This document shows, one piece after another, positions 1 to 64,000 of a stretch of 64,000 bases of DNA (positions are counted from its first letter, which is position 1; the number at the start of each line of letters is the position of its first letter). Under the pieces are notes generated by a model, which worked only from the letters and a program-made list of their open reading frames with translations, ran no database searches and was not told the origin of the DNA. This stretch comes from a virus. The translations under genes and the position numbers were made by a program. The stretch is taken from positions 2,677-66,676 of IMG/VR virus record IMGVR_UViG_3300000101_000008; one strand, written 5' to 3'.

Positions 1-2
1 GT

Positions 3-605
3 TCAGCGGCAGGAGCAGTTAAACAAACTGCAAAAAATGTAGGTAATAAAGTTACTGCTGATAAACTTACTAAACAATGGACTAAGATGGGATCACCATT
101 AGATTCAGGTAGTATTGCTAATATACTAGCAGATGCTGGTATGAGCAACGACCAAATACAAAGCATTGGATCAACACAAAAAGTAGAATTAGAACCATCT
201 AAGCCCCAACAAGATCCTGAAACACAGCCAGATGCACCGAGTACGGATACAGCACAAAAAGGTGCGGATTCGGAACAACCAAGTGCTAAAACACCACCAG
301 CAGTTAAAGATGCACCTATTAAAAAAGGTACTATAATGAACAAAGGTGGTAAAGATTACGAATGGGCAGGCGCACTATGGGTTGACACAGAAACAAATAA
401 ACCTGTTGGTGTACAAGCAAGTTTTGATATGGGATTACCAAATCCTAAATTTACTGCAATTCTTAAGGCTGTTAAAGCTGATCCAGAATTAGGAAAATTA
501 GTAAAAGCACAACTTACTGCTAAAGGTGTAAAACCGGGTACTGCACAAGCAGGACAAGCGGCACAAGCAGGTGTTAAAGGAACTGAAAAACTTAAGACTG
601 CCTAA
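3..605 (+). CDS. Virion-associated hypothetical protein, C-terminal part (5' end outside window)
   Basis: The frame is open from the first full codon of the window, so the gene begins upstream; the first ATG at 87 is probably internal. The visible 200 residues are low-complexity in the middle (rich in Pro, Gln, Lys, Asp, roughly 60-110 of the visible part). A short folded block follows, with an aromatic motif (YEWAGALWVDTETNKPVG), then an Ala/Gly/Gln-rich tail. It ends convergently against the minus-strand gp51-like frame, overlapping it by 4 bp. I do not recognise the family. A linker plus small domain next to hub and tape-measure genes suggests a virion or tail component, but that is inference from position only. 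Confidence 0.6.
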   Translation, partial: SAAGAVKQTAKNVGNKVTADKLTKQWTKMGSPLDSGSIANILADAGMSNDQIQSIGSTQKVELEPSKPQQDPETQPDAPSTDTAQKGADSEQPSAKTPPAVKDAPIKKGTIMNKGGKDYEWAGALWVDTETNKPVGVQASFDMGLPNPKFTAILKAVKADPELGKLVKAQLTAKGVKPGTAQAGQAAQAGVKGTEKLKTA

Positions 606-832
606 AAATAAGGTAGTCCGCTTTTCTTTGTAGTTTCGAAATTGTCTTCAACCATTTTACCGATTATTTCTCGTTCTTCAGGTCCGAGATAATAGGCTTC
701 TTCGTAGGTTAGACCTCCACGCATCAACCAACATAATTTAGTAAGTTCTAATTTAAACTGTTTAGATTCTTGTTCAAGGACCTTAACTTCTTCTAGGATC
801 TCTGGGACGGTCCACGTCAGGATCCTTATTCG
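602..832 (-). CDS. 51: gp51-like baseplate hub assembly protein, apparently expressed by -1 frameshift from gene 26
   Basis: A 76-codon frame in the -1 phase relative to gp26, reading through LTWTVPEILEEVKVLEQ, then LELTKLCWLMRGG, and ending KKSGLPYF. The MRGG and ETTKK blocks resemble the short gp51 hub-assembly proteins of marine T4-like phages (recalled family similarity, not searched). It is too short for simple ORF calling. It has no ATG, GTG or TTG near its beginning: the first ATG (724-722) is well inside, and only CTG, ATA or ATC codons lie upstream. It starts exactly at the T-TTT-TTC heptamer (838-832) in gene 26, followed by a hairpin. The simplest reading is a gp26-gp51 fusion made by programmed -1 frameshifting. 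A non-AUG start is the alternative. Confidence 0.7.
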   Translation of the reverse strand, partial: RIRILTWTVPEILEEVKVLEQESKQFKLELTKLCWLMRGGLTYEEAYYLGPEEREIIGKMVEDNFETTKKSGLPYF

Positions 833-838
833 AAAAAA
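795..838 (-). promoter_or_regulatory. Programmed -1 ribosomal frameshift signal (slippery site plus hairpin)
   Basis: On the minus strand the zero-frame codons AAT TTT TTC contain the canonical X-XXY-YYZ heptamer T-TTT-TTC (838-832). After a 5-nt spacer comes a hairpin: AGGATC (826-821) pairs with GATCCT (800-795). It continues inward as CT/AG and GACG (818-815)/CGTC (809-806) around a 5-base loop, with small bulges at 805-804 and 801. The gp26 stop TAA (828-826) lies directly after the slip site. All three parts (heptamer, spacer length, hairpin) were read directly from the sequence. Confidence 0.75.
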
Positions 839-1704
839 TTCGACTGATCAAATGTAATTGGTACTTCGTAAGTTTCTGGAACACCTTGTAATTTTTCTTC
901 GTCAGTTGCTTGTGCAATTAACGGCTTTAGTGTAAACTTGTCTTTTTCTGATTCTAAGTGTTTTTGAATACTATTAAAAAATGTTTTATCTGCATTTTTA
1001 ATAAAGTCAAGTATATGTGTTCTGTTAGTTACTAATATTGGATCATCATTTTCTTGTGGTAGCTCAATACTTTTAATACCTTTAACCATCATGTCTACAG
1101 TTAGTTCAGTAAGTTTTGCAAACGAGTTTGTAAATGCTTGAAGTTTATCTTCTTCTTTCATTGAATCGTCGTTAACAACATTAAAGATACGTTGTTCTTC
1201 AAATGTTTTCAAAGCACCGTCTGTAAATTCTCTGTAATTTAATGGACGTAAACGTATTGTCATTTCCGGTAGCATTACAACATCATTGTATTCAATATTA
1301 GCAAACTGATCTAATAATTGTCTTAAATCTACACCCATTTCTTTTTCTTCTCCTGTCACTGGAGTTTTAATTTTGAGTGTCATTTGTTCGCCGTATGTTG
1401 CAAGTCTAATAGCAATAAGACATACATCAAGATCTACACTAGGTAGTTTCCATGCATCTTTAATTGCAGGTATACAACTTTGAATTACATCAACTGTTGC
1501 TTGTCCGTTAAGTAACGCATCAGGAGTTTTAAATAACAGCTCATCTTTTGCTGTCATTGAATAAACTTCAACTTCTCCGCTCTCTGGAAAGTCAATTGCT
1601 CCTGCTGGATAGTATCTTCCTTGGCTAGGAAGGCTAATATATAACTTAGATTGTCGAAAATACTTACTAAGTGGGTTTGATTCTGGTGATTTTATTTGTG
1701 ACAT
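826..1704 (-). CDS. 26: Baseplate hub / tail-assembly protein gp26-like
   Basis: 292 residues. The sequence, with SKYFRQSKLYISLPSQGRYY near the start and a DALLNGQATVDVIQSC block, matches the gp26 family of marine T4-like phages; gp26 is needed to assemble the central baseplate hub. I chose the ATG at 1704, not 1725, because GGAG lies 6 nt before it and the upstream ATG has no ribosome site. A late promoter (1748-1755, minus strand) precedes it. The gene ends with the slippery heptamer T-TTT-TTC five codons or fewer from its stop, and the next frame continues as a gp51-like protein (see that entry), giving a predicted 367-residue fusion. The divergent neighbour is the probable tape-measure gene, the usual partner of frameshifted tail-assembly chaperones. 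Confidence 0.75.
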   Translation of the reverse strand: MSQIKSPESNPLSKYFRQSKLYISLPSQGRYYPAGAIDFPESGEVEVYSMTAKDELLFKTPDALLNGQATVDVIQSCIPAIKDAWKLPSVDLDVCLIAIRLATYGEQMTLKIKTPVTGEEKEMGVDLRQLLDQFANIEYNDVVMLPEMTIRLRPLNYREFTDGALKTFEEQRIFNVVNDDSMKEEDKLQAFTNSFAKLTELTVDMMVKGIKSIELPQENDDPILVTNRTHILDFIKNADKTFFNSIQKHLESEKDKFTLKPLIAQATDEEKLQGVPETYEVPITFDQSNFFE

Positions 1705-1714
1705 GTTTTCTCCG

Positions 1715-1722
1715 TATAAATA
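1715..1722 (+). promoter_or_regulatory. T4-type late promoter for the tape-measure/portal unit
   Basis: Exact TATAAATAC reading rightward, lying in the 5' leader of the opposite-strand gene 26. Predicted start site is near 1728, about 55 bases before the ATG at 1783. Confidence 0.7.
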
Positions 1723-1747
1723 CATTATTAGTTGTATGTATCTACTT

Positions 1748-1755
1748 TATTTATA
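1748..1755 (-). promoter_or_regulatory. T4-type late promoter for gene 26
   Basis: Exact TATAAATA on the minus strand, 44 bases upstream of the chosen gene 26 start. The predicted start site is near 1742. It overlaps head-to-head with the plus-strand late promoter at 1715-1722. Confidence 0.7.
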
Positions 1756-1782
1756 TACGCAGTTAACTTGGGATAGTGATTA

Positions 1783-4700
1783 ATGGCCGAAGAAGTAAAA
1801 ATTGTTGACGTTGCCGGCGGACCTGCCGCAGAAGCTACATTACAAGAAATATTAAAGATAATGAAGCGCGGAGGCCAATCCGGGTCCGGCGGCGGTGGCG
1901 GCGGTGCAAAAGCACAAGACCTGTACACAAAAGCAGTAACACGTGGTACAACTACTACTAAAAAACAAACAGAAGAAGTTAAAAAAAGCACTAGTGCATT
2001 AAAATCGTTTAGTAGCGGTCTTTCCTCAGGTATAGGTTTTGCATTTAAAGCACTAGGATCAGTACTAGGTGCTACCACAGGACAACTAACAAATTTTGCT
2101 GGCGCAGTACAAAACAGTAATAGTGTTACTGAGTTTCTTAGTCAAGTACCTATATTAGGCTCAGCACTTGGAAAAGCAAGTGCTTACTTTGATAAAAGTT
2201 TAGGAACTTTTCAACAGTTAAGTGAATCAGGCGCCTCGTTTGGTAACAATATGTTAGCAATGCGAGAAGCATCAGCAAATGCAGGTCTTAGTTTAGATCA
2301 ATTTGCAGATATGGTTTCATCAAACTCGACTAATATGACTTTGTTAGGCGGCACAGTTACAGGCGGTGCACAGCGTTTAGGTAAATTAACCAAATCACTT
2401 AGAAGTGTAGAAAACGGTATGTTTGGTTTAGGTTTCACACAAGAGTCATTAAATGAAGGCATGGCTGATTATATTGAAAACCAAGCAAGAGCAGGACAAC
2501 TTAGAGGAAGATCAGATGCATCATTAACAGCTGGTGCTAAAAATTATCTACTAGAAATAGACAAACTTGCAAAAGTTACTGGTAAAAGTAGAAAAGCATT
2601 ACAAGACGAAATAAACGGCAGAATGGAAGCGGCAAACATTAACGTGCTTGCTTCTAAATTAAGTGGCGATGGCTTAATAAATTTCCAAAACAACTTACAA
2701 TTTTCTTCTGATATTATGGGCAAGTCAGGACCAGCATTTAGTGATGCATTAGGTGATATGGCTGACGGTGTTTCCCAAACACCACTAGCACAATATTTAG
2801 AAGCAAACGTATCCGGTCTAAAAGAATTACAAGTAGCAAACGCAACAGGAGCAATTAGTCAAGAAGAATATAAAGCTCGTCTAATGAAGATGCTTCCAGA
2901 GATTACTAAATTATCAGATACTATGGGTGCGGCAGGTACATCAGCATTGGCCCAAACTGAAGGCATGGGAGAGTTTGTACAAATGACTGCTGATGCTAGA
3001 ACAGCAGGTCAACGTGAAATAGATATGAGAAAGGCCGCGGCTGAACAAGGGAGAAAAGATGCTGTTACTGATGTGTTTGCTAAGTTTAGACAAACTATAC
3101 AAACTATTAGAAGTAACATTGAAGAAGCATTACTTAACTCAGGCGTAATGGACACACTAGGTACTGCATTAACAGGTATAAGCAATACACTTGTAGAAGT
3201 TACTAAAGGAATTACTGAAAACTTAGTAAGATATCTTAAGAGTGATCAGTTTAAAGCAGATGTTGAAAACTTTAAAAATAAAATAGTCGCAATGGCCGTA
3301 AAAGCACAAAGTATGGTCAAATATTTAAGATCGGAAGAGTTTAAGAAAAAGTTTGATGACTTTATGGCAAAAATTGGTGAAGGTGTAACTTCAATTAAGG
3401 CGTTTGTTGCTGATGTTACAAAGTTAGGATTGAACGAAGCTATTGCAAAAGCACTAGGCGGTGCAGAAGGTCAAACCATTGGTGATGTTGTTAAAGATAA
3501 ATTTAGCGAAATGATCGGCGGCATTGATTTTTCAGGTATTGCTGTAAAGTTAGGACTTGCTATTACTGGACTGTTTATAGGCGCAAAAGTTATTGGCGCA
3601 ATGACAAAAGGTGTTGGCAGTATGTTTGGCGGATTATTTGGCGGTACTAAAGGAGGTCCTGTTAAAGGTCCAGCAGGTGCAGGCAAAGCAGGTAAAGGTG
3701 TTGGAGACTTTGTTGGCAATGTAGGCGGTGGTGTTCTCAAAGGCATCGCTAAAGGATTAGCGGCATTCGGCAATCCACAAGTAGCAATAGGTGGCGCAGT
3801 ACTAGCAGGAGTTATTCTTGTTATTGGCGCGGCAGTTGCAGGTGCTACGTGGTTAGTAGGTAAATCATTACCAACGTTTGCAGACGGCATGAAGTCTTTT
3901 GAAGATTTAGACGGTGCTAAACTTTCAGCGGCAGGAAAAGGTATGCTTGCAGTTGCAGGAGGCATGGCGGCATTTGGTGCAGGAACAGCAGTTGCAGGAC
4001 TAGGAAACTTAGTAGGCGGAATAGCAGACGGCATTGGTGCATTATTTGGTGCTGAAAAAGCAAATCCATTAGATCAACTATTAGAATTTCAAAAATACAC
4101 AATTGATGAAGCAAAAGTCAAAGGCAATGCAAACGCACTAGTTGCATATTCAACTGCAATGGCCGCATACGGTGGCGGTACAGCGGCAAGTGGATTAGGT
4201 ACTTTAGTAAGTGGGTTAGCAGGCGGCATTACATCATTCTTTGGCGGTGAAACTGGCATACCATATGATGATATAATTAAATTCCAAGGTTATGCTTTTG
4301 ATACAGAAAAAGTAAAAGCAAACGCGGCCGCAATGGTAGCATTTAACGAAGCATTAACTTCTAATTCAAGTGCAGGCGCAACAAGCGGTGTAGGAAATGC
4401 AGTTGGAGCAATTGGCAATGCTATTGCAGGATTCTTTGGAGCTAAAACACCATTTGACAAAGTAAAAGATTTTGGAGCAATGGAATTAAATGCTGAAGGT
4501 GTTAAAACAAATGCTGAAGCAATGGTTCACATGGCAAATGCTCTAAACTCATTTACAAGTGGAGAAGCAGGAGAGATTGAAATCTCTCAAAGAACTGTTG
4601 CATCATTAGAACGTTTAGCTGGCATGGATAGCACAGGTATTGGTACATTATCTACTAACTTGCAAGGTATTGCTTCAATAACAGGATTAGATACAAACAT

Positions 4701-5013
4701 TAATTCGCTCAATTCACTTGACACAGAGAGCATAACCAATTATAATAAAGCAATGAAAGAATTAGTAGAAGTATTAGGTGAATTAAATACTGAACTTGCT
4801 AAAGATAATAAACTTGGTTTCGGTACTGGAACTAATGCAGGTGATGTTGTAGCTAAAATGGATACAATTGGCGGCGGTGGCTCCGGTACTGGTAGCTCAG
4901 ATCAGCTAGAACGGTTAAATATGTTAGTAGGAACTCTTAGTGACATAATGAGAGAAGTGAGTACAAATACCAAAGCGACTGCTACTAACACTAGCGGGAA
5001 CATTTACGGTTAG
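1783..5013 (+). CDS. Probable tail tape-measure protein
   Basis: 1076 residues. A Gly-rich N-terminal linker (about residues 30-45) is followed by long helical, Ala/Gln/Lys-rich stretches. Two Gly-rich hydrophobic, membrane-like segments lie at about 585-615 and 660-690. Three degenerate repeats of about 75 residues (pattern AMVAF/AMAAYGGGTAASG) follow at about 700-910. Long helical composition with internal hydrophobic segments is typical of tape measures, which line the tail tube and set its length. No direct homology to T4 gp29 was recognised, so the call rests on architecture and on position beside gp26/gp51. At about 1.5 angstrom per residue it would predict a tail near 160 nm, longer than T4. 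It could instead be another large inner virion protein. The stop is followed 8 bases later by the portal gene. Confidence 0.5.
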   Translation: MAEEVKIVDVAGGPAAEATLQEILKIMKRGGQSGSGGGGGGAKAQDLYTKAVTRGTTTTKKQTEEVKKSTSALKSFSSGLSSGIGFAFKALGSVLGATTGQLTNFAGAVQNSNSVTEFLSQVPILGSALGKASAYFDKSLGTFQQLSESGASFGNNMLAMREASANAGLSLDQFADMVSSNSTNMTLLGGTVTGGAQRLGKLTKSLRSVENGMFGLGFTQESLNEGMADYIENQARAGQLRGRSDASLTAGAKNYLLEIDKLAKVTGKSRKALQDEINGRMEAANINVLASKLSGDGLINFQNNLQFSSDIMGKSGPAFSDALGDMADGVSQTPLAQYLEANVSGLKELQVANATGAISQEEYKARLMKMLPEITKLSDTMGAAGTSALAQTEGMGEFVQMTADARTAGQREIDMRKAAAEQGRKDAVTDVFAKFRQTIQTIRSNIEEALLNSGVMDTLGTALTGISNTLVEVTKGITENLVRYLKSDQFKADVENFKNKIVAMAVKAQSMVKYLRSEEFKKKFDDFMAKIGEGVTSIKAFVADVTKLGLNEAIAKALGGAEGQTIGDVVKDKFSEMIGGIDFSGIAVKLGLAITGLFIGAKVIGAMTKGVGSMFGGLFGGTKGGPVKGPAGAGKAGKGVGDFVGNVGGGVLKGIAKGLAAFGNPQVAIGGAVLAGVILVIGAAVAGATWLVGKSLPTFADGMKSFEDLDGAKLSAAGKGMLAVAGGMAAFGAGTAVAGLGNLVGGIADGIGALFGAEKANPLDQLLEFQKYTIDEAKVKGNANALVAYSTAMAAYGGGTAASGLGTLVSGLAGGITSFFGGETGIPYDDIIKFQGYAFDTEKVKANAAAMVAFNEALTSNSSAGATSGVGNAVGAIGNAIAGFFGAKTPFDKVKDFGAMELNAEGVKTNAEAMVHMANALNSFTSGEAGEIEISQRTVASLERLAGMDSTGIGTLSTNLQGIASITGLDTNINSLNSLDTESITNYNKAMKELVEVLGELNTELAKDNKLGFGTGTNAGDVVAKMDTIGGGGSGTGSSDQLERLNMLVGTLSDIMREVSTNTKATATNTSGNIYG

Positions 5014-5021
5014 GAAATTAT

Positions 5022-6776
5022 ATGAGTTGGAAAAAGCATTTTACACCAGTTAAAACTGGTAATAACACAGAAGGAAGCTACAGCCCGTTTACTGCAAGAA
5101 ATGGCGGTGGTGGTCAAGCTGGTCCTGCGCGGTCTAACTATTCATCATATTTGCCAGACGTATACATAGGTAGTCCAAATCGTGTTGAACGTTATGGTCA
5201 ATATAATACAATGGATATGGATAGTGAGGTAAATGCCGCACTTGATATCCTTGCAGAATTTACTACACAACAAAACAAACAAAATAAAACTCCGTTTTTA
5301 GTTGACTTTAAAACTAAAGCAACAAATTCAGAAATTACAATTATATCGCAATACTTACAACAGTGGAGTAAATTACAAAACTTTGAAACACGTATGTTCC
5401 GCTTAATGCGTAACGTGTTTAAGTATGGTGATGCATTTTTTGTAAGAGATCCAGAAACTAAAAAATTGTTTCATGTTGATCCTGCAAAAGTTACAAAAAT
5501 TATTGTAAATGAATCTCAAGGTAAAACACCTGAGCAATATCTAGTAAAAGACTTTAATTTAAACTTTGCTGAAATGGTAGCAACAACACCATATCAAACA
5601 ACTGGTCAAGGATCAGGAGGCACAGGCGATGCAGGTTACTTAACTGGTGGCGTTCGTGGCATGGTTGGTAATTCAAGTACAAGTGCAGGCGGCGGACGTT
5701 TTCAACAAGGCGAAAATGAAATAGCTGTTGATGCAGTGCATATGATACATTTAAGTTTATCAGAAGGATTAGATTTAAATTATCCGTTTGGTAATAGTTT
5801 ATTAGAAACAGTATTCAAAGTATTCAAACAAAAAGAATTGCTCGAAGATGCGATTATTATATATCGTGTGCAAAGAGCTCCAGAAAGAAGAGTATTCTAC
5901 GTTGATGTGGGCAACATGCCATCACACCTTGCTATGCAATTTGTGGAACGTGTTAAGACGGAAATTCATCAAAGACGAATCCCATCGCAAACGGGGGGTG
6001 GCCAAAACGTTATAGACTCAGCTTACAATCCCCTATCAATTAACGAAGACTACTTCTTCCCACAAACTGCTGAAGGTAGAGGATCTAAAGTTGAAACGTT
6101 ACCAGGCGGTACTAACCTCGGAGAGATAGATGACCTTAGATATTTTACTAATAAGCTCGTACGTGGCTTACGAATCCCTAGTTCATACTTACCGACCGGG
6201 CCTGATGATGGAAATTCTCAATACACTGACGGACGAGTTGGAACAGCATACATACAAGAACTAAGATTTAATACATACTGTGAACGTTTACAGAATTTAG
6301 TAGTTGAAGAATTCAACCAAGAATTTAAACGTTATGTTTTAGAAAAAGGTATAAACATTGATACAGCAATGTTTGATCTTAAATTTCAACCTCCACAAAA
6401 CTTTGCAAGTTATAGACAAAGTGAGATTGATAATGCAAGAGTACCTACGTATTCACAAATGAGTGCAATACCTTATATTTCAAATAGATTTGCAATGACA
6501 CGTTTCTTAGGAATGAGCGACGAAGAGATTGCAGAAAACGAAAGACTATGGCGTGAAGAAAATGATGAAAATCTAGAAGCGTCAAATACCGATGCCGCAG
6601 GAGAAATGCGTGGTGCAGGGATAAGCGGCGCAGGTATAAGTTCAGACTTAGGGAACATTGAAGACGATGCAACAGAAGAACCAGATCCAACAATAGGTGG
6701 AGATGAAATGGCTGGAGCAACCCCTGAAGCAGGAGCAGAACAATCCGCACCTCCGGCAACGGATCAAACGATATAA
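5022..6776 (+). CDS. 20: Portal vertex protein gp20
   Basis: 584 residues, close to the 524 of T4 gp20 with a longer acidic tail. Diagnostic stretches include EVNAALDILAEFTTQ near residue 70, FRLMRNVFKYGDAFFVRDP at about 127-146, RVQRAPERRVFYVDVGN at about 282-298 and GLRIPSSYLPTGPDDG. gp20 forms the dodecameric ring through which DNA is packaged and to which the neck attaches; it also nucleates prohead assembly. The C-terminal 60 residues are Gly/Ala/Glu-rich and low complexity. The start has TAGGA 7 nt upstream. Gene order (portal, small core genes, protease, scaffold, capsid) is that of the T4 head cluster. Its stop overlaps the late promoter at 6772-6779. Confidence 0.95.
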   Translation: MSWKKHFTPVKTGNNTEGSYSPFTARNGGGGQAGPARSNYSSYLPDVYIGSPNRVERYGQYNTMDMDSEVNAALDILAEFTTQQNKQNKTPFLVDFKTKATNSEITIISQYLQQWSKLQNFETRMFRLMRNVFKYGDAFFVRDPETKKLFHVDPAKVTKIIVNESQGKTPEQYLVKDFNLNFAEMVATTPYQTTGQGSGGTGDAGYLTGGVRGMVGNSSTSAGGGRFQQGENEIAVDAVHMIHLSLSEGLDLNYPFGNSLLETVFKVFKQKELLEDAIIIYRVQRAPERRVFYVDVGNMPSHLAMQFVERVKTEIHQRRIPSQTGGGQNVIDSAYNPLSINEDYFFPQTAEGRGSKVETLPGGTNLGEIDDLRYFTNKLVRGLRIPSSYLPTGPDDGNSQYTDGRVGTAYIQELRFNTYCERLQNLVVEEFNQEFKRYVLEKGINIDTAMFDLKFQPPQNFASYRQSEIDNARVPTYSQMSAIPYISNRFAMTRFLGMSDEEIAENERLWREENDENLEASNTDAAGEMRGAGISGAGISSDLGNIEDDATEEPDPTIGGDEMAGATPEAGAEQSAPPATDQTI

Positions 6777-6779
6777 ATA
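6772..6779 (+). promoter_or_regulatory. T4-type late promoter, possibly giving a leaderless transcript
   Basis: Exact TATAAATAC overlapping the gp20 stop codon. If the octamer ends at -6, as in T4 late promoters, +1 falls on the A of the ATG at 6785. No Shine-Dalgarno sequence precedes that ATG. Confidence 0.6.
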
Positions 6780-6784
6780 CTAAC

Positions 6785-7030
6785 ATGATACTACGTGAAC
6801 TATTTTACTACGACAAAGAAACATTCGACACAGTCGAAGACGATCGCTATGAAGAGCGAGATGATGACTCACCAGTTGAGTATAATGATACACGTAAGAC
6901 ACGGTTAACACTTCGTCAAATCAATAAAGTCCGCAAGGCATCTGAACTACATAACAGTGAACAAGCAGAAGAATTAGATTTTGTGCGTCAAATGTATGGA
7001 GTGGCAGCCAATGCCGAAGCGGGGGTATAG
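6785..7030 (+). CDS. Small conserved head-cluster protein
   Basis: 81 residues, charged: an acidic first half (YEERDDDSPVEYNDT) and then a basic/helical motif TRKTRLTLRQINKVRKASEL. Small proteins with this TRKTRLTLR motif sit between gp20 and gp21 in marine T4-like phages (recalled, not searched). Their function is unknown, although the position suggests a prohead core or scaffold-associated role. The start is the only reasonable ATG. It has no visible ribosome site and lies at the predicted +1 of a late promoter, so translation may be leaderless or coupled to gp20, whose stop is 8 bases upstream. The next gene begins directly after its stop. Confidence 0.65.
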   Translation: MILRELFYYDKETFDTVEDDRYEERDDDSPVEYNDTRKTRLTLRQINKVRKASELHNSEQAEELDFVRQMYGVAANAEAGV

Positions 7031-7759
7031 TTGCCAAAGATAGACAAGAGTCAATACACTAAGCAACAATGGAAAATAGTTAGAGAAGAAAGACGCAACA
7101 AAAAGCGTGAACGTCTTATTCGTGAAAACACTGTTCCATTAAACACGTTATTGCAAACAGCAAATAAAGGTAAAATTGGCTTTGTGCTAGGTAATGGCAC
7201 AAGTAGAAGTAGTATTGACGTTCAAGAACTACAACAGCAAGGTAAAACATATGCATGTAATGCTGTATACAGAAACGGTATTACTCCAGACTATCTAGTT
7301 GCTGTTGATACAAAAATGATACTAGAGATTACAAGTACTGGTTATCAAAACAATAATATAGTTTACACAAATCCTAATAAATCATATTCAGGTATAAAAA
7401 ACTTAAATTTTTTCAATCCTAGTAAAGGTTGGAGTAGCGGACCCACAGCATTATGGCTGGCCGCACAACACGGATATGAAAAAATATACATACTAGGCTT
7501 TGACTACAAAGGTTTAGACGACGGTAAAAGATTAAACAATATCTTTGCAAATACACGCAATTACAAAAAATCAACAGATGGTGCAACTTTTTTTGGTAAT
7601 TGGATGAGACAAACCATTGCTGTACTACGTGAAAACCCACATATTGAATTTAATAGAATAATATTACCTGATAACTATATACCTGACGAACTAAATACTT
7701 TTGACAATATGAAGCACATTTTAGTAGATGATTTTAAGGAAATATTCAATCTTTCCTAG
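7031..7759 (+). CDS. DUF115/GT42-like Rossmann protein (putative glycosyltransferase)
   Basis: 242 residues from a TTG start immediately after the preceding TAG, with a G-rich stretch (GCGGGGG) upstream as ribosome site. After a basic N-terminus (KKRERLIRE) comes IGFVLGNGTSRSSID (about 49-63), a glycine-rich nucleotide-binding loop. ACNAVYRNGITPDYLVAVD and then SSGPTALWLAAQHGYEKIYI plus LGFDY follow. These blocks are characteristic of the DUF115 (MptE-like) and GT42 sialyltransferase-like superfamily, which transfer or activate sugar or pterin groups using nucleotide substrates. Substrate cannot be told from sequence. It is an accessory gene inside the capsid-assembly cluster, so capsid or prohead glycosylation, or host-envelope modification, are possible roles. 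Followed by a weak hairpin and a new late promoter. Confidence 0.55.
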   Translation: MPKIDKSQYTKQQWKIVREERRNKKRERLIRENTVPLNTLLQTANKGKIGFVLGNGTSRSSIDVQELQQQGKTYACNAVYRNGITPDYLVAVDTKMILEITSTGYQNNNIVYTNPNKSYSGIKNLNFFNPSKGWSSGPTALWLAAQHGYEKIYILGFDYKGLDDGKRLNNIFANTRNYKKSTDGATFFGNWMRQTIAVLRENPHIEFNRIILPDNYIPDELNTFDNMKHILVDDFKEIFNLS

Positions 7760-7772
7760 CATCTAGTCAAAA

Positions 7773-7789
7773 AGGCGCAAAAAACGCCT
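7773..7789 (+). terminator. Weak hairpin, possible terminator
   Basis: AGGCG (7773-7777) pairs with CGCCT (7785-7789) around an A-rich 7-base loop, 14 bases after the stop of the DUF115-like gene. No T-tract follows, so termination would be weak or factor-dependent. Confidence 0.3.
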
Positions 7790-7808
7790 ATATCTACGTA
7801 GTTTTCCT

Positions 7809-7816
7809 TATAAATA
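7809..7816 (+). promoter_or_regulatory. T4-type late promoter for the prohead unit
   Basis: Exact TATAAATA about 53 bases before the ATG at 7869. It would drive the core protein, protease, scaffold and capsid genes. Confidence 0.7.
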
Positions 7817-7868
7817 GTAAATACAAATGACAGCCTTACCATAGGTAACAATTTTATAGGAGAAAACA

Positions 7869-8834
7869 ATGGCAGATCGCAACAAGTTTGAAGAAATGCT
7901 TGAGCGCCTAATTGCAGAAGACAAAGCAGGTGCTGAAGAATTATTTCACGAAATCGTAGTTGAAAAATCAAGAGACATCTACGAAAATATTTTAGAAAAT
8001 GATTTAGAAGAAGTAGCCGACGAAGAAGTCGACGAAACTACTGATGAAGAAGTAGACGAAGCAACTGACGAAGAAGTTGATGAAGCTTCTGAAGAAGACA
8101 AAGAAGAAGACAAAGTTGATGAAAACTTTGATCTTGACGAATTTGAAGTTGAAGGCGACGACGACATGGGCGGTGACCCAGCAGACGATATGATGGGTGA
8201 CATCGAGGATGCAGTTGACGGCGACGAAGGCGAAGAAGATGAAGGTGAAGAAGGCGATGTTGAAGATCGTGTTGAAGACCTAGAAGATGCACTAGATGAC
8301 CTAAAAGCTGAATTTGAAAAAATGATGGCTGGCGACGAAGGCGGAGACGCTGAAGACGATATGGACGCTGGTGATGAAGAAGCCCCTGAAGAAGAGGCTT
8401 ATAACTTTGGCGAAGCTGAAGAAGATACTGACGAAGCAGTTGAAGAAGCAACAGACGAAGAAGTAGATGAAACTACTGACGAAGAAGTTGAAGAATCAAA
8501 AGAGCCTAAGTCAGACATTGATGTAATGAAAGAGTATGTTGAAAAAGTAACTGCTTCTATGGGCGACAACGGCGCAAACGCTAAGTCAACTGTAGCAGGT
8601 TCTAACAATATGGGCGGAAGTGCAAGTAACATAGTTGCTGGCGGAGAGTCTGATACTAAAGGAACTACTGGCGGATTAGCGGCAAACACTAGCAAAGATG
8701 AAACAGCAGGGAACGTTAACGTACCAGGCGGAAAAGCATCTAAGTCAATGAAAGCTGAACCAAAAGGCCACGGCGCAGAGAAAAAAGGCGCAGGCGAAAC
8801 AGCTGACAATAAAAAATCTATAGTCGGCAAATAA
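7869..8834 (+). CDS. Acidic prohead core protein, gp67-like
   Basis: 321 residues, start supported by TAGGAGAAAACA ahead of the ATG. The first 45 residues (FEEMLERLIAEDKAGAEELF) form a helical head like that of T4 gp67. The rest is extraordinarily acidic, with tandem (T/A)DEEVDE(T/A) repeats at about 54-76 and again at about 194-212. A DVEDRVEDLEDALDDL coiled-coil segment lies at about 131-148. The last 110 residues are Gly/Ser/Lys-rich and basic towards the end. gp67 is a small core protein that helps determine prohead shape and is degraded by gp21. This protein is about four times the T4 length (80 aa). The position between portal and protease matches 67/68. The assignment is by position and by N-terminal and acidic similarity only. 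Confidence 0.55.
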   Translation: MADRNKFEEMLERLIAEDKAGAEELFHEIVVEKSRDIYENILENDLEEVADEEVDETTDEEVDEATDEEVDEASEEDKEEDKVDENFDLDEFEVEGDDDMGGDPADDMMGDIEDAVDGDEGEEDEGEEGDVEDRVEDLEDALDDLKAEFEKMMAGDEGGDAEDDMDAGDEEAPEEEAYNFGEAEEDTDEAVEEATDEEVDETTDEEVEESKEPKSDIDVMKEYVEKVTASMGDNGANAKSTVAGSNNMGGSASNIVAGGESDTKGTTGGLAANTSKDETAGNVNVPGGKASKSMKAEPKGHGAEKKGAGETADNKKSIVGK

Positions 8835-8849
8835 TAAGGTTGAACTAGT

Positions 8850-9485
8850 ATGAACAACTTTTTAAGAGAGCACTTGACATTCGACCAGGCTAACATAGTC
8901 GTTGAGTCTACCGATAACTCCAAAGGAGGCAAAGACCTTTACATGAAAGGTATTTGTATACAAGGCGGTGTGCGTAACGCAAACCAACGTGTGTATCCTG
9001 TAGAAGAAATTGGTAGGGCTGTCAAAACTCTCAATGATCAAATATCCGGAGGATATAGTGTACTCGGGGAAGTTGATCATCCAGAAGGCCTTAATATTAA
9101 CTTAGACCGTGTAAGTCACATGATAACAGATTGTTGGATGGATGGCCCAAACGGTTATGGCAAGTTAAAAATTTTACCAACTCCTATGGGAAAACTAGTT
9201 GAAACAATGCTGGAAAGCGGCGTTAAATTAGGTGTTTCCAGTAGGGGCTCTGGTAATGTTTCAGAAGACGGAGGCAATCAAGTCTCCGACTTTGAAATTA
9301 TAACAGTTGATGTCGTGGCGCAACCAAGTGCGCCAGGCGCTTACCCAACACCAATCTACGAGCATTTAATGAATGCACGTGGCGGAATGAAGGCATACGA
9401 AATGGCACAGGCAACAAGACAAGACCCAAAGGCACAAAAGTATCTAAAGGAATCGCTAGTGAATATCATTAGCAAACTCCAATAA
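8850..9485 (+). CDS. 21: Prohead core protease gp21
   Basis: 211 residues, the usual length of T4-family gp21 (212 in T4). Serine protease of the herpesvirus assemblin-like fold that matures the prohead by cutting scaffold, core and capsid proteins. The likely catalytic His is H77 in GEVDHPEG, and the Ser is S130 or S131 in GVSSRGSGNV. The N-terminal block KGGKDLYMKGICIQGG and VRNANQRVYP are family signatures. The start has AAGG upstream. Its stop lies 15 bases before gp22, with which it shares a transcript from the promoter at 7809. Confidence 0.93.
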   Translation: MNNFLREHLTFDQANIVVESTDNSKGGKDLYMKGICIQGGVRNANQRVYPVEEIGRAVKTLNDQISGGYSVLGEVDHPEGLNINLDRVSHMITDCWMDGPNGYGKLKILPTPMGKLVETMLESGVKLGVSSRGSGNVSEDGGNQVSDFEIITVDVVAQPSAPGAYPTPIYEHLMNARGGMKAYEMAQATRQDPKAQKYLKESLVNIISKLQ

Positions 9486-9500
9486 CGAGGAGAAAATAAT

Positions 9501-10610
9501 ATGTTGGATGCACTAAAAACACTTTTCGAAAACGATGTAGTTACGGAAGAAGTGCGCAACGAAATTCAAGAAGCTTGGGACGCGAAGATCAAAGAGAATC
9601 GCCAGCAAGTAACATCAGAGCTACGTGAAGAATTTGCTAAGAAATATGAGCATGACAAAGGTACAATGGTTGAAGCCATTGATACTCTTGTATCGGAACG
9701 TTTAGCAGAAGAAATTGCTGAGTTTGCGGATGACCGTAAACAATTAGCAGAAGCCCGTGCAAAATATGCAGTTGCTCAGCGTGAAAACGCAGAGAAACTA
9801 AAAGGATTTGTTATGGAGCAACTAACTAAAGAAGTTGGTGAGCTACATGAAGATCAAAAAGCAATGGCGGTTAACTTCGGCAAGCTAGAAGAATTTGTTG
9901 TAGAAGCACTTGCAAAAGAACTTGCAGAGTTTAACGAAGACAAAAAAGATTTAGCAGAAACTAAAGTACGTTTAGTACGTGAAGCTAAAGAACACTTCAA
10001 GAAAGTTAAAACTAACTTTGTTGAAAGAAGTGCTAAAGCAGTATCAGAAACAGTTGACAAAGCTCTTAAAGGAGAAATTGGACAACTTAAAGAAGATATT
10101 GAAGAAGCACGAAGAAACGATTTTGGGCGTAAACTGTTTGAAGCATTTGCTTCAGAATACGCAGGAAGCTACCTAAATGAAGCGTCAGAAACCGCAAAAC
10201 TAATTAATGTTATCGCTATGAAAGATAAGCAAATTAGTGAAGCAAAAACATTTGCAACTAAAGCTAAAGCATTAGCAGAATCTCAGGCAACTGAGAAGAA
10301 GCGTTTAGTAGAAGCGGCAGAAAGAAAAGACGTACTTAATGAACTTACTGGACCTTTATCAAAAGACCAGAAAGAGATTATGACAGACTTACTGGAATCT
10401 GTACAAACTAAAAAGCTACGCTCACAGTTTGACAAGTACCTACCGGCAGTAATAGACGGGAATACTCCAGCCAAAAAGGCAATTTTATCAGAAGGCAAAG
10501 AAGTTACAGGCAACCGTGAACAAAGTTCACAAACTAACGTTAGTAGACAAGCAGACGCAGAACAATTCAACAGAAATGTTGTAGACATTGTGCGTTTAGC
10601 TGGAATATAA
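9501..10610 (+). CDS. 22: Prohead scaffolding protein gp22
   Basis: 369 residues, almost wholly charged coiled coil (Glu/Lys/Ala-rich from about 20 to 320) with a short C-terminal tail ending VVDIVRLAGI. gp22 is the main internal scaffold on which gp23 assembles. gp21 then degrades it. Length is greater than T4 gp22 (269). The N-terminus (MLDALKTLFENDVVTEEV) and C-terminal block KAILSEGKEV are typical of the family. AGGAGAAAATAAT precedes the start. It sits between protease and capsid as in T4. Several internal Leu/Ile-x-Glu sites could be gp21 cuts. Confidence 0.9.
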   Translation: MLDALKTLFENDVVTEEVRNEIQEAWDAKIKENRQQVTSELREEFAKKYEHDKGTMVEAIDTLVSERLAEEIAEFADDRKQLAEARAKYAVAQRENAEKLKGFVMEQLTKEVGELHEDQKAMAVNFGKLEEFVVEALAKELAEFNEDKKDLAETKVRLVREAKEHFKKVKTNFVERSAKAVSETVDKALKGEIGQLKEDIEEARRNDFGRKLFEAFASEYAGSYLNEASETAKLINVIAMKDKQISEAKTFATKAKALAESQATEKKRLVEAAERKDVLNELTGPLSKDQKEIMTDLLESVQTKKLRSQFDKYLPAVIDGNTPAKKAILSEGKEVTGNREQSSQTNVSRQADAEQFNRNVVDIVRLAGI

Positions 10611-10626
10611 TTTAAGGAGATATGAA

Positions 10627-11799
10627 ATGTCAGAACTACTAGAAAGTCGCTGGCAGGAGACCAAAGGTGCACTAGTTGAAGGATTAACAGGAAATAAGAA
10701 ATCTGTTATGGAAACAACACTTGAGAATACTAGAAAGTATTTGTCAGAGAGTGCAACAGCAGGTGCAACTTCTGCAGGCAACGTAGCAACTCTAAATAGA
10801 GTTATTTTACCAGTTATTAGACGTGTAATGCCAACTGTGATCGCGAACGAGATCGTTGGTGTTCAGCCTATGACAGGACCAGTGGGCCAAATCCACACAT
10901 TACGAGTACGTTACGCTGATGCCTTTACAGGTACAGCAGGCGGATCAGCGGCAGCAGGCGAAGAGGCTTTAAGCCCATTCAAAATTGCTGAAGGCTATTC
11001 AGGTAATGCAAACGGTAAAGCAGATCCAACAGCATCAAAAGAAGGTGTTGCTGGTAACAGACTAAGCATTCAGATTCTAAAACAAACAGTAGAAGCTAAG
11101 ACACGTAAATTGTCAGCTCGCTGGACGTTTGAATCTGCACAAGATGCGCAGTCACAACACGGTATTGATGTTGAAGCAGAAATCATGGCAGCTCTTGCAC
11201 AAGAGATTACAGCTGAGATTGATCAAGAAGTATTAACTTCATTAGCATCATTAGCAGGTACAGGTACTGATACTTACAACCAAGCTGGTGTAAGTGGTAC
11301 TGCAACATTCGTCGGTGACGAACATGCGGCATTAGCTGTATTAATTAATAGAGCGGCAAACAGAATTGCACAAAGAACACGTAGAGGCGCAGGTAACTGG
11401 GCTGTTGTTTCTCCAGCAATTTTAACTGTCCTTCAATCAGCAACAACTTCAGCGTTTGCAAGAACAACTGAAGGTACGTTTGAAGCACCAACTAATACTA
11501 AAATGGTTGGTACATTAAACAATGCTATGAAGATCTATGTTAATACATATGCGGCAGACGATGATGTACTAGTTGGCTACAAAGGCTCAAGTGAATCAGA
11601 TGCGGCAGCATTCTATTGCCCATACATTCCGCTAATGAGCTCAGGTGTTGTACTAGACCCAACTTCATTCGAACCAGTTGTATCATTTATGACTAGATAC
11701 GGATATGTTGAGTTAAACAACACAGCGTCATCTTTAGGTAACGCGGCTGATTACGTTGAAAAAGTTGAAGTGAATAGCAACAACTTATCATTCTCGTAA
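10627..11799 (+). CDS. 23: Major capsid protein gp23
   Basis: 390 residues, shorter than T4 gp23 (521) but in the range of short marine T4-like capsid proteins. Family blocks: LNRVILPVIRRVMPTVIANE, VGVQPMTGPVGQIHTLRVRY and ISPAIL-like AVVSPAILTVLQSA. It forms the HK97-fold hexamers of the head. A likely gp21 cut is after LSE (L39-S40-E41), which would leave a mature protein starting at S42. Strong ribosome site AAGGAGATATGAA. It is the last gene of the head unit, being followed by a strong terminator. No gp24 vertex paralogue is seen in this window. Confidence 0.96.
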   Translation: MSELLESRWQETKGALVEGLTGNKKSVMETTLENTRKYLSESATAGATSAGNVATLNRVILPVIRRVMPTVIANEIVGVQPMTGPVGQIHTLRVRYADAFTGTAGGSAAAGEEALSPFKIAEGYSGNANGKADPTASKEGVAGNRLSIQILKQTVEAKTRKLSARWTFESAQDAQSQHGIDVEAEIMAALAQEITAEIDQEVLTSLASLAGTGTDTYNQAGVSGTATFVGDEHAALAVLINRAANRIAQRTRRGAGNWAVVSPAILTVLQSATTSAFARTTEGTFEAPTNTKMVGTLNNAMKIYVNTYAADDDVLVGYKGSSESDAAAFYCPYIPLMSSGVVLDPTSFEPVVSFMTRYGYVELNNTASSLGNAADYVEKVEVNSNNLSFS

Positions 11800-11824
11800 G
11801 CAGAATATAGTTTTTAACTATACT

Positions 11825-11852
11825 AAAGGGCGGCTTAGGTCGCCCTTTTTTT
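11825..11852 (+). terminator. Rho-independent terminator after gp23
   Basis: AAAGGGCG (11825-11832) pairs with CGCCCTTT (11841-11848) around an 8-base loop and runs into a T-tract. A second hairpin, TATAGTT/AACTATA with a TTT loop (11806-11822), sits just ahead of it. Confidence 0.9.
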
Positions 11853-11857
11853 ATGGC

Positions 11858-11882
11858 TAACCATTTGGTATATGGTTAAATA
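11858..11882 (+). promoter_or_regulatory. Hairpin overlapping a weak late-promoter-like site ahead of the porin gene
   Basis: TAACCAT (11858-11864) and ATGGTTA (11872-11878) form a perfect 7-bp inverted repeat whose right arm runs into GTTAAATAC (11875-11883), a variant of the late octamer. It lies 42 bases before the porin ATG. It may be an operator-like or structural element. Confidence 0.35.
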
Positions 11883-11924
11883 CCGCAGAAGAAACCCCTA
11901 ACTATTTTCGAAAGGAAAATAAAA

Positions 11925-12941
11925 ATGAAACGGACTATAGTTATTCTGTCTGCTCTTTTCGCTTTGATATCATTTCAAGCATTTGCAGACACAAAGACTC
12001 TTGAAGAAAGAGTTACTGATTTAGAAAAGTCAGCACCAACGTTACCAACAGGAATGTTTGTTAACGGAAACATTGAAGTATTTTACGACCCAGATACTTA
12101 CGATTCAGATTTTGATACACGAGCAGAAGTGTTTGTAGGACTACAATCTGAACTAGACGGTCCTATTGATTGGGCAGGAGCAAGTACTAGATTTGATTCT
12201 CAATATTCATTAGACACAACATTAAACAATACTATTGTTGAAAAACAAATTGGTGTTGGTTTAGGAAATACTAGACTTTATGTAGGCGAAACAGATGCAC
12301 AAAGATTAGGATTTGCTAAGACAGCTAAAATTGGTTTACCACTTATTATTACAGAAGCTAATAGTAGAATTGATCATAACGAAAAGATCGTACTTACTTT
12401 TGGCGGATGGAACAACAATAATGAATTTGACTTTGATGAACATAGACTAAAAAGAGATCTACCATTTGGTTTTGCTGTAGGTTATGATGCAGAAGCAAGT
12501 ACAATATACTTAGGTGGTACTGTAAGTTTAGCAGGTTATGCAGAACTATCATACATGCAAATTGGTAATAAAAATAACATCACTAACAATGAATTAAATC
12601 AACAAGGTGTTGCTGTAGGTTCGCAAGTATTGCGTAGATATGGCATTCCGGTAGGATTTGGTGTTGAAGTATGGGACGACAAAAATACAGGATTAGCAAA
12701 AGATGATCGTGTTGACTTTGGTGTTATGTACAACTATTCTAAAGAAGTAATGTTTACAGCACATAAAGTATTAAATGATGACCTTGGAACTGATGGTACA
12801 TATCTTGGTGTAGTACATACAGTAGGACCTGTAGAAACAGGATTCTACTATCATACAGATGTTACTAATACAAGTGTATGGACAGGTGTAACAACTGAAC
12901 GCGATGACAGTATTAAAGCTACTCTTAAGTATAAGTTTTAA
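11925..12941 (+). CDS. Phage-encoded outer-membrane porin-like beta-barrel protein
   Basis: 338 residues. A clear Sec signal peptide (MKRTIVILSALFALISFQAF, cut after A21) is followed by a short coiled-coil segment (LEERVTDLEKS) as in bacterial porins that trimerise. About 290 residues of alternating beta pattern come next, with repeated FGVMYNYSK, AGYAELSYMQIG and VEVWDDKNTG type strands. The last residues, ATLKYKF, have Phe at -1, Tyr at -3 and Leu at -5, the BAM-recognised C-terminal signature of Gram-negative outer-membrane proteins. The product should sit in the host outer membrane rather than the virion. It has its own ribosome site (AAAGGAAAATAAAA) and is insulated by terminators on both sides. 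Possible roles are nutrient uptake during infection, replacement of a host porin, or receptor masking and exclusion. Function is inference; the class is well supported. Confidence 0.8.
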   Translation: MKRTIVILSALFALISFQAFADTKTLEERVTDLEKSAPTLPTGMFVNGNIEVFYDPDTYDSDFDTRAEVFVGLQSELDGPIDWAGASTRFDSQYSLDTTLNNTIVEKQIGVGLGNTRLYVGETDAQRLGFAKTAKIGLPLIITEANSRIDHNEKIVLTFGGWNNNNEFDFDEHRLKRDLPFGFAVGYDAEASTIYLGGTVSLAGYAELSYMQIGNKNNITNNELNQQGVAVGSQVLRRYGIPVGFGVEVWDDKNTGLAKDDRVDFGVMYNYSKEVMFTAHKVLNDDLGTDGTYLGVVHTVGPVETGFYYHTDVTNTSVWTGVTTERDDSIKATLKYKF

Positions 12942-12957
12942 CCTATCACTTTTATTT

Positions 12958-12990
12958 AAAGCTCGATACTTAATTGTGTCGAGCTTTTTT
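12958..12990 (+). terminator. Rho-independent terminator after the porin gene
   Basis: AAAGCTCGA (12958-12966) pairs perfectly with TCGAGCTTT (12979-12987), followed by a T-rich tract. Confidence 0.9.
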
Positions 12991-12997
12991 CTTTTAT

Positions 12998-13005
12998 GAT
13001 AAATA
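12998..13005 (+). promoter_or_regulatory. T4-type late promoter variant for the fibre locus
   Basis: GATAAATAC directly after the porin terminator, 98 bases before the ATG at 13104. It probably starts the long fibre transcription unit. Confidence 0.6.
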
Positions 13006-13020
13006 CATATGTCAAATAGT

Positions 13021-13080
13021 GTGCCGCAAGGCGGACTTATGCTGTTTAACCCACAGCGTAGCTCATAGAACGGGCATAGG
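13021..13080 (+). other. Structured 5' leader of the fibre unit
   Basis: Between the promoter and the ATG at 13104 lie a CCGC/GCGG mini-hairpin (13024-13034) and an 8-bp hairpin with one G-U pair (13038-13045 with 13053-13060). TATGC (13038-13042) can alternatively pair with GCATA (13074-13078), giving two exclusive folds. Function unknown. Confidence 0.35.
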
Positions 13081-13103
13081 ACTACTTAAATAGGAGAAAA
13101 AAA

Positions 13104-13553
13104 ATGGGAAGACCACTTAATAAAAGATTATTCAGCGAACCTACAGCAGGCGGATCTGAAATCAAAGTAAACTTTCATAACGGCACAGCAGTTAAAGAAG
13201 GTTATATTGTAAAGCAAAAAGCTTCAAAGAAATTTGTATGTGAAGAAATTGGCACAGGCGGCGAATTTACTTGTGTACTAACAACTGAAAAATTACCAGC
13301 GGCATTAGCGGAAGGTGAAATGTCAATATCATTCAAAATGGATGATGAAGAAACATACACAGTAAGTAAAATTTCTGGACGTAAAGCAACATTGTCAGCA
13401 CCAAGTGCAACAGGCGCAAACGCCTATGATGGAAAAAGTGTTCCATGGAACTTTGCGGCATCTACAGCAGATGGCGCGGCACAAGTTGAAGAAGCAGGTG
13501 ACGATAATACACTTATCGGAACAGACGACGACGACTTTACAGAAGACGCATAA
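13104..13553 (+). CDS. Conserved virion protein (MGRPLNKR family)
   Basis: 149 residues starting MGRPLNKRLFSE, an N-terminus shared by small virion proteins of marine T4-like phages (recalled). Beta-rich centre (KFVCEEIGTGGEFTCVLTTE), then AEGEMSISFKMDDEETYTV and an acidic tail ending DDDDFTEDA. TAGGAGAAAAAAA ribosome site. The next gene is a shorter, diverged paralogue: both have a KF-V-E--G-G block and an (A/D)NEMSI or EGEMSI block at the same spacing. Probably a tail or fibre-base component; the exact role is not known. Confidence 0.7.
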   Translation: MGRPLNKRLFSEPTAGGSEIKVNFHNGTAVKEGYIVKQKASKKFVCEEIGTGGEFTCVLTTEKLPAALAEGEMSISFKMDDEETYTVSKISGRKATLSAPSATGANAYDGKSVPWNFAASTADGAAQVEEAGDDNTLIGTDDDDFTEDA

Positions 13554-13564
13554 GGTTTAGTTTA

Positions 13565-13930
13565 ATGGGACATCCAGTAAATGTTTTTTGGGAACTTTTA
13601 AAGAATCTAAAAGATTTGGTTGTTTCAGTTAAAATTGGAAGCTCTAAAGCAGTCCCTCATGGTGCTGTTTTAGAGCAACTTAGCAATACAAAGTTTAAAG
13701 TTGAAGACGGAGAAGGAAATCAAGGCGTGTGTGAATTAGTTAACAAAAATACAGAACAATTACTAGACAATGAAATGTCTATTCTTGGATTTGTATTAAA
13801 CAGTTCAGCGTTTGTGTATATTGCTTCAATAGTCAACAACATTATGAATGACTTTACAAACAAAGAATATACTTGGCATTTAGATAATGATTCTACAACC
13901 AATGTATTAATATTAACAGGAAAGCTATAG
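13565..13930 (+). CDS. Paralogue of the preceding small virion protein
   Basis: 121 residues starting MGHPVNVFWELLKN. The core KFKVEDGEGNQGVCELVNK and LLDNEMSILGFVL align with the preceding 149-residue protein; the Arg-Pro-Leu-Asn-Lys head and the acidic tail are absent. AAGGTTTAGTTT upstream gives a weak ribosome site. The stop abuts the next ATG, so the two are translationally coupled. Unknown function within the fibre unit, probably a virion component produced by tandem duplication. Confidence 0.65.
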   Translation: MGHPVNVFWELLKNLKDLVVSVKIGSSKAVPHGAVLEQLSNTKFKVEDGEGNQGVCELVNKNTEQLLDNEMSILGFVLNSSAFVYIASIVNNIMNDFTNKEYTWHLDNDSTTNVLILTGKL

Positions 13931-14983
13931 ATGTCAAAGTTTTTAAATATAGATGGCGACTATAAAATTTCAGTCACCGACGGCGGAGAGATTAGACTCG
14001 ATCCAGGCACTGATGGTAAAGTAAAAATCATTGGCGACTTAGAAGTCGATGGTGATCAAACTATTATCAATAGTTCTACTCTTGTAGTAGATGATCCGTT
14101 TGTTACAGTAAATCAAGGCGGCGTGTCAGGAGGAGTAGTAAACAACTCCGAGGGTGATGTTGCAGGTATACAAATTGACAGAGGCGGAAGTGATGCATTT
14201 TGGGTATACGATGAGCAAGGACTTGCTGATCCAGTATTCATAGGTAGAACAGGTAGTCCGTCAACAGGAACTATAGTTGATCTTAGAACATCAAGAATAC
14301 AAACAGGCGGTGCTGATCTTAAATTAATTAATGACGGTACTGGTATTGTTACTGTAGAAGGTTGTACAGATTATGAAAAACAAATATTCGAGTATGACGG
14401 TTCATTAGTTGACTTTACTGTTAACCCAGTATTAAAAGCAAATCAACATGATACATTAGTAAATGCAAAAGGTGTTGTTGATTATGTAGATGGCTTCTTT
14501 GTTGGTAAATTCCAAAACAAAATTGAATCATTAGACACGTTTGTTGTTGTACATGATAGTGATGCATTTGCAATAGACGAAAGTGCTATTGAATTTACTA
14601 TTGATAATACACCAGCGGCAAAGTTCTTTAATAACAGAGCAGAGCTACAGCATTTAAGAATTCAAGACACAACAATCGAAACTACATCAAGTAATGCAGA
14701 TTTAGTTTTAAGCGCACCTGGAACGGGTAATGTACAAATCAATGACGTTTTGTATATTCCACAAGGTCCATATCAAGATGATGATGGAACAGGCGGCGGA
14801 GGTATACCAAACTTTGGTGTAGATGCGGATACAGCCAATCCGGATGCTCCAGGAGATGGTATTAAATTATACAGTAAAGCAGAAGGTGCGGCAGGCTCTA
14901 GCTTATATTTCATCAATGGCGGATCAGTACAAGATGAATTGGTAAGTAAAAAGAAGGCACTACTGTTTTCGATGATATTATAA
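13931..14983 (+). CDS. Fibre/virion protein with LxVDGxQTI and DLVLSAPGTGN repeat modules
   Basis: 350 residues. The N-terminus MSKFLNIDGDYKISVTDGGE is followed by a GDLEVDGDQTIINSSTLVV beta module. Next comes a Gly-rich block (about 60-115) and one copy of the SNADLVLSAPGTGNVQIN repeat (about 256-273), the same unit that is tandemly repeated in the two long fibres downstream. A GGGG-containing linker and a C-terminal beta segment follow. It contacts the preceding gene without a gap. Marine T4-like phages carry such proteins as structural or fibre components. The last 13 residues (KKKALLFSMIL) look unlike a fibre tip, so a truncated C-terminus or degenerate end is possible. Confidence 0.65.
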   Translation: MSKFLNIDGDYKISVTDGGEIRLDPGTDGKVKIIGDLEVDGDQTIINSSTLVVDDPFVTVNQGGVSGGVVNNSEGDVAGIQIDRGGSDAFWVYDEQGLADPVFIGRTGSPSTGTIVDLRTSRIQTGGADLKLINDGTGIVTVEGCTDYEKQIFEYDGSLVDFTVNPVLKANQHDTLVNAKGVVDYVDGFFVGKFQNKIESLDTFVVVHDSDAFAIDESAIEFTIDNTPAAKFFNNRAELQHLRIQDTTIETTSSNADLVLSAPGTGNVQINDVLYIPQGPYQDDDGTGGGGIPNFGVDADTANPDAPGDGIKLYSKAEGAAGSSLYFINGGSVQDELVSKKKALLFSMIL

Positions 14984-14993
14984 AGGAACAAAA

Positions 14994-15362
14994 ATGGCAA
15001 TAGTTAATACACAAATTGGCGGTAGCTTTACAGACATACTAACAGTTCCTAGCTCATCTAGCGACCCTAACTACAATCTAGGTGGATTCGCTGTTACGAC
15101 TATTATGTTCTGTAATACAGCGCAAAACCCAGAGTTAGAACTCTACACAGACGGCGGCGACACATACTTAGATGTACATGTGTGTCCAGGCGGTATTGCC
15201 GCAGGAGACGGAAATATGATTTTAAATAATATTCCTATTCCAGCAGGCGAAACATTTTCAATGGACAGTGAGAAGTTGATTTTAGCACCAGGTGATATTG
15301 TAAGATGTTCAACTACATCTCCAACTAATATTACTGCAACAGTAAGTTACATACCGGTATAA
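14994..15362 (+). CDS. Small beta-sandwich virion protein (type A, copy 1)
   Basis: 122 residues of beta pattern: TTIMFCNTAQNPELELYTDG, IPIPAGETFSMDSEKLILAP, GDIVRCSTTSPTNITATVSY. The pattern (neighbour strand, P-AGE, KLIL-PGD, V-A--S) recurs in the 109- and 108-residue proteins at 26712 and 42342, so three divergent paralogues accompany the large fibres. AAAGGAACAAAA precedes the ATG. The stop overlaps the next ATG (TAATG). Probably a fibre-associated or baseplate-proximal small protein. Function not known. Confidence 0.65.
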   Translation: MAIVNTQIGGSFTDILTVPSSSSDPNYNLGGFAVTTIMFCNTAQNPELELYTDGGDTYLDVHVCPGGIAAGDGNMILNNIPIPAGETFSMDSEKLILAPGDIVRCSTTSPTNITATVSYIPV

Positions 15363-15877
15363 TGAGATACGTTAGAAGACAAACAACCGCTAACAGGTTT
15401 ATTAGAAACAACAGAGGCATACATATGACCGCTGTTGATAAAGAAATTATTCTTGACAGTGAAAACGTAGTTATGGTTCCAAAAGGCCGTACAGAAGATC
15501 GTCCGCAAAATCCAAAAAACGGACATATGCGTTATAACACTGATGATAACAGATTTGAAGTATATGAAGCAAGCGAATGGAACGGTATAAGAAACGCGGC
15601 TCCATCATCTTATGCACCTATTACTATACAAAACTTAGGTAACGGTGATGCAAGTGAAACAGTATTTGGTCCACTTAACAGCGGAGACCCGTTTTATCCT
15701 GTACCAGCCGCGGCACAAAACGTTTTAGTATTTGCTGAAAACGTCTTTCAATTACCTATTACAAACTACACACTTGTACAAAATCCAGCAGGAAAAACAG
15801 CAGGTTATTATTTACAATTTGCATCACCAGTTGATGCAGGCAAACCTGTAACAGTAATACATAACTTCGATAAGTAA
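15362..15877 (+). CDS. Small fibre protein with RYNTDDNRFEVY module
   Basis: 171 residues; the ATG overlaps the previous stop. The basic N-terminus (MRYVRRQTTANRFIRNNRG) may not be part of the mature fold: an internal ATG after GIH is possible. The module VVMVPKGRTEDRPQNPKNG plus HMRYNTDDNRFEVYEASEW is the short beta unit (PxGTxxxRP...GxxRYNTDxxxFExxxGxxW) found near the C-termini of marine phage fibres, including both long fibres downstream. The rest is a beta-rich domain ending KPVTVIHNFDK. Likely a short tail-fibre or collar component. Confidence 0.6.
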   Translation: MRYVRRQTTANRFIRNNRGIHMTAVDKEIILDSENVVMVPKGRTEDRPQNPKNGHMRYNTDDNRFEVYEASEWNGIRNAAPSSYAPITIQNLGNGDASETVFGPLNSGDPFYPVPAAAQNVLVFAENVFQLPITNYTLVQNPAGKTAGYYLQFASPVDAGKPVTVIHNFDK

Positions 15878-15881
15878 ATTC

Positions 15882-15889
15882 AATAAATA
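15882..15889 (+). promoter_or_regulatory. Late-promoter variant before the first long fibre gene
   Basis: AATAAATACTG, a one-base variant of the late octamer, 22 bases before the GTG start at 15911. Predicted start site near 15895. Confidence 0.45.
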
Positions 15890-15910
15890 CTGTGTCAGGG
15901 AGATTATTGA

Positions 15911-18900
15911 GTGGCACAAGTAGGTAGAATATCCGGTCCGTTATTAGAGGAAAACCTTTTAAGGCAAGGCATTGCCAACGGAACCCAAGCCAATTTAAGT
16001 TTTAAAAACACCAACAGTGATACTACACTTCTAAAAGTTGATGTAGCAAACGGTCGTATTGGTGTAGACTTAGAAGCAGTTGCTAACGAACTACAAGTAT
16101 CTCAAACTATTCAAACAACTGATTTACTATCAACTACAAGTAATGCAGGTGTTGCTAACTTTACAATTATCGGCAACAATATTGATGCTATTAATAACCA
16201 AGCAATTTATTTAGATGCTGGTGAACATATACAACTGTCTAATTTAGAAACAGAACAGTTTTATATTAGTGATAATTACATACTTACTAAAGACACAAAT
16301 ACTGACATTGATTTAAAATTTAATGGTACAGGTGAATTAGATATTAAATCTAATTTAGAAGTATTTGGTGATATACATGCACAAGGTAATGTTACATTTG
16401 ACGGCAATATTACATTTGGTGATGCAAATACAGATAGTATAGATCTTAACGCAGATACTGCTGATGACATTATTCCTGATACAACAGATACTTACGCACT
16501 AGGTAGTACAGGATATAACTGGAACACTTTACATACTGAATTAGTTAACGGACAGTTAATTACTACAGGATTAGTTAATGTAGGAAATGTATTTCTTGAT
16601 TCAAGACAAGGAAATATATTTTATGTTGCCAAAGGTGGTAACGATACATACACAGGAGATCATCCACAAGCACCGTTACTGACTCTTAAAGAAGCACTTG
16701 ATCGTTGTGATGCAAGTACAACAGGTCCTGTAACTGTGTTTATGTATCCAGGCGAATATGAAGAAATATGTCCGTTAGAAGTTCCTGACAATGTTAGTAT
16801 TTTAGGTAATGATATAAGAAATGTTATTATTAAACCTACAGCAGGTACTAATGATAAAGATATCTTCTTACTAAATGATAGTTCTACAATTACAGAAGTT
16901 ACTATCAAAGACTTTTACTACAACAGTACAAATAATACAGGACATGCATTTAGATTTGCTCCTGATGCTGTAATTACAAATAGAAGTCCTTACGTAAAAG
17001 ATGTAGCAGTAATTACAAAAGGTAGCGTAACAAGCGCAAGTGATCCAAGAGGTTTTGCACAAGGTGATGCTGGTAAAGGCGCACTAGTAGATGGTGCTGA
17101 TCTAAATAGTGCTAGTATCGAAGGCAGTATGCTATTTCATAGTGCAACATTTATAACACCAAATGCAGATGCACTAACAATGACAAATGGTGTTAGAGTA
17201 GAATGGCTTAACTCGTTTACATACTTTGCAAAAAGAGGTATGTATGCAGTTAGAGGATCTACAGGAAGAACAGCATATGGAACTACAAACTATGGTGCAG
17301 AATTACGTTCTATAGGTTCAGCAAACGTATACGGTACTAAAGGTGCTGAATGTGATGGCGCTGATACATTAATGTATCTTATACAGCACAACATGGCATA
17401 CATTGGTGCAGGTAAGTTTGTTGACAACGACCCTAGTAGGGTTATACAAACAAATGAAATTACTGAATTGAACTCAGGTAAAATTCATTTTGTTACAACT
17501 GATCAAGGTGGCTCTTTTAGAATTGGCGACAACTTCTTTGTTGACTTTGAAACAGGTAATACAACAATTAGTATTGATGATTTATCAGTCAATCAATTTA
17601 ATGCGTTAAGAATTAACACAGGTACAAGCACAACAGTAATTGACGGTGCTTTTATAGATACCGGAAACTTAAGAATACAAAATAATATTATTCAAACTGA
17701 TGTGGGCGATTTAATTATTGAATCGGCAGGTAAAATAAATCTTAATGATAATACAAATGTTACAGGTGATGTTGATATTACAGGTAACTTTAGTTATGGT
17801 GGTGCATTAAATGTTAAAGGTAACGAACTAGGTGACGCACTAGTATTCAATGCAGAACTACAACAAAATTTCAATCCACATCAAAACTTAACTTTTAGTT
17901 TAGGATCATTTAATAACAAGTGGCTTATAGCACACTTATCAAGAATGGAAGTTGGTGACATAAGCATTTATGATAATGTTATTGAAACAAATGTATCGAA
18001 CGCAGACCTAGAGCTACGTGCTAATGGCACAGGTAAAGTTCTTGTTCCTAGTAACGATGTAAATGTTACAAATAATTTAAATGTTAATGGCCTTGCTACC
18101 CTTGCTAATACAAATATCACAGGTACTGTAACACATGTAGGTACTACGAACCAAACTGGCAATACTAATATATCAGAAGATTTAAACGTAACAAGTACAT
18201 TTGATGTAGACGGTAACGTTCAGCTTGAAGAAATATTAATTGATAACAATTTTATCACAACAACTACAAGTGATGCAGATTTAGAATTACGTGCGGCAGG
18301 AACAGGTATTGTTAACTTACAAGATAATGTTAATGTAACAGACAATGTTAGTGCTGATAATATACAGACTACAAATGCTAATATAACACTTAACGTTACT
18401 ACAGATAATGCTAATATTGGTAATGTTGAAATAAATGATAATAATATTAGTGCAACATCAACAGATTCTAATTTAATACTAAATGCCGACGACGAAGTTA
18501 GAGTTACCGGAACTGATGTTGTGTTTGGACAAGACCTTACAGTAGCAGGACTTAGCGTAATAGCCAGCACTAATATTACTGGAACTTTAAATCATACAGG
18601 TGATAGAACAACGTTTGTAGGCAATAGTCTTACACTGAACGGCGAACTTACAGTTGATAATGTTTATATTGAAGATAACTTTATTACAACTACCACAGGC
18701 AATTTATTATTAGGAGCAACTGGCAATGTTGTTGCTGATACAAATAATGTTTCTATTACTAACGATCTAACAGTTAGTGGGGTAACAACACTAGACGATA
18801 CTACAATTAATTCAACCCTAACACATGTAGGTGATAATGTACAAACAGGAAATTTGGCTATTGGTGGCAGTTTGGATATCGACAGTATCAATATTGATAC

Positions 18901-21031
18901 TAATGTTATTACTACTTCCGCAGTAGATACTGACCTTGATTTAAGATCAACAAACAGAATATATGTACCAACTGCAAACGTAGAAGTAACTAATAATACC
19001 ACTGTTAGTGGTGTCACAGACCTACGTACAACGTCTCTAAGCGGTGGTTTAACACATGTAGGTACTAGAACAATAACCAACGAAGAAACACGCTTAAAGG
19101 GCTTTATATACGAACGAAATGTAAATCACTGGAGAAATGTTGGTGCTATTGACGGAAATAGTTTTGCTGTATATAACGGTATAACATATAATGCAGGAGG
19201 CAATGTTCCTCAGATTACTATTGGCGGAGCCACATATATTCAAGGCGCTCTAGTCGATGTTGACGGCTCTGATTTTTATTTTACAATTCAAAAATCTGGT
19301 GATACTGAAGTTGTAAGTATTCCTTCACAATATACACAGGTTGGTAATTTAGATGTTACCGGACAAGTTGACTTCCAAGGAGATGTACAACTTACCGATG
19401 TTAATATTAGTGACAATGTTATTACAACAACTATAGGTAATAATAATTTAGATTTACGTGCTTCAGGCACAGGCGAAGTTCTTATCGACGGCACCAACAT
19501 GCGAGTTACACAAGACTTATTTGCCGCTAGTATAGCAACTAATGATATTTCAATTAACCAATCATTAGTACTTGATGAGCTTGTTATAACTGATAGTAAT
19601 ATTGAAATTAATGAAAACTATATTAGTACTAAAGTATCTAATAGTGATTTACAATTACGTGCTACAGGTGATGTTACAGTAGCATCAAATAATGTTATAC
19701 TTTCACAGAACTTAACAGTTAACGGTACAACTGCTCTTGCTAATACAAATATTACAGGAACACTTACACATGTTGGTGATAGAATACAAACAGGAGATTA
19801 CAATCTTACTGGTAATTTAAATATTAGTTCTCTTGCTACAGATAGAGCTTTCCAATTTGATGATGTAAAGATAGAAGGCAATGTATTACAAACTACTTTA
19901 TCTAACAGTAATTTAGATTTACGAGCCGCTGGCACAGGCGAAATATTATTTAATGAAGACCTACATATTGATAAAAATTTAAATATAGGTTCATTTAATG
20001 TTGATGCTGTTGCAGTAGACGATAATGTTTCATTAGAAGTTATTGAATTAAGTACAGACGTACAATTCTTTGATAATGTTATTACAACTACTAATTCAAA
20101 TAGTGATTTAGAATTACGTACAAATGGTACAGGTAGTGTATACCTTCAAGAACTAGATATTTTAGATAACAATATATCAACTGTTAATTCAGCAATTACT
20201 TTTGCACCAACAGAAAACTTAAACATTACATCTACTACTGCTCTACTAATACCAAGAGGAACATCAGCTCAACGTATACTAGATACAGGAAGCATATTAG
20301 ATGGTGGTTCAGCTGATAATAATTCATCTATACTAAGTGGCGGCACAGCGTCAACTGTATTTGATTCTGAATCAACTATATACGATTCAGGCGCATCAAT
20401 AATAGCAGACCAAGGAACTCCTGGAGCAATACGTTTTAATACTGACGATAATTTGTTTGAAGGAACTACACAAAATACAGTAACATTTAATGGTGTTTAT
20501 TCTTCCGATAGATTAACTAGTGTACTTGCACATCCTACAAATGATACTATATTGTTTACTGCAAATAGTGTAAGCTCTGGTGTTATAGATAGCACAGGAA
20601 TTACATTAAACGGCTTACAAGTAGACGATGTGTTTATTAACGATTCAACAATTACTACAAACGTTTCTAATAGTGATTTAGAATTAGCACGTAACGGAAG
20701 CGGAGAAGTAATACTAAACAATATATCAATTGTTGGAAATACTATTAAAAATAATACTAACAAAGGTGTTGTTAATTTATTAAGTTCAGGATTTGGTTAT
20801 ACTAAATTTACTGGTACGAGTGGTGTAGTTATTCCGTTTGGTGGCACAGCAACACAGCCTGATCCAGCAACAAATCCAATACCAGTAGGTGACACAAGAT
20901 ACAACACTGACACTCAAATACTTGAAACTTGGGACGGCAACACGTACCTTACTTCAATGGGTCCTAACCCACCAATTACTCCAACAGAGTTTAACGACTT
21001 GCTTTTGGAATATACCATTATCTTTGGGTAA
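15911..21031 (+). CDS. Long repetitive tail fibre, 1706 aa
   Basis: GTG start with GGGAG upstream. N-terminal head VGRISGPLLEENLLRQGI is shared with the next fibre and presumably anchors it. After about residue 230 comes a pectin-lyase-like beta-helix module: FYVAKGGNDTYTGDHPQAP, then YPGEYEEICPLEVPDNVSIL. A receptor-like block with DQGGSFRIGDNFFVDFETGN follows at about 533. From about 690 to 1450 there are some eleven degenerate repeats of 65-80 residues, centred on (S/T)NSDLELRxxGTGxVxVPxN plus a GNLTVxG strand and a (T)HVGxxxQTGN strand. Near the C-terminus is the GAIRFNTDDNLFEG module. Such repeats build long beta-helical shafts. The last residues are LLLEYTIIFG. No catalytic residues are recognised. 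Role: host adsorption, by inference. Confidence 0.8.
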   Translation: MAQVGRISGPLLEENLLRQGIANGTQANLSFKNTNSDTTLLKVDVANGRIGVDLEAVANELQVSQTIQTTDLLSTTSNAGVANFTIIGNNIDAINNQAIYLDAGEHIQLSNLETEQFYISDNYILTKDTNTDIDLKFNGTGELDIKSNLEVFGDIHAQGNVTFDGNITFGDANTDSIDLNADTADDIIPDTTDTYALGSTGYNWNTLHTELVNGQLITTGLVNVGNVFLDSRQGNIFYVAKGGNDTYTGDHPQAPLLTLKEALDRCDASTTGPVTVFMYPGEYEEICPLEVPDNVSILGNDIRNVIIKPTAGTNDKDIFLLNDSSTITEVTIKDFYYNSTNNTGHAFRFAPDAVITNRSPYVKDVAVITKGSVTSASDPRGFAQGDAGKGALVDGADLNSASIEGSMLFHSATFITPNADALTMTNGVRVEWLNSFTYFAKRGMYAVRGSTGRTAYGTTNYGAELRSIGSANVYGTKGAECDGADTLMYLIQHNMAYIGAGKFVDNDPSRVIQTNEITELNSGKIHFVTTDQGGSFRIGDNFFVDFETGNTTISIDDLSVNQFNALRINTGTSTTVIDGAFIDTGNLRIQNNIIQTDVGDLIIESAGKINLNDNTNVTGDVDITGNFSYGGALNVKGNELGDALVFNAELQQNFNPHQNLTFSLGSFNNKWLIAHLSRMEVGDISIYDNVIETNVSNADLELRANGTGKVLVPSNDVNVTNNLNVNGLATLANTNITGTVTHVGTTNQTGNTNISEDLNVTSTFDVDGNVQLEEILIDNNFITTTTSDADLELRAAGTGIVNLQDNVNVTDNVSADNIQTTNANITLNVTTDNANIGNVEINDNNISATSTDSNLILNADDEVRVTGTDVVFGQDLTVAGLSVIASTNITGTLNHTGDRTTFVGNSLTLNGELTVDNVYIEDNFITTTTGNLLLGATGNVVADTNNVSITNDLTVSGVTTLDDTTINSTLTHVGDNVQTGNLAIGGSLDIDSINIDTNVITTSAVDTDLDLRSTNRIYVPTANVEVTNNTTVSGVTDLRTTSLSGGLTHVGTRTITNEETRLKGFIYERNVNHWRNVGAIDGNSFAVYNGITYNAGGNVPQITIGGATYIQGALVDVDGSDFYFTIQKSGDTEVVSIPSQYTQVGNLDVTGQVDFQGDVQLTDVNISDNVITTTIGNNNLDLRASGTGEVLIDGTNMRVTQDLFAASIATNDISINQSLVLDELVITDSNIEINENYISTKVSNSDLQLRATGDVTVASNNVILSQNLTVNGTTALANTNITGTLTHVGDRIQTGDYNLTGNLNISSLATDRAFQFDDVKIEGNVLQTTLSNSNLDLRAAGTGEILFNEDLHIDKNLNIGSFNVDAVAVDDNVSLEVIELSTDVQFFDNVITTTNSNSDLELRTNGTGSVYLQELDILDNNISTVNSAITFAPTENLNITSTTALLIPRGTSAQRILDTGSILDGGSADNNSSILSGGTASTVFDSESTIYDSGASIIADQGTPGAIRFNTDDNLFEGTTQNTVTFNGVYSSDRLTSVLAHPTNDTILFTANSVSSGVIDSTGITLNGLQVDDVFINDSTITTNVSNSDLELARNGSGEVILNNISIVGNTIKNNTNKGVVNLLSSGFGYTKFTGTSGVVIPFGGTATQPDPATNPIPVGDTRYNTDTQILETWDGNTYLTSMGPNPPITPTEFNDLLLEYTIIFG
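17990..20170 (+). repeat. Degenerate tandem fibre repeats (coding)
   Basis: About ten copies of a 195-240 bp unit encoding the DLELRxxGTG module. Some 40-60 bp blocks, for example the stretch encoding LANTNITGT(V/L)THVG, are nearly identical to blocks in the next fibre gene (near 24105 and 25525). Confidence 0.7.
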
Positions 21032-21053
21032 CAAAGCCCTTTTATCTTAAACG

Positions 21054-21061
21054 TATAAATA
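21054..21061 (+). promoter_or_regulatory. T4-type late promoter before the second long fibre
   Basis: Exact TATAAATAC 23 bases after the stop of the first long fibre. Predicted start site is near 21067, giving a long leader of about 128 bases. Confidence 0.65.
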
Positions 21062-21194
21062 CTATTAATGCAAAGCAAGACCATTGTGGACCAACATATC
21101 TGCAAGCTGAGCAGGACTAACTGTGGTTATCCGGCAAAGAGCGCGAGCTGAAAATTAGGGTAGAGGGACAGGATCCCCGTATTGAGGAGAAAAG

Positions 21195-24100
21195 ATGAGC
21201 GCCATCGGTCGTATTAGCGGTCCGCTCTTAAAGTCGAATTTATTGCGTAACGGCATAGATTTAGCATTTGAGACGGATTTATTATATCTTGATGTAAACA
21301 ATCAACGCATCGGTATCAAAAACGCAACACCTCAATACGAGCTAGACATCACAGGTACTACACGTACAACAGATTTAAGAGTAACAAATAGAGCAGACAT
21401 TGGTGATATCAATGTACTAGGTAATACTATTTGGAGTGACAATCAATACCTATACTTAGGTACAGTAGACAACATTGTTTACAACAACAAATTACGTGTA
21501 GATGATATTGACGTTGAAGGCAACGTTATTAGCACAAACACATCAAATTCAAACTTAGAATTACGTCCAAACGGAACAGGTGAAGTACATGTTTATTCAA
21601 ACATGGAAGTGGACGGAAACATACATGCTACTGGAAATATTACAGCAGATGGAAATATTGTACTTGGTGACGCTGACACTGACAGCATTACTTTCAATGC
21701 AGATGTAGCATCAAATATTATACCAGATTTAGATAATACTTACAATTTAGGTTACAAAGGTACAGAGTATACAGAAACTGGTGGCAACTTTACATTAGGT
21801 GATATTACAATTACTATTAGTGGAGGTACTGGAACACTTAACGTACCTGCAAGTGGCACTGCTTGGGCAGATGACGTTGTTAACACTACAGCAAATATTT
21901 CTGATAGTTTACTATTAGCATTACAATCTACATCAGGAACATTACACAAAGTTACAACTACTAGTGTTTGGACTGGTTCAAGACAAGCATCAGTATCAGC
22001 ACCTAGTATTTTAGACGGAACTTACAACGTAGTTCAAGTTAACCTTGGTGCAAAACGTTGGGCTGATGTTTGGGTAGACAATATTGTAACTAATGGTATT
22101 AATACTGGAACTATTGTTGTTGACGGAGTTGACTTAACACTACGCCAAGGTAACATTTTTTATGTTGCAGAAAATGGCGATGATACACATACAGGAACGC
22201 ATCAACAAGATCCTTTTGCAAGTATCAGTAAAGCACTTAGTGTTTCAAGTTCAGGAGATACAATCCATGTATATCCAGGTATATACACAGAACTATTTCC
22301 ATTAACTGTTCCAGTAGGAGTTGCAGTTAAAGGTCAAGGCATACGTGGCGTAACAGTAAAACCAACAACAGCAACACGCTACAATGATGCATTTTTACTT
22401 AATGGCCAAACAACTATTGAAGATTTAACAGTTAGTGATTTTTATAGTGGCGGAGCATTCCATGACACAACAGCGGCAAGCGCAGGATCTGCAACTTTAA
22501 ATGTTGGAACTACAGGATTTGCACACGCATATGTAAGCGGTGGAACAATAACATTTGGCGGCAACGACTATGCAATTAGTAATGCTGTATATACTCACGG
22601 AACTGGGCAATTAGTAATTACACACGCAGGACCAGATGCAGGTGTAGGAACAACTACATTTATTAAAGATATTGTGTTTAGTTGTAATGGCGGTAATAGA
22701 ACATTCCCAGACAACGGATATGCTTTCCGCTTTGCTACAGACTTTGAAGTAACTAGTCGTTCACCATACATTAAAAATATATCAGTAATTACAAAAGGTA
22801 GTGTAACTAGTTCAAGTGACCCAAGAGGCTTTGATGCAGGAGATGCAGGTAAAGGTGTATATGTAGACGGTGCATATGCAACTATAAATTCTAAAGAAGC
22901 GGCAATGTTATTTCATTCTGCAACGTTTATTACTCCGGGTGTTGATGCACTTACAGCAACAAACGGTGCTAGAATAGAATGGCTAAACTCATTTACATAT
23001 TTTGCAAATAGATCATTATACGCATTTGATAGTAACGATGGTTTAAAAGGCGAAGGTAAAACACGTATTAGATTAAGTGGTATTTCAGGAACATTTGCCG
23101 GCGGCGAAACAATTACATTTACATCTACAGATAATTCAACAGTAGTTACTAAGGTAATTAACAGTGTCGAAAATAGCGACACGCTTGTTATTAATGGAAA
23201 AGATACAGGCTTATTAGGATTTGACTTTACTCCGTTAAGCATATCATCAAGTGGTGGCGCATCTGCTACTGCTATTGAAAGTTTAGATTTAAGAGACTTT
23301 GGTGCTGAAATACGCATGATTGGTAGTGCTAGTGTTTATGGTAACAATGGTTTAGTAGGTGATGGTCCAGGCGTATTAGTTTATGCTATTGGACACAACC
23401 TTGCATATATTGGCAATGGTAAAGCAGTTACTAATGATCCTTCAACTGTAGTACAAGCACAAGAAGTAATTGAAACTAACGATGCACAAATACGTTACAA
23501 CTCAGTTGACCACAAAGGCGACTTTAGAGTTGGCGATTTATTTTATGTAAACCAAGAAACAGGTAGTGCTTCGTTTAGTGTTAGTGATTTTGTAATTAAC
23601 ACAACTAATGGAGTTACATTTAATACAGGTAGTAATACTACTTTTGTTAATGGTTCAAAAATTGAAACTGGTGATTGGCGTATAAGTGGTAATACAATAC
23701 AGACACTAACACAAGATGCAAACTTTAATGCGGCTAGTGGAACAATTAAATTAAATGACAATGTAGATATTACAGGTAACTTAGATGTAACAGGTAATGT
23801 TACAATCGGCGGTAATATTACAATTGGTGACGAAGCAACAGATACAATAGAAATTATTGCAGGAATTAATAGTGATATTATTCCTAAAGTTAATGGTGTA
23901 TATAGCCTAGGTGAAGCAACTAAACAGTGGAGTAACATTTGGGTCAATCAAGTTAATATTGACAGTATAAAAATACGTGATAACTTTATTGAAACTACAG
24001 AGTCAAACGCAGATTTAGAAATAAGAGCAAACGGTACTGGTAACATTTATATACCAAACAATAATGTACAAATTGATAATGCTCTTACAGTTGCAGGACT

Positions 24101-26705
24101 TGCAACACTTGCTAATACAAATATTACAGGTACAGTAACACATGTAGGTACTACTAACCAAACTGGTACTACTAATGTTACAGGTAATGTTACTGTAACG
24201 CAAAACTTAGATGTAGGAGCCGCGGCACAGTTTGAAGAAATATTAATTGATGATAATTTTATTACTACAACTACAGGAAATACAGATTTAGAATTTCGTA
24301 CAAGTGGTTCAGGTAATATTATTGTTCCAGATAATAATGTTAACATAACAAATGATTTAACAGTTACAGGCGATATTAGCGCAACTAACTTAACTGCTAG
24401 TGCAAATATAACAAGTGCAACAGCAAACATTGGCGATGTACAAATTAGTGGAACAACTGTAGAAGCAACGGCTTCAAACGCAGATTTAGAACTACGTGCA
24501 AATGGTACAGGAGATGTAACTGTTCCTACTAGTGATGTTGTAATTTCACAAGCACTTCAAGTTTCGGGTACTACTGACTTACAAAATGTAAACCTAGGTG
24601 GTGTTCTTACACATATTGGTAATACTGTACAAACAGGTAACTTTACTCTTACTAGTGGACAGTTTACAAACAGCGATATTAGTATCGACGGTAACACTAT
24701 TCAAACAACAGCAAGTAGCAGTAATTTAGAACTACGTGCAAATGGTAGTGGTATTATTAGTATACCAACTAATAATGTTGCAATTACATTAAATTTAGAT
24801 GTTGATGGTGATACAGATTTACAAGCAACAAATATTACAGGAACACTTACACACTTAGGTGACACTAACCAAACTGGAAGTTATACTTTAACTGGCCAAG
24901 CAGATATTGATAGTGTGCAAATTGATAGTAACTTTATTACTACTAATGTTTCTAATACAGATTTAGAATTACGTGCTAACGGCACAGGTAAAGTATTAAT
25001 ACCAAATAACAATGTACAGATTGATAACAACCTTACAGTAAGTGGCGATACAGATCTACAAGCAACAAATGTTACAGGTGCAATAACCCATGTAGGTAAT
25101 ACTACACAAACAGGTAACACTGACTTATCAGGTAACTTTGATATTACTGGTACTGTTACTGTATCAAGTGTAGCACAGTTTGAAAATGTAAACATTACAA
25201 ACAATGTTGTAACTACTACAGAATCAAACAGTGATTTAGAATTACGTGCGGCAGGAACGGGTGAAGTAATTGTTCCACAAAATGATGTACACATAACAAA
25301 TGATTTAATTGTAGACGGAACTATTACAGTAGGTGATATTAATAGTGCAGGTACTATTACAGCAAATCAATTTAGTACAGGCGATATATTAATTGATGAT
25401 AATTTCATTACTACAACAGCAAGTAATTCAGACTTAGAATTACGAGCAAGTGGTACAGGTGAAGTTGTAGTTCCTAGTAATGATGTTGTACTTTCACAAA
25501 ACTTAACAGTTGACGGATTAGCAACACTTGCTAATACAAATATTACAGGTACAGTAACACATGTAGGTACTACTAACCAAACTGGTGATTTAAACTTAAC
25601 AGGTGCATTAGACGTTGATGGTGATATTACTATTGCTGGCGCAGTACAATTTGAAAACATACAAATTGCAGGCAATGTAGTTGAAACAACACATACAAAT
25701 AGTGATTTAGAATTACGTGCTAATGGAACAGGTAAAGTTGTTATTCCAACTAATGATGTTGAAGTTCTTGGTAACTTAACAGTTGATGGAACACTAACAG
25801 TTGGCGACATTGTTAGTACAGGACAAATACAAGCAAACACATTTTATACAGGTGATATACGTGTAGACGATAACTTTATTACTACAACTACAAGTAATTC
25901 AGATTTAGAATTAAGAGCAAGTGGTACAGGAAGCATTGTAATTGATACACTTAGTATTAACGATAGCACAATATCAACTACAGGCGATCTTACTTTAACA
26001 CCAAGTACAGAACAAGTTATTATAGATGCAACAGGATCTGTAAAACTACCAAGTGGTACAACAGCACAACGTCCAACAGGTGTAGCAGGACAGATTAGAT
26101 TTAACAGTCAATTATCACGCTTTGAAGGATATGACGGAACTAACTGGATTGTATTACACGGTGTAGAAGATTTAGACGGTGATACTAAAGTAACTGCTGA
26201 ACAAACAACTGGCGCAAATGACGACACTATTAGGTTTGATATAGCAGGTAACACTATAGTTGATATAACAAATATTAGAATGTCAGCTCCAAAAGTAACC
26301 GTTGATGACATCACTATTGACGGTAATGTGATAAGTACTACTACAACTAACACAGATATGATTCTGGGTGCAAATGGCACAGGTAGCGTTAAGATAGATA
26401 ATATTGCTTTTAGTGATAATACTATTACTAACACTTCGTCAAATGCTGTAACGCTGTTATCAAATACTGATAACGGTTATTTTAAGTTTGGTACAACTTA
26501 TGGTATGGTTATACCAGGCGGAACGGCAGCAGAGAGACCACCTGTAGCATATACCGAACAAGGTATGATGCGTTATAACTCAGCTGACGGTCGTGTTGAA
26601 ATATGGAATGGATCAAACTGGGTATCTGTAGCAGGTGCGCAGTCAGGTGTAACAAGAGCTGAAGCGGAAGATATAGCACTCGAAATTGTATTGAGTTTAG
26701 GATAA
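21195..26705 (+). CDS. Long repetitive tail fibre, 1836 aa (paralogue)
   Basis: Start supported by TTGAGGAGAAAAG. Head IGRISGPLLKSNLLRNGI matches the previous fibre. Modules in order: two beta units (about 40-180); the pectin-lyase-like module (FYVAENGDDTHTGTHQQDP, YPGIYTELFPLTVPVGVAVK) at about 319-390; an insertion at about 425-500 not present in the paralogue; SRSPYIKNISVITKGSVTS; a second insertion at about 625-690; then HKGDFRVGDLFYVNQETGS. About eleven DLELRANGTG repeats follow from about 935 to 1600, plus GQIRFNSQLSRFEGYDGTNW and RYNSADGRVEIWNGSNWVSV modules, ending ALEIVLSLG. Beta-helical shaft protein for adsorption. Conserved with its neighbour at both ends but differing by insertions, as expected after duplication and domain exchange. 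Confidence 0.8.
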   Translation: MSAIGRISGPLLKSNLLRNGIDLAFETDLLYLDVNNQRIGIKNATPQYELDITGTTRTTDLRVTNRADIGDINVLGNTIWSDNQYLYLGTVDNIVYNNKLRVDDIDVEGNVISTNTSNSNLELRPNGTGEVHVYSNMEVDGNIHATGNITADGNIVLGDADTDSITFNADVASNIIPDLDNTYNLGYKGTEYTETGGNFTLGDITITISGGTGTLNVPASGTAWADDVVNTTANISDSLLLALQSTSGTLHKVTTTSVWTGSRQASVSAPSILDGTYNVVQVNLGAKRWADVWVDNIVTNGINTGTIVVDGVDLTLRQGNIFYVAENGDDTHTGTHQQDPFASISKALSVSSSGDTIHVYPGIYTELFPLTVPVGVAVKGQGIRGVTVKPTTATRYNDAFLLNGQTTIEDLTVSDFYSGGAFHDTTAASAGSATLNVGTTGFAHAYVSGGTITFGGNDYAISNAVYTHGTGQLVITHAGPDAGVGTTTFIKDIVFSCNGGNRTFPDNGYAFRFATDFEVTSRSPYIKNISVITKGSVTSSSDPRGFDAGDAGKGVYVDGAYATINSKEAAMLFHSATFITPGVDALTATNGARIEWLNSFTYFANRSLYAFDSNDGLKGEGKTRIRLSGISGTFAGGETITFTSTDNSTVVTKVINSVENSDTLVINGKDTGLLGFDFTPLSISSSGGASATAIESLDLRDFGAEIRMIGSASVYGNNGLVGDGPGVLVYAIGHNLAYIGNGKAVTNDPSTVVQAQEVIETNDAQIRYNSVDHKGDFRVGDLFYVNQETGSASFSVSDFVINTTNGVTFNTGSNTTFVNGSKIETGDWRISGNTIQTLTQDANFNAASGTIKLNDNVDITGNLDVTGNVTIGGNITIGDEATDTIEIIAGINSDIIPKVNGVYSLGEATKQWSNIWVNQVNIDSIKIRDNFIETTESNADLEIRANGTGNIYIPNNNVQIDNALTVAGLATLANTNITGTVTHVGTTNQTGTTNVTGNVTVTQNLDVGAAAQFEEILIDDNFITTTTGNTDLEFRTSGSGNIIVPDNNVNITNDLTVTGDISATNLTASANITSATANIGDVQISGTTVEATASNADLELRANGTGDVTVPTSDVVISQALQVSGTTDLQNVNLGGVLTHIGNTVQTGNFTLTSGQFTNSDISIDGNTIQTTASSSNLELRANGSGIISIPTNNVAITLNLDVDGDTDLQATNITGTLTHLGDTNQTGSYTLTGQADIDSVQIDSNFITTNVSNTDLELRANGTGKVLIPNNNVQIDNNLTVSGDTDLQATNVTGAITHVGNTTQTGNTDLSGNFDITGTVTVSSVAQFENVNITNNVVTTTESNSDLELRAAGTGEVIVPQNDVHITNDLIVDGTITVGDINSAGTITANQFSTGDILIDDNFITTTASNSDLELRASGTGEVVVPSNDVVLSQNLTVDGLATLANTNITGTVTHVGTTNQTGDLNLTGALDVDGDITIAGAVQFENIQIAGNVVETTHTNSDLELRANGTGKVVIPTNDVEVLGNLTVDGTLTVGDIVSTGQIQANTFYTGDIRVDDNFITTTTSNSDLELRASGTGSIVIDTLSINDSTISTTGDLTLTPSTEQVIIDATGSVKLPSGTTAQRPTGVAGQIRFNSQLSRFEGYDGTNWIVLHGVEDLDGDTKVTAEQTTGANDDTIRFDIAGNTIVDITNIRMSAPKVTVDDITIDGNVISTTTTNTDMILGANGTGSVKIDNIAFSDNTITNTSSNAVTLLSNTDNGYFKFGTTYGMVIPGGTAAERPPVAYTEQGMMRYNSADGRVEIWNGSNWVSVAGAQSGVTRAEAEDIALEIVLSLG
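23990..25960 (+). repeat. Tandem fibre repeats (coding)
   Basis: Eight to nine copies of the same 180-270 bp unit. The stretches at about 24105-24165 and 25525-25585 are almost identical over some 60 bases, and also match about 18100-18160 in the upstream gene. Confidence 0.75.
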
Positions 26706-26711
26706 GAAAAA

Positions 26712-27041
26712 ATGGCAACATTATTTAAAAATAAAGTAGTAAAAGAAATAGGTGCGTTACCGGTTGACATATATGAAACTGATGCAAGTACGCGAGCAAC
26801 CGTTATTGGTTTAAGTATTACAAATTTAACAACATCATTTGTTTATGTTGATGTTATTATATTTGATGATACTAGTGTTGCAGGATATTATTTAAAAGAT
26901 ACAGTATTGCCTGCTAATACGGCAATAAGAGTTGTTAACCAAGGTGAGAAACTTATATTAGCGGCTAATAACAAATTACAAGTTCGAGCTAGTGTCGCAG
27001 ACAGTGTTGACGTAGTATTGAGCTTTGTGGAGATTGTGTAA
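26712..27041 (+). CDS. Small beta-sandwich virion protein (type A, copy 2)
   Basis: 109 residues: MATLFKNKVVKEIG, then VIGLSITNLTTSFVYVDVII, LPANTAIRVVNQGEKLILAA, and NNKLQVRASVADSVDVVLSF. Same strand order as the 122- and 108-residue proteins at 14994 and 42342. Six bases after the stop of the second long fibre and overlapping the next ATG by one base (TAATG), so it is tightly coupled. Probably a small structural partner of the adjacent fibres. No further function can be assigned. Confidence 0.65.
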   Translation: MATLFKNKVVKEIGALPVDIYETDASTRATVIGLSITNLTTSFVYVDVIIFDDTSVAGYYLKDTVLPANTAIRVVNQGEKLILAANNKLQVRASVADSVDVVLSFVEIV

Positions 27042-27418
27042 TGACATATTATGTAGGTAATAACCCACAAGACGTTTTAGACGGGTTTATTAAAAGATAT
27101 TTTTATGGTATGCGTAGAAACGAAGATGGCGAATTATTTTTAATTCGTATTGACCAACTTCAGGGACAAGAAAACGTTGCAGTAATTAACGACATTGGTG
27201 TATCAGCAAATAACTTTTTAGACTTTGAAGAAGGCATTGATTATTTAGATGGAGTAGACCAAGATCATAATGTAGTTTATGCAAACTTGCGATATCCACA
27301 GATTAGGTGGGATGGACGTTCGCTAGTCTACTATATTGATCCCACAGACGGACAATTTATAATGAGAATATCAGAAGGATATGACTACCCTGAGAATATT
27401 TCAGGACCAGGGTATTAA
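27041..27418 (+). CDS. Conserved marine T4-like virion protein
   Basis: 125 residues: VLDGFIKRYFYGMRRNEDGE near residue 10, LIRIDQLQGQENVAVIN, and FLDFEEGIDYLDGVDQDHNV, then LRYPQIRWDGRSLVYYID. Proteins with the YFGLRR-(D/E)GELY-like block and DHN(I/V)VYxNL block occur beside fibre genes in marine T4-like phages (recalled). Their role is structural but undefined. ATG overlaps the preceding stop, and the following giant fibre has AAGGAGCAAC ahead of its start 12 bases later. Likely a base or connector for the giant fibres. Confidence 0.65.
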   Translation: MTYYVGNNPQDVLDGFIKRYFYGMRRNEDGELFLIRIDQLQGQENVAVINDIGVSANNFLDFEEGIDYLDGVDQDHNVVYANLRYPQIRWDGRSLVYYIDPTDGQFIMRISEGYDYPENISGPGY

Positions 27419-27429
27419 GGAGCAACTAA

Positions 27430-30400
27430 ATGGCAGAGTTTAAGTTAGATAGGTTTAAGTACGTTTGGAAAGGTGACTGGATCACTGGTACTAACTATCG
27501 AAGAGACGACATTGTAAGAGTCGGCGGTAAAAGTTATGTGTGTATTGTTACACATACTTCAAGCGGAACGTTCCTTACAGACTTAGAAGCAACGTTACCA
27601 GATTCAAGTCCACCGCAACCATATCCACAGTGGACAGTAATGACAAGTGGTAAAACTTTTATTGGCACTTGGTCACAAGGTATTGCATATAACTTAGGTG
27701 ATATAGTACTTTATAACGGCTCCTTATATAAATGTATTGACTCACACAACAGTGGAAACTTTGCTTCAGAATATTCTAACTGGGAAATGTTTGCATACGC
27801 ACAAGAATTTTTAACAGACTGGGCTCCAACAACAACATACGGTAAAGGTGGCATTGTAAAATATAACGGTATAGTTTATATTTGTCATATACCACATACA
27901 TCAAGTTCATTATTAGAAAATAATATTAATGACTGGTTAGAATTTGGCAACGGCATTGAATACAAAAGTTCATGGAGTGCTGGTGTTGAATATAGAAAAA
28001 ATGATTTAATACGCTACGGTGCTAACATATTCCGTTGCACAGATAGTCATACAAGTGCAGGTTTAGTATTTGATCAAACTAAATTCCAAATTGAATTTCC
28101 AGGTACACAAGCAAACTTAACTGTTTGGCAAGATGATACATATTACCAAGAAGGTGATGTTGTACGTTATGGTGGATTTATTTACTTTGCAACAGCAAAT
28201 AGTATTGATGTTGATCCTAGTAGAAGTCAAGACGATAGTACAGTAGCATGGATAGTACTTGCTAAAAACTCAAGTTTTGCAGGTGAATTTGTTTCAGGCA
28301 CAGCATATAAAACAGGTGAACTAGTTTTACGTGGTGGTTATTTGTACAGAGCATTAACTGATGTTAACATTGTTGATGGTGAAGATAGTACTGTAGATTA
28401 TTTAGATAATAGTATTTGGGAAAAAGTTGCTGAAGGTAACAAGTGGTCAGAAGTATGGAAAGAAAATACTAATTACGCAGTTGGTGAAGTTGTTTACTTT
28501 AAAGGTAGTGCATATGTTTGTACATTTGAACATGATGCTACACAAAGAGACAATCCAGAAAACGGTAGCGGATATAGTTATTGGGATCTACTTATTCAAG
28601 CAGGTCGTCCAGCAGGTATGGATACCAAAGGTGACTTACTTACATACAACACACTAGATGACGGCAGTTCACAAGGTGATATTGGATTATCAATTGGCCA
28701 GGATCAACAAGCTCTATCAGTTGCTGACGATTATGAAGCATTTTGGAGAGACTTTGCTAATGATGCAGAAGCAATATATGTTGCACCAAAAGGATTTGAC
28801 TTACCTGGATATGGTAAAAATTGGAAACAACCTTTTGCAACTATTAGACATGCTTGTGAATACATCGAAGACACATTTCCAGCACTAACTCCTACAAAAA
28901 TATTTGTTGCGGCAGGTAGATATGAGGAAGTTGGACCAATAGCAGTTCCAGCAGGTTGTGTTGTTATGGGCGACGAATTACGTGCAACAAACATAATTGC
29001 AACTCCTGCAATTCCAGAGTATGAAGACAATTATCAATATGTAAAAGAAACTGATACTTACATCAGTGGATTTATTTTAGATCTTATACAAAACAAATTG
29101 TTAACACCTACTACTGGAAATGAAGAACCACAAGTATTAATAGGACCAGTATCAGATCAACCTACAGCACAAAGAATTTTAGAATTAATTGCTGAATACG
29201 AACAGTTTATTGAATTCCGTTTACCTACAGAATCAGGAGATGTTGATCCAGCTCAAACAACTGTAGCAAACGATCTAACATCTAACTCAGCATTTAGAGC
29301 GGCATCACAACAGTTGATGGCTAACAGAGAATTTATTGGTAACGAAGTGTATACAAGACTAACACTAAACTTTCCAAGTATTACATTTACTAAAAAATAT
29401 ATTTTAGCAGATGTAAGAGCAATGCTTAGAGGTATTGCACAAGACTTATTATACGAAGGCAATCATAGAACATTATATGCGGCAAGACGTTATACAAACA
29501 GTGCATTAGGTGGACAGTTTGATGACTTGTTCTATATGAGAGATACTACAGGATTAAGAAACTGCTCAACTGAAGGACTTACTGGAACACTAAATCCTCC
29601 AGGCGTGTTTGACTTATATCAACGTCCAACAGGTGGCGCACTTGTATCATTAGATCCAGGTTGGGGACCAGCAGACGAACGTACATGGATTAAAAATAGA
29701 TCACCTTACATACAAGGTGTAACAAACTTTGGCTTTGCTTGTGCGGGTATGAAAGTTGACGGTAACCTACACAATGGCGGTAATAAGTCAATGGTTGCAA
29801 ACGACTTTACACAAGTATTAAGTGACGGAGTTGGTGCATGGATTACTAATAATGCTAGAGCAGAACTTGTGTCAGTGTTTACATATTATTGTTCAGTTGG
29901 TTACTTGTCAGAAAATGGCGGCATTATACGTGCAACAAATGGTAACAACTCATACGGTAGATTTGGTAGTATTGCATCAGGTGGCGACACAACAGAAGTT
30001 CCACAATCAACTACACTGATGAATAGAAATAACGAAGCACAAGTTAGTAAAGTATTTTCAGGCTTATCAGATGATAGAATCTTAGCATACGAATTTAGTC
30101 ATACTGGTGAAAAATATTTCAGTGCAACTTCAACAGTAACAGGTGCTGGTTCAAGTGTTGTAACAGAATTTAGAGATTTTAGAGCAGGCGCTTTATATCA
30201 AGCAAGGCTAGTTAACACTCAAGGATCAGGTAGCGAAGGCGGTAGTAACTATCTAGTAAGACAGGGTTATGCACAGGAAACAGTAAATGCCGCAAGTACA
30301 TTAAAATTATCAACTACAGATGCAACACAATTTTATTCAGAAATTGAAGGCATGAGAGTTGTAATTTTATCAGGATTAGGTGCAGGACAGTATGCATATA

Positions 30401-32925
30401 TTACTGCATATAATAGTGCAACTAGAGAAGCTACATTATCAAAAGATTCAGATGGCACATTAGGATGGGATCATATTATTCCAGGAACTCCCTTAGTATC
30501 AGCACTTGATGCAACAACATATTATAGAATAGAACCAAGAGTAATTGCAAGTTCTCCAGGTTGGACATCAGCAAATAAAACTATTGAACGGTTAGATTAT
30601 GTTAGTGCAGACTTTGGCGGAACAAGTCAGTTATATCCAAGTTTAGATGGTCAAGTAGGAACAGGTGAAACTTTTGGATTAGATCCAATTGGAAGTACTT
30701 GGCGTGTACAACGTTCTGGTAACACTTATACACTAACACTAGTAACTGGCGGTGCTGGCTATGCAGTTAACGATACAATTACACTAAGTGGTACAGATTT
30801 AGGAGGTGCAAGTCCTGCTAATGATATTACAATTAGAGTAGCATCAGTTACAGATGACAGTTCAAATAGTGTTGCAACATTTACATATTCAGGTGAACCA
30901 GTAGGCGGATTATTTGTTGCTATTGATGATAAATCACAAGCGGCATACAGTGCAGATGGCGACACTTGGGTACAAGTTAATTTAAGTTTTGATGCTGGAA
31001 CTGATGAATACATAAAAATATTAGCAGAAGAAAATAAATTCTTAGCATTTGCTACAGGAATGAATACTTACAGTTATTCAGAAACAGCAACAAGTTGGAC
31101 TACTAGAGCATTACCAATAACTAGAAATTGGAATGATGCGGCCTTTGGTGGCGGTACGTTTGTATTAGTTGCTTCAGGAACAGCAGATGCGCTTTATAGT
31201 ACAGACGGACTAACATTTTCACAATCAGTATTACCACAAACAGATGACTGGGCGGCAGTACAATACGGTCAAGGAACATTTGTTGCAGTAACAAGCGGAG
31301 CAACACAAGACGTTGCTACATCACCAGATGGTATTACATGGACATTGAGAAATGCAGTATTACCAGCAGGAAGTAAAACTTGGACTAATGTATTATTTGG
31401 TAAAAATAAATTTGTTGCTATAGCATCAGATGGAACAACAGCATTTTCATTAGACAAAGGTGTAACTTGGACAGCAGGTGGAAGTTGTAACCAAAGTGGA
31501 GCATTTGTTGTTAAGAACGGCATATATGCAGAAGGTGTGTTTATGGCAGTTGGTTGGGCAACTACAGTTGGCGATGGCTTTACACTAGAAGGTTATGAAA
31601 ATGCATTGGTATCAGAAGACGGTATTACATGGACACCACAGTCATTAAATTTAAGTTATAAGTGGGCGGCGATTGCTGAATCACCAATTAACGGAATTCC
31701 AAAGTTCATGGTAATTGCACAAGATGCAGACGGTGGCTTACAACATGTAACAACAGGATGTAAAGCTCTTGTTAGAGCAGATGTTAACCAAGGTAAATTC
31801 CAAGACTTATTAATATGGGATCCAGGCAGTGGTTATAGTGATGCAAGTCCTTTAACATTAACTGTTACAGATACTCAATTTGTATCAGAAGTTGAATTTG
31901 AAAATAGAATTGGCACAGGAGTGTTATCACAACCAGACTTTGTTAATAGAGGCGGTGGTTATCGTATAACAAGTACAAACGTAACTATTGCAGGTGACGG
32001 TTATGCAGATATTGTGCCTGAAGCGGCATTTATGACACTAGCAGGAGTTACATCAATTCCTGGACCAGGAGTACAAATTAAGTTTGAAGGCTTATTAGAA
32101 GAATCTACAGATGATCCAGATGATTTAAAATTATTCTCAGGTATTGAAATTACAGACTTAGGCGATGACGGTAGTGGCGCAGGAACAAGACTAGTTTTAT
32201 TTAAAGTTTCTCCGAGACTAAGAAACGAATATAATTTAGCACACGGTACAGTTGTAACACTACGTGAACGTTATAGTCAATGTAGAATTAGTGGACACGA
32301 CTTCCTAGACATTGGTACAGGTAATTTTGTAGCTACAAACTATCCTGACATATATGCAGGCGGAGCGTACTACACAGCGGCACCAGAAAACGAAGTGTTA
32401 GAGCAAACAGGCGGAAGAGTATTTTATGTAAGTACTGACCAAGATGGTAACTTTAGAACAGGTGAATTATTCAGCGTACAACAGGCAACAGGTATTGTTA
32501 CTATTAGTGCTGAATTCTTTGACTTAGATGGTCTGTCAGAACTAGCACTAGGTGGTGTTAGATTAGGTGGTTCAGGTACAGTTGTTAACGAATTTAGTAC
32601 AGATCCAACTTTTGCGGCAGATTCCAATCAGGTTATTCCAACACAGAGAGCTATTGCTTCATTCTTAGCAGATAGACTAAGTGTTGGTGGTGAGAACTTA
32701 GAAACAAACGCAGTACAGGCAGGACAAGTAAGAGTTGGTACAGTTAATAACGTTATAGAACACGCATCAGACGGCACTATTGACATACCGATTGATGTTT
32801 CAATTGATGGAACATATACATCAACAGATGAGTTTGGTGTAGAAACAACACAACAGGTTGCAATAAGTGGTACAATATACACTATGCAACAATTAATGAA
32901 AGGCCATGACGACTCTGTTCAATAA
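27430..32925 (+). CDS. Giant multidomain tail fibre, 1831 aa (CBM5/12-like array, beta-helix, Asp-box propeller)
   Basis: Seven tandem modules of about 45-55 residues fill residues 8-390. Each has the pattern W--(G)--Y---D-V-Y-G--Y-C---H-----W, for example FIGTWSQGIAYNLGDIVLYN; this is the aromatic pattern of family 5/12 chitin-binding modules. Next comes a pectin-lyase-like module (IYVAPKGFDLPGYGKNWKQP, AAGRYEEVGPIAVPAG). One VRAMLRGIAQDLLYEGN helix unit and the block SPYIQGVTNFGFACAG/ITNNARAELVSVFTYY follow. Then come about five Asp-box motifs (YSADGDTW, YSTDGLTF, SPDGITW, SEDGITW) at about 1170-1400, suggesting a beta-propeller. Near the end is DQDGNFRTGELFSVQQATG and IPTQRAIASF. Carbohydrate binding and adsorption are inferred; no hydrolase residues are visible. 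Confidence 0.75.
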   Translation: MAEFKLDRFKYVWKGDWITGTNYRRDDIVRVGGKSYVCIVTHTSSGTFLTDLEATLPDSSPPQPYPQWTVMTSGKTFIGTWSQGIAYNLGDIVLYNGSLYKCIDSHNSGNFASEYSNWEMFAYAQEFLTDWAPTTTYGKGGIVKYNGIVYICHIPHTSSSLLENNINDWLEFGNGIEYKSSWSAGVEYRKNDLIRYGANIFRCTDSHTSAGLVFDQTKFQIEFPGTQANLTVWQDDTYYQEGDVVRYGGFIYFATANSIDVDPSRSQDDSTVAWIVLAKNSSFAGEFVSGTAYKTGELVLRGGYLYRALTDVNIVDGEDSTVDYLDNSIWEKVAEGNKWSEVWKENTNYAVGEVVYFKGSAYVCTFEHDATQRDNPENGSGYSYWDLLIQAGRPAGMDTKGDLLTYNTLDDGSSQGDIGLSIGQDQQALSVADDYEAFWRDFANDAEAIYVAPKGFDLPGYGKNWKQPFATIRHACEYIEDTFPALTPTKIFVAAGRYEEVGPIAVPAGCVVMGDELRATNIIATPAIPEYEDNYQYVKETDTYISGFILDLIQNKLLTPTTGNEEPQVLIGPVSDQPTAQRILELIAEYEQFIEFRLPTESGDVDPAQTTVANDLTSNSAFRAASQQLMANREFIGNEVYTRLTLNFPSITFTKKYILADVRAMLRGIAQDLLYEGNHRTLYAARRYTNSALGGQFDDLFYMRDTTGLRNCSTEGLTGTLNPPGVFDLYQRPTGGALVSLDPGWGPADERTWIKNRSPYIQGVTNFGFACAGMKVDGNLHNGGNKSMVANDFTQVLSDGVGAWITNNARAELVSVFTYYCSVGYLSENGGIIRATNGNNSYGRFGSIASGGDTTEVPQSTTLMNRNNEAQVSKVFSGLSDDRILAYEFSHTGEKYFSATSTVTGAGSSVVTEFRDFRAGALYQARLVNTQGSGSEGGSNYLVRQGYAQETVNAASTLKLSTTDATQFYSEIEGMRVVILSGLGAGQYAYITAYNSATREATLSKDSDGTLGWDHIIPGTPLVSALDATTYYRIEPRVIASSPGWTSANKTIERLDYVSADFGGTSQLYPSLDGQVGTGETFGLDPIGSTWRVQRSGNTYTLTLVTGGAGYAVNDTITLSGTDLGGASPANDITIRVASVTDDSSNSVATFTYSGEPVGGLFVAIDDKSQAAYSADGDTWVQVNLSFDAGTDEYIKILAEENKFLAFATGMNTYSYSETATSWTTRALPITRNWNDAAFGGGTFVLVASGTADALYSTDGLTFSQSVLPQTDDWAAVQYGQGTFVAVTSGATQDVATSPDGITWTLRNAVLPAGSKTWTNVLFGKNKFVAIASDGTTAFSLDKGVTWTAGGSCNQSGAFVVKNGIYAEGVFMAVGWATTVGDGFTLEGYENALVSEDGITWTPQSLNLSYKWAAIAESPINGIPKFMVIAQDADGGLQHVTTGCKALVRADVNQGKFQDLLIWDPGSGYSDASPLTLTVTDTQFVSEVEFENRIGTGVLSQPDFVNRGGGYRITSTNVTIAGDGYADIVPEAAFMTLAGVTSIPGPGVQIKFEGLLEESTDDPDDLKLFSGIEITDLGDDGSGAGTRLVLFKVSPRLRNEYNLAHGTVVTLRERYSQCRISGHDFLDIGTGNFVATNYPDIYAGGAYYTAAPENEVLEQTGGRVFYVSTDQDGNFRTGELFSVQQATGIVTISAEFFDLDGLSELALGGVRLGGSGTVVNEFSTDPTFAADSNQVIPTQRAIASFLADRLSVGGENLETNAVQAGQVRVGTVNNVIEHASDGTIDIPIDVSIDGTYTSTDEFGVETTQQVAISGTIYTMQQLMKGHDDSVQ

Positions 32926-32946
32926 AATGCGCAGATATCATAGATG

Positions 32947-32954
32947 GATAAATA
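32947..32954 (+). promoter_or_regulatory. Late-promoter variant before the 3098-aa fibre
   Basis: GATAAATAC 24 bases before the ATG at 32978; GGAG at 32965-32968 is the ribosome site. Confidence 0.55.
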
Positions 32955-32977
32955 CAGTAACTTGGAGTTAAGAACAA

Positions 32978-35900
32978 ATGGCAGAGTTTAAATTAGGTAG
33001 AATTAGATTCGTTTGGAAAGGTATATGGAGTACCGGGAGAACGTATTATCAAGACGATGTCGTCACAGTGGGCGGCAGAATGTACATATGTACGATTGGA
33101 CATGAAAGTGATGCAGACTTTTATAACGATTTCGACATAGTACCCCCAAAATGGAATCTTGTTTCAGATGGACAAGCATGGAAGGGTAATTGGTCCCCAA
33201 ATACAGCATACATTTACAATGATATTGTAAAATATGGCTCAGGACTTTATATTGCAAACACCAATCATACTTCTGCAAACACATCGGGCACAGGCTCTTT
33301 TGCAGTAACAATAGAAACTAATGCTTCTGCTCCAGGCAACAATGTTTTTGTTATTGATGGCGTACAATATCCAAACTTACAACTTACTGCTGGTTACACT
33401 TATACATTTACATCAGATGATGCAACAAATGATACTCATCCGTTATTATTCAGTGAAACAAAACACGGTACACACAATGGCGGAACTACATACGAAACAG
33501 GCGTTACTTACTACCTAGATGGCGCTGTAGTTGCTGATAAAGCAACGTATGTTGGAGGCTTTGATGCGGCAACAACACGTAAAATAGTTATAGCAGTTAC
33601 AGGTGCAACTCCAGATCCTTTATACTACTATTGTCATAACCATAATAATATGGCAGTTGATGCAGAAGTTGATATTCAACTTGTTGGATTAGAAAATGAC
33701 CTATCAAAATGGGATACCTTTACAAACGGTATTACTTGGAAGGGCAACTGGCAAACAGGCTTTGGTTATAAAGTAAATGACATTGTTAAATATGGCGGTA
33801 GTTCATATGTTTGTAATACAGCACATACTTCAGGATCAGAAGCAAACGGCTTAGAAGTAGACCAAGCAAAATGGGATTACCTTAACCAAGGTATTGAATA
33901 TAAATCACAGTGGATTACTGGAACACGTTATAAAGTAAATGACGTAGTACGTTACGGTGCTAGTTTGTGGATTGCAACAGCACAGCACACTGGCTCAGCG
34001 GCATTTGGTACTGACAGTGCTAACTGGGAAAAGTTTGTAGAAGGCTTCCAATACGAAGGCGAATGGGATGCCTATAAAGATTATCAACCAGGTGATATTG
34101 TACAATATGGTGGTTACCAATATATTGCAAAAACAGATCACACTGGAGAGTTTCCTTCAACAAGTACAGTAAACTGGGACTTGTTCAGTGAAGGATTTAA
34201 ATTTCAAGACGAATGGGGTGCTGATAGTACAGCACAAGAATATAGAGTAGGTGACGTTGTACGTTACGGTGGTTTTACATATCTATGTATTTTAGACCAC
34301 ACTAACCAAGAACCACCAAATGCTACTTACTGGAAAAAGTTTACTTCAGGATTAAACTGGAGAGCAGTATGGGCAGATGATGTAGAATACAAAGTTGGCG
34401 ATGTTGCACGTTACGGTGATAACTCATACATATGTATTAACGGACATTTATCAGATGGTGATGGCGCAGGTAGCGCAGGCTTTGCTGTTAACTCAAGACC
34501 AGACCAAGACACTGGTGGCGTATACTGGCAAGTTATTGCTGTTGGTACAGAACAATCTGTGCTTACTACAAAAGGTGACTTAGTTTACTATAGTGGATCT
34601 GCTCCAACAAGATTACCAATTGGTGAAGATGGTCAAATTTTAACTGTTAACTCTGAAGGACTTCCTAACTGGGAATTCATAGGCGAAACAGATGATGTTT
34701 ATTATGTTGCTGGACACGGTAAAGATAGCCCGGCACCAATATATGGTAAAACAATTGATAGACCTTTTAAAACTATTAGATATGCGGCACATCAAATTGA
34801 ACGTGGTGCAAAGAATCCTAATGCGGCAAAACTACTTGAACTAAACAGAAGATTTATTCAAAGAGAAATTGTTGAATTTACAGACAATCAAATTACAAAT
34901 AACGTTGCTCCATTTACAAGCAGTTTTGCATACGTTGCAGAAAAATGTGAAAGAGATATGGGTCTTATTGTAGACGCAGTTATTTGGGATATTAAACATG
35001 GCGGCAACGGACTTACATGGGACGCAATGTACGAGTATGTTAAAAATGCAACTAATTTTTACACACTAGGACAAGAAGCAGAAACAGTAGCAAGTATTAA
35101 CTACGGTGTAACTGTAATGACTGCTGTTTTAAATCAAACAGCGCCAGCAGTAAATTATCAAACATTAAATGGTGATAACTCAACAGCGATTGTAGTACAA
35201 CATACAGATGCAAGTTTAACTGCTGAAACTGTAATTGAACATATTACAAAAAATGTTAAAATGATAACAGATGCAATTACAGCATCTAACCCAAATCAAG
35301 TGTTGCCTAAGAAAATTGTTCCAACAACATTAATTAAAGTTTCTACAGGATACTACTACGAAGTACTTCCAATTATTGTACCAGCTGAATGTTGTATTAT
35401 GGGAGACGAATTACGTGCAACAAACGTACAGCCTCGTAAAGCAACAAATGCTACACTAACACCAAAACAAGATATACCATTTAGTTTTGAAGGACTTTCT
35501 CGTGTAGAAGAAGTTGTTGCAGATATTGTTGAAGGTGTTGCAGTTTCCAAAACAACAGCAAACGCATTGACACAAGACCAAACATGGCCTTATGCAGAAA
35601 CTGATGTAGTTGGTCCACAAATACAAAAATTAGCACGTACTATACGTAGACAAATTGATAGTTCAACAGGTACTAAAGTTGAAGCAATTTATACACCTAC
35701 ATACGAATTAACTGATCCGGACTTTGGACGTTCAAGAGATTTATTCTTACAAAACAAAGCATTTATACAAGCAGAAATAATTGCTTACATTGAAGAAAAT
35801 TATCCAGGTTTAAGTTACAGTAAAACAAAATGTAAAAATGATGTTGGCTTAATTATGGACAACGTTGCGTATGACTTAACATACGGCGGTAACTGGATGA

Positions 35901-38900
35901 GTGTTGAAGCAGGTAAAGCATACTTCAACGGTAATACAAATACATTACAAATTAACAGTAGTGAAAAAACAGCAACGTTAGCGGCATATGCACAACTTAA
36001 ATCATTAATGCAAACAGTTGGACGTAACATTGTAGTTAACCCAACTAGCCAAACACCAGATGATGCGGCAGACGTATCAACTGTTGCAGTTCCTCAAATT
36101 GCAGGTACAGGCGGCAGTGTTACAGTTTCAACAGAAATAGGTAACTTACTAGACGATGTAATTTATACAATCGATAACGGATATGATAATGCTCCGGCAA
36201 TTACATACCCAACAATAGAAGCAACAGCAGATGCGAAGTTAGTACAAACTCAAACTACTACTGACTTAGCAGGAATACAAACTGGAACTATTGACTTTAT
36301 TAGTAAAAACTTTGGTTCGTTCAAATACAACAGTGCAACTTGCCGTAGAGACTTAACAAATATTATTACAGATGTTGCATATGATGTAGCATTGGGTACA
36401 AACTATAACGGTGTGTTTAGTGGTATTGCTTATCAGCGTCCAACTAATTCATATAACTTAACATCACAGCGTATTGAAACAATTGGTGCATTACGTTTTG
36501 CTAGAGATGAATTAAAAGCAGACATTACTGATGCAACAGCAGAAGCAAGAATGGTTGCGGCATTTAATGAAATAGTTGATATTATTGATAATGGATTAGC
36601 GGCGGCAGATGCAAATGTGTATCCAACACCAAGCTCATTACCAACAACAAATGCTGACGATGCGTTTGCTGACTTAAACGCAAACATTGCATTTATAAAA
36701 GAAGAAATTAATGCTTGGATTGATGATCAAGTTTTATTAAACACAACCACAACACCAGATCCAAACAGTATTTGGTTTAACTTTACTTACGATGCAACTA
36801 AGTGTGCAAGAGACGTAGGCTACATTATTGAAGCAATGAAGTATGATATACTTTACGGCGGCACAATGGCAGCATCAAGAATTGCTGAATCCTACTTTGG
36901 AATTAACGGCGATTCTTATCCAGCAAACCAAACAGCACAAACTGCGGCAGCCTATGATAGACTTGCTACAGTATTAGATCAAGTTGCAAGAGAAGCATCA
37001 GTAACTAAATCTTCAGGTAACGCTTTAAACCAAACACAATTAGGTTCAGCGGCAACATCAACTGAAGGTAACGCATTACTTGCAAACATGCAAATTATTG
37101 AAGATGTATTAACAGCAGGAAATACTAACAGCATGCCAGCAGTAGTATATCCAAACTTAGCATCATTAGGAGTGTCAGCTACATTACAAACTGAAAAGGG
37201 CGCAATGGACACTGCTAGAGCACAGACAATATTAGATGTTATCCAATACATTTCAGATACTTATAATGACTTTAATTACAATCATGCTAAGTGTTCAAGA
37301 GATGTTGGATTAATTATAACTGCTTTTGTATACGACTATGCATTAGGTACAAACTATGCAGGTATGTTTGCGGCGCAATCATACTTAAGAGCACCAAGTA
37401 AAAATGTTGTTAACGATCAAAAAACTGCAAGTATTGCGGCATTTGAATTTGCAAGAACTAAAGTATTAGACTCAGTAGTTACAGCAGGTGGCTTTGCTCC
37501 AGCAGTACAAGCAGTAAACGATACTTGGGAATGGATCGATGATACAATCTTTAATGCTACAGCAGAAGGTGGTAAGACAAACAACGATCAAGAAGTATGG
37601 AACGCAGTAAGACACTTAGAACTTAATAAAGAATTTATTGTAGAAGAAGTTGTTGCACACGTTGATGACTGGTTTAAAATAGCAGTTACTAGTACTGATC
37701 AAGCATCAGGCGTATTAACAGTAGCAGATACAAGTTGGTTAAAAGCAAATCAAAAAGTACTTGCACAAAACATGGACGACTCTGCAGACGCAGTAACAGA
37801 TGCAAACCTTGCAGTAAGCACAACTTACTATGTTAAAGATATTCTAAGCGATACAACACTTACATTATCTGCAACACCAGGTGGCTCAGCTGTTTCATTA
37901 TACGACACTGATTCAATTGTAGTACAATTAGATGAAGGCAAGTTCCGAAACGATATGTCTGATATAGTTGAAGGTATTGCATTTGATGCAGTCCTTAATA
38001 CTAACTACAACCAAGTAGCATTAGGCTTAGATTTTGTAACAGGCGACAATGCATCAATAACTGCATTAGGCAAAACACAAATTGCGGCAGGTATATCATA
38101 TGCTAAAGGATTAGTTGCAGGAATAAAAGAGTTTAGAACAAATGCAACTTACTTGTCAAGATCAAATGCAGGATTTGACGAAGTTACTGATATTGTAAAC
38201 AACGGTGCAGGCAATGCAAACGCATTAACTTACACAGGCACAAACAATGCAGTTGAACAAGTAGAAAACAATGAAGCATTTATAGCAACAGAAGTATTAG
38301 AATGGATTAACCAAAACTATAATTCAATTTACACAGCAATGGACACTGCACAGTTTACAACTGAAATAGGGTACATAGTTGATGCTTTAAGATATGACTT
38401 ATTAAATGGCGGTAACAGTGCAACACATAGACTTGCTACAAGATACTTTACAGGCACAGTATTTAAAGCCAACCTTGGTAATAATGCTACAGCGGCTGGA
38501 CTTGCATTTAACTACTTACAATCGTTTATTGATAACGTAGTATTAGATAATACAGCAGGTTGGTCAAAACTAAGCGGTGGAACACAAGATGTAACTGCTT
38601 CAGCTGGTACAGCAGATCAAGCAACAACAGCACAGGCTTTGGTAGGAATAATAGAATCAGTTGCAGGCGGTAACGCGGCAGGTGTTAAAAATTATCCAAC
38701 AATGTCACTAGCAAATGCTACATCAGTAAGTAAAGTTATAGCACATGCTTCTAAAATTGGAGTTAAAGCAGTACGTAGTGTAAGTAATACTTACAGAGCA
38801 ATGTTTGAATTAAAAGCAGATTATGCTTACAATAAAACATTATGTAAACGTGATGTGCGTGAATACATTGAAGCAATGAAATGGGATATGACTAACACTC

Positions 38901-41900
38901 AACAGTGGGCAAGAACATACACTGATAGTATTAGCTTTAATAGACCAGGTGCTTATAAAACAAGACTAGCGGCACGTTACTATGTTAACAACGTAATAGG
39001 ATCACAAGAAGAAGATTTCTACTACTTACGTAACGGTACAGGTTTAAGATTACAAACAATGGAAGGTCTACAAGGCGACCTAAGTCCAGTAAATGCTTAC
39101 GGAACAAGACGTCCAACAGCGGGTGCGTATGCATCACTAGATCCAGGGTATGGTCCAGATGATACAAGAGTTTGGATTAGTGCAAGATCACCATACATAC
39201 AAAACTGTACAACATTTGGCTTTGGTGCAATAGGACAAAAAATTGACGGTGCCCTACACAACGGTGGTAACGACTCAATGGTATCAAATGACTTTACACA
39301 GGTTATTAGTGATGGTATTGGTGCATGGATTACAAACAACGGTAGAGCAGAACTTGTGTCAGTGTTTACATACTACTCACACGTAGGTTATCTTGCAGAG
39401 AACGGCGGACGTATACGTGCAACAAACGGTAACAACTCTTACGGTGCATTTGGATCAGTAGCAGAAGGTACTGACCCAGAAGAAGTAGCAGTAACAGGTA
39501 TTATTGATAATAAATTCCAGTATAACGCTACTGTAGCAACTGTTAATACAGATGCAGATCAGTTACTAGCATTAGAATATTCACATGCTGGTAATGACTA
39601 TACTGAAGCAAAATTAGACTTCTTTGGACCAGGTTCAAACGAAGTTATAGTATCAGATGAATTTAGAGATGGTGCAGTATATCAAGTTGGTATTGGTAAT
39701 ACAGTAGATGTTACTGACGGTGGTAAAGGTTACTTAGTTGTTACTAATACTGCACAAGCAGGTAGTACTACAAGTCTTACAATATCAGCAACAGACGGTA
39801 ACATTAGTTCAGCATACATTGGTATGAGAATACAAATTGTTGGCGGTGCTGGTGCAGGTTTATTTGGTATAGTTGACACATACAATGCAGGTAGTAAAGT
39901 AGCAACTGTTGAAAGAGAAAGCGACGGAGTTGCAGGTTGGGATCATGTACTTCCAGGATTTACTTGGGAAGAACCTAACTCGACTTCAACATACTTGATT
40001 GAACCAGCAGTTTCGTTTACTGCTCCAACTAAAACTTCAGGTGATAGTACGCTACCAACATCAACAACTTGGTATGCAAACGAGTTTATCGAAACAGCGG
40101 CACAATATACAGGAGTTGCTTCAGAAACTGAATCAGACGGTAATGGTGCAACATTTGATGTTACACGTAATGGTAGCAAATATTATGTTACAGTTAATGC
40201 CGCAGGTGCTGGTTATGTTAGAAACGCAACTGTAACAGTTAAAGGTTCTAACTTAGGTGGCGTAGATGTAACACACGATATAACAATAACATTAACATCA
40301 CTTAATGCTAATGGCTCAGTTGTAGACTTTGACTTTGTTGGTCAAGGACGCAAAGGATTCTTCCTTGGTGCAGGTGGCGGCAGTAACGGTGCAATCAGTT
40401 ATGACGGTATTACATGGCAGTCACAAAATATTACAGCACCGGGTGCAGGTAATTGGTCAGACATTGCTCAAGGTTTACTTGATGATGGATCAACTACATT
40501 CCACCCAAGCTCAATAATTATTGTTGGTGACGGAACTAACGACATAGTACGTTCCGAAGACGGCGATACTTGGACAGCTGGTACTTTACCAGGTGCGATG
40601 AGTAGTGCAGGTGAAAAGAGTATTGCATTTGGTAACGTTAGTGTTGCAGTTAATAGATACGTTGTTATTTCAGATGATGACAGAGATGTTGCTTATACAG
40701 AAGACGCAGGTCAAAACTGGACATTGACATCAAGTGCATTATCAGCAGTAGGCTTTGATAATATTACATACGGAGCAGGATTATATGTTGCTGTACGTTC
40801 AGGAACAACAAGCATAAGTTACTCAACAAATGGTATTGTTTGGACTGATGTTACTGCACCAGGAACAATAACAGGACCAGTAGTTTTTGGTAACGGACGT
40901 TTTGTTGTAGCAGGCGGAACAGTTGGTGTAATGTACAGTTTAGATGGTATTACATGGGCAAATCCAGCATATCCAGGTGGTGCAAACGTAAGTACACTAG
41001 CTGGAACAGAGCGCAACTTAGCATACGGACACGGCATGTTTGTTTTAACATCAGATGATACTGACGGAGTTCTTTATTCAGAAGATGCAATAGTTTGGAC
41101 ACTACAGTCATTAGGTTCTGCTGTAACAGGCGGATTTAATGCAGTTGCATTTGGTAACCCTGAGAAGATGGGAGTGTTTAGTATACTTCCTAATGCTACA
41201 GGTACAGGTGCAAAATACGCTAAGATTGGTGCTACAACAAAAGCAAGAGCAGGTTTAGCAAATGAACAAATATTTGAGTTTAGAATTTATGAACCAGGTT
41301 CAGGCTACACAAGCGCACCAACTATTACTGTAACAGATCCAAATAATATTGAAGATGTTACACCAGTAGTAAGATTAGGAACAGGCGCACTTGGACAACC
41401 AACATTTGTAAACAGAGGTAGTGGCTTTACAACTGCAACTGCATCAATTGATGCACTAAACAGTAACGGTAACGCAGACTTCTTACAAAGTGGATCGTAT
41501 ATTGCTGTAAGAAGACTTACTTCAAGACCAGTTAACGGATCCAATGTTCAGTTTGCAGGACTTCCAGGACAGTTCTTTAAATTGGTTAGTACAGTATCGT
41601 TTATTGGTAGCAACGATGGATCGTATACAACGTTCTTACAAGTTTCACCAGCAATAACTACAGCAAATATTCCAACAGATGGCGATGCTGTAAACATGCG
41701 TATCAGATTTAGTCAAGTACGTCTAACAGGACATGACTTCCTAGATATTGGTACAGGTAACTTTAAAGATACAAACTATCCAGGTGTACCAGTTAACGTA
41801 CCTGACCAAAGTAAAGAAACACAAGATGCTAACGGTGGTAGAGTGTTCTACACAGCAACTGACCAAGATGGTAACTTTAGAGTTGGCGACTTGTTTAGTG

Positions 41901-42274
41901 TTGAACAGGCAACTGGTGTTGCAACATTGAATGCTGAAGCGTTTAACATTGCAGGTCTACAAGAACTATCGTTGGGCGAAGTTACACTAGGTGGTAACTC
42001 AGCAAGTATTACTGAATTTAGTACAGATCCATTCTTTACTGCAAACAGTGATACGATTGTTCCAACACAGAGAGCAATTAAAGCATACATTGAATCACAA
42101 ATTGGTGGCGGTGGTGCTACACTAGTTGTTAACAGTGTTACAGCAGGTGATATATTCATAGGCGGAACACAAATTACAACAGTGTCAGGTAGCCCAATAA
42201 CAATTAAAGCGAACATTGTGTTTAGTGGTACGGTGCTAGGATATCCTCTAGCATGGAATTATTACCAGAGATAA
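32978..42274 (+). CDS. Giant multidomain tail fibre, 3098 aa (CBM5/12-like array with inserted cupredoxin, CxRDVG repeats, propeller)
   Basis: Paralogue of the preceding fibre with a large central expansion. Residues 5-530: seven W/Y/D-V-Y-G/H modules; the second is split by a cupredoxin-like insertion (about 109-237) with H154 and C219-x2-H222-x2-M225. Then the YYVAGHGKDSPAPIYGKTID beta-helix entry. From about 655 to 1970 there are eight helical repeats of about 120-170 residues, each marked by (K)C-RDVG-I-(D/E)A--YD---G(G/T)N, for example KCARDVGYIIEAMKYDILYG. The SPYIQNCTTFGFGAIG block follows. Six Asp-box motifs (YDGITW, SEDGDTW, STNGIVW, SLDGITW) lie at about 2470-2710. C-terminus DQDGNFRVGDLFSVEQATG, PTQRAIKAYIE and IPLAWNYY-like end. 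The largest protein here, 14.5% of the window. Probably a long host-contact fibre. Confidence 0.75.
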   Translation: MAEFKLGRIRFVWKGIWSTGRTYYQDDVVTVGGRMYICTIGHESDADFYNDFDIVPPKWNLVSDGQAWKGNWSPNTAYIYNDIVKYGSGLYIANTNHTSANTSGTGSFAVTIETNASAPGNNVFVIDGVQYPNLQLTAGYTYTFTSDDATNDTHPLLFSETKHGTHNGGTTYETGVTYYLDGAVVADKATYVGGFDAATTRKIVIAVTGATPDPLYYYCHNHNNMAVDAEVDIQLVGLENDLSKWDTFTNGITWKGNWQTGFGYKVNDIVKYGGSSYVCNTAHTSGSEANGLEVDQAKWDYLNQGIEYKSQWITGTRYKVNDVVRYGASLWIATAQHTGSAAFGTDSANWEKFVEGFQYEGEWDAYKDYQPGDIVQYGGYQYIAKTDHTGEFPSTSTVNWDLFSEGFKFQDEWGADSTAQEYRVGDVVRYGGFTYLCILDHTNQEPPNATYWKKFTSGLNWRAVWADDVEYKVGDVARYGDNSYICINGHLSDGDGAGSAGFAVNSRPDQDTGGVYWQVIAVGTEQSVLTTKGDLVYYSGSAPTRLPIGEDGQILTVNSEGLPNWEFIGETDDVYYVAGHGKDSPAPIYGKTIDRPFKTIRYAAHQIERGAKNPNAAKLLELNRRFIQREIVEFTDNQITNNVAPFTSSFAYVAEKCERDMGLIVDAVIWDIKHGGNGLTWDAMYEYVKNATNFYTLGQEAETVASINYGVTVMTAVLNQTAPAVNYQTLNGDNSTAIVVQHTDASLTAETVIEHITKNVKMITDAITASNPNQVLPKKIVPTTLIKVSTGYYYEVLPIIVPAECCIMGDELRATNVQPRKATNATLTPKQDIPFSFEGLSRVEEVVADIVEGVAVSKTTANALTQDQTWPYAETDVVGPQIQKLARTIRRQIDSSTGTKVEAIYTPTYELTDPDFGRSRDLFLQNKAFIQAEIIAYIEENYPGLSYSKTKCKNDVGLIMDNVAYDLTYGGNWMSVEAGKAYFNGNTNTLQINSSEKTATLAAYAQLKSLMQTVGRNIVVNPTSQTPDDAADVSTVAVPQIAGTGGSVTVSTEIGNLLDDVIYTIDNGYDNAPAITYPTIEATADAKLVQTQTTTDLAGIQTGTIDFISKNFGSFKYNSATCRRDLTNIITDVAYDVALGTNYNGVFSGIAYQRPTNSYNLTSQRIETIGALRFARDELKADITDATAEARMVAAFNEIVDIIDNGLAAADANVYPTPSSLPTTNADDAFADLNANIAFIKEEINAWIDDQVLLNTTTTPDPNSIWFNFTYDATKCARDVGYIIEAMKYDILYGGTMAASRIAESYFGINGDSYPANQTAQTAAAYDRLATVLDQVAREASVTKSSGNALNQTQLGSAATSTEGNALLANMQIIEDVLTAGNTNSMPAVVYPNLASLGVSATLQTEKGAMDTARAQTILDVIQYISDTYNDFNYNHAKCSRDVGLIITAFVYDYALGTNYAGMFAAQSYLRAPSKNVVNDQKTASIAAFEFARTKVLDSVVTAGGFAPAVQAVNDTWEWIDDTIFNATAEGGKTNNDQEVWNAVRHLELNKEFIVEEVVAHVDDWFKIAVTSTDQASGVLTVADTSWLKANQKVLAQNMDDSADAVTDANLAVSTTYYVKDILSDTTLTLSATPGGSAVSLYDTDSIVVQLDEGKFRNDMSDIVEGIAFDAVLNTNYNQVALGLDFVTGDNASITALGKTQIAAGISYAKGLVAGIKEFRTNATYLSRSNAGFDEVTDIVNNGAGNANALTYTGTNNAVEQVENNEAFIATEVLEWINQNYNSIYTAMDTAQFTTEIGYIVDALRYDLLNGGNSATHRLATRYFTGTVFKANLGNNATAAGLAFNYLQSFIDNVVLDNTAGWSKLSGGTQDVTASAGTADQATTAQALVGIIESVAGGNAAGVKNYPTMSLANATSVSKVIAHASKIGVKAVRSVSNTYRAMFELKADYAYNKTLCKRDVREYIEAMKWDMTNTQQWARTYTDSISFNRPGAYKTRLAARYYVNNVIGSQEEDFYYLRNGTGLRLQTMEGLQGDLSPVNAYGTRRPTAGAYASLDPGYGPDDTRVWISARSPYIQNCTTFGFGAIGQKIDGALHNGGNDSMVSNDFTQVISDGIGAWITNNGRAELVSVFTYYSHVGYLAENGGRIRATNGNNSYGAFGSVAEGTDPEEVAVTGIIDNKFQYNATVATVNTDADQLLALEYSHAGNDYTEAKLDFFGPGSNEVIVSDEFRDGAVYQVGIGNTVDVTDGGKGYLVVTNTAQAGSTTSLTISATDGNISSAYIGMRIQIVGGAGAGLFGIVDTYNAGSKVATVERESDGVAGWDHVLPGFTWEEPNSTSTYLIEPAVSFTAPTKTSGDSTLPTSTTWYANEFIETAAQYTGVASETESDGNGATFDVTRNGSKYYVTVNAAGAGYVRNATVTVKGSNLGGVDVTHDITITLTSLNANGSVVDFDFVGQGRKGFFLGAGGGSNGAISYDGITWQSQNITAPGAGNWSDIAQGLLDDGSTTFHPSSIIIVGDGTNDIVRSEDGDTWTAGTLPGAMSSAGEKSIAFGNVSVAVNRYVVISDDDRDVAYTEDAGQNWTLTSSALSAVGFDNITYGAGLYVAVRSGTTSISYSTNGIVWTDVTAPGTITGPVVFGNGRFVVAGGTVGVMYSLDGITWANPAYPGGANVSTLAGTERNLAYGHGMFVLTSDDTDGVLYSEDAIVWTLQSLGSAVTGGFNAVAFGNPEKMGVFSILPNATGTGAKYAKIGATTKARAGLANEQIFEFRIYEPGSGYTSAPTITVTDPNNIEDVTPVVRLGTGALGQPTFVNRGSGFTTATASIDALNSNGNADFLQSGSYIAVRRLTSRPVNGSNVQFAGLPGQFFKLVSTVSFIGSNDGSYTTFLQVSPAITTANIPTDGDAVNMRIRFSQVRLTGHDFLDIGTGNFKDTNYPGVPVNVPDQSKETQDANGGRVFYTATDQDGNFRVGDLFSVEQATGVATLNAEAFNIAGLQELSLGEVTLGGNSASITEFSTDPFFTANSDTIVPTQRAIKAYIESQIGGGGATLVVNSVTAGDIFIGGTQITTVSGSPITIKANIVFSGTVLGYPLAWNYYQR

Positions 42275-42282
42275 CAGTAACG

Positions 42283-42290
42283 GATAAATA
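42283..42290 (+). promoter_or_regulatory. Late-promoter variant before the adhesin cluster
   Basis: GATAAATA 9 bases after the stop of the 3098-aa fibre and 51 bases before the ATG at 42342. Confidence 0.55.
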
Positions 42291-42341
42291 TTAGTAAGAT
42301 AAAATGTTGAAATATCTAGCATATAACAGGAGATTAAGATA

Positions 42342-42668
42342 ATGGCAAACGGAGTACTAGGATCAGCGGATTTAGCCGCGACAACGTATACTAACATATA
42401 CGATGTACCCGATGGAAACTTTTCTGTAGTATCGGTGAGCATTTGTAATAAAAATGCAACATCGGTAACAGTAAGGCTTGCATTGGCAAAACCAGGACAG
42501 TCACTACCACAGGCAGATGACTATATAGAATACGAAACAGAGATATTACCAAATGGTGTACTTGAAAGAACAGGCGTTGTTCTTGAAGCAGACCGTAAAG
42601 TTTTTGCTCGTTCGTCAGCAACACAAACAACTGTAGTAGTTTACGGTATAGAAACAGCGACAGTATAA
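42342..42668 (+). CDS. Small beta-sandwich virion protein (type A, copy 3)
   Basis: 108 residues: FSVVSVSICNKNATSVTVRL, EILPNGVLERTGVVLEADRK, VFARSSATQTTVVVYGIE. Third member of the small family also found at 14994 and 26712, each placed beside large fibre genes. CAGGAGATTAAGATA ribosome site. It is 11 bases upstream of the S74 fibre gene. The repeated pairing with fibres suggests a fibre-attachment or collar role, but no function is known. Confidence 0.65.
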   Translation: MANGVLGSADLAATTYTNIYDVPDGNFSVVSVSICNKNATSVTVRLALAKPGQSLPQADDYIEYETEILPNGVLERTGVVLEADRKVFARSSATQTTVVVYGIETATV

Positions 42669-42679
42669 GGAAATAGATT

Positions 42680-43588
42680 ATGGCTAGAAGAATTTCAACA
42701 GGAAAACTAGGAAGACCAATACTAGGAAACATTAGTGTTGAAGATAGCACTTTTGGTTCAGTGATAGCCAATGCAGATGTTATTTTAGAACCTAATGGTA
42801 CAGGCGTAGCACGTTCAACTACAGATTTTCAAGTAGACGGTGCAAATGCTTTACGTTTAGCGGACAGTGATAATACTAATTACGTTGCTTTTAAATCTCC
42901 AGCGGCGGTAAGTAGTAATGTTACATGGACGTTACCAGGCGCAGATGGAACAGCAAACTATCTATTAGCAACAGACGGATCAGGAACACTAACTTGGGCT
43001 TCACCTTCATTAGCACTAGCAGATGATACAGCAAGTGGTAACATTAATGTTGTACTTACAGCTGATGCAGGATCAAGTTTTTCAAACGCAAAACGTTCAT
43101 CAAGATTACAGTTTGCACCCAACTCAGGTAATTTAACAATTACTGGTGAAGTAGGCGCGGCAACTGGTAATTTTAGTGGAACAGTTACAGCAGGCGGATT
43201 TGCAACTACAGGTGGTGCAACTTTTGGCAGTGACTTAACAATTACAGGAACATTAACAGCAGGTACAGTTGCGTCAACAGGCAACATTACAGCGGCTGGC
43301 GATATTACTTCTAACTCAGATATGAGATTGAAATCCAATATTATTGGTATTAAAGATGCTTTAGCAAAAGTATTAAAATTAAATGGTAAAGAATACACAA
43401 TGAACGGCAAGGACAATCAAATTGGTTTGCTTGCACAAGAAGTTGAAGAAGTATTACCACAAATGGTTCATACAGCAAACGATGATATGGGTACTAAAGC
43501 AATTAACTACCAAAACATGGTAGCACTATTAGTTGAAGCTGTAAAAGAATTACAGCAGGAAATAAAAGGTTTAAAGGGGACAGCATAA
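42680..43588 (+). CDS. Tail fibre with C-terminal S74 intramolecular chaperone
   Basis: 302 residues. N-terminus MARRISTGKLGRPILGNISV; one NADVILEPNGTG repeat unit (about 31-42); VTWTLPGADGTANYLLATDG and GTLTW (phage fibre beta module); a Gly/Thr-rich shaft. The C-terminus SNSDMRLKSNIIGIKDALAK, then QIGLLAQEVEEVLPQMV and INYQNMVALLVEAVKELQQE, is a clear Peptidase_S74 domain. S74 domains trimerise and fold beta-helical fibres and then cut themselves off just before a conserved Ser, here probably S213 in SDMRLK. The mature fibre would then be about 212 residues. The stop abuts the next ATG. Confidence 0.88.
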   Translation: MARRISTGKLGRPILGNISVEDSTFGSVIANADVILEPNGTGVARSTTDFQVDGANALRLADSDNTNYVAFKSPAAVSSNVTWTLPGADGTANYLLATDGSGTLTWASPSLALADDTASGNINVVLTADAGSSFSNAKRSSRLQFAPNSGNLTITGEVGAATGNFSGTVTAGGFATTGGATFGSDLTITGTLTAGTVASTGNITAAGDITSNSDMRLKSNIIGIKDALAKVLKLNGKEYTMNGKDNQIGLLAQEVEEVLPQMVHTANDDMGTKAINYQNMVALLVEAVKELQQEIKGLKGTA

Positions 43589-44731
43589 ATGGCTTTCTTT
43601 GTAGGAGCAACTGAAGTAGTTCCAGTACCGCCCGGCACCGATACTACTCGCGGAGCAGAATTGATGTCCGACGGTCAAGGAGCGGCGTTCTGGGGATACA
43701 TGGGTGCGGCAAGTGGCGACCCGGCGGCAGTTGATACCGGTGGATGGAGATATAGATCTATATTTACACACGGATACTTAGCGGCAGGCTACAAAGGATC
43801 TAACCCTTGGAGAAGTGTTAATAAGACTTGGCACCAAACAGATACAACATTATACTGCGGTGAGCAGTTAGCAAGTACACAAGCATATACAAACGGTGTA
43901 TGGAGTGATCATCACGCATACGTAATGACTGGTGGTGGCTTTACTGGTACTAGTTCAGCAATATCAAGTTATAGTTTAGCAAACGGTTCAATTAGAATGT
44001 TTACATCAGATGGATTTTCATCTAGCGGTGTTAGTTACGGCTATGTAGGAAATGATCCAAAGAACGAAGGACTAGGCTATGGTTCAGCAGGATATGGTAA
44101 CCACGTAGGTGGTATGCAAATGCACGTTGCCCGTTATGACTTTCCTGCGGCAAATGATATTAAAGGACAAAGCGGTTGGATTAACGGAGGCGGTAGTTCA
44201 GATACATCACGTATGCACTTTCCGACAGAAGTTATGTACAGTGGATGGAATTCAGGTACAGATGGATACGGCTGTGGCGGACACGGAGAAAATAGAGGAT
44301 ACTTTGCTTGGACATCTACATATAGATATGTAACATGGGCAAACTCAACATGGTCAGGAACAGGAGCATGGGGCGGATATTCAAAAGATAGACATTGTAA
44401 AATACAATCAACAAAATGGGGACACCATTATATTGGTACAGGTAACAACGTAACAGCTGGTAAGGCAAGATTTAGTGATGCAACAGGTTCAACTGTAGCA
44501 AACTTTAACAAAGTAAGAAGTTACGGAGAAGATAATTCAGAAGACGGTCAGGATCACGGATATATTATGGGACACTTTGACGGTCAACAAAACAATCACA
44601 CTATTAAACAAACACACTCCAGTGATACTGAAACAACGCTTGGTGCTAACGCAATGCCTAAAGGGCATTATGGACAAAGTTCCGGAGCGTGTTCAACAGG
44701 CGCGGCAGGTGTTTTAGGGGGTATAGGATAA
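43589..44731 (+). CDS. Tandem adhesin-like paralogue 1
   Basis: 380 residues, first of three head-to-tail paralogues. Shared N-terminus MAFFVGATEVVPVPPGTDTT, shared block WRYRSIFTHGYLAAGYKGSN plus PWRSVNKTWH, and YCGEQL. A variable segment follows (about 100-140), then SIRMFTSDGFSSSGVSYGY, MHFPTEVMYSGW, SKWGHHYIGTGNNVT-type block and KVRSYGEDNSEDGQDHGYIM. The very conserved end is GHYGQSSGACSTGAAG. Gly/Ser/Trp/Tyr-rich composition and lack of helices suit a receptor-binding tip. I do not recognise a named family. The stop overlaps the next ATG (TAATG). Confidence 0.65.
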   Translation: MAFFVGATEVVPVPPGTDTTRGAELMSDGQGAAFWGYMGAASGDPAAVDTGGWRYRSIFTHGYLAAGYKGSNPWRSVNKTWHQTDTTLYCGEQLASTQAYTNGVWSDHHAYVMTGGGFTGTSSAISSYSLANGSIRMFTSDGFSSSGVSYGYVGNDPKNEGLGYGSAGYGNHVGGMQMHVARYDFPAANDIKGQSGWINGGGSSDTSRMHFPTEVMYSGWNSGTDGYGCGGHGENRGYFAWTSTYRYVTWANSTWSGTGAWGGYSKDRHCKIQSTKWGHHYIGTGNNVTAGKARFSDATGSTVANFNKVRSYGEDNSEDGQDHGYIMGHFDGQQNNHTIKQTHSSDTETTLGANAMPKGHYGQSSGACSTGAAGVLGGIG

Positions 44732-45885
44732 TGGCATTTTTTGCAGGGGCAACAGAATTAGAATTTGTACCTCAAGGTACTGATAGTTCACGTGGTGCAA
44801 AACTTATTTCAGATGGTTCAAATGGATCGTTTTGGGGATATATGGGCTACACAGGAACTGGTTCTGTACAAGGTGGTGGAGCATGGAGATATAGATCCAT
44901 ATACACACATGGTTATTTGGCCGCAGGATACAAAGGTTCTAACCCATGGCGTTCAGTAAACAAAACATGGCATGCAACAGATAGTACTTTATATTGCGGA
45001 GAACAAATTTCAGGACCTCAATCATACTGTGACGGTTTTTATTCAGACTATAATGGTTATATTCAAGCAGGTCCTACAGGCAGAGCATTTAACGCTGGTG
45101 GCGATTGGATGGCAAGTTACGGATTAGCAAATGGTACTATACGTATGTTTACAGCAGATGGTTTTTCATCAGCTGGTCTAAGTTATGGTTATGAAGGTAA
45201 CGATCCAAAGAATGAAGGCTTAACATACGGTAGTGGTGGTTTTACAAATCACGTAGGTGGTATGAGATTAAGTACATCAATAGTTGATGCTTGCGGAACA
45301 CAAGACATTAAAGGTCAAGGTGGTTGGATGAATGGTGGCGGTACTAGTACAACACACCGTATGCATTTTCCAACAGAGGTTATGTATACTGGTTGGGATA
45401 GTGGTAACTCAGGAAGAGGTACAGCGGCCGCAGGCGAAAATCGCGGTTATTTCCAATGGAGTGGTACTAACTACAAATATGTAACTTGGAGTAACAGCAC
45501 TTGGACAACTAACTGGCCACAAGGCGGCGGTTGGGGTAAAGATAACCACTGTAAAATACAATCAACAAAATGGGGTCATCATTACATTGGTACAGGAAAT
45601 AATGTTACATCAGGTAAAGCACGTTTTAGCGATGCAACTGGTGCTACGTTAGCAAACTTTAGTAAAGTTAGATCCTATGGCGAAGACAATCCAATGGACG
45701 GACAAGATTGGGGTTACATCATGGGACATTATGATGGACAGCAAAACAATCATACTATTAAACAAACACACTCAAGTGATTCAGAAGTAACACTTGGCGC
45801 TAACGCTATGCCTAAAGGACACTATGGACAGAGTTCCGGAGCGTGTTCAACAGCGTCGGCAACGGTTATTGGAGGAGGAATGTAA
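44731..45885 (+). CDS. Tandem adhesin-like paralogue 2
   Basis: 384 residues from the ATG overlapping the previous stop. The longer in-frame start at 44689 would begin inside the previous gene and add residues not found in the paralogues, so it is rejected. MAFFAGATELEFVPQGTDSS, then WRYRSIYTHGYLAAGYKGSN. The segment YCDGFYSDYNGYIQAGPTGR (about 108-127) differs from the other copies. Conserved KIQSTKWGHHYIGTGNNVTS and GHYGQSSGACSTASAT end. Likely an alternative receptor-binding tip or subunit of a hetero-oligomer with its neighbours. Confidence 0.65.
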   Translation: MAFFAGATELEFVPQGTDSSRGAKLISDGSNGSFWGYMGYTGTGSVQGGGAWRYRSIYTHGYLAAGYKGSNPWRSVNKTWHATDSTLYCGEQISGPQSYCDGFYSDYNGYIQAGPTGRAFNAGGDWMASYGLANGTIRMFTADGFSSAGLSYGYEGNDPKNEGLTYGSGGFTNHVGGMRLSTSIVDACGTQDIKGQGGWMNGGGTSTTHRMHFPTEVMYTGWDSGNSGRGTAAAGENRGYFQWSGTNYKYVTWSNSTWTTNWPQGGGWGKDNHCKIQSTKWGHHYIGTGNNVTSGKARFSDATGATLANFSKVRSYGEDNPMDGQDWGYIMGHYDGQQNNHTIKQTHSSDSEVTLGANAMPKGHYGQSSGACSTASATVIGGGM

Positions 45886-47030
45886 TGGCGTTTTTCTTAG
45901 GAGCAAATCAAGTAAATCCAGTACCAGCAACTACTACAGAAAATACAGGTGCTAAACTTATTTCAGACGGTTCAACAGGAGCTGGCTGGGGATATATGGG
46001 CAGTGGCTTTACAGGGTTAGATAATGCTCAGTGGAGATATAGATCTATATTTACACATGGATACTTAGCAGGTGGTTATAAAGGTTCGACTCCGTGGCGT
46101 TCAGTAAACAAAACATGGCATAATACAGATACTACTGTATATTGTGGAGAACAACTTTCTAACTATTGTGCATATACAAATGGCTTTTGGAGCGATTATC
46201 ATGCATATATTTGTTCAACTAACGGCTACAATAATGCACATGATCAAATTTGTTCATACAGTCTAGCAAATGGATCAATTAGAATGTTTACATCGGATGG
46301 TTTTTCATCATCTGGTATTGGGTATGGATACGCAGGTGACGATCCTAAAAACCAAGGACTAAGTTATGGTACAGCAGGTTTTGGTAACCACGTAGGTGGT
46401 ATGAAAATGAATGTAAACAGAGTTGATGCACTAGCATGTGAAGACATGAAAGGCCAAAGCGGATGGATATCAGGCGGTGGCGATACAAGTACTAACCGTA
46501 TGCACTTTCCAACAGAAGTTATGTATACTGGTTGGGATTCAGGCATGTCAGGACGTGGTGATGCAGTTAGTGGTGAAAATCGCGGTTACTTTAACGGTGG
46601 CGGTAACCAATACAAATATGTAACTTGGTCAACTACAACATGGGTAAACGGATGGGACCAAGGTGGTAACTACGGTAAGACAAGTTATCAAACTAAGAAC
46701 TTAGGTTCTAAATGGGGACATCATTACGCATTTACAGGTAACAATGTAACATCAGGTATTGCAAGATTTAGTGACGCAAACGGCGCCACATTAGCAAACT
46801 TCAGTAAGGTTAGATCTTATGGAGAAGAAAACTCCATGGAAGGTCAGGACTGGGGATACGTAATGGGTCATTATGATGGCCAACAAAACAATCATACAGT
46901 AAAACAATCATATAGCAGTGATAGTCAGACTACGCTTGGAGCGGCGGCAATGCCTAAAGGGCATTACGGTCAAAGTTCAGGAGCATGTAGCACTGGAGCT
47001 GCCACAGTTATAGCGGGAGCAGGATTCTAA
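45885..47030 (+). CDS. Tandem adhesin-like paralogue 3
   Basis: 381 residues, starting at the ATG overlapping the previous TAA, with GGAGGAGGAATGTA as ribosome site. MAFFLGANQVNPVPATTTEN; WRYRSIFTHGYLAGGYKGST; variable segment NYCAYTNGFWSDYHAYICST at about 96-115; SSKWGHH-like GSKWGHHYAFTGNNVTSGIA; end GHYGQSSGACSTGAATVIAG. Differences among the three copies cluster between about residues 95 and 135, as expected if that part contacts the receptor. No known family was recognised. Confidence 0.65.
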   Translation: MAFFLGANQVNPVPATTTENTGAKLISDGSTGAGWGYMGSGFTGLDNAQWRYRSIFTHGYLAGGYKGSTPWRSVNKTWHNTDTTVYCGEQLSNYCAYTNGFWSDYHAYICSTNGYNNAHDQICSYSLANGSIRMFTSDGFSSSGIGYGYAGDDPKNQGLSYGTAGFGNHVGGMKMNVNRVDALACEDMKGQSGWISGGGDTSTNRMHFPTEVMYTGWDSGMSGRGDAVSGENRGYFNGGGNQYKYVTWSTTTWVNGWDQGGNYGKTSYQTKNLGSKWGHHYAFTGNNVTSGIARFSDANGATLANFSKVRSYGEENSMEGQDWGYVMGHYDGQQNNHTVKQSYSSDSQTTLGAAAMPKGHYGQSSGACSTGAATVIAGAGF

Positions 47031-47031
47031 A

Positions 47032-47859
47032 ATGAAATATATAATTACAAAGACAGAAGCGATGAGACCATATTTTGGTATGTCTGAAAACGATCCAAAC
47101 ATGTATTGCAAAGACTTATACACCTTATTTGATTTAAGTTGTGTAGAAATTGCAGAACCATTATTTGATACAATATATCCAACTATACCAGTAGGATATG
47201 AAGAAGTAACAGCAACTGAAGCCAAGTACGGGACTTTGTTTTTCTCAGAAGTAAGAGACACTGTTAAGATTTGGAATAACGAATATGGTTGGGCAGAAAC
47301 TGCTGATATTCCAGAAGATCAAAAAGTTCCTTTTACACTTACTCCCGAGATTAAGGAAATGATACGTACATTTATGTATCGCTTTGCAAAAGAAATTATT
47401 GAAACAGAATACAACTATAGATTCCGCCACTTGCACAATACTACTGAACTAGAACAAGCAAGTTGGGAAATACAGAAACACGAAGCTCGTGAGTGGTTAA
47501 CTTATGCTGATGATCCTGCACACATAACACCATTCCTTGATTATCTTGCTGTACAAAGATCAATGGATAAAACTACTCTTGCAAATAAAATTTTAGAAAA
47601 ATCTGAATCATACAACGATAAATTATCTACTATGCTAGTTGAATACCAAACACTTATTAAGCAGTTTAAAAACTCAGGTAGTATTTGGAATATAAACATA
47701 TTATACGAAAAATACCTTGGTATTATGATGCCAGCGGCACAGGCTATGTCAATGGGACTTATGGATGTAGGCGGTGTGCGTATATTTGAAGACCCAGATA
47801 CTGGCGCAACAATGGTAGATCAGAACAATCCAAGATTTGGTAACAAGCTCAATTTCTAA
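47032..47859 (+). CDS. Hypothetical protein downstream of the adhesin genes
   Basis: 275 residues, starting 2 bases after the third adhesin paralogue. Mostly alpha-helical and acidic: FTLTPEIKEMIRTFMYRFAK, ASWEIQKHEAREWLTYADDP, LVEYQTLIKQFKNSGSIWNI. The end GGVRIFEDPDTGATMVDQNN looks like a beta hairpin. Tight coupling to the adhesins suggests a fibre-assembly chaperone or a helical virion protein; neither can be shown from sequence. No family recognised. Confidence 0.55.
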   Translation: MKYIITKTEAMRPYFGMSENDPNMYCKDLYTLFDLSCVEIAEPLFDTIYPTIPVGYEEVTATEAKYGTLFFSEVRDTVKIWNNEYGWAETADIPEDQKVPFTLTPEIKEMIRTFMYRFAKEIIETEYNYRFRHLHNTTELEQASWEIQKHEAREWLTYADDPAHITPFLDYLAVQRSMDKTTLANKILEKSESYNDKLSTMLVEYQTLIKQFKNSGSIWNINILYEKYLGIMMPAAQAMSMGLMDVGGVRIFEDPDTGATMVDQNNPRFGNKLNF

Positions 47860-47890
47860 CTCTTAGAAGTAAGTTCTTAGTAAATAAGTA

Positions 47891-47904
47891 TAGTCAAAAG
47901 ACTA
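47891..47904 (+). other. Small hairpin in the leader of the gene at 47926
   Basis: TAGTC and GACTA pair perfectly around an AAAA tetraloop, 21 bases before the ATG. A weak late-promoter-like AGTAAATA lies just upstream at 47879-47886. Confidence 0.35.
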
Positions 47905-47925
47905 ACTATTTCTTAGGAGAAAAAA

Positions 47926-48798
47926 ATGAGTGAACAAGCAAATAATGCTGAGAAGAATAATGCCAATGCGCATATGGCATTAGAAACAAGAGTAAATCCA
48001 TACGATGGATTTGAAGAATTCTTTGAGTTATCAGCCCAAGACAGTAAAATACTGGACGGTGCGTTAAACTTAAACAGTGGACAGTCAGCATATCAGTCAG
48101 AGCATTTTGTTGCTGACTCGCAACTTACCCCATATAGAAAACTAAAACAGTGTTTGTTAGAATTAGAAACAAGACACCACTCTTGGCATAATATCAACAA
48201 CAGTTTAAAACGTAAACTAGTTGAAGTTAAGATTGCAAAAAGAGATTACGAAGCATGTCCAGATGATCTACAAAAAGAACTAATTGCAGTTGATATTGAA
48301 GACATGGAGCATGACGTTAAAGTATGGAACCGTAAAATTAAACAAGCGGCAGAAGAAGTAAACACATACTTAAACTTGACAAAGAAAATTGCAGGCGACG
48401 ACGACGAGTTGTTAGACAAAGCAATGGGATACGACCATGAAGAAGAAAGAAAATATTGGGTAACACGTATGGCTAAACAAGCGGCTATGGACATGGTATC
48501 CTACGGACGCATTGGCTCAGGTAACATGGATTCAATTGCTATGATGCCAGAGGAAGATCAAATCGAAGCATTAGCAACTACTATACAGTATAATGAAAGA
48601 TTACAGAATGGACTTGCACAAATTGCAGGTGCAGTTAATGAAGGCCTTTTAGAAAATAAAAATGCTATTCCAACCTATAATGTACCAAGTGTAACAGATA
48701 AGTTAATGGCAAAAGAAATTTTAAGCGGCAAAGGCAAAAACAAGGAATCAAATGTTCAGCATACCCCTGAATCCAAAACTGGACCGGAAACAGTTTGA
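47926..48798 (+). CDS. Hypothetical helical protein
   Basis: 290 residues with TTAGGAGAAAAAA before the ATG. An Asn/Ala-rich start is followed by DGFEEFFELSAQDSKILDGA, then long coiled-coil-like helices from about 70 to 170 (LKRKLVEVKIAKRDYEA, DIEDMEHDVKVWNRKIKQAA). A Gln/Asn-rich helical part ends in a low-complexity basic tail (GKGKNKESNVQHTPESK). The tail is read in a different phase from the start of the next gene, with which it overlaps by 47 bases. No family recognised. A homologue among marine T4-like phage virion proteins is likely. Confidence 0.55.
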   Translation: MSEQANNAEKNNANAHMALETRVNPYDGFEEFFELSAQDSKILDGALNLNSGQSAYQSEHFVADSQLTPYRKLKQCLLELETRHHSWHNINNSLKRKLVEVKIAKRDYEACPDDLQKELIAVDIEDMEHDVKVWNRKIKQAAEEVNTYLNLTKKIAGDDDELLDKAMGYDHEEERKYWVTRMAKQAAMDMVSYGRIGSGNMDSIAMMPEEDQIEALATTIQYNERLQNGLAQIAGAVNEGLLENKNAIPTYNVPSVTDKLMAKEILSGKGKNKESNVQHTPESKTGPETV

Positions 48799-49810
48799 AG
48801 AATTCTATCAGTTTCTGATTGATCATAAAAGTTTAATATACGATGTATACATAACTACTCGTATACCTCCTTTTGATCAGGATGCGATGGGAGATATTTT
48901 TGTAAATGACCCGAATGACTTGATTGAAAACTCACTCATTATTCAAGACAAGTTAGGCATTCCAGTGTCTGCTACATTTAACAATACTCTTGTGCGTCCT
49001 GATCAAAAGAACTTAGATTTATGGATTGAAAACTTTAAAAGTTTATATCACCATAAAGGTATTAGGTCTGCTACTATCCCACATACACATTGGGTTATGA
49101 CAGGGCAAATACAAAAAGAGTTCCCGCAATTAATGATCAAGAATACTATATTACGTGAAGTAAACACTGCCGCTGATGTTGCAAAACAAGCAGAAGCAGG
49201 TTTTAATTACATTAATATTGATAGAGATCTAGTACGTGATAGAGATACTTTAAGAAAAATAAAACAAGTTAAAGACAAGTATAATGTTAAGATAGCAATA
49301 CTAGGCAACGAAGGTTGTGTAGGTAGTTGTCCTGTAATGCCAGAGCATTTTGAATTTAATAATTCAAGAACGTCAACAGGTCCACAATATTTTAATGATG
49401 CTATTAGTCGTATAAGTTGTCCTAAGTGGGATATTACAGAACCAGTAACAGCATTAAAAACAGCAAACATTCCGCCTTGGAGGCAAGACTGGAAAGAGAT
49501 GTTATACTATGTTGATGTTATTAAAATGCACGGCAGAGAAAGTGTAGCACAATTATTTTCTACAATGGATATTGTTAAGAAGTTTGCAAAAGAAGAAGAA
49601 ATATTATTTTCTGATTTTGATGAATACATTTACGATAAAAATTTAGAAGGTAAGCCCATCCAAGCATGGAGAGAATTTATTAAGAATTGTAAGTTTGATT
49701 GTTGGGATTGCAATAAATGCGATAACTTATATGAAGCAAAAAATGGCAAGCCTCAAATAACAATTAAAAATATAATAGTGGAGTCGATATGTGGCGCATA
49801 CACGGACTAA
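48752..49810 (+). CDS. U32 peptidase-like iron-sulphur TIM-barrel protein
   Basis: 352 residues. A repeating beta-alpha pattern over residues 25-190 (YDVYITTRIPP, IPVSATFNN, IRSATIPHTHW, NYINIDRDLV, VKIAILGNEG) suggests a TIM barrel. This leads into GC189VGSC193P, C223 in ISCPKWD, and a C-terminal C313-x3-C317-x2-C320-x2-C323 cluster. The NEGCVGSCP block and cysteine spacing resemble the U32 family (YegQ, UbiU/UbiV), which bind a 4Fe-4S cluster and act in hydroxylation or RNA modification rather than proteolysis. No radical-SAM CxxxCxxC is present near the N-terminus. It overlaps the genes on both sides. Substrate unknown. Confidence 0.4.
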   Translation: MFSIPLNPKLDRKQFEEFYQFLIDHKSLIYDVYITTRIPPFDQDAMGDIFVNDPNDLIENSLIIQDKLGIPVSATFNNTLVRPDQKNLDLWIENFKSLYHHKGIRSATIPHTHWVMTGQIQKEFPQLMIKNTILREVNTAADVAKQAEAGFNYINIDRDLVRDRDTLRKIKQVKDKYNVKIAILGNEGCVGSCPVMPEHFEFNNSRTSTGPQYFNDAISRISCPKWDITEPVTALKTANIPPWRQDWKEMLYYVDVIKMHGRESVAQLFSTMDIVKKFAKEEEILFSDFDEYIYDKNLEGKPIQAWREFIKNCKFDCWDCNKCDNLYEAKNGKPQITIKNIIVESICGAYTD

Positions 49811-50379
49811 CAAGTCATAAAGTACAAATGCTACTAAATCAGTTATGTCGTTGCGGCCAATCTTATTTAGAAGTAGGATGCTATTTAGGCGCAACAGCGG
49901 CTGCCGCACTAGACGGTAATAAATTAAAAGCATACTTTGTAGATCATTGGGAAGAACAAGTACAACCCTTAAGAGATGATTTACCGCCTTTGCCAGAGAA
50001 TAGTAAAGAAGACTTTGTTAAAAATATCAAATACTATAGAGGTGAAAACAAAATTAAAGTATTTGATTCAGACTTGTTTGATGTAGATCTTAACCAAATT
50101 GATCCTATTGATATTTTCTTTTATGATGGTCCTCATGGCCCGGAAATGACGTTTAATGCTATAAAGTACTATGCAACAGTACTAGCTGATCAAGCTATAA
50201 TAGTAGTAGATGATGCTAATTTTGAAGGTAGCGTTCAAGGAGCTAAATCTGCAATTAAAGAGCAGGGTTTTAACATATCATTTGAACGCCTTATACTTGA
50301 AGAAGAGCCTGAAAATGCTGAGGGCTGGTGGAACGGAGTTTTGATATTAGGTGTCTCTCGTACTTCACTTTCTAAATAA
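49789..50379 (+). CDS. Class I SAM-dependent methyltransferase-like protein
   Basis: 196 residues. ATG lies inside the end of the U32-like gene with GGAG 7 bases upstream. YLEVGCYLGATAAAALDG (about 26-43) is the glycine-rich SAM-binding motif I, YFVDHWEEQ the acidic second strand, IDIFFYDGPHGPEMTFNAIK (about 108-127) motif IV-like, and AIIVVDDANFEGSVQGAK motif V-like. The pattern fits the methyltransferase-24 family, which often modifies sugars or small molecules. Coupled with the U32-like gene, so the two may act in one modification step. The target is unknown. Confidence 0.55.
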   Translation: MWRIHGLTSHKVQMLLNQLCRCGQSYLEVGCYLGATAAAALDGNKLKAYFVDHWEEQVQPLRDDLPPLPENSKEDFVKNIKYYRGENKIKVFDSDLFDVDLNQIDPIDIFFYDGPHGPEMTFNAIKYYATVLADQAIIVVDDANFEGSVQGAKSAIKEQGFNISFERLILEEEPENAEGWWNGVLILGVSRTSLSK

Positions 50380-50382
50380 ATA
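50375..50382 (+). promoter_or_regulatory. Late-promoter variant before the protease/fibre unit
   Basis: AATAAATACAAT overlapping the previous stop region, 24 bases before the GTG at 50406; predicted start site near 50388. Confidence 0.45.
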
Positions 50383-50405
50383 CAATATAAGTTTAGGAGA
50401 TTACA

Positions 50406-51545
50406 GTGGCAGGATCAAGTTCAGCACCAATTGTTGATAGATTAAGAATCATACCAAGAGCAGACGACTTTCTTGATAGAAACGTTGGCTCTAGTGGAGA
50501 AGTATTCTTTTCAAGAGACACAAACACATTAAGAGTTTACAGTGGTAAAGACGTATCAGGCTTTGAAATAGCAAGAGCTGATTTAAACAATGTAGACTTA
50601 ACTTCATTTTTACAAACATCTACTTTAGCAACTACAAGTGTATCAGCACTAAGTGATGTAAATTACGTATCTACACCTACAGTAGGACAAATACTATCTT
50701 GGGACGATACTTATCAAGCATTTATACCAACAGATGCTGACTTGTCAGGTGGTAATTCATCTATTGATGTATCAGAAACTGCACCAACAACACCAGCATC
50801 AGGTAACTTATGGTTAAACACTGCTACAGGTAAATTATACATTTACATTGATGATGGTACAAGTACACAGTGGATTGAACCAGCAACAACCGGGGGCGGT
50901 GGCAGTAGTAATGCTATTACACTTGCAGGACAATCAGCAAGTTATTATTTAGACTATAACAACGTTACTAACACACCAACTATTCCAACTAATATTAATA
51001 GTTTAAGTGATGTAACAGCAACAGGCCCGTCAGATGGACAAATATTAAAATGGAGTACATCAAATAGTGCATGGGAATTAGCAAGTGATCTTGTAGGTGG
51101 CGCAGGCGGCGTACAACTTTCAGACTTTAGTATTACTGCAAATGCAGTAGGAACAGCCGCACTATCATATGATAATACAACAGGTGTGTTTACATATACA
51201 CCACCAGACTTAACTTCTTATCTAACAAGTTATTCAGAAACATCAGGCTTAAATGATGTTGTTTCTAGAGGATCAACTACAGCACAAGCAGTAACTATTA
51301 ACAATACATTAACAGTAGGAAACGTAGTTACAAACGGTTCAGGTACACCAGAGATAGTAAGTACAAGTACTATTACACTAGACGCTCCAGACGGAACTTT
51401 AGTGCAAAACGGCCCATTTAGATTGCCAAGTTTTACTACAGCACAAAAGAATGCTCAATCATCAGTTAACGGTGATATGGTATATGATAGTACACTTAAT
51501 AAAGCACAAGTGTATGAAAACGGTGCGTGGGCTAACTTAGCATAA
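50406..51545 (+). CDS. Tail fibre-like protein, paralogue of the 53400 fibre
   Basis: 379 residues from a GTG start with TAGGAGATTACA upstream. N-terminal module RIIPRADDFLDRNVGSSGEV plus FFSRDTNTLRVYSGKD; then VGQILSWDDTYQAFIPTDAD, a (T)PASGNLWLNTATGKLYIYID module, and SDGQILKWSTSNSAWELASD. VQLSDFSITANAVGTAALSY then DNTTGVFTYTPPD occurs also in the 548-residue fibre at 53400. The end QSSVNGDMVYDSTLNKAQVY plus ENGAW is a common marine fibre tip module. Stop overlaps the protease ATG. Adsorption role inferred. Confidence 0.7.
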   Translation: MAGSSSAPIVDRLRIIPRADDFLDRNVGSSGEVFFSRDTNTLRVYSGKDVSGFEIARADLNNVDLTSFLQTSTLATTSVSALSDVNYVSTPTVGQILSWDDTYQAFIPTDADLSGGNSSIDVSETAPTTPASGNLWLNTATGKLYIYIDDGTSTQWIEPATTGGGGSSNAITLAGQSASYYLDYNNVTNTPTIPTNINSLSDVTATGPSDGQILKWSTSNSAWELASDLVGGAGGVQLSDFSITANAVGTAALSYDNTTGVFTYTPPDLTSYLTSYSETSGLNDVVSRGSTTAQAVTINNTLTVGNVVTNGSGTPEIVSTSTITLDAPDGTLVQNGPFRLPSFTTAQKNAQSSVNGDMVYDSTLNKAQVYENGAWANLA

Positions 51546-53374
51546 TGGAAAAAGAATACGCAGTCATAGTTAGACGTGATCAAAATATTAGCGATGTAGA
51601 AGCTGATATTATTGCTTCTACAGGAAGTGGTCCAATCCCTAACAGAAGCGTAGAAGTTGCTAACCCTAGAATTGGTTCAACTCGTATAACACATTTTATG
51701 CTTACTGATGAAGAAGCAAACGAATTATCAACAGATCCAAGAATACTAGCAGTAGAGATACCACCTGATCAAAGAGACGATATTGAAATAGGTCTTAATT
51801 CTAGACAAGCAGGTAATTACTGGAGAGGAACATTTAACAGTGCTAATGATCTTAATTGGGGACTTAGACGTTGTATAGATGCAACAAATCAATATGGTAC
51901 AAGTACAACAATATCCGGAGACTACCTTTATACATTAACAGGTGCCGGCGTTGATATTGTAATACAAGATAGCGGTATACAGCCAGGACACCCTGAATGG
52001 GAAGATGAAAACGGTGTTACTAGACTAGTACAACATGATTGGTATGGAGTAAGTGGAATAGCAGGAACACAAAATGCAAACCACTATAGAGATAGAGATG
52101 GACACGGTACACACTGTGCAGGTATTGCCGCAGGTAAAACATATGGTTGGGCAAAACATGCAACTATATATTCACAAAAATTAGCAGGATTAGAGTTAAT
52201 AGGTGCTACTGATGGTACTGGTATTCCTGTTGCAGATGCATTTGATAGTATTAGATTATGGCACAATAATAAAGTAAGCGGCAAACCAACTGTAGTAAAC
52301 ATGAGTTGGGGATATAGAAATACTTCAACTGTTGATCCTTCAAGCGGAACATACAGAGGAACTCCGTGGACATTTACAACACAAACTGATGCAGAGTTAT
52401 TTACAGACTACGGTATAGTTACACCTAACGGAGATGGTAACAGAACATTCCCTGCACAAAATGCTTTTGCTAATGCAGAAGTTGAAGATATGATCGATGC
52501 TGGAATTCATGTTGTTATTGCCGCAGGCAATGATAGTTACAAAGCAGATGTTTCAACAGGTACTGATTGGAATAACTTTGTTTCTGTAAGCGGAATATCA
52601 AGACTATATCATAGACCCAGTTCACCGTATTCTGACAGAGCATTTAATGTTGGTAATATTAGTTATGTTACTAATGGCGGTACTGATCAATCAGCAAATT
52701 CTAGTAAAAAAGGACCTGGTGTAAACATATGGGCACCTGGTACTGAAATAATGAGTGCATCAAGCAACGAAGCTGATTCTGGATATACAACTTATGATTA
52801 TCCAGATAACAGTAGTTACAAAATTATGAAAATAAGCGGTACGTCAATGGCGGCACCTCAGATAGCAGGACTAGCGGCATTACACTTACAAGCAAATTCA
52901 TTACAAACACCAGAACAATTACTTACATTAATGACTAGTGTTAGTAAAAGTGTAGTTTATGAAACAGCAAATAATGATTCAGATTATGATAATACTAGAA
53001 GTATTTTAGGTTCACCTAATAGAATGATGTTTAGTAGATACGGCGTAGAACGTCCGTACAGAACAAATGGATCTATGACTTTTACCAATTCACTAGCAGT
53101 GTTAAATGAAGACGGACCTCAATTAGAAACTAATGCTTGGCTAGATGACAATGGTACAAATGTAGCAGTATCTAGTATTGTATCAGGAATTGCTATTCAA
53201 GTTAACGCTGTACTTGCAAGCAACCCAGCAACACCATTTAATATACAAGGACGTCTAAGCGGCGCTACAACAACTGTATCTGCTGTAAGTGCTAACACAG
53301 GAACTGTATTAGAACTAGACGTTAACAACTCATTCGGATTTCAAGTAGGAGAAGGGCTGAACATTATTGCATAA
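51545..53374 (+). CDS. Subtilisin-like (S8) serine protease
   Basis: 609 residues. The N-terminal 80 residues (EYAVIVRRDQNISDVEADII, then DPRILAVEIPPDQ) look like an inhibitor-I9-type propeptide. The catalytic domain spans about 100-470, with Asp142 in IVIQDSGI, His187 in DRDGHGTHCAGIAAG, oxyanion Asn329 in VVIAAGND and Ser434 in ISGTSMAAPQIAGLAAL; all four are intact. The last 130 residues are a beta-rich domain (SMTFTNSLAVLNEDGPQLET) with no recognised function. No signal peptide. ATG overlaps the stop of the fibre gene, and another fibre follows, so it is probably virion-borne and acts on host surface protein or on fibre maturation. That role is inference; the enzyme class is secure. Confidence 0.88.
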   Translation: MEKEYAVIVRRDQNISDVEADIIASTGSGPIPNRSVEVANPRIGSTRITHFMLTDEEANELSTDPRILAVEIPPDQRDDIEIGLNSRQAGNYWRGTFNSANDLNWGLRRCIDATNQYGTSTTISGDYLYTLTGAGVDIVIQDSGIQPGHPEWEDENGVTRLVQHDWYGVSGIAGTQNANHYRDRDGHGTHCAGIAAGKTYGWAKHATIYSQKLAGLELIGATDGTGIPVADAFDSIRLWHNNKVSGKPTVVNMSWGYRNTSTVDPSSGTYRGTPWTFTTQTDAELFTDYGIVTPNGDGNRTFPAQNAFANAEVEDMIDAGIHVVIAAGNDSYKADVSTGTDWNNFVSVSGISRLYHRPSSPYSDRAFNVGNISYVTNGGTDQSANSSKKGPGVNIWAPGTEIMSASSNEADSGYTTYDYPDNSSYKIMKISGTSMAAPQIAGLAALHLQANSLQTPEQLLTLMTSVSKSVVYETANNDSDYDNTRSILGSPNRMMFSRYGVERPYRTNGSMTFTNSLAVLNEDGPQLETNAWLDDNGTNVAVSSIVSGIAIQVNAVLASNPATPFNIQGRLSGATTTVSAVSANTGTVLELDVNNSFGFQVGEGLNIIA

Positions 53375-53377
53375 ATA
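53370..53377 (+). promoter_or_regulatory. Late-promoter variant before the cupredoxin fibre
   Basis: CATAAATA overlapping the protease stop codon, 22 bases before the ATG at 53400. AAGGA at 53388-53392 is the ribosome site. Confidence 0.4.
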
Positions 53378-53399
53378 TTGTAACAGCAAGGATTAATAT

Positions 53400-55046
53400 A
53401 TGGCTTTAAATTTTCCAGACGCACCTAATGCAGACGATACTTATACTGAAGGTAGTGTAACCTGGGTATATGACGGCACTGTATGGAACATACAAGCAGG
53501 TGCGGCATCATTAGATCAAAACTTATTTGCAACAGTTAATGCAGATACAGGAACAGTAACAGCATCTAATACAACTGATGCATTAACGGTTGCTGGCGGA
53601 ACAAATGTAACTACTGCTATTGTTGGAAAGACACTTACTATTAATTCTAGTGCAGTAGGCGGCTCGTCAGATGTTATTAAAACAGTTACTACTGATGACG
53701 GATCATTTACAGCAAGCGGAGAAGCTACTTTACAAATTTTAGGTAGAACAAATATTTCTACAGAGCTTACTACTAATACAAACGAATTACATATTGATTT
53801 AGATGCACACAGTATTGACTTTTTAAGTGATGTTGATACAACAACTTCTGCACCAGCAGTTGGACAAGTATTAAAGTGGGATGGCACACAATGGGCACCA
53901 GGCTTTGACTCTACAACAGGCGGTGGCGGTACTGATGCAGATACTTTTGACGGATTTGACAGTACTTACTTTTTAAACTATAATAACTTAACCAATACAC
54001 CAACTGTTGCTACACTATCAGACTTTAGTGTAGGCAATGAAAGAACACCAGACGGTGACGGTGCTATTGAATATGATAATACAACAGGTGTGTTTAGATA
54101 TACACCACCAACGCCCGGCGGCATTGGAGCATTAAGTGCAGAAGTAAATGATTTATCAGCGGCAGTTGTTTGGGACGATGTACCAGATGCAAATATTACA
54201 CAATCAAGTGTTACACAACACCAAGCCGCACTAAGTGTAACAGAATCACAAATTACTGACTTGGGCAGTTATATTACAGACTACACTGTAGTTGCTAGTG
54301 ACTTAAATGCTATTAGCGTAGGCGCACTTAGTGATGTTGATCTTACTGGAGTTGGTAACGGAGAAGTGTTAGCATGGAACAATACTAACAGTAGATTTGA
54401 ACCAACATCTCCTGCAGGATCAGGCGGTATTGCATTAACAGATTTAAGTGTAACAGCAAATGCGGCAAGCGGTACAGGCGCACTTGTGTATGATAATACT
54501 ACTGGAGCATTTACTTATACACCACCTGCGGCAGGCGCAACTGAGATTAACGATTTAAGTGATGTTAGTATTGCTTGGATTGGTAACTTACCATTAGATA
54601 ATAAAGGACAGTTATTAAGTTGGACTGGTAGTACATTTATTAACTACACAGGTACTACTATTGATAAGATTACAGAAAACACATTAGTAGAATTTCAAGT
54701 TGGTAATGTAGGTACACAGTCTTATAATTTCTTTCCACACTATTCAGGACAAAATCCAACAATATATGTAATGTCAGGTACAACAGTTTCGTTTAAATTA
54801 GACGGAGCCCAAGGACATCCATTTGCTATACAAGATCCTACAGGAACTACAATTACAGATGCTACACAAATTTTCCATGTACAAACTAATGGTAATAAAA
54901 CTACTGGCTCATTAGCACAAGGTAGATCAGAAGGTGTATTGTATTGGAGAATACCTGAAACTTATTCAGGTGGTTATAGATATCAGTGTACTGCTCACCC
55001 TGCTATGGTTGGATCAATTCAAATAAAAAGATTTAGTCAAATTTAA
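53400..55046 (+). CDS. Tail fibre-like protein with C-terminal cupredoxin-like domain
   Basis: 548 residues. An N-terminal fibre module (NFPDAPNADDTYTEGSVTWV, YDGTVWN) is followed by repeats LSDVDTTTSAPAVGQVLKWD and LSDVDLTGVGNGEVLAWNNT. Then VRYTPP-type modules (EYDNTTGVFRYTPP, VYDNTTGAFTYTPP) are shared with the fibre at 50406. The last 105 residues form a cupredoxin-like domain: LVEFQVGNVGTQSYNFFPHY, SFKLDGAQGHPFAIQD (H473) and YRYQCTAHPAMVGSI, giving C530-x2-H533-x2-M536. The Cys/His/Met spacing equals that of amicyanin's type 1 copper site. Copper binding is inferred. Ends convergently with the minus-strand operon, overlapping by 14 bases. Confidence 0.72.
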   Translation: MALNFPDAPNADDTYTEGSVTWVYDGTVWNIQAGAASLDQNLFATVNADTGTVTASNTTDALTVAGGTNVTTAIVGKTLTINSSAVGGSSDVIKTVTTDDGSFTASGEATLQILGRTNISTELTTNTNELHIDLDAHSIDFLSDVDTTTSAPAVGQVLKWDGTQWAPGFDSTTGGGGTDADTFDGFDSTYFLNYNNLTNTPTVATLSDFSVGNERTPDGDGAIEYDNTTGVFRYTPPTPGGIGALSAEVNDLSAAVVWDDVPDANITQSSVTQHQAALSVTESQITDLGSYITDYTVVASDLNAISVGALSDVDLTGVGNGEVLAWNNTNSRFEPTSPAGSGGIALTDLSVTANAASGTGALVYDNTTGAFTYTPPAAGATEINDLSDVSIAWIGNLPLDNKGQLLSWTGSTFINYTGTTIDKITENTLVEFQVGNVGTQSYNFFPHYSGQNPTIYVMSGTTVSFKLDGAQGHPFAIQDPTGTTITDATQIFHVQTNGNKTTGSLAQGRSEGVLYWRIPETYSGGYRYQCTAHPAMVGSIQIKRFSQI

Positions 55047-55287
55047 GTAGACTATTTAACTCACGTCTTAGATCAACAGTTTCTTTAATAAGAGAATTAA
55101 TATTAGCTAGTTTAGCATGTCCTCTACTAGACGAATGTACTGTATCTATATTTTTTATTTTATCTTTAAGAGTTGCAAGTAACTGTTCGCAATGTAGTTT
55201 TCCTTTTGAATTAGTTACTTGTGTAATTGCTTGTTCCCAACGCAGAATATCTTCTACATAGTCGTTATGCTGTGCTAGTGTGCGCAA
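55033..55287 (-). CDS. Small helical hypothetical protein
   Basis: 84 residues, almost entirely helical: NDYVEDILRWEQAITQVTNS, CEQLLATLKDKIKNI, KETVDLRRELNSLLKFD. Last gene of the leftward gp14 unit. Its start lies within the 3' end of the cupin gene (23-base overlap) and its stop overlaps the convergent fibre gene. No family recognised. Tight coupling supports it being a real gene. Confidence 0.55.
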   Translation of the reverse strand: MRTLAQHNDYVEDILRWEQAITQVTNSKGKLHCEQLLATLKDKIKNIDTVHSSSRGHAKLANINSLIKETVDLRRELNSLLKFD

Positions 55288-55639
55288 GTTCTTCTCCTGT
55301 TGGAGTTAAGTTATATATGTCAGCATCATCGTCAATGTCGCCAACTTCAGTAAAACTACCACTAGGACTTAGACATTCAATACTTGCAGGCATAAGTGCC
55401 GGTATATTAAATACTTGTCCTTCTTTTAAATTTGATTCAAATAATGCGCCTGTTGCAGTATCAATGTAATTAAGTTTAAAATTACCATCATTAATAAACC
55501 AACTTTTATTTTTAACTTTATGAAAGTGCATACTAGTTTTATTAGGTTTGTTAAAGCCTACAATTTTACTATAGTATGAATCTGTTTTAGCCCATGTTGC
55601 TTCGTAACCATAGGATGTTTGTTTTACATTTTCTGTCAT
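55265..55639 (-). CDS. Cupin-fold protein (mannose-6-phosphate isomerase-like)
   Basis: 124 residues. Motif KTSMHFHKVKNKSWFINDG (about 35-53) is a cupin motif 1 with HxH metal ligands; GQVFNIPALMPASIECLSPS and the later EVGDIDDDADIYNL match motif 2 and the acidic tail of small sugar-isomerase-like cupins. Such proteins bind a metal and isomerise or bind sugar phosphates. The start follows the Nudix gene's stop directly. It probably forms an accessory metabolic pair with the Nudix enzyme. Substrate unknown. Confidence 0.6.
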   Translation of the reverse strand: MTENVKQTSYGYEATWAKTDSYYSKIVGFNKPNKTSMHFHKVKNKSWFINDGNFKLNYIDTATGALFESNLKEGQVFNIPALMPASIECLSPSGSFTEVGDIDDDADIYNLTPTGEELAHTSTA

Positions 55640-56077
55640 TTATTCCTCTAGTAAATCTATAACTTGAAATACTGTTTCTAATTTAGAAAGGTTAGTTTTA
55701 TTTTGTAGTGTATTACGTAGCCCTTGATGTAACGTCTTTGGCCAACACCCAAAATCAACCCATGCATACCCACTGTGTTCTTGATTAAGAATAGGAATAA
55801 ACTCTCCTGTACAGCATACAAGGTATGTATGAAAATTAAACTTTGCATCATTAGATACAAAAGTTTCTAAAGGAATAGTTTTTACAATAGGAGTTGTTTC
55901 AGTTACTTCTTCAGCAATCTCTCTTTTGAGGGCTTCAAATGGTGTTTCACCGTTTTCGCTACCACCGCCAACAAGTCCCCAAGTACCGGCAGTCTTACCA
56001 CCAGCTCTATGTAAAAATAAAAAACGTTTAGTGTCAAGAGCATAGAATAGTGCTCCACTACAAATTATCTTGTTCAT
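55640..56077 (-). CDS. Nudix hydrolase
   Basis: 145 residues. The Nudix box GX5EX7REUXEEXGU is present from G38 to E60 (GGSENGE, then REIAEEVTE); only the penultimate Gly is replaced by Thr, and all metal-binding Glu are kept. GTWGLVGGGSENGETP is typical of Nudix enzymes that split nucleoside diphosphate-X compounds. It may remove capped or damaged nucleotides or nucleotide sugars. Eight bases separate it from gp15, with which it is presumably cotranscribed. No strong ribosome site is seen. Confidence 0.85.
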   Translation of the reverse strand: MNKIICSGALFYALDTKRFLFLHRAGGKTAGTWGLVGGGSENGETPFEALKREIAEEVTETTPIVKTIPLETFVSNDAKFNFHTYLVCCTGEFIPILNQEHSGYAWVDFGCWPKTLHQGLRNTLQNKTNLSKLETVFQVIDLLEE

Positions 56078-56085
56078 ACTAGTAA

Positions 56086-57603
56086 TTAGCCGTCTAGTTT
56101 AATTGACCAGTCACCTTTGGCATATTCACCGTCTACACTTAGTAGCCATTGATCGCCGTCCCAGTAGTATTGTACACCTGTATTAAGATTTGTAGTATAT
56201 AAAGTAGTAATTACTTCATCGTTGTATATAAGTTTATCAGCACTTGCATCAAATACTATTTGCCATGCAGTGCCATCCCATTCAATAATATCATTGGAGT
56301 TTGCAACAAAGTCTGTTCCGTTTGCATTTTTCCAAGCATCAGCACCATCTGTATTTGTTGTACTACCGATGCTACCTAATATTAATAGTCTTAGTCCTGC
56401 TACTTTAGCAGTAGTTGGGTCATAACGTAAAGGATCAATAATAAAGTCTATACTTGAATGTTGATTTGCATTACGTGCAGGGCCTTGTACAGTGCTGTTA
56501 CTAGGCAATGTATCTTTATCAAAGTCAATTGTAAGTTTAGTTTCGTCTAATGGATTAACAGTAATACGTCCTGCAAGCATTCCGTTTATATCGGGCTTTC
56601 TAAAGTATGCAATACTTAACCCTGCTCTATAAGATCCTAATAATGCATCAAAATGGTCTCCCCATTTTATATTACTAGGCAATCCGTTTTTAAGAATTTG
56701 TGCTTGTCCATTTAAAATTAATACTCTATGTTGTGTGTAACTTTTTACTACTTCTTTAGCATGTCTAGTTTTTTGTTTTCTTGGATTCATTATACCGTCA
56801 CCGTCACTAGGTGCCGCACCTGTATCAACAACATTAGTAGTGTTATCTAATGTATCTTCTACAACAGTTTCAGTCATTCCGCCCATACTAAACAAATTAG
56901 TACCTTGTAACATTTGTTCAAAATCAACATATCCGTCACCGTCGAAGATACTAGTAACAATATTTGTAATAACGCCTAAACGTTTTACTTTTGCTGGAGG
57001 ACTAATATAAATTGGAGTACTAAATGTCATTGATCCAACATCTATTTCGCTGTCAACACCTGTTGGTATTGAACGACTACTAAAGTTAACACTATCAAGC
57101 ATAATAGTTGTTAAACTAGTCCAGTCTAAATAGTTGTCAGTTGTTTGTATATCTAAACTTGGATTAAAGAGCATTAATATTTGCTCCATAATTTGTAATT
57201 TCATATCTGTGTTTGTTGACCATAGATCAACATTTACAGTTAGCCTATATGGTGTTGGCATTAAACGTTCTACAGTATATTGTTTACCTGCTTGATCAGT
57301 ATAGTCGCCTGCACCATCTTTTGCACGTTCTCTAATATGTCTTTTGTTTACATAACTAGAATCACTAGTACGATCTCTATCTAGTTCTAGTCCTGTAATA
57401 TAAACAGCCATACGTGGCGCACTAGGTATTTTATTTTCTGAATTGTCTCTTAATATTGAGCCTACTTGTCTAGTAAGATCTCCGTACAATACAGGTACTT
57501 GCCTTTCAGTACCATCACCTGTTTGGTAGCTAAAGTTACTGAACAGACGCATCATCTGTACAAGATACTTTCTTATTTGTCCGTCATAAAAATGTTCAGC
57601 CAT
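56086..57603 (-). CDS. 15: Tail sheath stabiliser/terminator gp15
   Basis: 505 residues, almost twice T4 gp15 (272). The N-terminus (FYDGQIRKYLVQMMRLFSNF, RQVPVLYGD) and LTVNVDLWSTNTDMKLQIME plus QILMLFNPSLD align with T4 gp15 (FYNSSFRRY, FSN, VPITY, EQILPYFQP). gp15 forms the hexameric ring closing the tail tube and sheath at the head end. The extra length is C-terminal (from about 230), including a DAWKNANGTDFVANSNDIIE and YYWDGDQWLLSVDGEYAKGD segment resembling small fibre modules. The ATG overlaps the gp14 stop by one base. Confidence 0.85.
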   Translation of the reverse strand: MAEHFYDGQIRKYLVQMMRLFSNFSYQTGDGTERQVPVLYGDLTRQVGSILRDNSENKIPSAPRMAVYITGLELDRDRTSDSSYVNKRHIRERAKDGAGDYTDQAGKQYTVERLMPTPYRLTVNVDLWSTNTDMKLQIMEQILMLFNPSLDIQTTDNYLDWTSLTTIMLDSVNFSSRSIPTGVDSEIDVGSMTFSTPIYISPPAKVKRLGVITNIVTSIFDGDGYVDFEQMLQGTNLFSMGGMTETVVEDTLDNTTNVVDTGAAPSDGDGIMNPRKQKTRHAKEVVKSYTQHRVLILNGQAQILKNGLPSNIKWGDHFDALLGSYRAGLSIAYFRKPDINGMLAGRITVNPLDETKLTIDFDKDTLPSNSTVQGPARNANQHSSIDFIIDPLRYDPTTAKVAGLRLLILGSIGSTTNTDGADAWKNANGTDFVANSNDIIEWDGTAWQIVFDASADKLIYNDEVITTLYTTNLNTGVQYYWDGDQWLLSVDGEYAKGDWSIKLDG

Positions 57604-59003
57604 TAGTTATCTGCCTTAGGTTTTAATACTTGTGAAAGAGCTTGACGTTGTTGCGTTCTTTCATTGTAAAGTGTTATTGTGTGCAGTCCTGCATTTTTAA
57701 TAGCAGTAGCACTTGGTAAAGTTAATTTTACAAGTTGTGTACTGCCGTCTTGACTTGTATATGGCTTTAGTATTCCAGGATAGTTAGTAGCACTATTCAT
57801 TGGATAGTCTACAACTGCATAACTAACCATTTCGTTGCCATCTCTATTGTCGCTAGTATATTCTATTTTTATATATTTTGCTGACATATCAGCAATGTCT
57901 GTTAGCAACTCAGTTTGTCCAACTGTTAATTGCATAAAGTCTGTTGCTATTGGAGTATCGTATAGATAAGTGTCTACATCATTAATAAACGATCCTCTTA
58001 GTGTATCTTTGGTTCCATTATTCATTGGAGCTCTCTTAACATCGTGTACTTTTATCCAACGATTTTTTTCGTATCTAAATAACCTTTGAGGTAAAAAGTC
58101 TGTTCGCATAAAATAGTCACCGTCTACAGAGTTAACTGGAAAACTTATACCACTACCAAATTGACTTCCGTTAGGTGCAAATTCGTCACCTATTAACAGT
58201 CCATCATATCCGTGTCCTCTAGGTGTTGCTTTGTCAGTTATTGTACTGCCATCATCAGCAACCTGTTCTACTGCGGCTCTACCTGTATCTTCATCTACTG
58301 CAAGTGTATATAATGCTGTATCTGTATCATACCCGCTTTTAGGAGTATTAGTATTTGCTTCTGCAACTACAGCATTGTTAACATTCATTTCTGCTTCGAA
58401 TGTTGATAATACATCACGTAATGTACCATCTTCTGGATAGTCTTCACTTGCTGGTAAGTCAAGTATATCTTTGTACTCTTGACTGTCTACTATTTGTTTT
58501 AATTTAAGTCTATATAAGTGTGGATACCAAGTTGGTGAAAAGCCTTCTGCGGCTCTATTAATATCTTCAATAACATAAAAACGCTTTAGTGCTACACTAA
58601 AATCATTCATTGCATATTCATCTTTTAAATGAGGAAGTTCTATAACATCGCCGGGCATAAGTTTACGCCCAACTGTTTGTACTGACGTATTAATATGTAC
58701 AGTCATAAACAATGTATCATTACTTAAGAACAAACCAAATTGGCTTAGATCAAAGTCAATGTCCTGTACATTGTAAATACCTCTGATAGTGTAGATGTCT
58801 TTATCATACTTTCTATCTCTATTTTCTAAAAACAACATATCTTGAATCTGTGTATGATCCTTTTCTGTTGTTCCGTCATTCGTACCGATATACTTATGGA
58901 CAAACAGGTCTGTCCCTCCAATATCGAACATTTCATTTATCTGGCGGTCTAAGAATTGAAAGTCTTTTCCGCGTTCTGGTTTATATAAACTTAACTTTGG
59001 CAT
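57603..59003 (-). CDS. 14: Neck protein gp14
   Basis: 466 residues from the ATG at 59003 (MPKLSLYKPERGKDFQFLDR). The frame runs open to 59156 but that extension overlaps gp13 and encodes hydrophobic residues unlike the family, so it is rejected; an ATG at 59009 is a second choice. Conserved neck-protein blocks are DIGGTDLFVHKYIGTNDG, LFLENRDRKYDKDIYTIRGI and EGFSPTWYPHLYRLKLKQIV. gp13 and gp14 form the head completion and neck complex that joins the tail. It is longer than T4 gp14 (256), with an extra C-terminal beta-rich half. No ribosome site precedes it; the late promoter at 59009-59016 puts +1 on its ATG. Confidence 0.82.
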   Translation of the reverse strand: MPKLSLYKPERGKDFQFLDRQINEMFDIGGTDLFVHKYIGTNDGTTEKDHTQIQDMLFLENRDRKYDKDIYTIRGIYNVQDIDFDLSQFGLFLSNDTLFMTVHINTSVQTVGRKLMPGDVIELPHLKDEYAMNDFSVALKRFYVIEDINRAAEGFSPTWYPHLYRLKLKQIVDSQEYKDILDLPASEDYPEDGTLRDVLSTFEAEMNVNNAVVAEANTNTPKSGYDTDTALYTLAVDEDTGRAAVEQVADDGSTITDKATPRGHGYDGLLIGDEFAPNGSQFGSGISFPVNSVDGDYFMRTDFLPQRLFRYEKNRWIKVHDVKRAPMNNGTKDTLRGSFINDVDTYLYDTPIATDFMQLTVGQTELLTDIADMSAKYIKIEYTSDNRDGNEMVSYAVVDYPMNSATNYPGILKPYTSQDGSTQLVKLTLPSATAIKNAGLHTITLYNERTQQRQALSQVLKPKADN

Positions 59004-59008
59004 ATACA

Positions 59009-59016
59009 TATTTATC
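59009..59016 (-). promoter_or_regulatory. Late promoter for gp14, possibly leaderless
   Basis: GATAAATA on the minus strand, followed by 5 bases and then the gp14 ATG. The predicted +1 is the A of that ATG, the same spacing as at 6772-6785. Confidence 0.55.
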
Positions 59017-59033
59017 GTAACGATAGTAACTAC

Positions 59034-59041
59034 GATAAATA
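59034..59041 (+). promoter_or_regulatory. Late promoter for gp13
   Basis: GATAAATACTATG, diverging from the gp14 promoter. Predicted start site is near 59047, giving a 14-base leader that holds the GGAGAAA ribosome site. Confidence 0.65.
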
Positions 59042-59060
59042 CTATGACGGAGAAACTATA

Positions 59061-60047
59061 ATGGCAGTTAACCAAACACAAAAACAAGCAATATTTGACT
59101 ATGTAAACGCCTTTCTGGGCGGCGGTATGGTTGATGTAGAACTGGATCCAATCCACTACGAAACTGCTTTATCTAAAGCACTTAGTAAATTTAGACAAAG
59201 GTCTGATAATTCAGTTGAAGAATCTTACTTGTTTATGCCCACGGTAGTTGATCAAAACGAATATGTACTACCAAATGAAGTAGTTGAAGTACGTAAACTG
59301 TTTCGCAGAAGCATTGGTTCAAGACCTGCTACATCTGCATCAGGTGGTCCTATCTTTACTACATCACATGTTGCTACAGTTTCAAAAAATCAAACATTTG
59401 CTACAAACTATAATTTAAATTCTATTGCAACTGTTGTTGTAAAAGTAAATGGCGAAGCAACTACTGACTATGCAATTGATTACGTAACTAGAACAATAAC
59501 TTTTAACTCTGCACTAGCAGTTGGTGCTGTTGTTGGAATAGAATTATATGAATCAGGAGAAGCAGGCGGCGGATCATTGTTTGAACCGTTTAACTTAGCA
59601 TACACAAATGCATACCTATTATCAAGTTCAAACATGGGCGGACTAGCAACATACGATATGTTTAGTCAGTACCAAGAATTAGTAGGCAGAATGTTTGGTT
59701 CGTTTATAGAATTTAAATGGAATACTACAAGTAAAAAATTAACATTACTACAACGTCCAAGAGCCGAAGAAGAAATATTAATTTACGCATACAACCATAG
59801 ACCAGATAGTGAACTACTTAGTGACTATCTTGCCAATCAATGGATCAAAGATTATACACTAGCAAGTTGCAAATACATGCTAGGCGAAGCACGTAGTAAA
59901 TTTGCTACAATCGCAGGACCACAAGGCGGTTCAGCACTTAACGGTGATGCATTAAAAGCAGAGGCCGCGGCTGAAATGGAAAAACTTGAAATAGATGTAA
60001 TTAACCAAGTTGCTGGTGGCGTAGGTTACGGATTCACAATAGGCTAA
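59061..60047 (+). CDS. 13: Neck/head completion protein gp13
   Basis: 328 residues, close to T4 gp13 (309). Blocks AIFDYVNAFLGGGMVDVELD, ALSKFRQRSDNSVEESYLFM, QNEYVLPNEVVEVRKLFRRS and FKWNTTSKKLTLLQRPRAEE are those of gp13 in T4-like phages. C-terminal LASCKYMLGEARSKFATIAG plus GPQGGSALNGDAL is highly conserved. gp13 and gp14 close the portal after packaging and form the tail docking site. Divergent from gp14, unlike T4 where 13 and 14 are adjacent in the same direction. Confidence 0.92.
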   Translation: MAVNQTQKQAIFDYVNAFLGGGMVDVELDPIHYETALSKALSKFRQRSDNSVEESYLFMPTVVDQNEYVLPNEVVEVRKLFRRSIGSRPATSASGGPIFTTSHVATVSKNQTFATNYNLNSIATVVVKVNGEATTDYAIDYVTRTITFNSALAVGAVVGIELYESGEAGGGSLFEPFNLAYTNAYLLSSSNMGGLATYDMFSQYQELVGRMFGSFIEFKWNTTSKKLTLLQRPRAEEEILIYAYNHRPDSELLSDYLANQWIKDYTLASCKYMLGEARSKFATIAGPQGGSALNGDALKAEAAAEMEKLEIDVINQVAGGVGYGFTIG

Positions 60048-60078
60048 AAACCCCCCAAGTTAACGCTAACGATTTTGG

Positions 60079-60108
60079 TTCCTTGTAAATACAATATGTA
60101 ACAAGGAG
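60079..60108 (+). promoter_or_regulatory. Hairpin over the ribosome site with an internal late promoter
   Basis: TTCCTTGT (60079-60086) pairs with ACAAGGAG (60101-60108, one G-U), covering the whole Shine-Dalgarno AAGGAG of the gene at 60114. The late-like TGTAAATA (60084-60091) lies between the arms with +1 near 60097, so only upstream transcripts contain the left arm. Confidence 0.5.
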
Positions 60109-60113
60109 AAGTC

Positions 60114-60359
60114 ATGTGTTCACCATTTGTGCGTAAAGAGGCTAACCGTCTTAACTGGTTAATTAAAGGAAAACTTATTGATAGATCCTGGAGCGATGAA
60201 TCAGTTGAAAAAACCTACGATTCATATTTTAAAAGACTTTGGGGTAATAACGAAAGAGCAGAATACGGTGCTACAGGTTTTGAAGCCGCATATAAAGCTC
60301 GTGAAGCTGAAATATTATCAGAAGAAATGAAGTCAGTTGCCAATTTAGGTTACGATTAA
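60114..60359 (+). CDS. Small hypothetical protein
   Basis: 81 residues, charged and helical: SPFVRKEANRLNWLIKGKLI, KTYDSYFKRLWGNNERAEYG, FEAAYKAREAEILSEEMKSV. Strong ribosome site AAGGAG, partly hidden by the hairpin at 60079-60108 in read-through transcripts. Two bases after its stop begins the sigma-70-type promoter of the kinase gene. No family recognised. Good codon and ribosome-site support. Confidence 0.6.
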   Translation: MCSPFVRKEANRLNWLIKGKLIDRSWSDESVEKTYDSYFKRLWGNNERAEYGATGFEAAYKAREAEILSEEMKSVANLGYD

Positions 60360-60361
60360 GG

Positions 60362-60390
60362 TTGACAAGCACTAATATAGAGTATATACT
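60362..60390 (+). promoter_or_regulatory. Sigma-70-type promoter for the dNMP kinase gene
   Basis: TTGACA (60362-60367), exactly 17 bases, then TATACT (60385-60390): near-perfect host sigma-70 consensus and the only such site noticed in the window. Predicted start is near 60397, about 22 bases before the GTG start. Confidence 0.8.
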
Positions 60391-60421
60391 TTAAAGATAC
60401 TTAAAGGAGTTTATATTAGTG
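60370..60421 (+). promoter_or_regulatory. Inverted repeat trapping the kinase start codon in read-through RNA
   Basis: CACTAATATA (60370-60379) and TATATTAGTG (60412-60421) are a perfect 10-bp inverted repeat. The right arm contains the GTG start (60419-60421); the left arm lies between the -35 and -10, upstream of the predicted start site. The Shine-Dalgarno AAGGAG (60404-60409) is in the loop. Confidence 0.6.
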
Positions 60422-60979
60422 TTACCTAAATTACTAGTTGTTGGGCATGGTCGTCACGGCAAAGATACTGTATGTGAAATGTTAGAAGCATACGGATATA
60501 CATTTCAATCATCAAGTAAATTTTGTTCAGAACTTTTTATCTATAATGATTTGAAAGATCAGTACGGATACGCTGACGAAGAAGAGTGCTATGCAGATAG
60601 GCATAACCATCGTACCGAATGGTATGATATGATACACAACTATTGTAGCGAAGACTTAGCTCGTTTAGGACGTAACTTATTTGATCAACATGATATCTAC
60701 TGTGGACTACGTAACAAGCGTGAATTCTTTGCAATGCAAAATGAACAAATATTTGACCACGCTATTTGGGTAGATAGAACAGATCATTTGCCTTTAGAAA
60801 ATTACAAGTCTATGAGTATTGAACAATGGATGTGTGACTACACTATTGATAATAATGGCACACTAGACAGGCTACAAAAAAATGTTGATGTGCTTATTAA
60901 AACAATATTTAAAAATCGGGGACTAAGTCACCCTGCTTCCACACAACTCCCTCTTTTTGCAGAATTCTCTGACAGTTAG
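60419..60979 (+). CDS. Deoxynucleoside monophosphate kinase-like P-loop protein
   Basis: 186 residues from GTG. LLVVGHGRHGKDTVCEML (6-23) is a Walker A loop (GHGRHGKDT, Lys15) as in phage dNMP kinases; WYDMIHNYCSEDLARLGRNL, IYCGLRNKREF and DHAIWVDRTDHLP (the last before ESCM-like acid residues) fit that family. It would phosphorylate dNMPs for phage DNA synthesis. It is shorter than T4 gp1 (241). It is the only nucleotide-metabolism gene among late genes and the only one with a sigma-70-type promoter, consistent with early expression. Its last 24 codons overlap the antisense HNH gene. Confidence 0.65.
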   Translation: MLPKLLVVGHGRHGKDTVCEMLEAYGYTFQSSSKFCSELFIYNDLKDQYGYADEEECYADRHNHRTEWYDMIHNYCSEDLARLGRNLFDQHDIYCGLRNKREFFAMQNEQIFDHAIWVDRTDHLPLENYKSMSIEQWMCDYTIDNNGTLDRLQKNVDVLIKTIFKNRGLSHPASTQLPLFAEFSDS

Positions 60980-61244
60980 CACATATTGTTTTTAAGTTTT
61001 GTGGACGGCAGTTTTCTAAATTTCCGTCTATATGAAACACATTAAATTGTTCTGAGTGTTTAGATTTATAATTACACTTCTCACAACTACTCTTTTTTTC
61101 ATAACCTCTTTGTTTCCACTTAGGTATTCCGTGGCCTGCTCCATTACGTAAGCAACGCTCACACAATGATCTATAGTAAGTTCTATCATCTTTTTTATAG
61201 TTTATAGCCGCAGGACGCTGTCCGCATTTGCATAAAGGTCTCAT
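60909..61244 (-). CDS. HNH endonuclease, antisense and overlapping the kinase gene
   Basis: 111 residues. Zinc-ribbon-like cysteine pairs (LCKCG near residue 5, CERC about 28-31, CEKC about 54-57), then FHIDGNLENCRPQNLKTICA with C-x2-C-like CANC: the HNH His-Asn pattern of free-standing phage HNH nucleases. Such genes often spread as homing endonucleases into neighbouring-gene boundaries in T4-like phages. It lies opposite to its neighbours and overlaps 71 bases of the kinase 3' end. GGTGAGG upstream could be its ribosome site. Cutting specificity is unknown. Confidence 0.7.
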   Translation of the reverse strand: MRPLCKCGQRPAAINYKKDDRTYYRSLCERCLRNGAGHGIPKWKQRGYEKKSSCEKCNYKSKHSEQFNVFHIDGNLENCRPQNLKTICANCQRILQKEGVVWKQGDLVPDF

Positions 61245-61311
61245 ACTGTATTTACCTCACCTTTTCGGTACCTTTTTTTAGGGTATATTACAGGTGAATT
61301 ACTCTTAAACT

Positions 61312-61319
61312 GCTAAATA
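61312..61319 (+). promoter_or_regulatory. Weak late-promoter-like site before gp18
   Basis: GCTAAATAACTATA keeps the TAAATA core and the CTATA downstream part of the late consensus, 41 bases before the gp18 ATG. Confidence 0.4.
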
Positions 61320-61360
61320 ACTATAACAAAGACTCATTCATTATTAATAGGAGAAATATA

Positions 61361-64000
61361 ATGGCACTAACATCACCAGGAGTACAGGTTAGCGTAGTAG
61401 ACGAAAGTTTTTACACACCCGCTGAACCAGGTACAGTACCAATGATATTCGTTGCCACCGCCGCAAATAAAACAAATGGCGCTGGTACGGGTATTGCTCC
61501 AGGGTCACTGAAAGCAAACGCAGGTAAGCCTTACTTACTAACATCACAGCGTGACCTTACAGAGACATTTGGAGACCCAGTATTTTATACTGATACAAAT
61601 AACAATCCAATACATGCAGGCGAACTTAACGAATATGGTTTGCAAGCGGCTTACTCATTATTAGGTGTAAGCAACAGAGCATTTATTGTAAGAGCAGATG
61701 TTGACTTAGGCGCTTTACAAGCAACAGCAGATGCCCCAAGCGGTGCACCAGCAGATGGCGCACTTTGGACAGATACTGCATCAACAGCATTTGGTATTTT
61801 TGAATGGAATGGTGCGGCAGCATCGACAACAGGCGGACAGAGCTTTGCAGTTAAAACTCCTATTGTAATAACAGACGCAACAAAAACAAGCGGCTCAACT
61901 CCATATACACCAAAAGGTTCAGTAGGCGCAATAGGCGACTATGCTATAACTGCTGGCTTATCAACAATTTACAGAGTATGGTACAAAAACACTTCAGGTA
62001 ACTGGGTACAAGTTGGTTCATCTGCATGGACAGGAACTACACCAAGTGCAACTGGATCAGTTGTTGTAACAGGCGCTACAACATTATTAGATACCGATAC
62101 TTTAGTACTTGATATAGGTGGTTCTAACTATACACTAACAGCGGCGGCCAGCGGTGGATCAGCTACTTCATTAGATGATATAGTTTCAAACAGTAACACA
62201 GTACTTTCGGGTACAGGTGTTAGTGTAGCAAACCTTAACAGTCAATTAGTAATTTACAATGATGGTTCAGTAGACACACAAATTACTCTTGCAGAAGGTG
62301 CTGGTTCTCCAGGACTTGCAGAGAAATTAGGCTTTACAGTTGGAAACTTTGATATTCCAGCATTAGCAATTGATCCACATACAAGTGTTCCACAATGGAA
62401 GTCAACAGGCTCAGGTCAAGTTGCTCGTCCAAGTGGAAGTGTATGGCTAAAAACTACAGAACCAAACAGTGGTGCAAGATGGAGAGTAAAATCTTACAAT
62501 GCAGACACAGCACTTTGGGACTTAGTAGACGCACCAATATACGCTTCAAATCAAAGTGCATTATATGCATTAGATAAAGCAGGCGGCGGCGCTAACTTAG
62601 CAAAAGACGCATTGTACGTACAATCTAACTTTACAGAAGCATCAAGCAAATTAGGTGATTTTGTATTATTTAAAAGAGCGGCGGCAGGTGCAACTACAAT
62701 TAAAACTGCAGAAATAGCAACTCAACTTTCAGCAGTTACATATACATTTAAAATAGCAGAAAGTGTTGTAGGTAGTGCGGCATTAGCAACAGCAATAGAA
62801 GTAACATTTACTGCAACAGGTGCAAGTACTGACTCCGACGAAATGGCAGACGGTATTAACAGCGCAGGCTTTACTAATATTGTTGCTTCAGTAGACTCAA
62901 CTAACAAAGTTGTAATTGAACACAAATTAGGTGGCGACTTTAGACTTGACAATGGTTCAGGTACAAGCCCACTTACATTAGTAGGTTTAACTAACGCGGC
63001 AACTAACGTATATGACGCTCCAACAGGTGATTCAACTAATGAACTAGTTGCTTCAAACTGGATGCCAGTAACATCAAGTGCTTCACAAGTGTACGTAGCA
63101 TCAGCTAACGCACCAACAAGCACAACAGCAGATGGTACATTATGGTACAGCAGTGTTATTGACGAAGTTGACATGATGGTACACAATGGTACAACATGGG
63201 TTGGTTATAAAACATTATACAGTTCAAGTAACGGTACAACAGTATCAGCAACACAACCAAGTACTCCAGCAGATCAGGATCTTTGGGTTGACACATCAGA
63301 CTTAGAAAACTATCCAACAATTTACCGTTGGAACAATGGTGCTCAAGAATGGCAGTTAGTTGACAAATCAGATCAAACTACTGAAGATGGTGTATTGTTT
63401 GCAGATGCACGTTATGGTACAACAGGCGGAACAACAACAGTTGCTCCAACAGGTACTATTACAGACTTATTAACAAGTGACTACTTAGACCCAGATGCTC
63501 CAGATCCAGCACTTTACCCACGTGGTATGCTACTTTGGAACACACGCAGAAGCGGCTTTAACGTTAAGAAATTTGTACGTAACGCAATTGATGTTACTGC
63601 TGATAACGCAAGAGCAGGTGATGCATCAATGGCAAGTTACTATCCACACAGATGGCAAACAGAGTCAGCTAACCAAGAAGATGGTTCAGGTAGCTTTGGA
63701 CGTAAAGCACAGCGTAAAGTTGTTGTACAACAGTTACAGGCTACAATGAATAGTAACGATGACATTAGAGATGACGAATCAAGAATCTTTAACTTGATGG
63801 CAACTCCAGGTTATCCAGAGCTAATTGGTGAAATGGTTTCACTAAACTTTGATAGAGGATTAAGTGCATTCATCGTAGGTGATTCACCAGCAAGATTAAC
63901 ATCAGACGCTACTTCATTAAATGAATGGGGTCAGAACGTTGCATTAGCAGTTGAAGATAACGATGACGGACTTGTAAGCAGAGATGAATACTTAGGTGTA
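61361..64000 (+). CDS. 18: Contractile tail sheath protein gp18 (5' part, cut by window end)
   Basis: 880 codons are visible with no stop, so the protein exceeds T4 gp18 (659) by at least a third. N-terminus LTSPGVQVSVVDESFYTPAE and GTVPMIFVATAANKTN, then LTSQRDLTETFGDP, LQAAYSLLGVSNRAFIVRAD, are the sheath signature. The later NVKKFVRNAIDVTADNARAG and RKVVVQQLQATMNSNDDIRD, FNLMATPGYPELIGEMVSLN belong to the conserved core. Between about 120 and 690 is an enlarged surface region with four loosely repeated modules P-(D)G-LW--T...W, for example PADGALWTDTAS and PADQDLWVDTSD, similar to the fibre modules. gp18 forms the contractile tail. Ribosome site AGGAGAAATATA. Confidence 0.92.
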   Translation, partial: MALTSPGVQVSVVDESFYTPAEPGTVPMIFVATAANKTNGAGTGIAPGSLKANAGKPYLLTSQRDLTETFGDPVFYTDTNNNPIHAGELNEYGLQAAYSLLGVSNRAFIVRADVDLGALQATADAPSGAPADGALWTDTASTAFGIFEWNGAAASTTGGQSFAVKTPIVITDATKTSGSTPYTPKGSVGAIGDYAITAGLSTIYRVWYKNTSGNWVQVGSSAWTGTTPSATGSVVVTGATTLLDTDTLVLDIGGSNYTLTAAASGGSATSLDDIVSNSNTVLSGTGVSVANLNSQLVIYNDGSVDTQITLAEGAGSPGLAEKLGFTVGNFDIPALAIDPHTSVPQWKSTGSGQVARPSGSVWLKTTEPNSGARWRVKSYNADTALWDLVDAPIYASNQSALYALDKAGGGANLAKDALYVQSNFTEASSKLGDFVLFKRAAAGATTIKTAEIATQLSAVTYTFKIAESVVGSAALATAIEVTFTATGASTDSDEMADGINSAGFTNIVASVDSTNKVVIEHKLGGDFRLDNGSGTSPLTLVGLTNAATNVYDAPTGDSTNELVASNWMPVTSSASQVYVASANAPTSTTADGTLWYSSVIDEVDMMVHNGTTWVGYKTLYSSSNGTTVSATQPSTPADQDLWVDTSDLENYPTIYRWNNGAQEWQLVDKSDQTTEDGVLFADARYGTTGGTTTVAPTGTITDLLTSDYLDPDAPDPALYPRGMLLWNTRRSGFNVKKFVRNAIDVTADNARAGDASMASYYPHRWQTESANQEDGSGSFGRKAQRKVVVQQLQATMNSNDDIRDDESRIFNLMATPGYPELIGEMVSLNFDRGLSAFIVGDSPARLTSDATSLNEWGQNVALAVEDNDDGLVSRDEYLGV

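Follow-up and report, generated by a model that had tools for sequence, protein, structure and literature searches.

A programmed -1 frameshift very probably yields short and long forms of a gp26-like protein, putative tail assembly chaperones, in a jumbo myovirus

Introduction

The locus described here resembles in layout the G/G-T genes of phage lambda, in which two overlapping reading frames give a short form and a C-terminally extended form (Levin 1993; Xu 2004). For T4-like phages, the tail assembly chaperone genes were identified as gp26/gp51 by Vladimirov, Gautam and Davidson (2022, Virology 566:9-15), as that work is represented by its title and by papers that cite it. The title argues that T4-like phages rely on a different mechanism from frameshifting. 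One citing paper states that some of these phages carry a short gene plus a fused long gene in place of frameshifting (PMC10885494), and another credits the 2022 work with poly-T slippery sites in the TAC-N genes of T4-like phages (PMC12846349). The latter paper also describes, in 2025, a conserved -1 frameshift in Pakpunavirus Adele and the Vandenendeviridae, in which TAC-N ends in an invariant poly-T motif (PMC12846349). T4 gp51 is needed for assembly yet is absent from the virion (PMC3004832).

In this study, we examine a gp26-like gene in a window of 64,000 nucleotides, the whole stretch of DNA analyzed, which comprises bases 2677-66676 of a 101-kb viral record; positions below are those of the window. 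The initial annotation had proposed that this gene is joined by a -1 frameshift to a gp51-like protein, in the manner of the lambda G/G-T chaperones. We consider it very likely that a programmed -1 ribosomal frameshift in the gp26-like gene gives rise to a short and a long form, and that these are most likely tail assembly chaperones. The conserved -1 site, with its short and C-terminally extended forms, supports the parallel with lambda.

Results

The gp26-like gene lies on the minus strand and opens at ATG 1704, preceded by a good ribosome site (GGAG, 1710-1713). The 291 codons common to both predicted products (832..1704, minus strand) end in a slippery heptamer, T_TTT_TTC (832..838, minus strand), which is in phase with the ORF from that ATG. 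On the minus strand the 3' end of the gene reads TCG-AAT-TTT-TTC-GAA-TAA, and the zero-frame stop, TAA, is read directly from the sequence at 826..828 (minus strand). From the heptamer, the -1 frame continues as a C-terminal extension of FF plus 76 codons (605..838, minus strand), a predicted helical domain in the position of gp51, through to a TAG at 602-604 (minus strand). The predicted products are a zero-frame short form of 292 aa and a -1 fusion of 367 aa. Direct reading thus bore out the heptamer, its phase at the end of gene 26 and the 76-codon continuation, and the window also contains the described 5-nt spacer and bulged 12-bp hairpin (-12.4 kcal/mol). The TAG of the extension overlaps, at 602-605, the stop of a convergent plus-strand ORF that ends at 605.

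By itself the TTTTTTC motif is uninformative, since it occurs 14 times in the window against an expectation of 18.7. Among the 71 window ORFs of at least 100 codons, only the gp26-like gene has a slippery heptamer within its last 12 codons that opens into a -1 extension exceeding 14 codons. The slip site stands far beyond chance because it is conserved in related sequences. These comprised 30 IMG/VR loci collected through the gp26 part (34-98% identity), 22 collected through the extension, and 11 isolated phages; grouping at 70% amino-acid identity gave 24 gp26 clusters. Aligning the junctions showed that the gp26 frame of all 24 clusters has an in-phase T_TTT_TT[C/T/G] at its end and leads into a long -1 extension, and that the heptamer is exactly T_TTT_TTC in 21 of them. 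The carriers span cyanophages, a pelagiphage, KVP40 and the jumbo phages RaK2, GAP32, PA5oct and Atu_ph07, and the same slip site was present in every non-T4 relative checked that has both parts side by side.

The in-phase heptamer, which has the X_XXY_YYZ form of programmed -1 frameshift sites, is conserved beyond coding need. Asn, Ser, Asp, His, Thr or Arg may stand ahead of Phe-Phe, but the codon for this residue has T as its third base in every case. With expected codon choice calculated from the codon usage of these genes, the chance of such a choice in 21 clusters, given the residues, is about 1e-20, a figure that takes the clusters as independent and so overstates the case. The zero-frame stop shifts from 2 to 8 codons past the slip among clusters; the heptamer and the -1 frame stay.

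The -1 frame is coding and under purifying selection. In the final 55 extension codons, pN/pS was 0.43 in the -1 frame, as compared to 0.99 and 1.45 in the other frames, which have 7 and 8 stops over the extension in the window. The extension has an invariant core consisting of W.MRG, an Arg and a Pro near its end.

One alternative is that the extension is a separate small protein, for which ribosomes ending at the overlapping stop would reinitiate on a non-AUG codon, or on ATG in the relatives, with the run of six T incidental. An ATGA overlap occurs at the junction in Atu_ph07 and Phosso, and an ATG lies near the stop in KVP40, Cr30, phiM9, S-PM2 and P-SSM2, so that separate initiation is possible in all of these phages and reinitiation may add product in some relatives. 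In addition, AAGG or AGG lies just past the stop in many members, and several clusters have TTG at extension codon 4. The codon homologous to this TTG, however, is CTG in the window, TTA in loci L012, L013 and L030, and ATA in L033, and 8 of the 24 clusters have no ATG, GTG or TTG within the first 25 extension codons (those of the window, PA5oct, RaK2, L012, L030, L033, L045 and L050). Moreover, the heptamer is intact even in the relatives with an ATG, so reinitiation cannot be the general explanation, and an in-phase T_TTT_TTC is not required by such a route. We therefore regard reinitiation as an unlikely source of the extension. As for the earlier claim that the extension has no usable start of its own, it holds for the first 25 codons in the window, whereas an ATG does occur close to the junction in several relatives; none was found to combine its own ATG with a broken heptamer.

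Returning to the frameshift, two candidate stimulatory structures were compared downstream of the slip site. Structure A is the local hairpin (795..826, minus strand; -12.4 kcal/mol, 5-nt spacer), and structure B is a long-range stem in which 826-816 pairs with 787-777 (777..826, minus strand). The 74-nt region downstream is modestly more stable than its shuffles (z -1.6). Within the close clade, structure A reached -9.0 by RNAalifold versus -7.3 for the best of 100 column shuffles. When L012, the next relative, was added, the preferred structure switched to stem B, in which 90% of cells are paired, 8 of the 11 pairs are invariant and one compensatory change is seen; its covariation measures were equalled by 27-38 of 500 shuffles. 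RNAalifold across all lineages found no common downstream structure. The longer-range stem fits slightly better than the local hairpin, and the evidence for either is modest.

As a conserved stimulator, the local hairpin was rejected, as it is broken in L056 and L012 and lacks covariation. The compensatory changes that the initial annotation proposed to look for in the hairpin were not found for the 12-bp stem in the related sequences; the hairpin is present and favoured in the close clade, but is not shared beyond it. A candidate pseudoknot, pairing the hairpin loop GGACC with a downstream GGUCC, pairs well in close relatives and shows covariation no better than shuffles. Although Arg has six codons, the AGG two codons past the slip (window 824-826) recurs almost throughout the wider family of the window. 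This codon contributes to the 5' arm of stem B as well as of hairpin A, and it also looks like a ribosome-binding site.

Synonymous identity within the close clade falls from 0.78 over extension codons 3-19, the stretch spanned by stem B, to 0.54 after them, which argues for selection beyond protein coding just downstream of the slip. This constraint bears on a further possibility, that the long form results from transcriptional rather than ribosomal slippage at the T6 run. The conserved element is indeed a six-T run, but six T are short for slippage by a bacterial polymerase. The run also ends at TTC in a fixed codon phase in 21 of the 24 clusters, as suits tandem tRNA slippage, and in the clade of the window roughly 50 nt downstream of it are under synonymous constraint. 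Transcriptional slippage thus appears very improbable. Dozens of contigs of independent origin share the two-frame layout with the genomes of isolated phages, which refutes the idea that an assembly or sequencing error split one continuous gene.

The gp26-like protein matches Pfam PF12322 (T4_baseplate; E 5e-11, 43.1 bits versus a cut-off of 24.5) and phrog_150 (baseplate hub; E 4.9e-15), and by this homology the short form belongs to the T4-like gp26/gp51 chaperone family. Its AlphaFold model (pLDDT 83.8) has best matches, at E 4e-21, annotated as T4-like baseplate hub assembly proteins; a fold search of the PDB with the model gave no significant solved structure. By portal and gp26, the phage is nearest to the jumbo myoviruses Atu_ph07, Phosso and PA5oct, and it groups with these rather than with typical marine T4-like phages. 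Elsewhere in the window, four consecutive very large plus-strand ORFs occupy 15911-42274 (1706, 1836, 1831 and 3098 aa), and an ORF at 7031-7759 matches phrog_30607 (unknown function) and, more weakly, phrog_4603 (sialyltransferase).

The extension is related to those of RaK2, GAP32 and PA5oct (98% in profile comparison). A family profile search with it matched no gp51 family, phrog_634 included, and comparison with the C-terminus of T4 gp51 gave no match. Against a cyanophage/KVP40 gp51 profile it scored a probability of 7.5% (E 0.005), with a S..E....P.ER motif aligned, and a relationship to cyanophage gp51 is only suggestively indicated by sequence. Its AlphaFold model is helical (pLDDT 84), and a fold search with this model gave no match. 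The label "gp51-like" is therefore apt for the position of the extension, the same as that of gp51, and its clear kinship is with the RaK2, GAP32 and PA5oct extensions; it matched no gp51 family. In the group of RaK2, GAP32, PA5oct and Atu_ph07, the extension is annotated, if at all, as a truncated ORF or a separate small hypothetical protein: there is no CDS for it in PA5oct (L004, 4834-5060) or RaK2 (L099/L106), and it is a truncated ORF in Atu_ph07 (L002, 4819-5055).

In T4, gp26 (208 aa) and gp51 (249 aa) are encoded by separate, divergent genes, and both are full matches to PF12322; gp51 carries an extra C-terminal part, phrog_634. The site in T4 gp26 equivalent to the slip reads TTC-TTT, and the heptamer is thus gone from T4. 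In the cyanophages, HTVC008M, KVP40, phiM9 and Cr30, gp26 is followed in the -1 frame by a small gp51, which corresponds to the C-terminal part of T4 gp51. Campylobacter phage NCTC12673 (L101), of a distant lineage, has two separate phrog_150-like ORFs, the second of which bears the phrog_634 part; this is apparently a T4-like two-gene layout, and the frameshift may have been lost there independently.

Divergent from the gp26-like gene is a gene for a structural protein of 1076 aa (1783..5013, plus strand), which adjoins the portal gene and is a tape-measure candidate. The protein has relatives among the virion structural proteins of GAP32, RaK2, Atu_ph07 and Phosso, and the annotation of the one in RaK2 notes similarity to a tape measure protein. 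The 1076-aa protein matched no tape-measure family; the T4 gp29 family, considered specifically, gave no match in any of 9 records. Since no tape-measure family was matched, the protein is a plausible but unproven tape measure as judged from sequence. The proposed position of the gp26-like gene next to a tape-measure gene is accordingly plausible, given the RaK2 annotation, but unproven, and the two genes are divergently transcribed. Their linkage is not universal, as they lie far apart in Atu_ph07. As for the place between the tail tube and tape measure genes that is typical of the lambda-type class, an annotated tail tube gene adjoins gp26 in KVP40 and HTVC008M.

Discussion

We propose that most ribosomes would stop at the TAA and release the 292-aa short form, while a minority would slip at T_TTT_TTC, from TTT-TTC to TTT-TTT, aided by a downstream RNA structure, and go on to make a 367-aa long form ending in the helical C-terminal domain. 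The sequences directly show the anatomy of the site, its conservation and coding selection in the -1 frame; the slippage itself, its rate, the RNA structure that stimulates it and the chaperone role are inferred. The two forms would most likely be tail assembly chaperones of a jumbo myovirus, of the T4-like gp26/gp51 family, and both would coat the tape measure protein and guide assembly of the tail tube. A chaperone role for both is suggested by membership of the family, by the published assignment of T4-like gp26/gp51, and by the behaviour of T4 gp51, which is required but is not found in the virion.

The tie between gp26/gp51 and the chaperone class, drawn in the initial annotation, is not new, because the assignment credited to Vladimirov et al. 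(2022) and the Vandenendeviridae frameshift precede it. For the group of RaK2, GAP32, PA5oct and Atu_ph07, no description of the frameshift was found in the literature searched, in which the 2022 work is represented by papers citing it. These jumbo myoviruses can now be placed in the scheme of frameshifted tail chaperones, and their annotation can be corrected, as the extension was missed in PA5oct and RaK2 and truncated in Atu_ph07.

The slip site also persists where gp26 and gp51 are annotated as two genes, in genomes of KVP40, cyanophages and a pelagiphage. Its retention across these lineages suggests that T4, the textbook model, is the exception. We lean towards the view that the whole T4-like supergroup, jumbo myoviruses included, ancestrally made its long chaperone by a -1 frameshift at T_TTT_TTY; that the T4 two-gene layout is a derived replacement that came about by duplication; and that RaK2, PA5oct and similar jumbo phages obtain the C-terminal domain only through frameshifting. 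The two-gene layout may have arisen more than once, since the Campylobacter phage also looks two-gene. Because the heptamer is conserved while the title of Vladimirov et al. (2022) refers to another mechanism, whether these genes frameshift or not is directly testable in culturable phages.

Compared with lambda, the window shares overlapping frames in which the extension has no start of its own, a feature that does not extend to every relative. The lambda G/G-T heptamer is GGGAAAG, and differs from the T_TTT_TTC of the window. In lambda the genes lie upstream of the tape measure in one operon, whereas the window gene is divergent from its tape-measure candidate. The chaperones of Pakpunavirus Adele and the Vandenendeviridae resemble it in a conserved -1 frameshift, a poly-T motif and an unannotated extension, although their motif is GTTTTT rather than TTTTTTC (PMC12846349). 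The cyanophages, HTVC008M and KVP40 are annotated with two genes, and their extension falls in phrog_634, which that of the window does not match; they are like the window in a junction with an in-phase T_TTT_TT[C/T]. With the T4-like gp26/gp51 chaperones the window shares the PF12322 family and the pairing of a short form with a C-terminally extended one, which T4 encodes as two separate genes, 26 and 51, and the window as one gene with a -1 frameshift.

Follow-up and report, generated by a model that had tools for sequence, protein, structure and literature searches.

Why would a T4-like phage carry, directly after its major capsid gene, a gene for a protein that resembles a bacterial outer-membrane porin? 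We addressed this question in a 64,000-nucleotide stretch of DNA (the window) that comprises bases 2677-66676 of a virus record totalling 101,268 bases. The gene, an intact open reading frame with an ATG start at 11925..12941 on the plus strand, begins 125 nt past gp23 and encodes 338 amino acids. That it is a phage porin belonging to a late unit and sitting in a cargo slot seems to us highly probable. The explanation that we prefer as a whole, to which we assign a probability of about 50%, is that this unit is a moron whose product would raise the solute permeability of the outer membrane late in infection.

A predicted general porin in a T4-like phage

Several structural genes identify the record as a T4-like phage. 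The gp23 major capsid gene (10627..11799, plus strand; PF07068, E 6.4e-100; phrog_138, E 1.4e-101) is the left neighbour of the cargo slot, genes for the portal (5022-6776; phrog_213) and the prohead protease (8850-9485; phrog_207) lie upstream of the porin, a baseplate gene (826-1725; PF12322) is found on the strand opposite to it, and a T4-type tail sheath stabiliser (PF16724) is encoded at 56086-57603 on the minus strand. The nearest relatives of both gp23 and the portal are phages with large genomes: gp23 is closest to its counterparts in Vibrio phage 2.275.O (349 kb) and Sinorhizobium phage Phosso (469 kb), at 71% for each, and the portal to those of Phosso (52%) and Agrobacterium phage Atu_ph07 (490 kb; 50%). 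An alphaproteobacterial host is weakly indicated, since the nearest portals come from rhizobial phages and the tmRNA of one relative (L021) also scores as an alphaproteobacterial tmRNA. Four very long open reading frames (1706, 1836, 1831 and 3098 aa) are clustered at 15911-42274, between the capsid and tail genes, and the first of them has no Pfam match.

An earlier note on this DNA had proposed that the gene encodes an outer-membrane porin in a T4-like phage, and the protein features on which it relied are largely borne out. The signal peptide, MKRTIVILSALFALISFQAFAD (residues 1-22), is present and forms a helix at residues 2-18 in the AlphaFold2 model, and the C-terminal phenylalanine, F338, is invariant across the 51 rows of our main alignment (A3), drawn from 72 distinct proteins after omission of members cut by contig ends, near-copies and L088. 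The reading frame of this last protein, which is retained in alignment A2, is off at the end, and the C-terminal Phe is missing. In the L065 group, the signal peptide sits in a longer open reading frame and had been missed by the script-chosen ATG. The β-barrel that had been read from the sequence pattern is also recovered by AlphaFold2, which predicts 16 strands spanning residues 44-337 (from 44-54 to 329-337), with a pTM of 0.69 and a pLDDT of 75.6 that rests on 51 sequences, all from one family; with 17 sequences, a low-quality model had resulted (pLDDT 46.8). The outcome that the earlier note would have taken as a refutation, a prediction lacking a barrel, is thus not what was obtained. 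The claim of a trimer-type coiled coil fared less well: a helix of 11 residues (26-36) is predicted, but its pLDDT is about 57-61 and the sequence is absent from L065, L068, L083 and L085.

The longest gap between strands, 30 residues at 123-152, falls between strands 5 and 6, the position of the constriction loop L3 in general porins. The course of this loop, which in general porins folds inside the barrel, is the low-confidence part of the model, with residues 131-148 at a pLDDT under 50. Structure comparison with Foldseek gave as best match the porin of Rhodopseudomonas blastica (E 1.5e-11, TM 0.68 by target, 12% identity), and VIA-align superposed the model on OmpK36 with a Z of 21.4 and 3.3 Å across 268 residues; a BFVD search returned loose matches only, the best barrel matches having an rmsd of 7-14 Å. 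By its predicted fold, the window protein thus qualifies as a general 16-strand porin. It shares with the R. blastica porin and with OmpF, OmpC and OmpK36 the 16 strands, the long loop that joins strands 5 and 6, the signal peptide and the C-terminal Phe, and differs from them in its low sequence identity (7-15% in the matches listed), in passing the cut-off of no Pfam porin family, in its own near-invariant motif, GETDAQR.GF.KT, and in being encoded by phages.

A putative late unit in a variable slot behind gp23

Judged from the DNA sequence, the porin gene has the layout of a unit of its own, as the earlier note had described it. Directly after gp23 come a predicted intrinsic terminator (11825..11848, plus strand; a 10-pair stem and a T run, -16.8 kcal/mol), the heptamer TAAATAC (11877..11883, plus strand), which we take to be a T4-type late promoter element positioned 48 nt ahead of the start codon, the porin gene itself, and a second intrinsic terminator (12958..12987, plus strand; a 12-pair stem and a T run, -14.2 kcal/mol). 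A further TAAATAC (13000..13006, plus strand) precedes the gene that follows the porin. Both of the flanking terminators that had been claimed are present, although terminator-like sites as such are no commoner than chance in this 7-kb stretch, with four found and 4.0 expected. What makes the terminator behind gp23 credible is its position and conservation, as each of the 12 gp23-porin intergenic stretches compared (the window and 11 related loci) contains a hairpin with a T run behind gp23, the stem sequence differing among them.

The promoter element is equally constant in this setting: the distance from TAAATA to the porin ATG is 46-53 nt in the same 12 stretches and in each of 16 distinct gp23-linked upstream stretches. 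Across the window, 10 of the 15 plus-strand copies of TAAATAC lie in the 120 nt ahead of a plus-strand gene; such zones make up 6.7% of the window when genes are taken from an analyst-chosen set of open reading frames (p 4e-9), and this placement is the best among 105 heptamers of the same letters, none of the others exceeding 4. By count, TAAATAC is not over-represented in the window (17 copies vs 22.2 in shuffles). Taking all contexts together, TAAATAC occurs within 200 nt upstream of the porin in 13 of 72 distinct stretches and TAAATAN in 42, and those among the 72 that are not linked to gp23 show no constant TAAATA spacing.

Comparison with related loci shows that the earlier description of the porin as part of the structural core of the phage does not hold. 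The right neighbour of the porin, a gene for a protein of 149 aa (13104..13553, plus strand), has a counterpart only 172-220 nt past gp23 in five relatives (L224, L238, L242, L244 and L273), in which the slot is empty and the space between gp23 and the next gene holds a hairpin with a T run, seen in the sequence, and one TAAATAC. The leader of the right-hand gene contains a freshwater-2 RNA (RF02980; 13020..13106, plus strand; 67.7 bits, gathering score 49.9), which also attains this score in all empty-slot relatives except L238 (four of five). Beyond the window, the RNA passes the gathering score in six of seven gp23 loci tested. In other relatives the slot is filled otherwise, so that the 3' boundary of gp23 is marked as a variable cargo slot in this T4-like lineage. 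On the sequence, the porin gene is best called a moron, with what appear to be its own promoter and terminator between two late genes and an empty site in relatives.

The other contents of the slot are diverse. One locus carries an NifU_N (IscU-like) protein (L258:3774-4157), another a small CHAP/NlpC-like protein whose N terminus resembles that of a lipoprotein (L229:3636-4130; 27.0 bits, cut-off 26), and a third, L231, a glutamine riboswitch without a porin. Among isolates, the gene after gp23 encodes a hypothetical protein in Vibrio phage 2.275.O and Phosso and a Hef-like homing endonuclease in PA5oct, and no clear counterpart of the genes 3' of the window porin is seen in the parts of these three genomes that we examined. 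In a census of the slot, at least 80 gp23 loci were listed and 54 were left once 26 with less than 1300 nt downstream had been dropped; among the matches listed, the porin occupies the slot in one of the 54, a figure that is no frequency estimate, as of the 26 known gp23-linked porin contigs the listing includes one (L249).

Distribution and relationships of the porin family

Successive searches of IMG/VR viral contigs yielded 25 loci, then 67 loci and finally 160 stretches that encode relatives of the porin, of which 80 loci were kept. In 26 of the 67 loci, gp23 is the next large gene upstream; the other 41 have no gp23 in the stretch at hand, most of them being short fragments, and two of the 41 records carry gp23 elsewhere. 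This distribution bears on the idea that the protein is a structural component of the virion whose likeness to a barrel is due to chance. Its gene does adjoin gp23, but the signal peptide and C-terminal Phe found in the family, the separate unit, the location in a cargo slot and the 41 loci without gp23 at hand all count against such a role, which we regard as very improbable. In a tree of 64 proteins the gp23-linked position requires two changes, with one change in 16% of bootstrap trees, and a single origin of this position is neither shown nor excluded.

Where the porin is not linked to gp23, putative ribonucleotide-reductase-like genes, named by reading, are found nearby. ARAGORN, run on 23 loci, draws a permuted tmRNA in ten: in nine, which are not linked to gp23, its end is separated from the porin by 45-70 nt, and in the other one it is more distant. 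The nine, among them that at L021:4539-4946, encode in most cases the tag ANENFAPEAFTSLDMSMDRELLAA or a similar one.

Beyond viral metagenomes, tblastn found no relatives in 50,697 phage records up to E 0.01, and the search of phages with two distant members gave one match at E 0.6 for one of them and none for the other. A scan of genome contigs, which reaches only relatives that retain its two peptide patterns, gave 135 stretches that fit a pattern and three confirmed porins, all in a single Rhodobacteraceae bin. This bin, Water_Bin34 (L088-L090), contains nine matches to T4-type gp23, and one of its contigs carries both gp23 and the porin; we therefore take the three matches as phage contigs in a mixed bin and reject them as bacterial homologues that might represent a donor. 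No porin relatives were detected up to E 0.01 in 148 other Rhodobacteraceae genomes examined.

We also considered that the gene might be a functionless passenger recently taken from a host. Its GC3 of 0.165 is below that of gp23 (0.256) and gp21 (0.373), as might be expected of such a gene, but three further window genes have values of 0.160-0.170, and the porin is part of a deep family whose known members all come from phage contigs. Moreover, the porin gene is under purifying selection: dN/dS is 0.125-0.183 in five comparisons with relatives at 84-95% DNA identity, a sixth (L001) being uninformative as it shows no synonymous change. A mere passenger is thus hardly to be expected.

At the sequence level the family stands apart. 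The window porin scores above the cut-off of no Pfam or NCBIfam family, its best PHROG match has an E of 0.083, and solved chains give no sequence match, even with a 31-sequence profile. Porin_4 (PF13609) has no match to E 1 in the 17 members of alignment A1, nor to E 10 in seven family proteins, with L018 common to the two sets. OMP_b-brl (PF13505; cut-off 28.7 bits) matches none of the 17 and reaches only a sub-threshold match in the distant member L085 (E 7.9e-5, 23.3 bits) over residues 7-91, which include the signal peptide. PF24653, Phage_OMP (cut-off 27 bits), stays below its cut-off, with matches in two of the 17 members, E 0.51 at best and 7.2 bits in L018. An apparent kinship with ten Rhodobacteraceae porins of the Porin_4 family was rejected: the hhalign probability of 85.8 is due to the signal peptides and falls to 1.6 without them (controls: reversed, 0.8; 30 column-shuffled, at most 0.5). 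The profile search and the comparison with host porins that had been suggested earlier thus place the protein in no family over its cut-off, and show no kinship to these ten porins once signal peptides are removed.

Other phage-encoded barrels offer partial parallels. Pelagibacter phage HTVC008M, itself T4-like, has an annotated outer membrane porin, AGE60376.1, which differs in being a Porin_4 member (E 1e-13) of 285 aa whose gene is located elsewhere, some 2 kb ahead of a baseplate wedge gene; we detected no sequence kinship between it and the window family (hhalign probability 0.3). Cyanophage Phage_OMP proteins are likewise outer-membrane barrels of T4-like phages, but consist of a 122-position domain, present twice in a row in P-SSM2. 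Phage porins of a receptor-altering kind exist in lambdoid phages: Lc of PA-2 is close to the host OmpC and changes receptor display. Compared by description, it resembles the window porin as an accessory phage gene and differs in that its phage is temperate. A viral OmpL porin with the β-barrel kept, found beside glnK-amtB on viral contigs, is described in a further study (PMC8115048); by that description alone, it differs in being part of an ammonium-uptake gene set and in its presumed derivation from Bacteroidetes. With the HTVC008M porin annotated and viral OmpL published (PMC8115048), a porin in a marine T4-like phage is less unusual than the earlier note had held. Porins in phages are known; what appears to be new, judging by sequence comparison, is this family, which is over no Pfam or NCBIfam cut-off and has no significant PHROG match. 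In the published work on phage porins that we consulted, nothing could be linked to it.

Possible functions of the porin

The pattern of conservation gives some indication of what the porin may do. Conservation in A3 peaks in L3, whose mean column entropy over the 51 sequences is 0.55 bit, compared with 1.23 for the strands, 1.52 for the other outer loops and 1.67 for the short inner turns; the lowest-entropy 30-residue stretch outside L3 reaches 0.89 bit. The motif GETDAQR.GF.KT.K is almost invariant in the family. This conservation of L3 fits selection on what crosses the pore. Together with its edges (116-154), L3 has a net charge of 0 to +4, mostly +1 or +2, in all 51 sequences, while the mature porins carry -10 to -31. 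L3 of OmpF is acidic. A slightly basic L3 in an acidic protein hints, on charge counts only, at a pore unlike that of OmpF.

We propose that the unit would be expressed late in infection from its T4-type late promoter and that its product would be exported via the signal peptide. The host barrel-assembly machinery would then fold the porin into the host outer membrane, with the C-terminal Phe as signal, where it could form a 16-strand general-porin channel with constriction loop L3. As a result, once the host no longer makes its own porins in later infection, the outer membrane may become more permeable to small solutes, and nutrient flow to virion production might be maintained. Solute supply is the role that we tentatively favour, because conservation lies in the pore loop and not at the surface and because porins and ammonium transport occur together elsewhere; in a study on dark cyanophage infection, host porin transcripts rise with amt1 (PMC5082946). 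A point against this role is that a late promoter would give protein late, leaving little time for added uptake to pay. Among the part of the window genes that we searched, no nutrient gene adjoins the porin.

The chief rival, which we consider less likely, is that the phage porin displaces or dilutes a host porin used as receptor and so brings about superinfection exclusion or a receptor swap. Lambdoid phage porins provide the precedent, and in the model, L3 apart, the outer loops have just 4-12 residues, which would leave a receptor-binding protein little to hold. Family-wide, several of these outer loops are also the most variable parts of the porin, with an entropy of 2.35-2.37 for two of them, but among near relatives they are under purifying selection (dN/dS 0.035-0.188 in the same five comparisons as above). 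Furthermore, the promoter type suggests expression at a stage that is late for exclusion in a lytic phage, and the most conserved part of the protein is the pore and not the surface.

Ranked third, and improbable in our judgement, is an aid to lysis, in which a late pore would weaken or depolarise the envelope and make lysis quicker or better timed. The late unit would suit such a role, as would a precedent in the marine myophage Melnitz, for whose curli pore CsgGF, found with a glutamine riboswitch, a function in lysis timing has been proposed (PMC9004378). Membrane breakage is, however, not what one expects of a general porin equipped with a constriction loop, and the conservation of L3 would be needless.

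A broader reading, which we regard as a long shot, is that of a phage-only porin family, spread over several lineages and mobile in position, that resets permeability late in infection through an L3 unlike those of host porins and is often yoked to nitrogen sensing. The last element derives from a glutamine riboswitch that follows the porin in 16 of the 50 records examined, which represent 50 of 78 loci and comprise 49 virus records along with one bacterial bin; two kinds of genome context are involved, with 8 of the 16 linked to gp23 and 8 not. The conserved 3' motif of the riboswitch lies 46-504 nt after the porin stop, and two more records have a riboswitch far away. We do not build upon this link, because in L231 a riboswitch occupies the slot with no porin present, and the window has none; the association may reflect mere shared use of the slot. 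Phage-borne porins found otherwise are few scattered cases, and the 160 stretches, with the conserved unit of the gp23-linked group and the conserved pore loop, make the purpose of a porin in lytic phages testable on many natural variants.

The stretch behind the porin varies in further ways among close relatives. At L028:9028-9115 a glutamine riboswitch (RF01739) starts 11 nt past the porin stop, as also seen in L030, L032 and L034, and is followed in these four loci by an open reading frame of 32-33 aa (MDNYTLWCFQQIIKQHHIKK... in L028). Full-length matches to manA-like RNA (RF01745) lie between the porin and the next gene at L028:9220-9422 (45 bits, E 2.3e-10) and L059:9057-9257 (42.1 bits, E 1.3e-9), below the gathering score of 55.2, with a sigma-70-like promoter identified by eye before the RNA. 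Aligning window positions 12941-12958 with L028:9017-9420, the window is without some 400 nt (the glutamine riboswitch, the small open reading frame and the manA-like RNA) between the porin stop and the terminator, and the two share nearly all else around this difference. The same start of the insert as in L028 is present in L001, whose porin DNA is 99.9% identical to that of the window.
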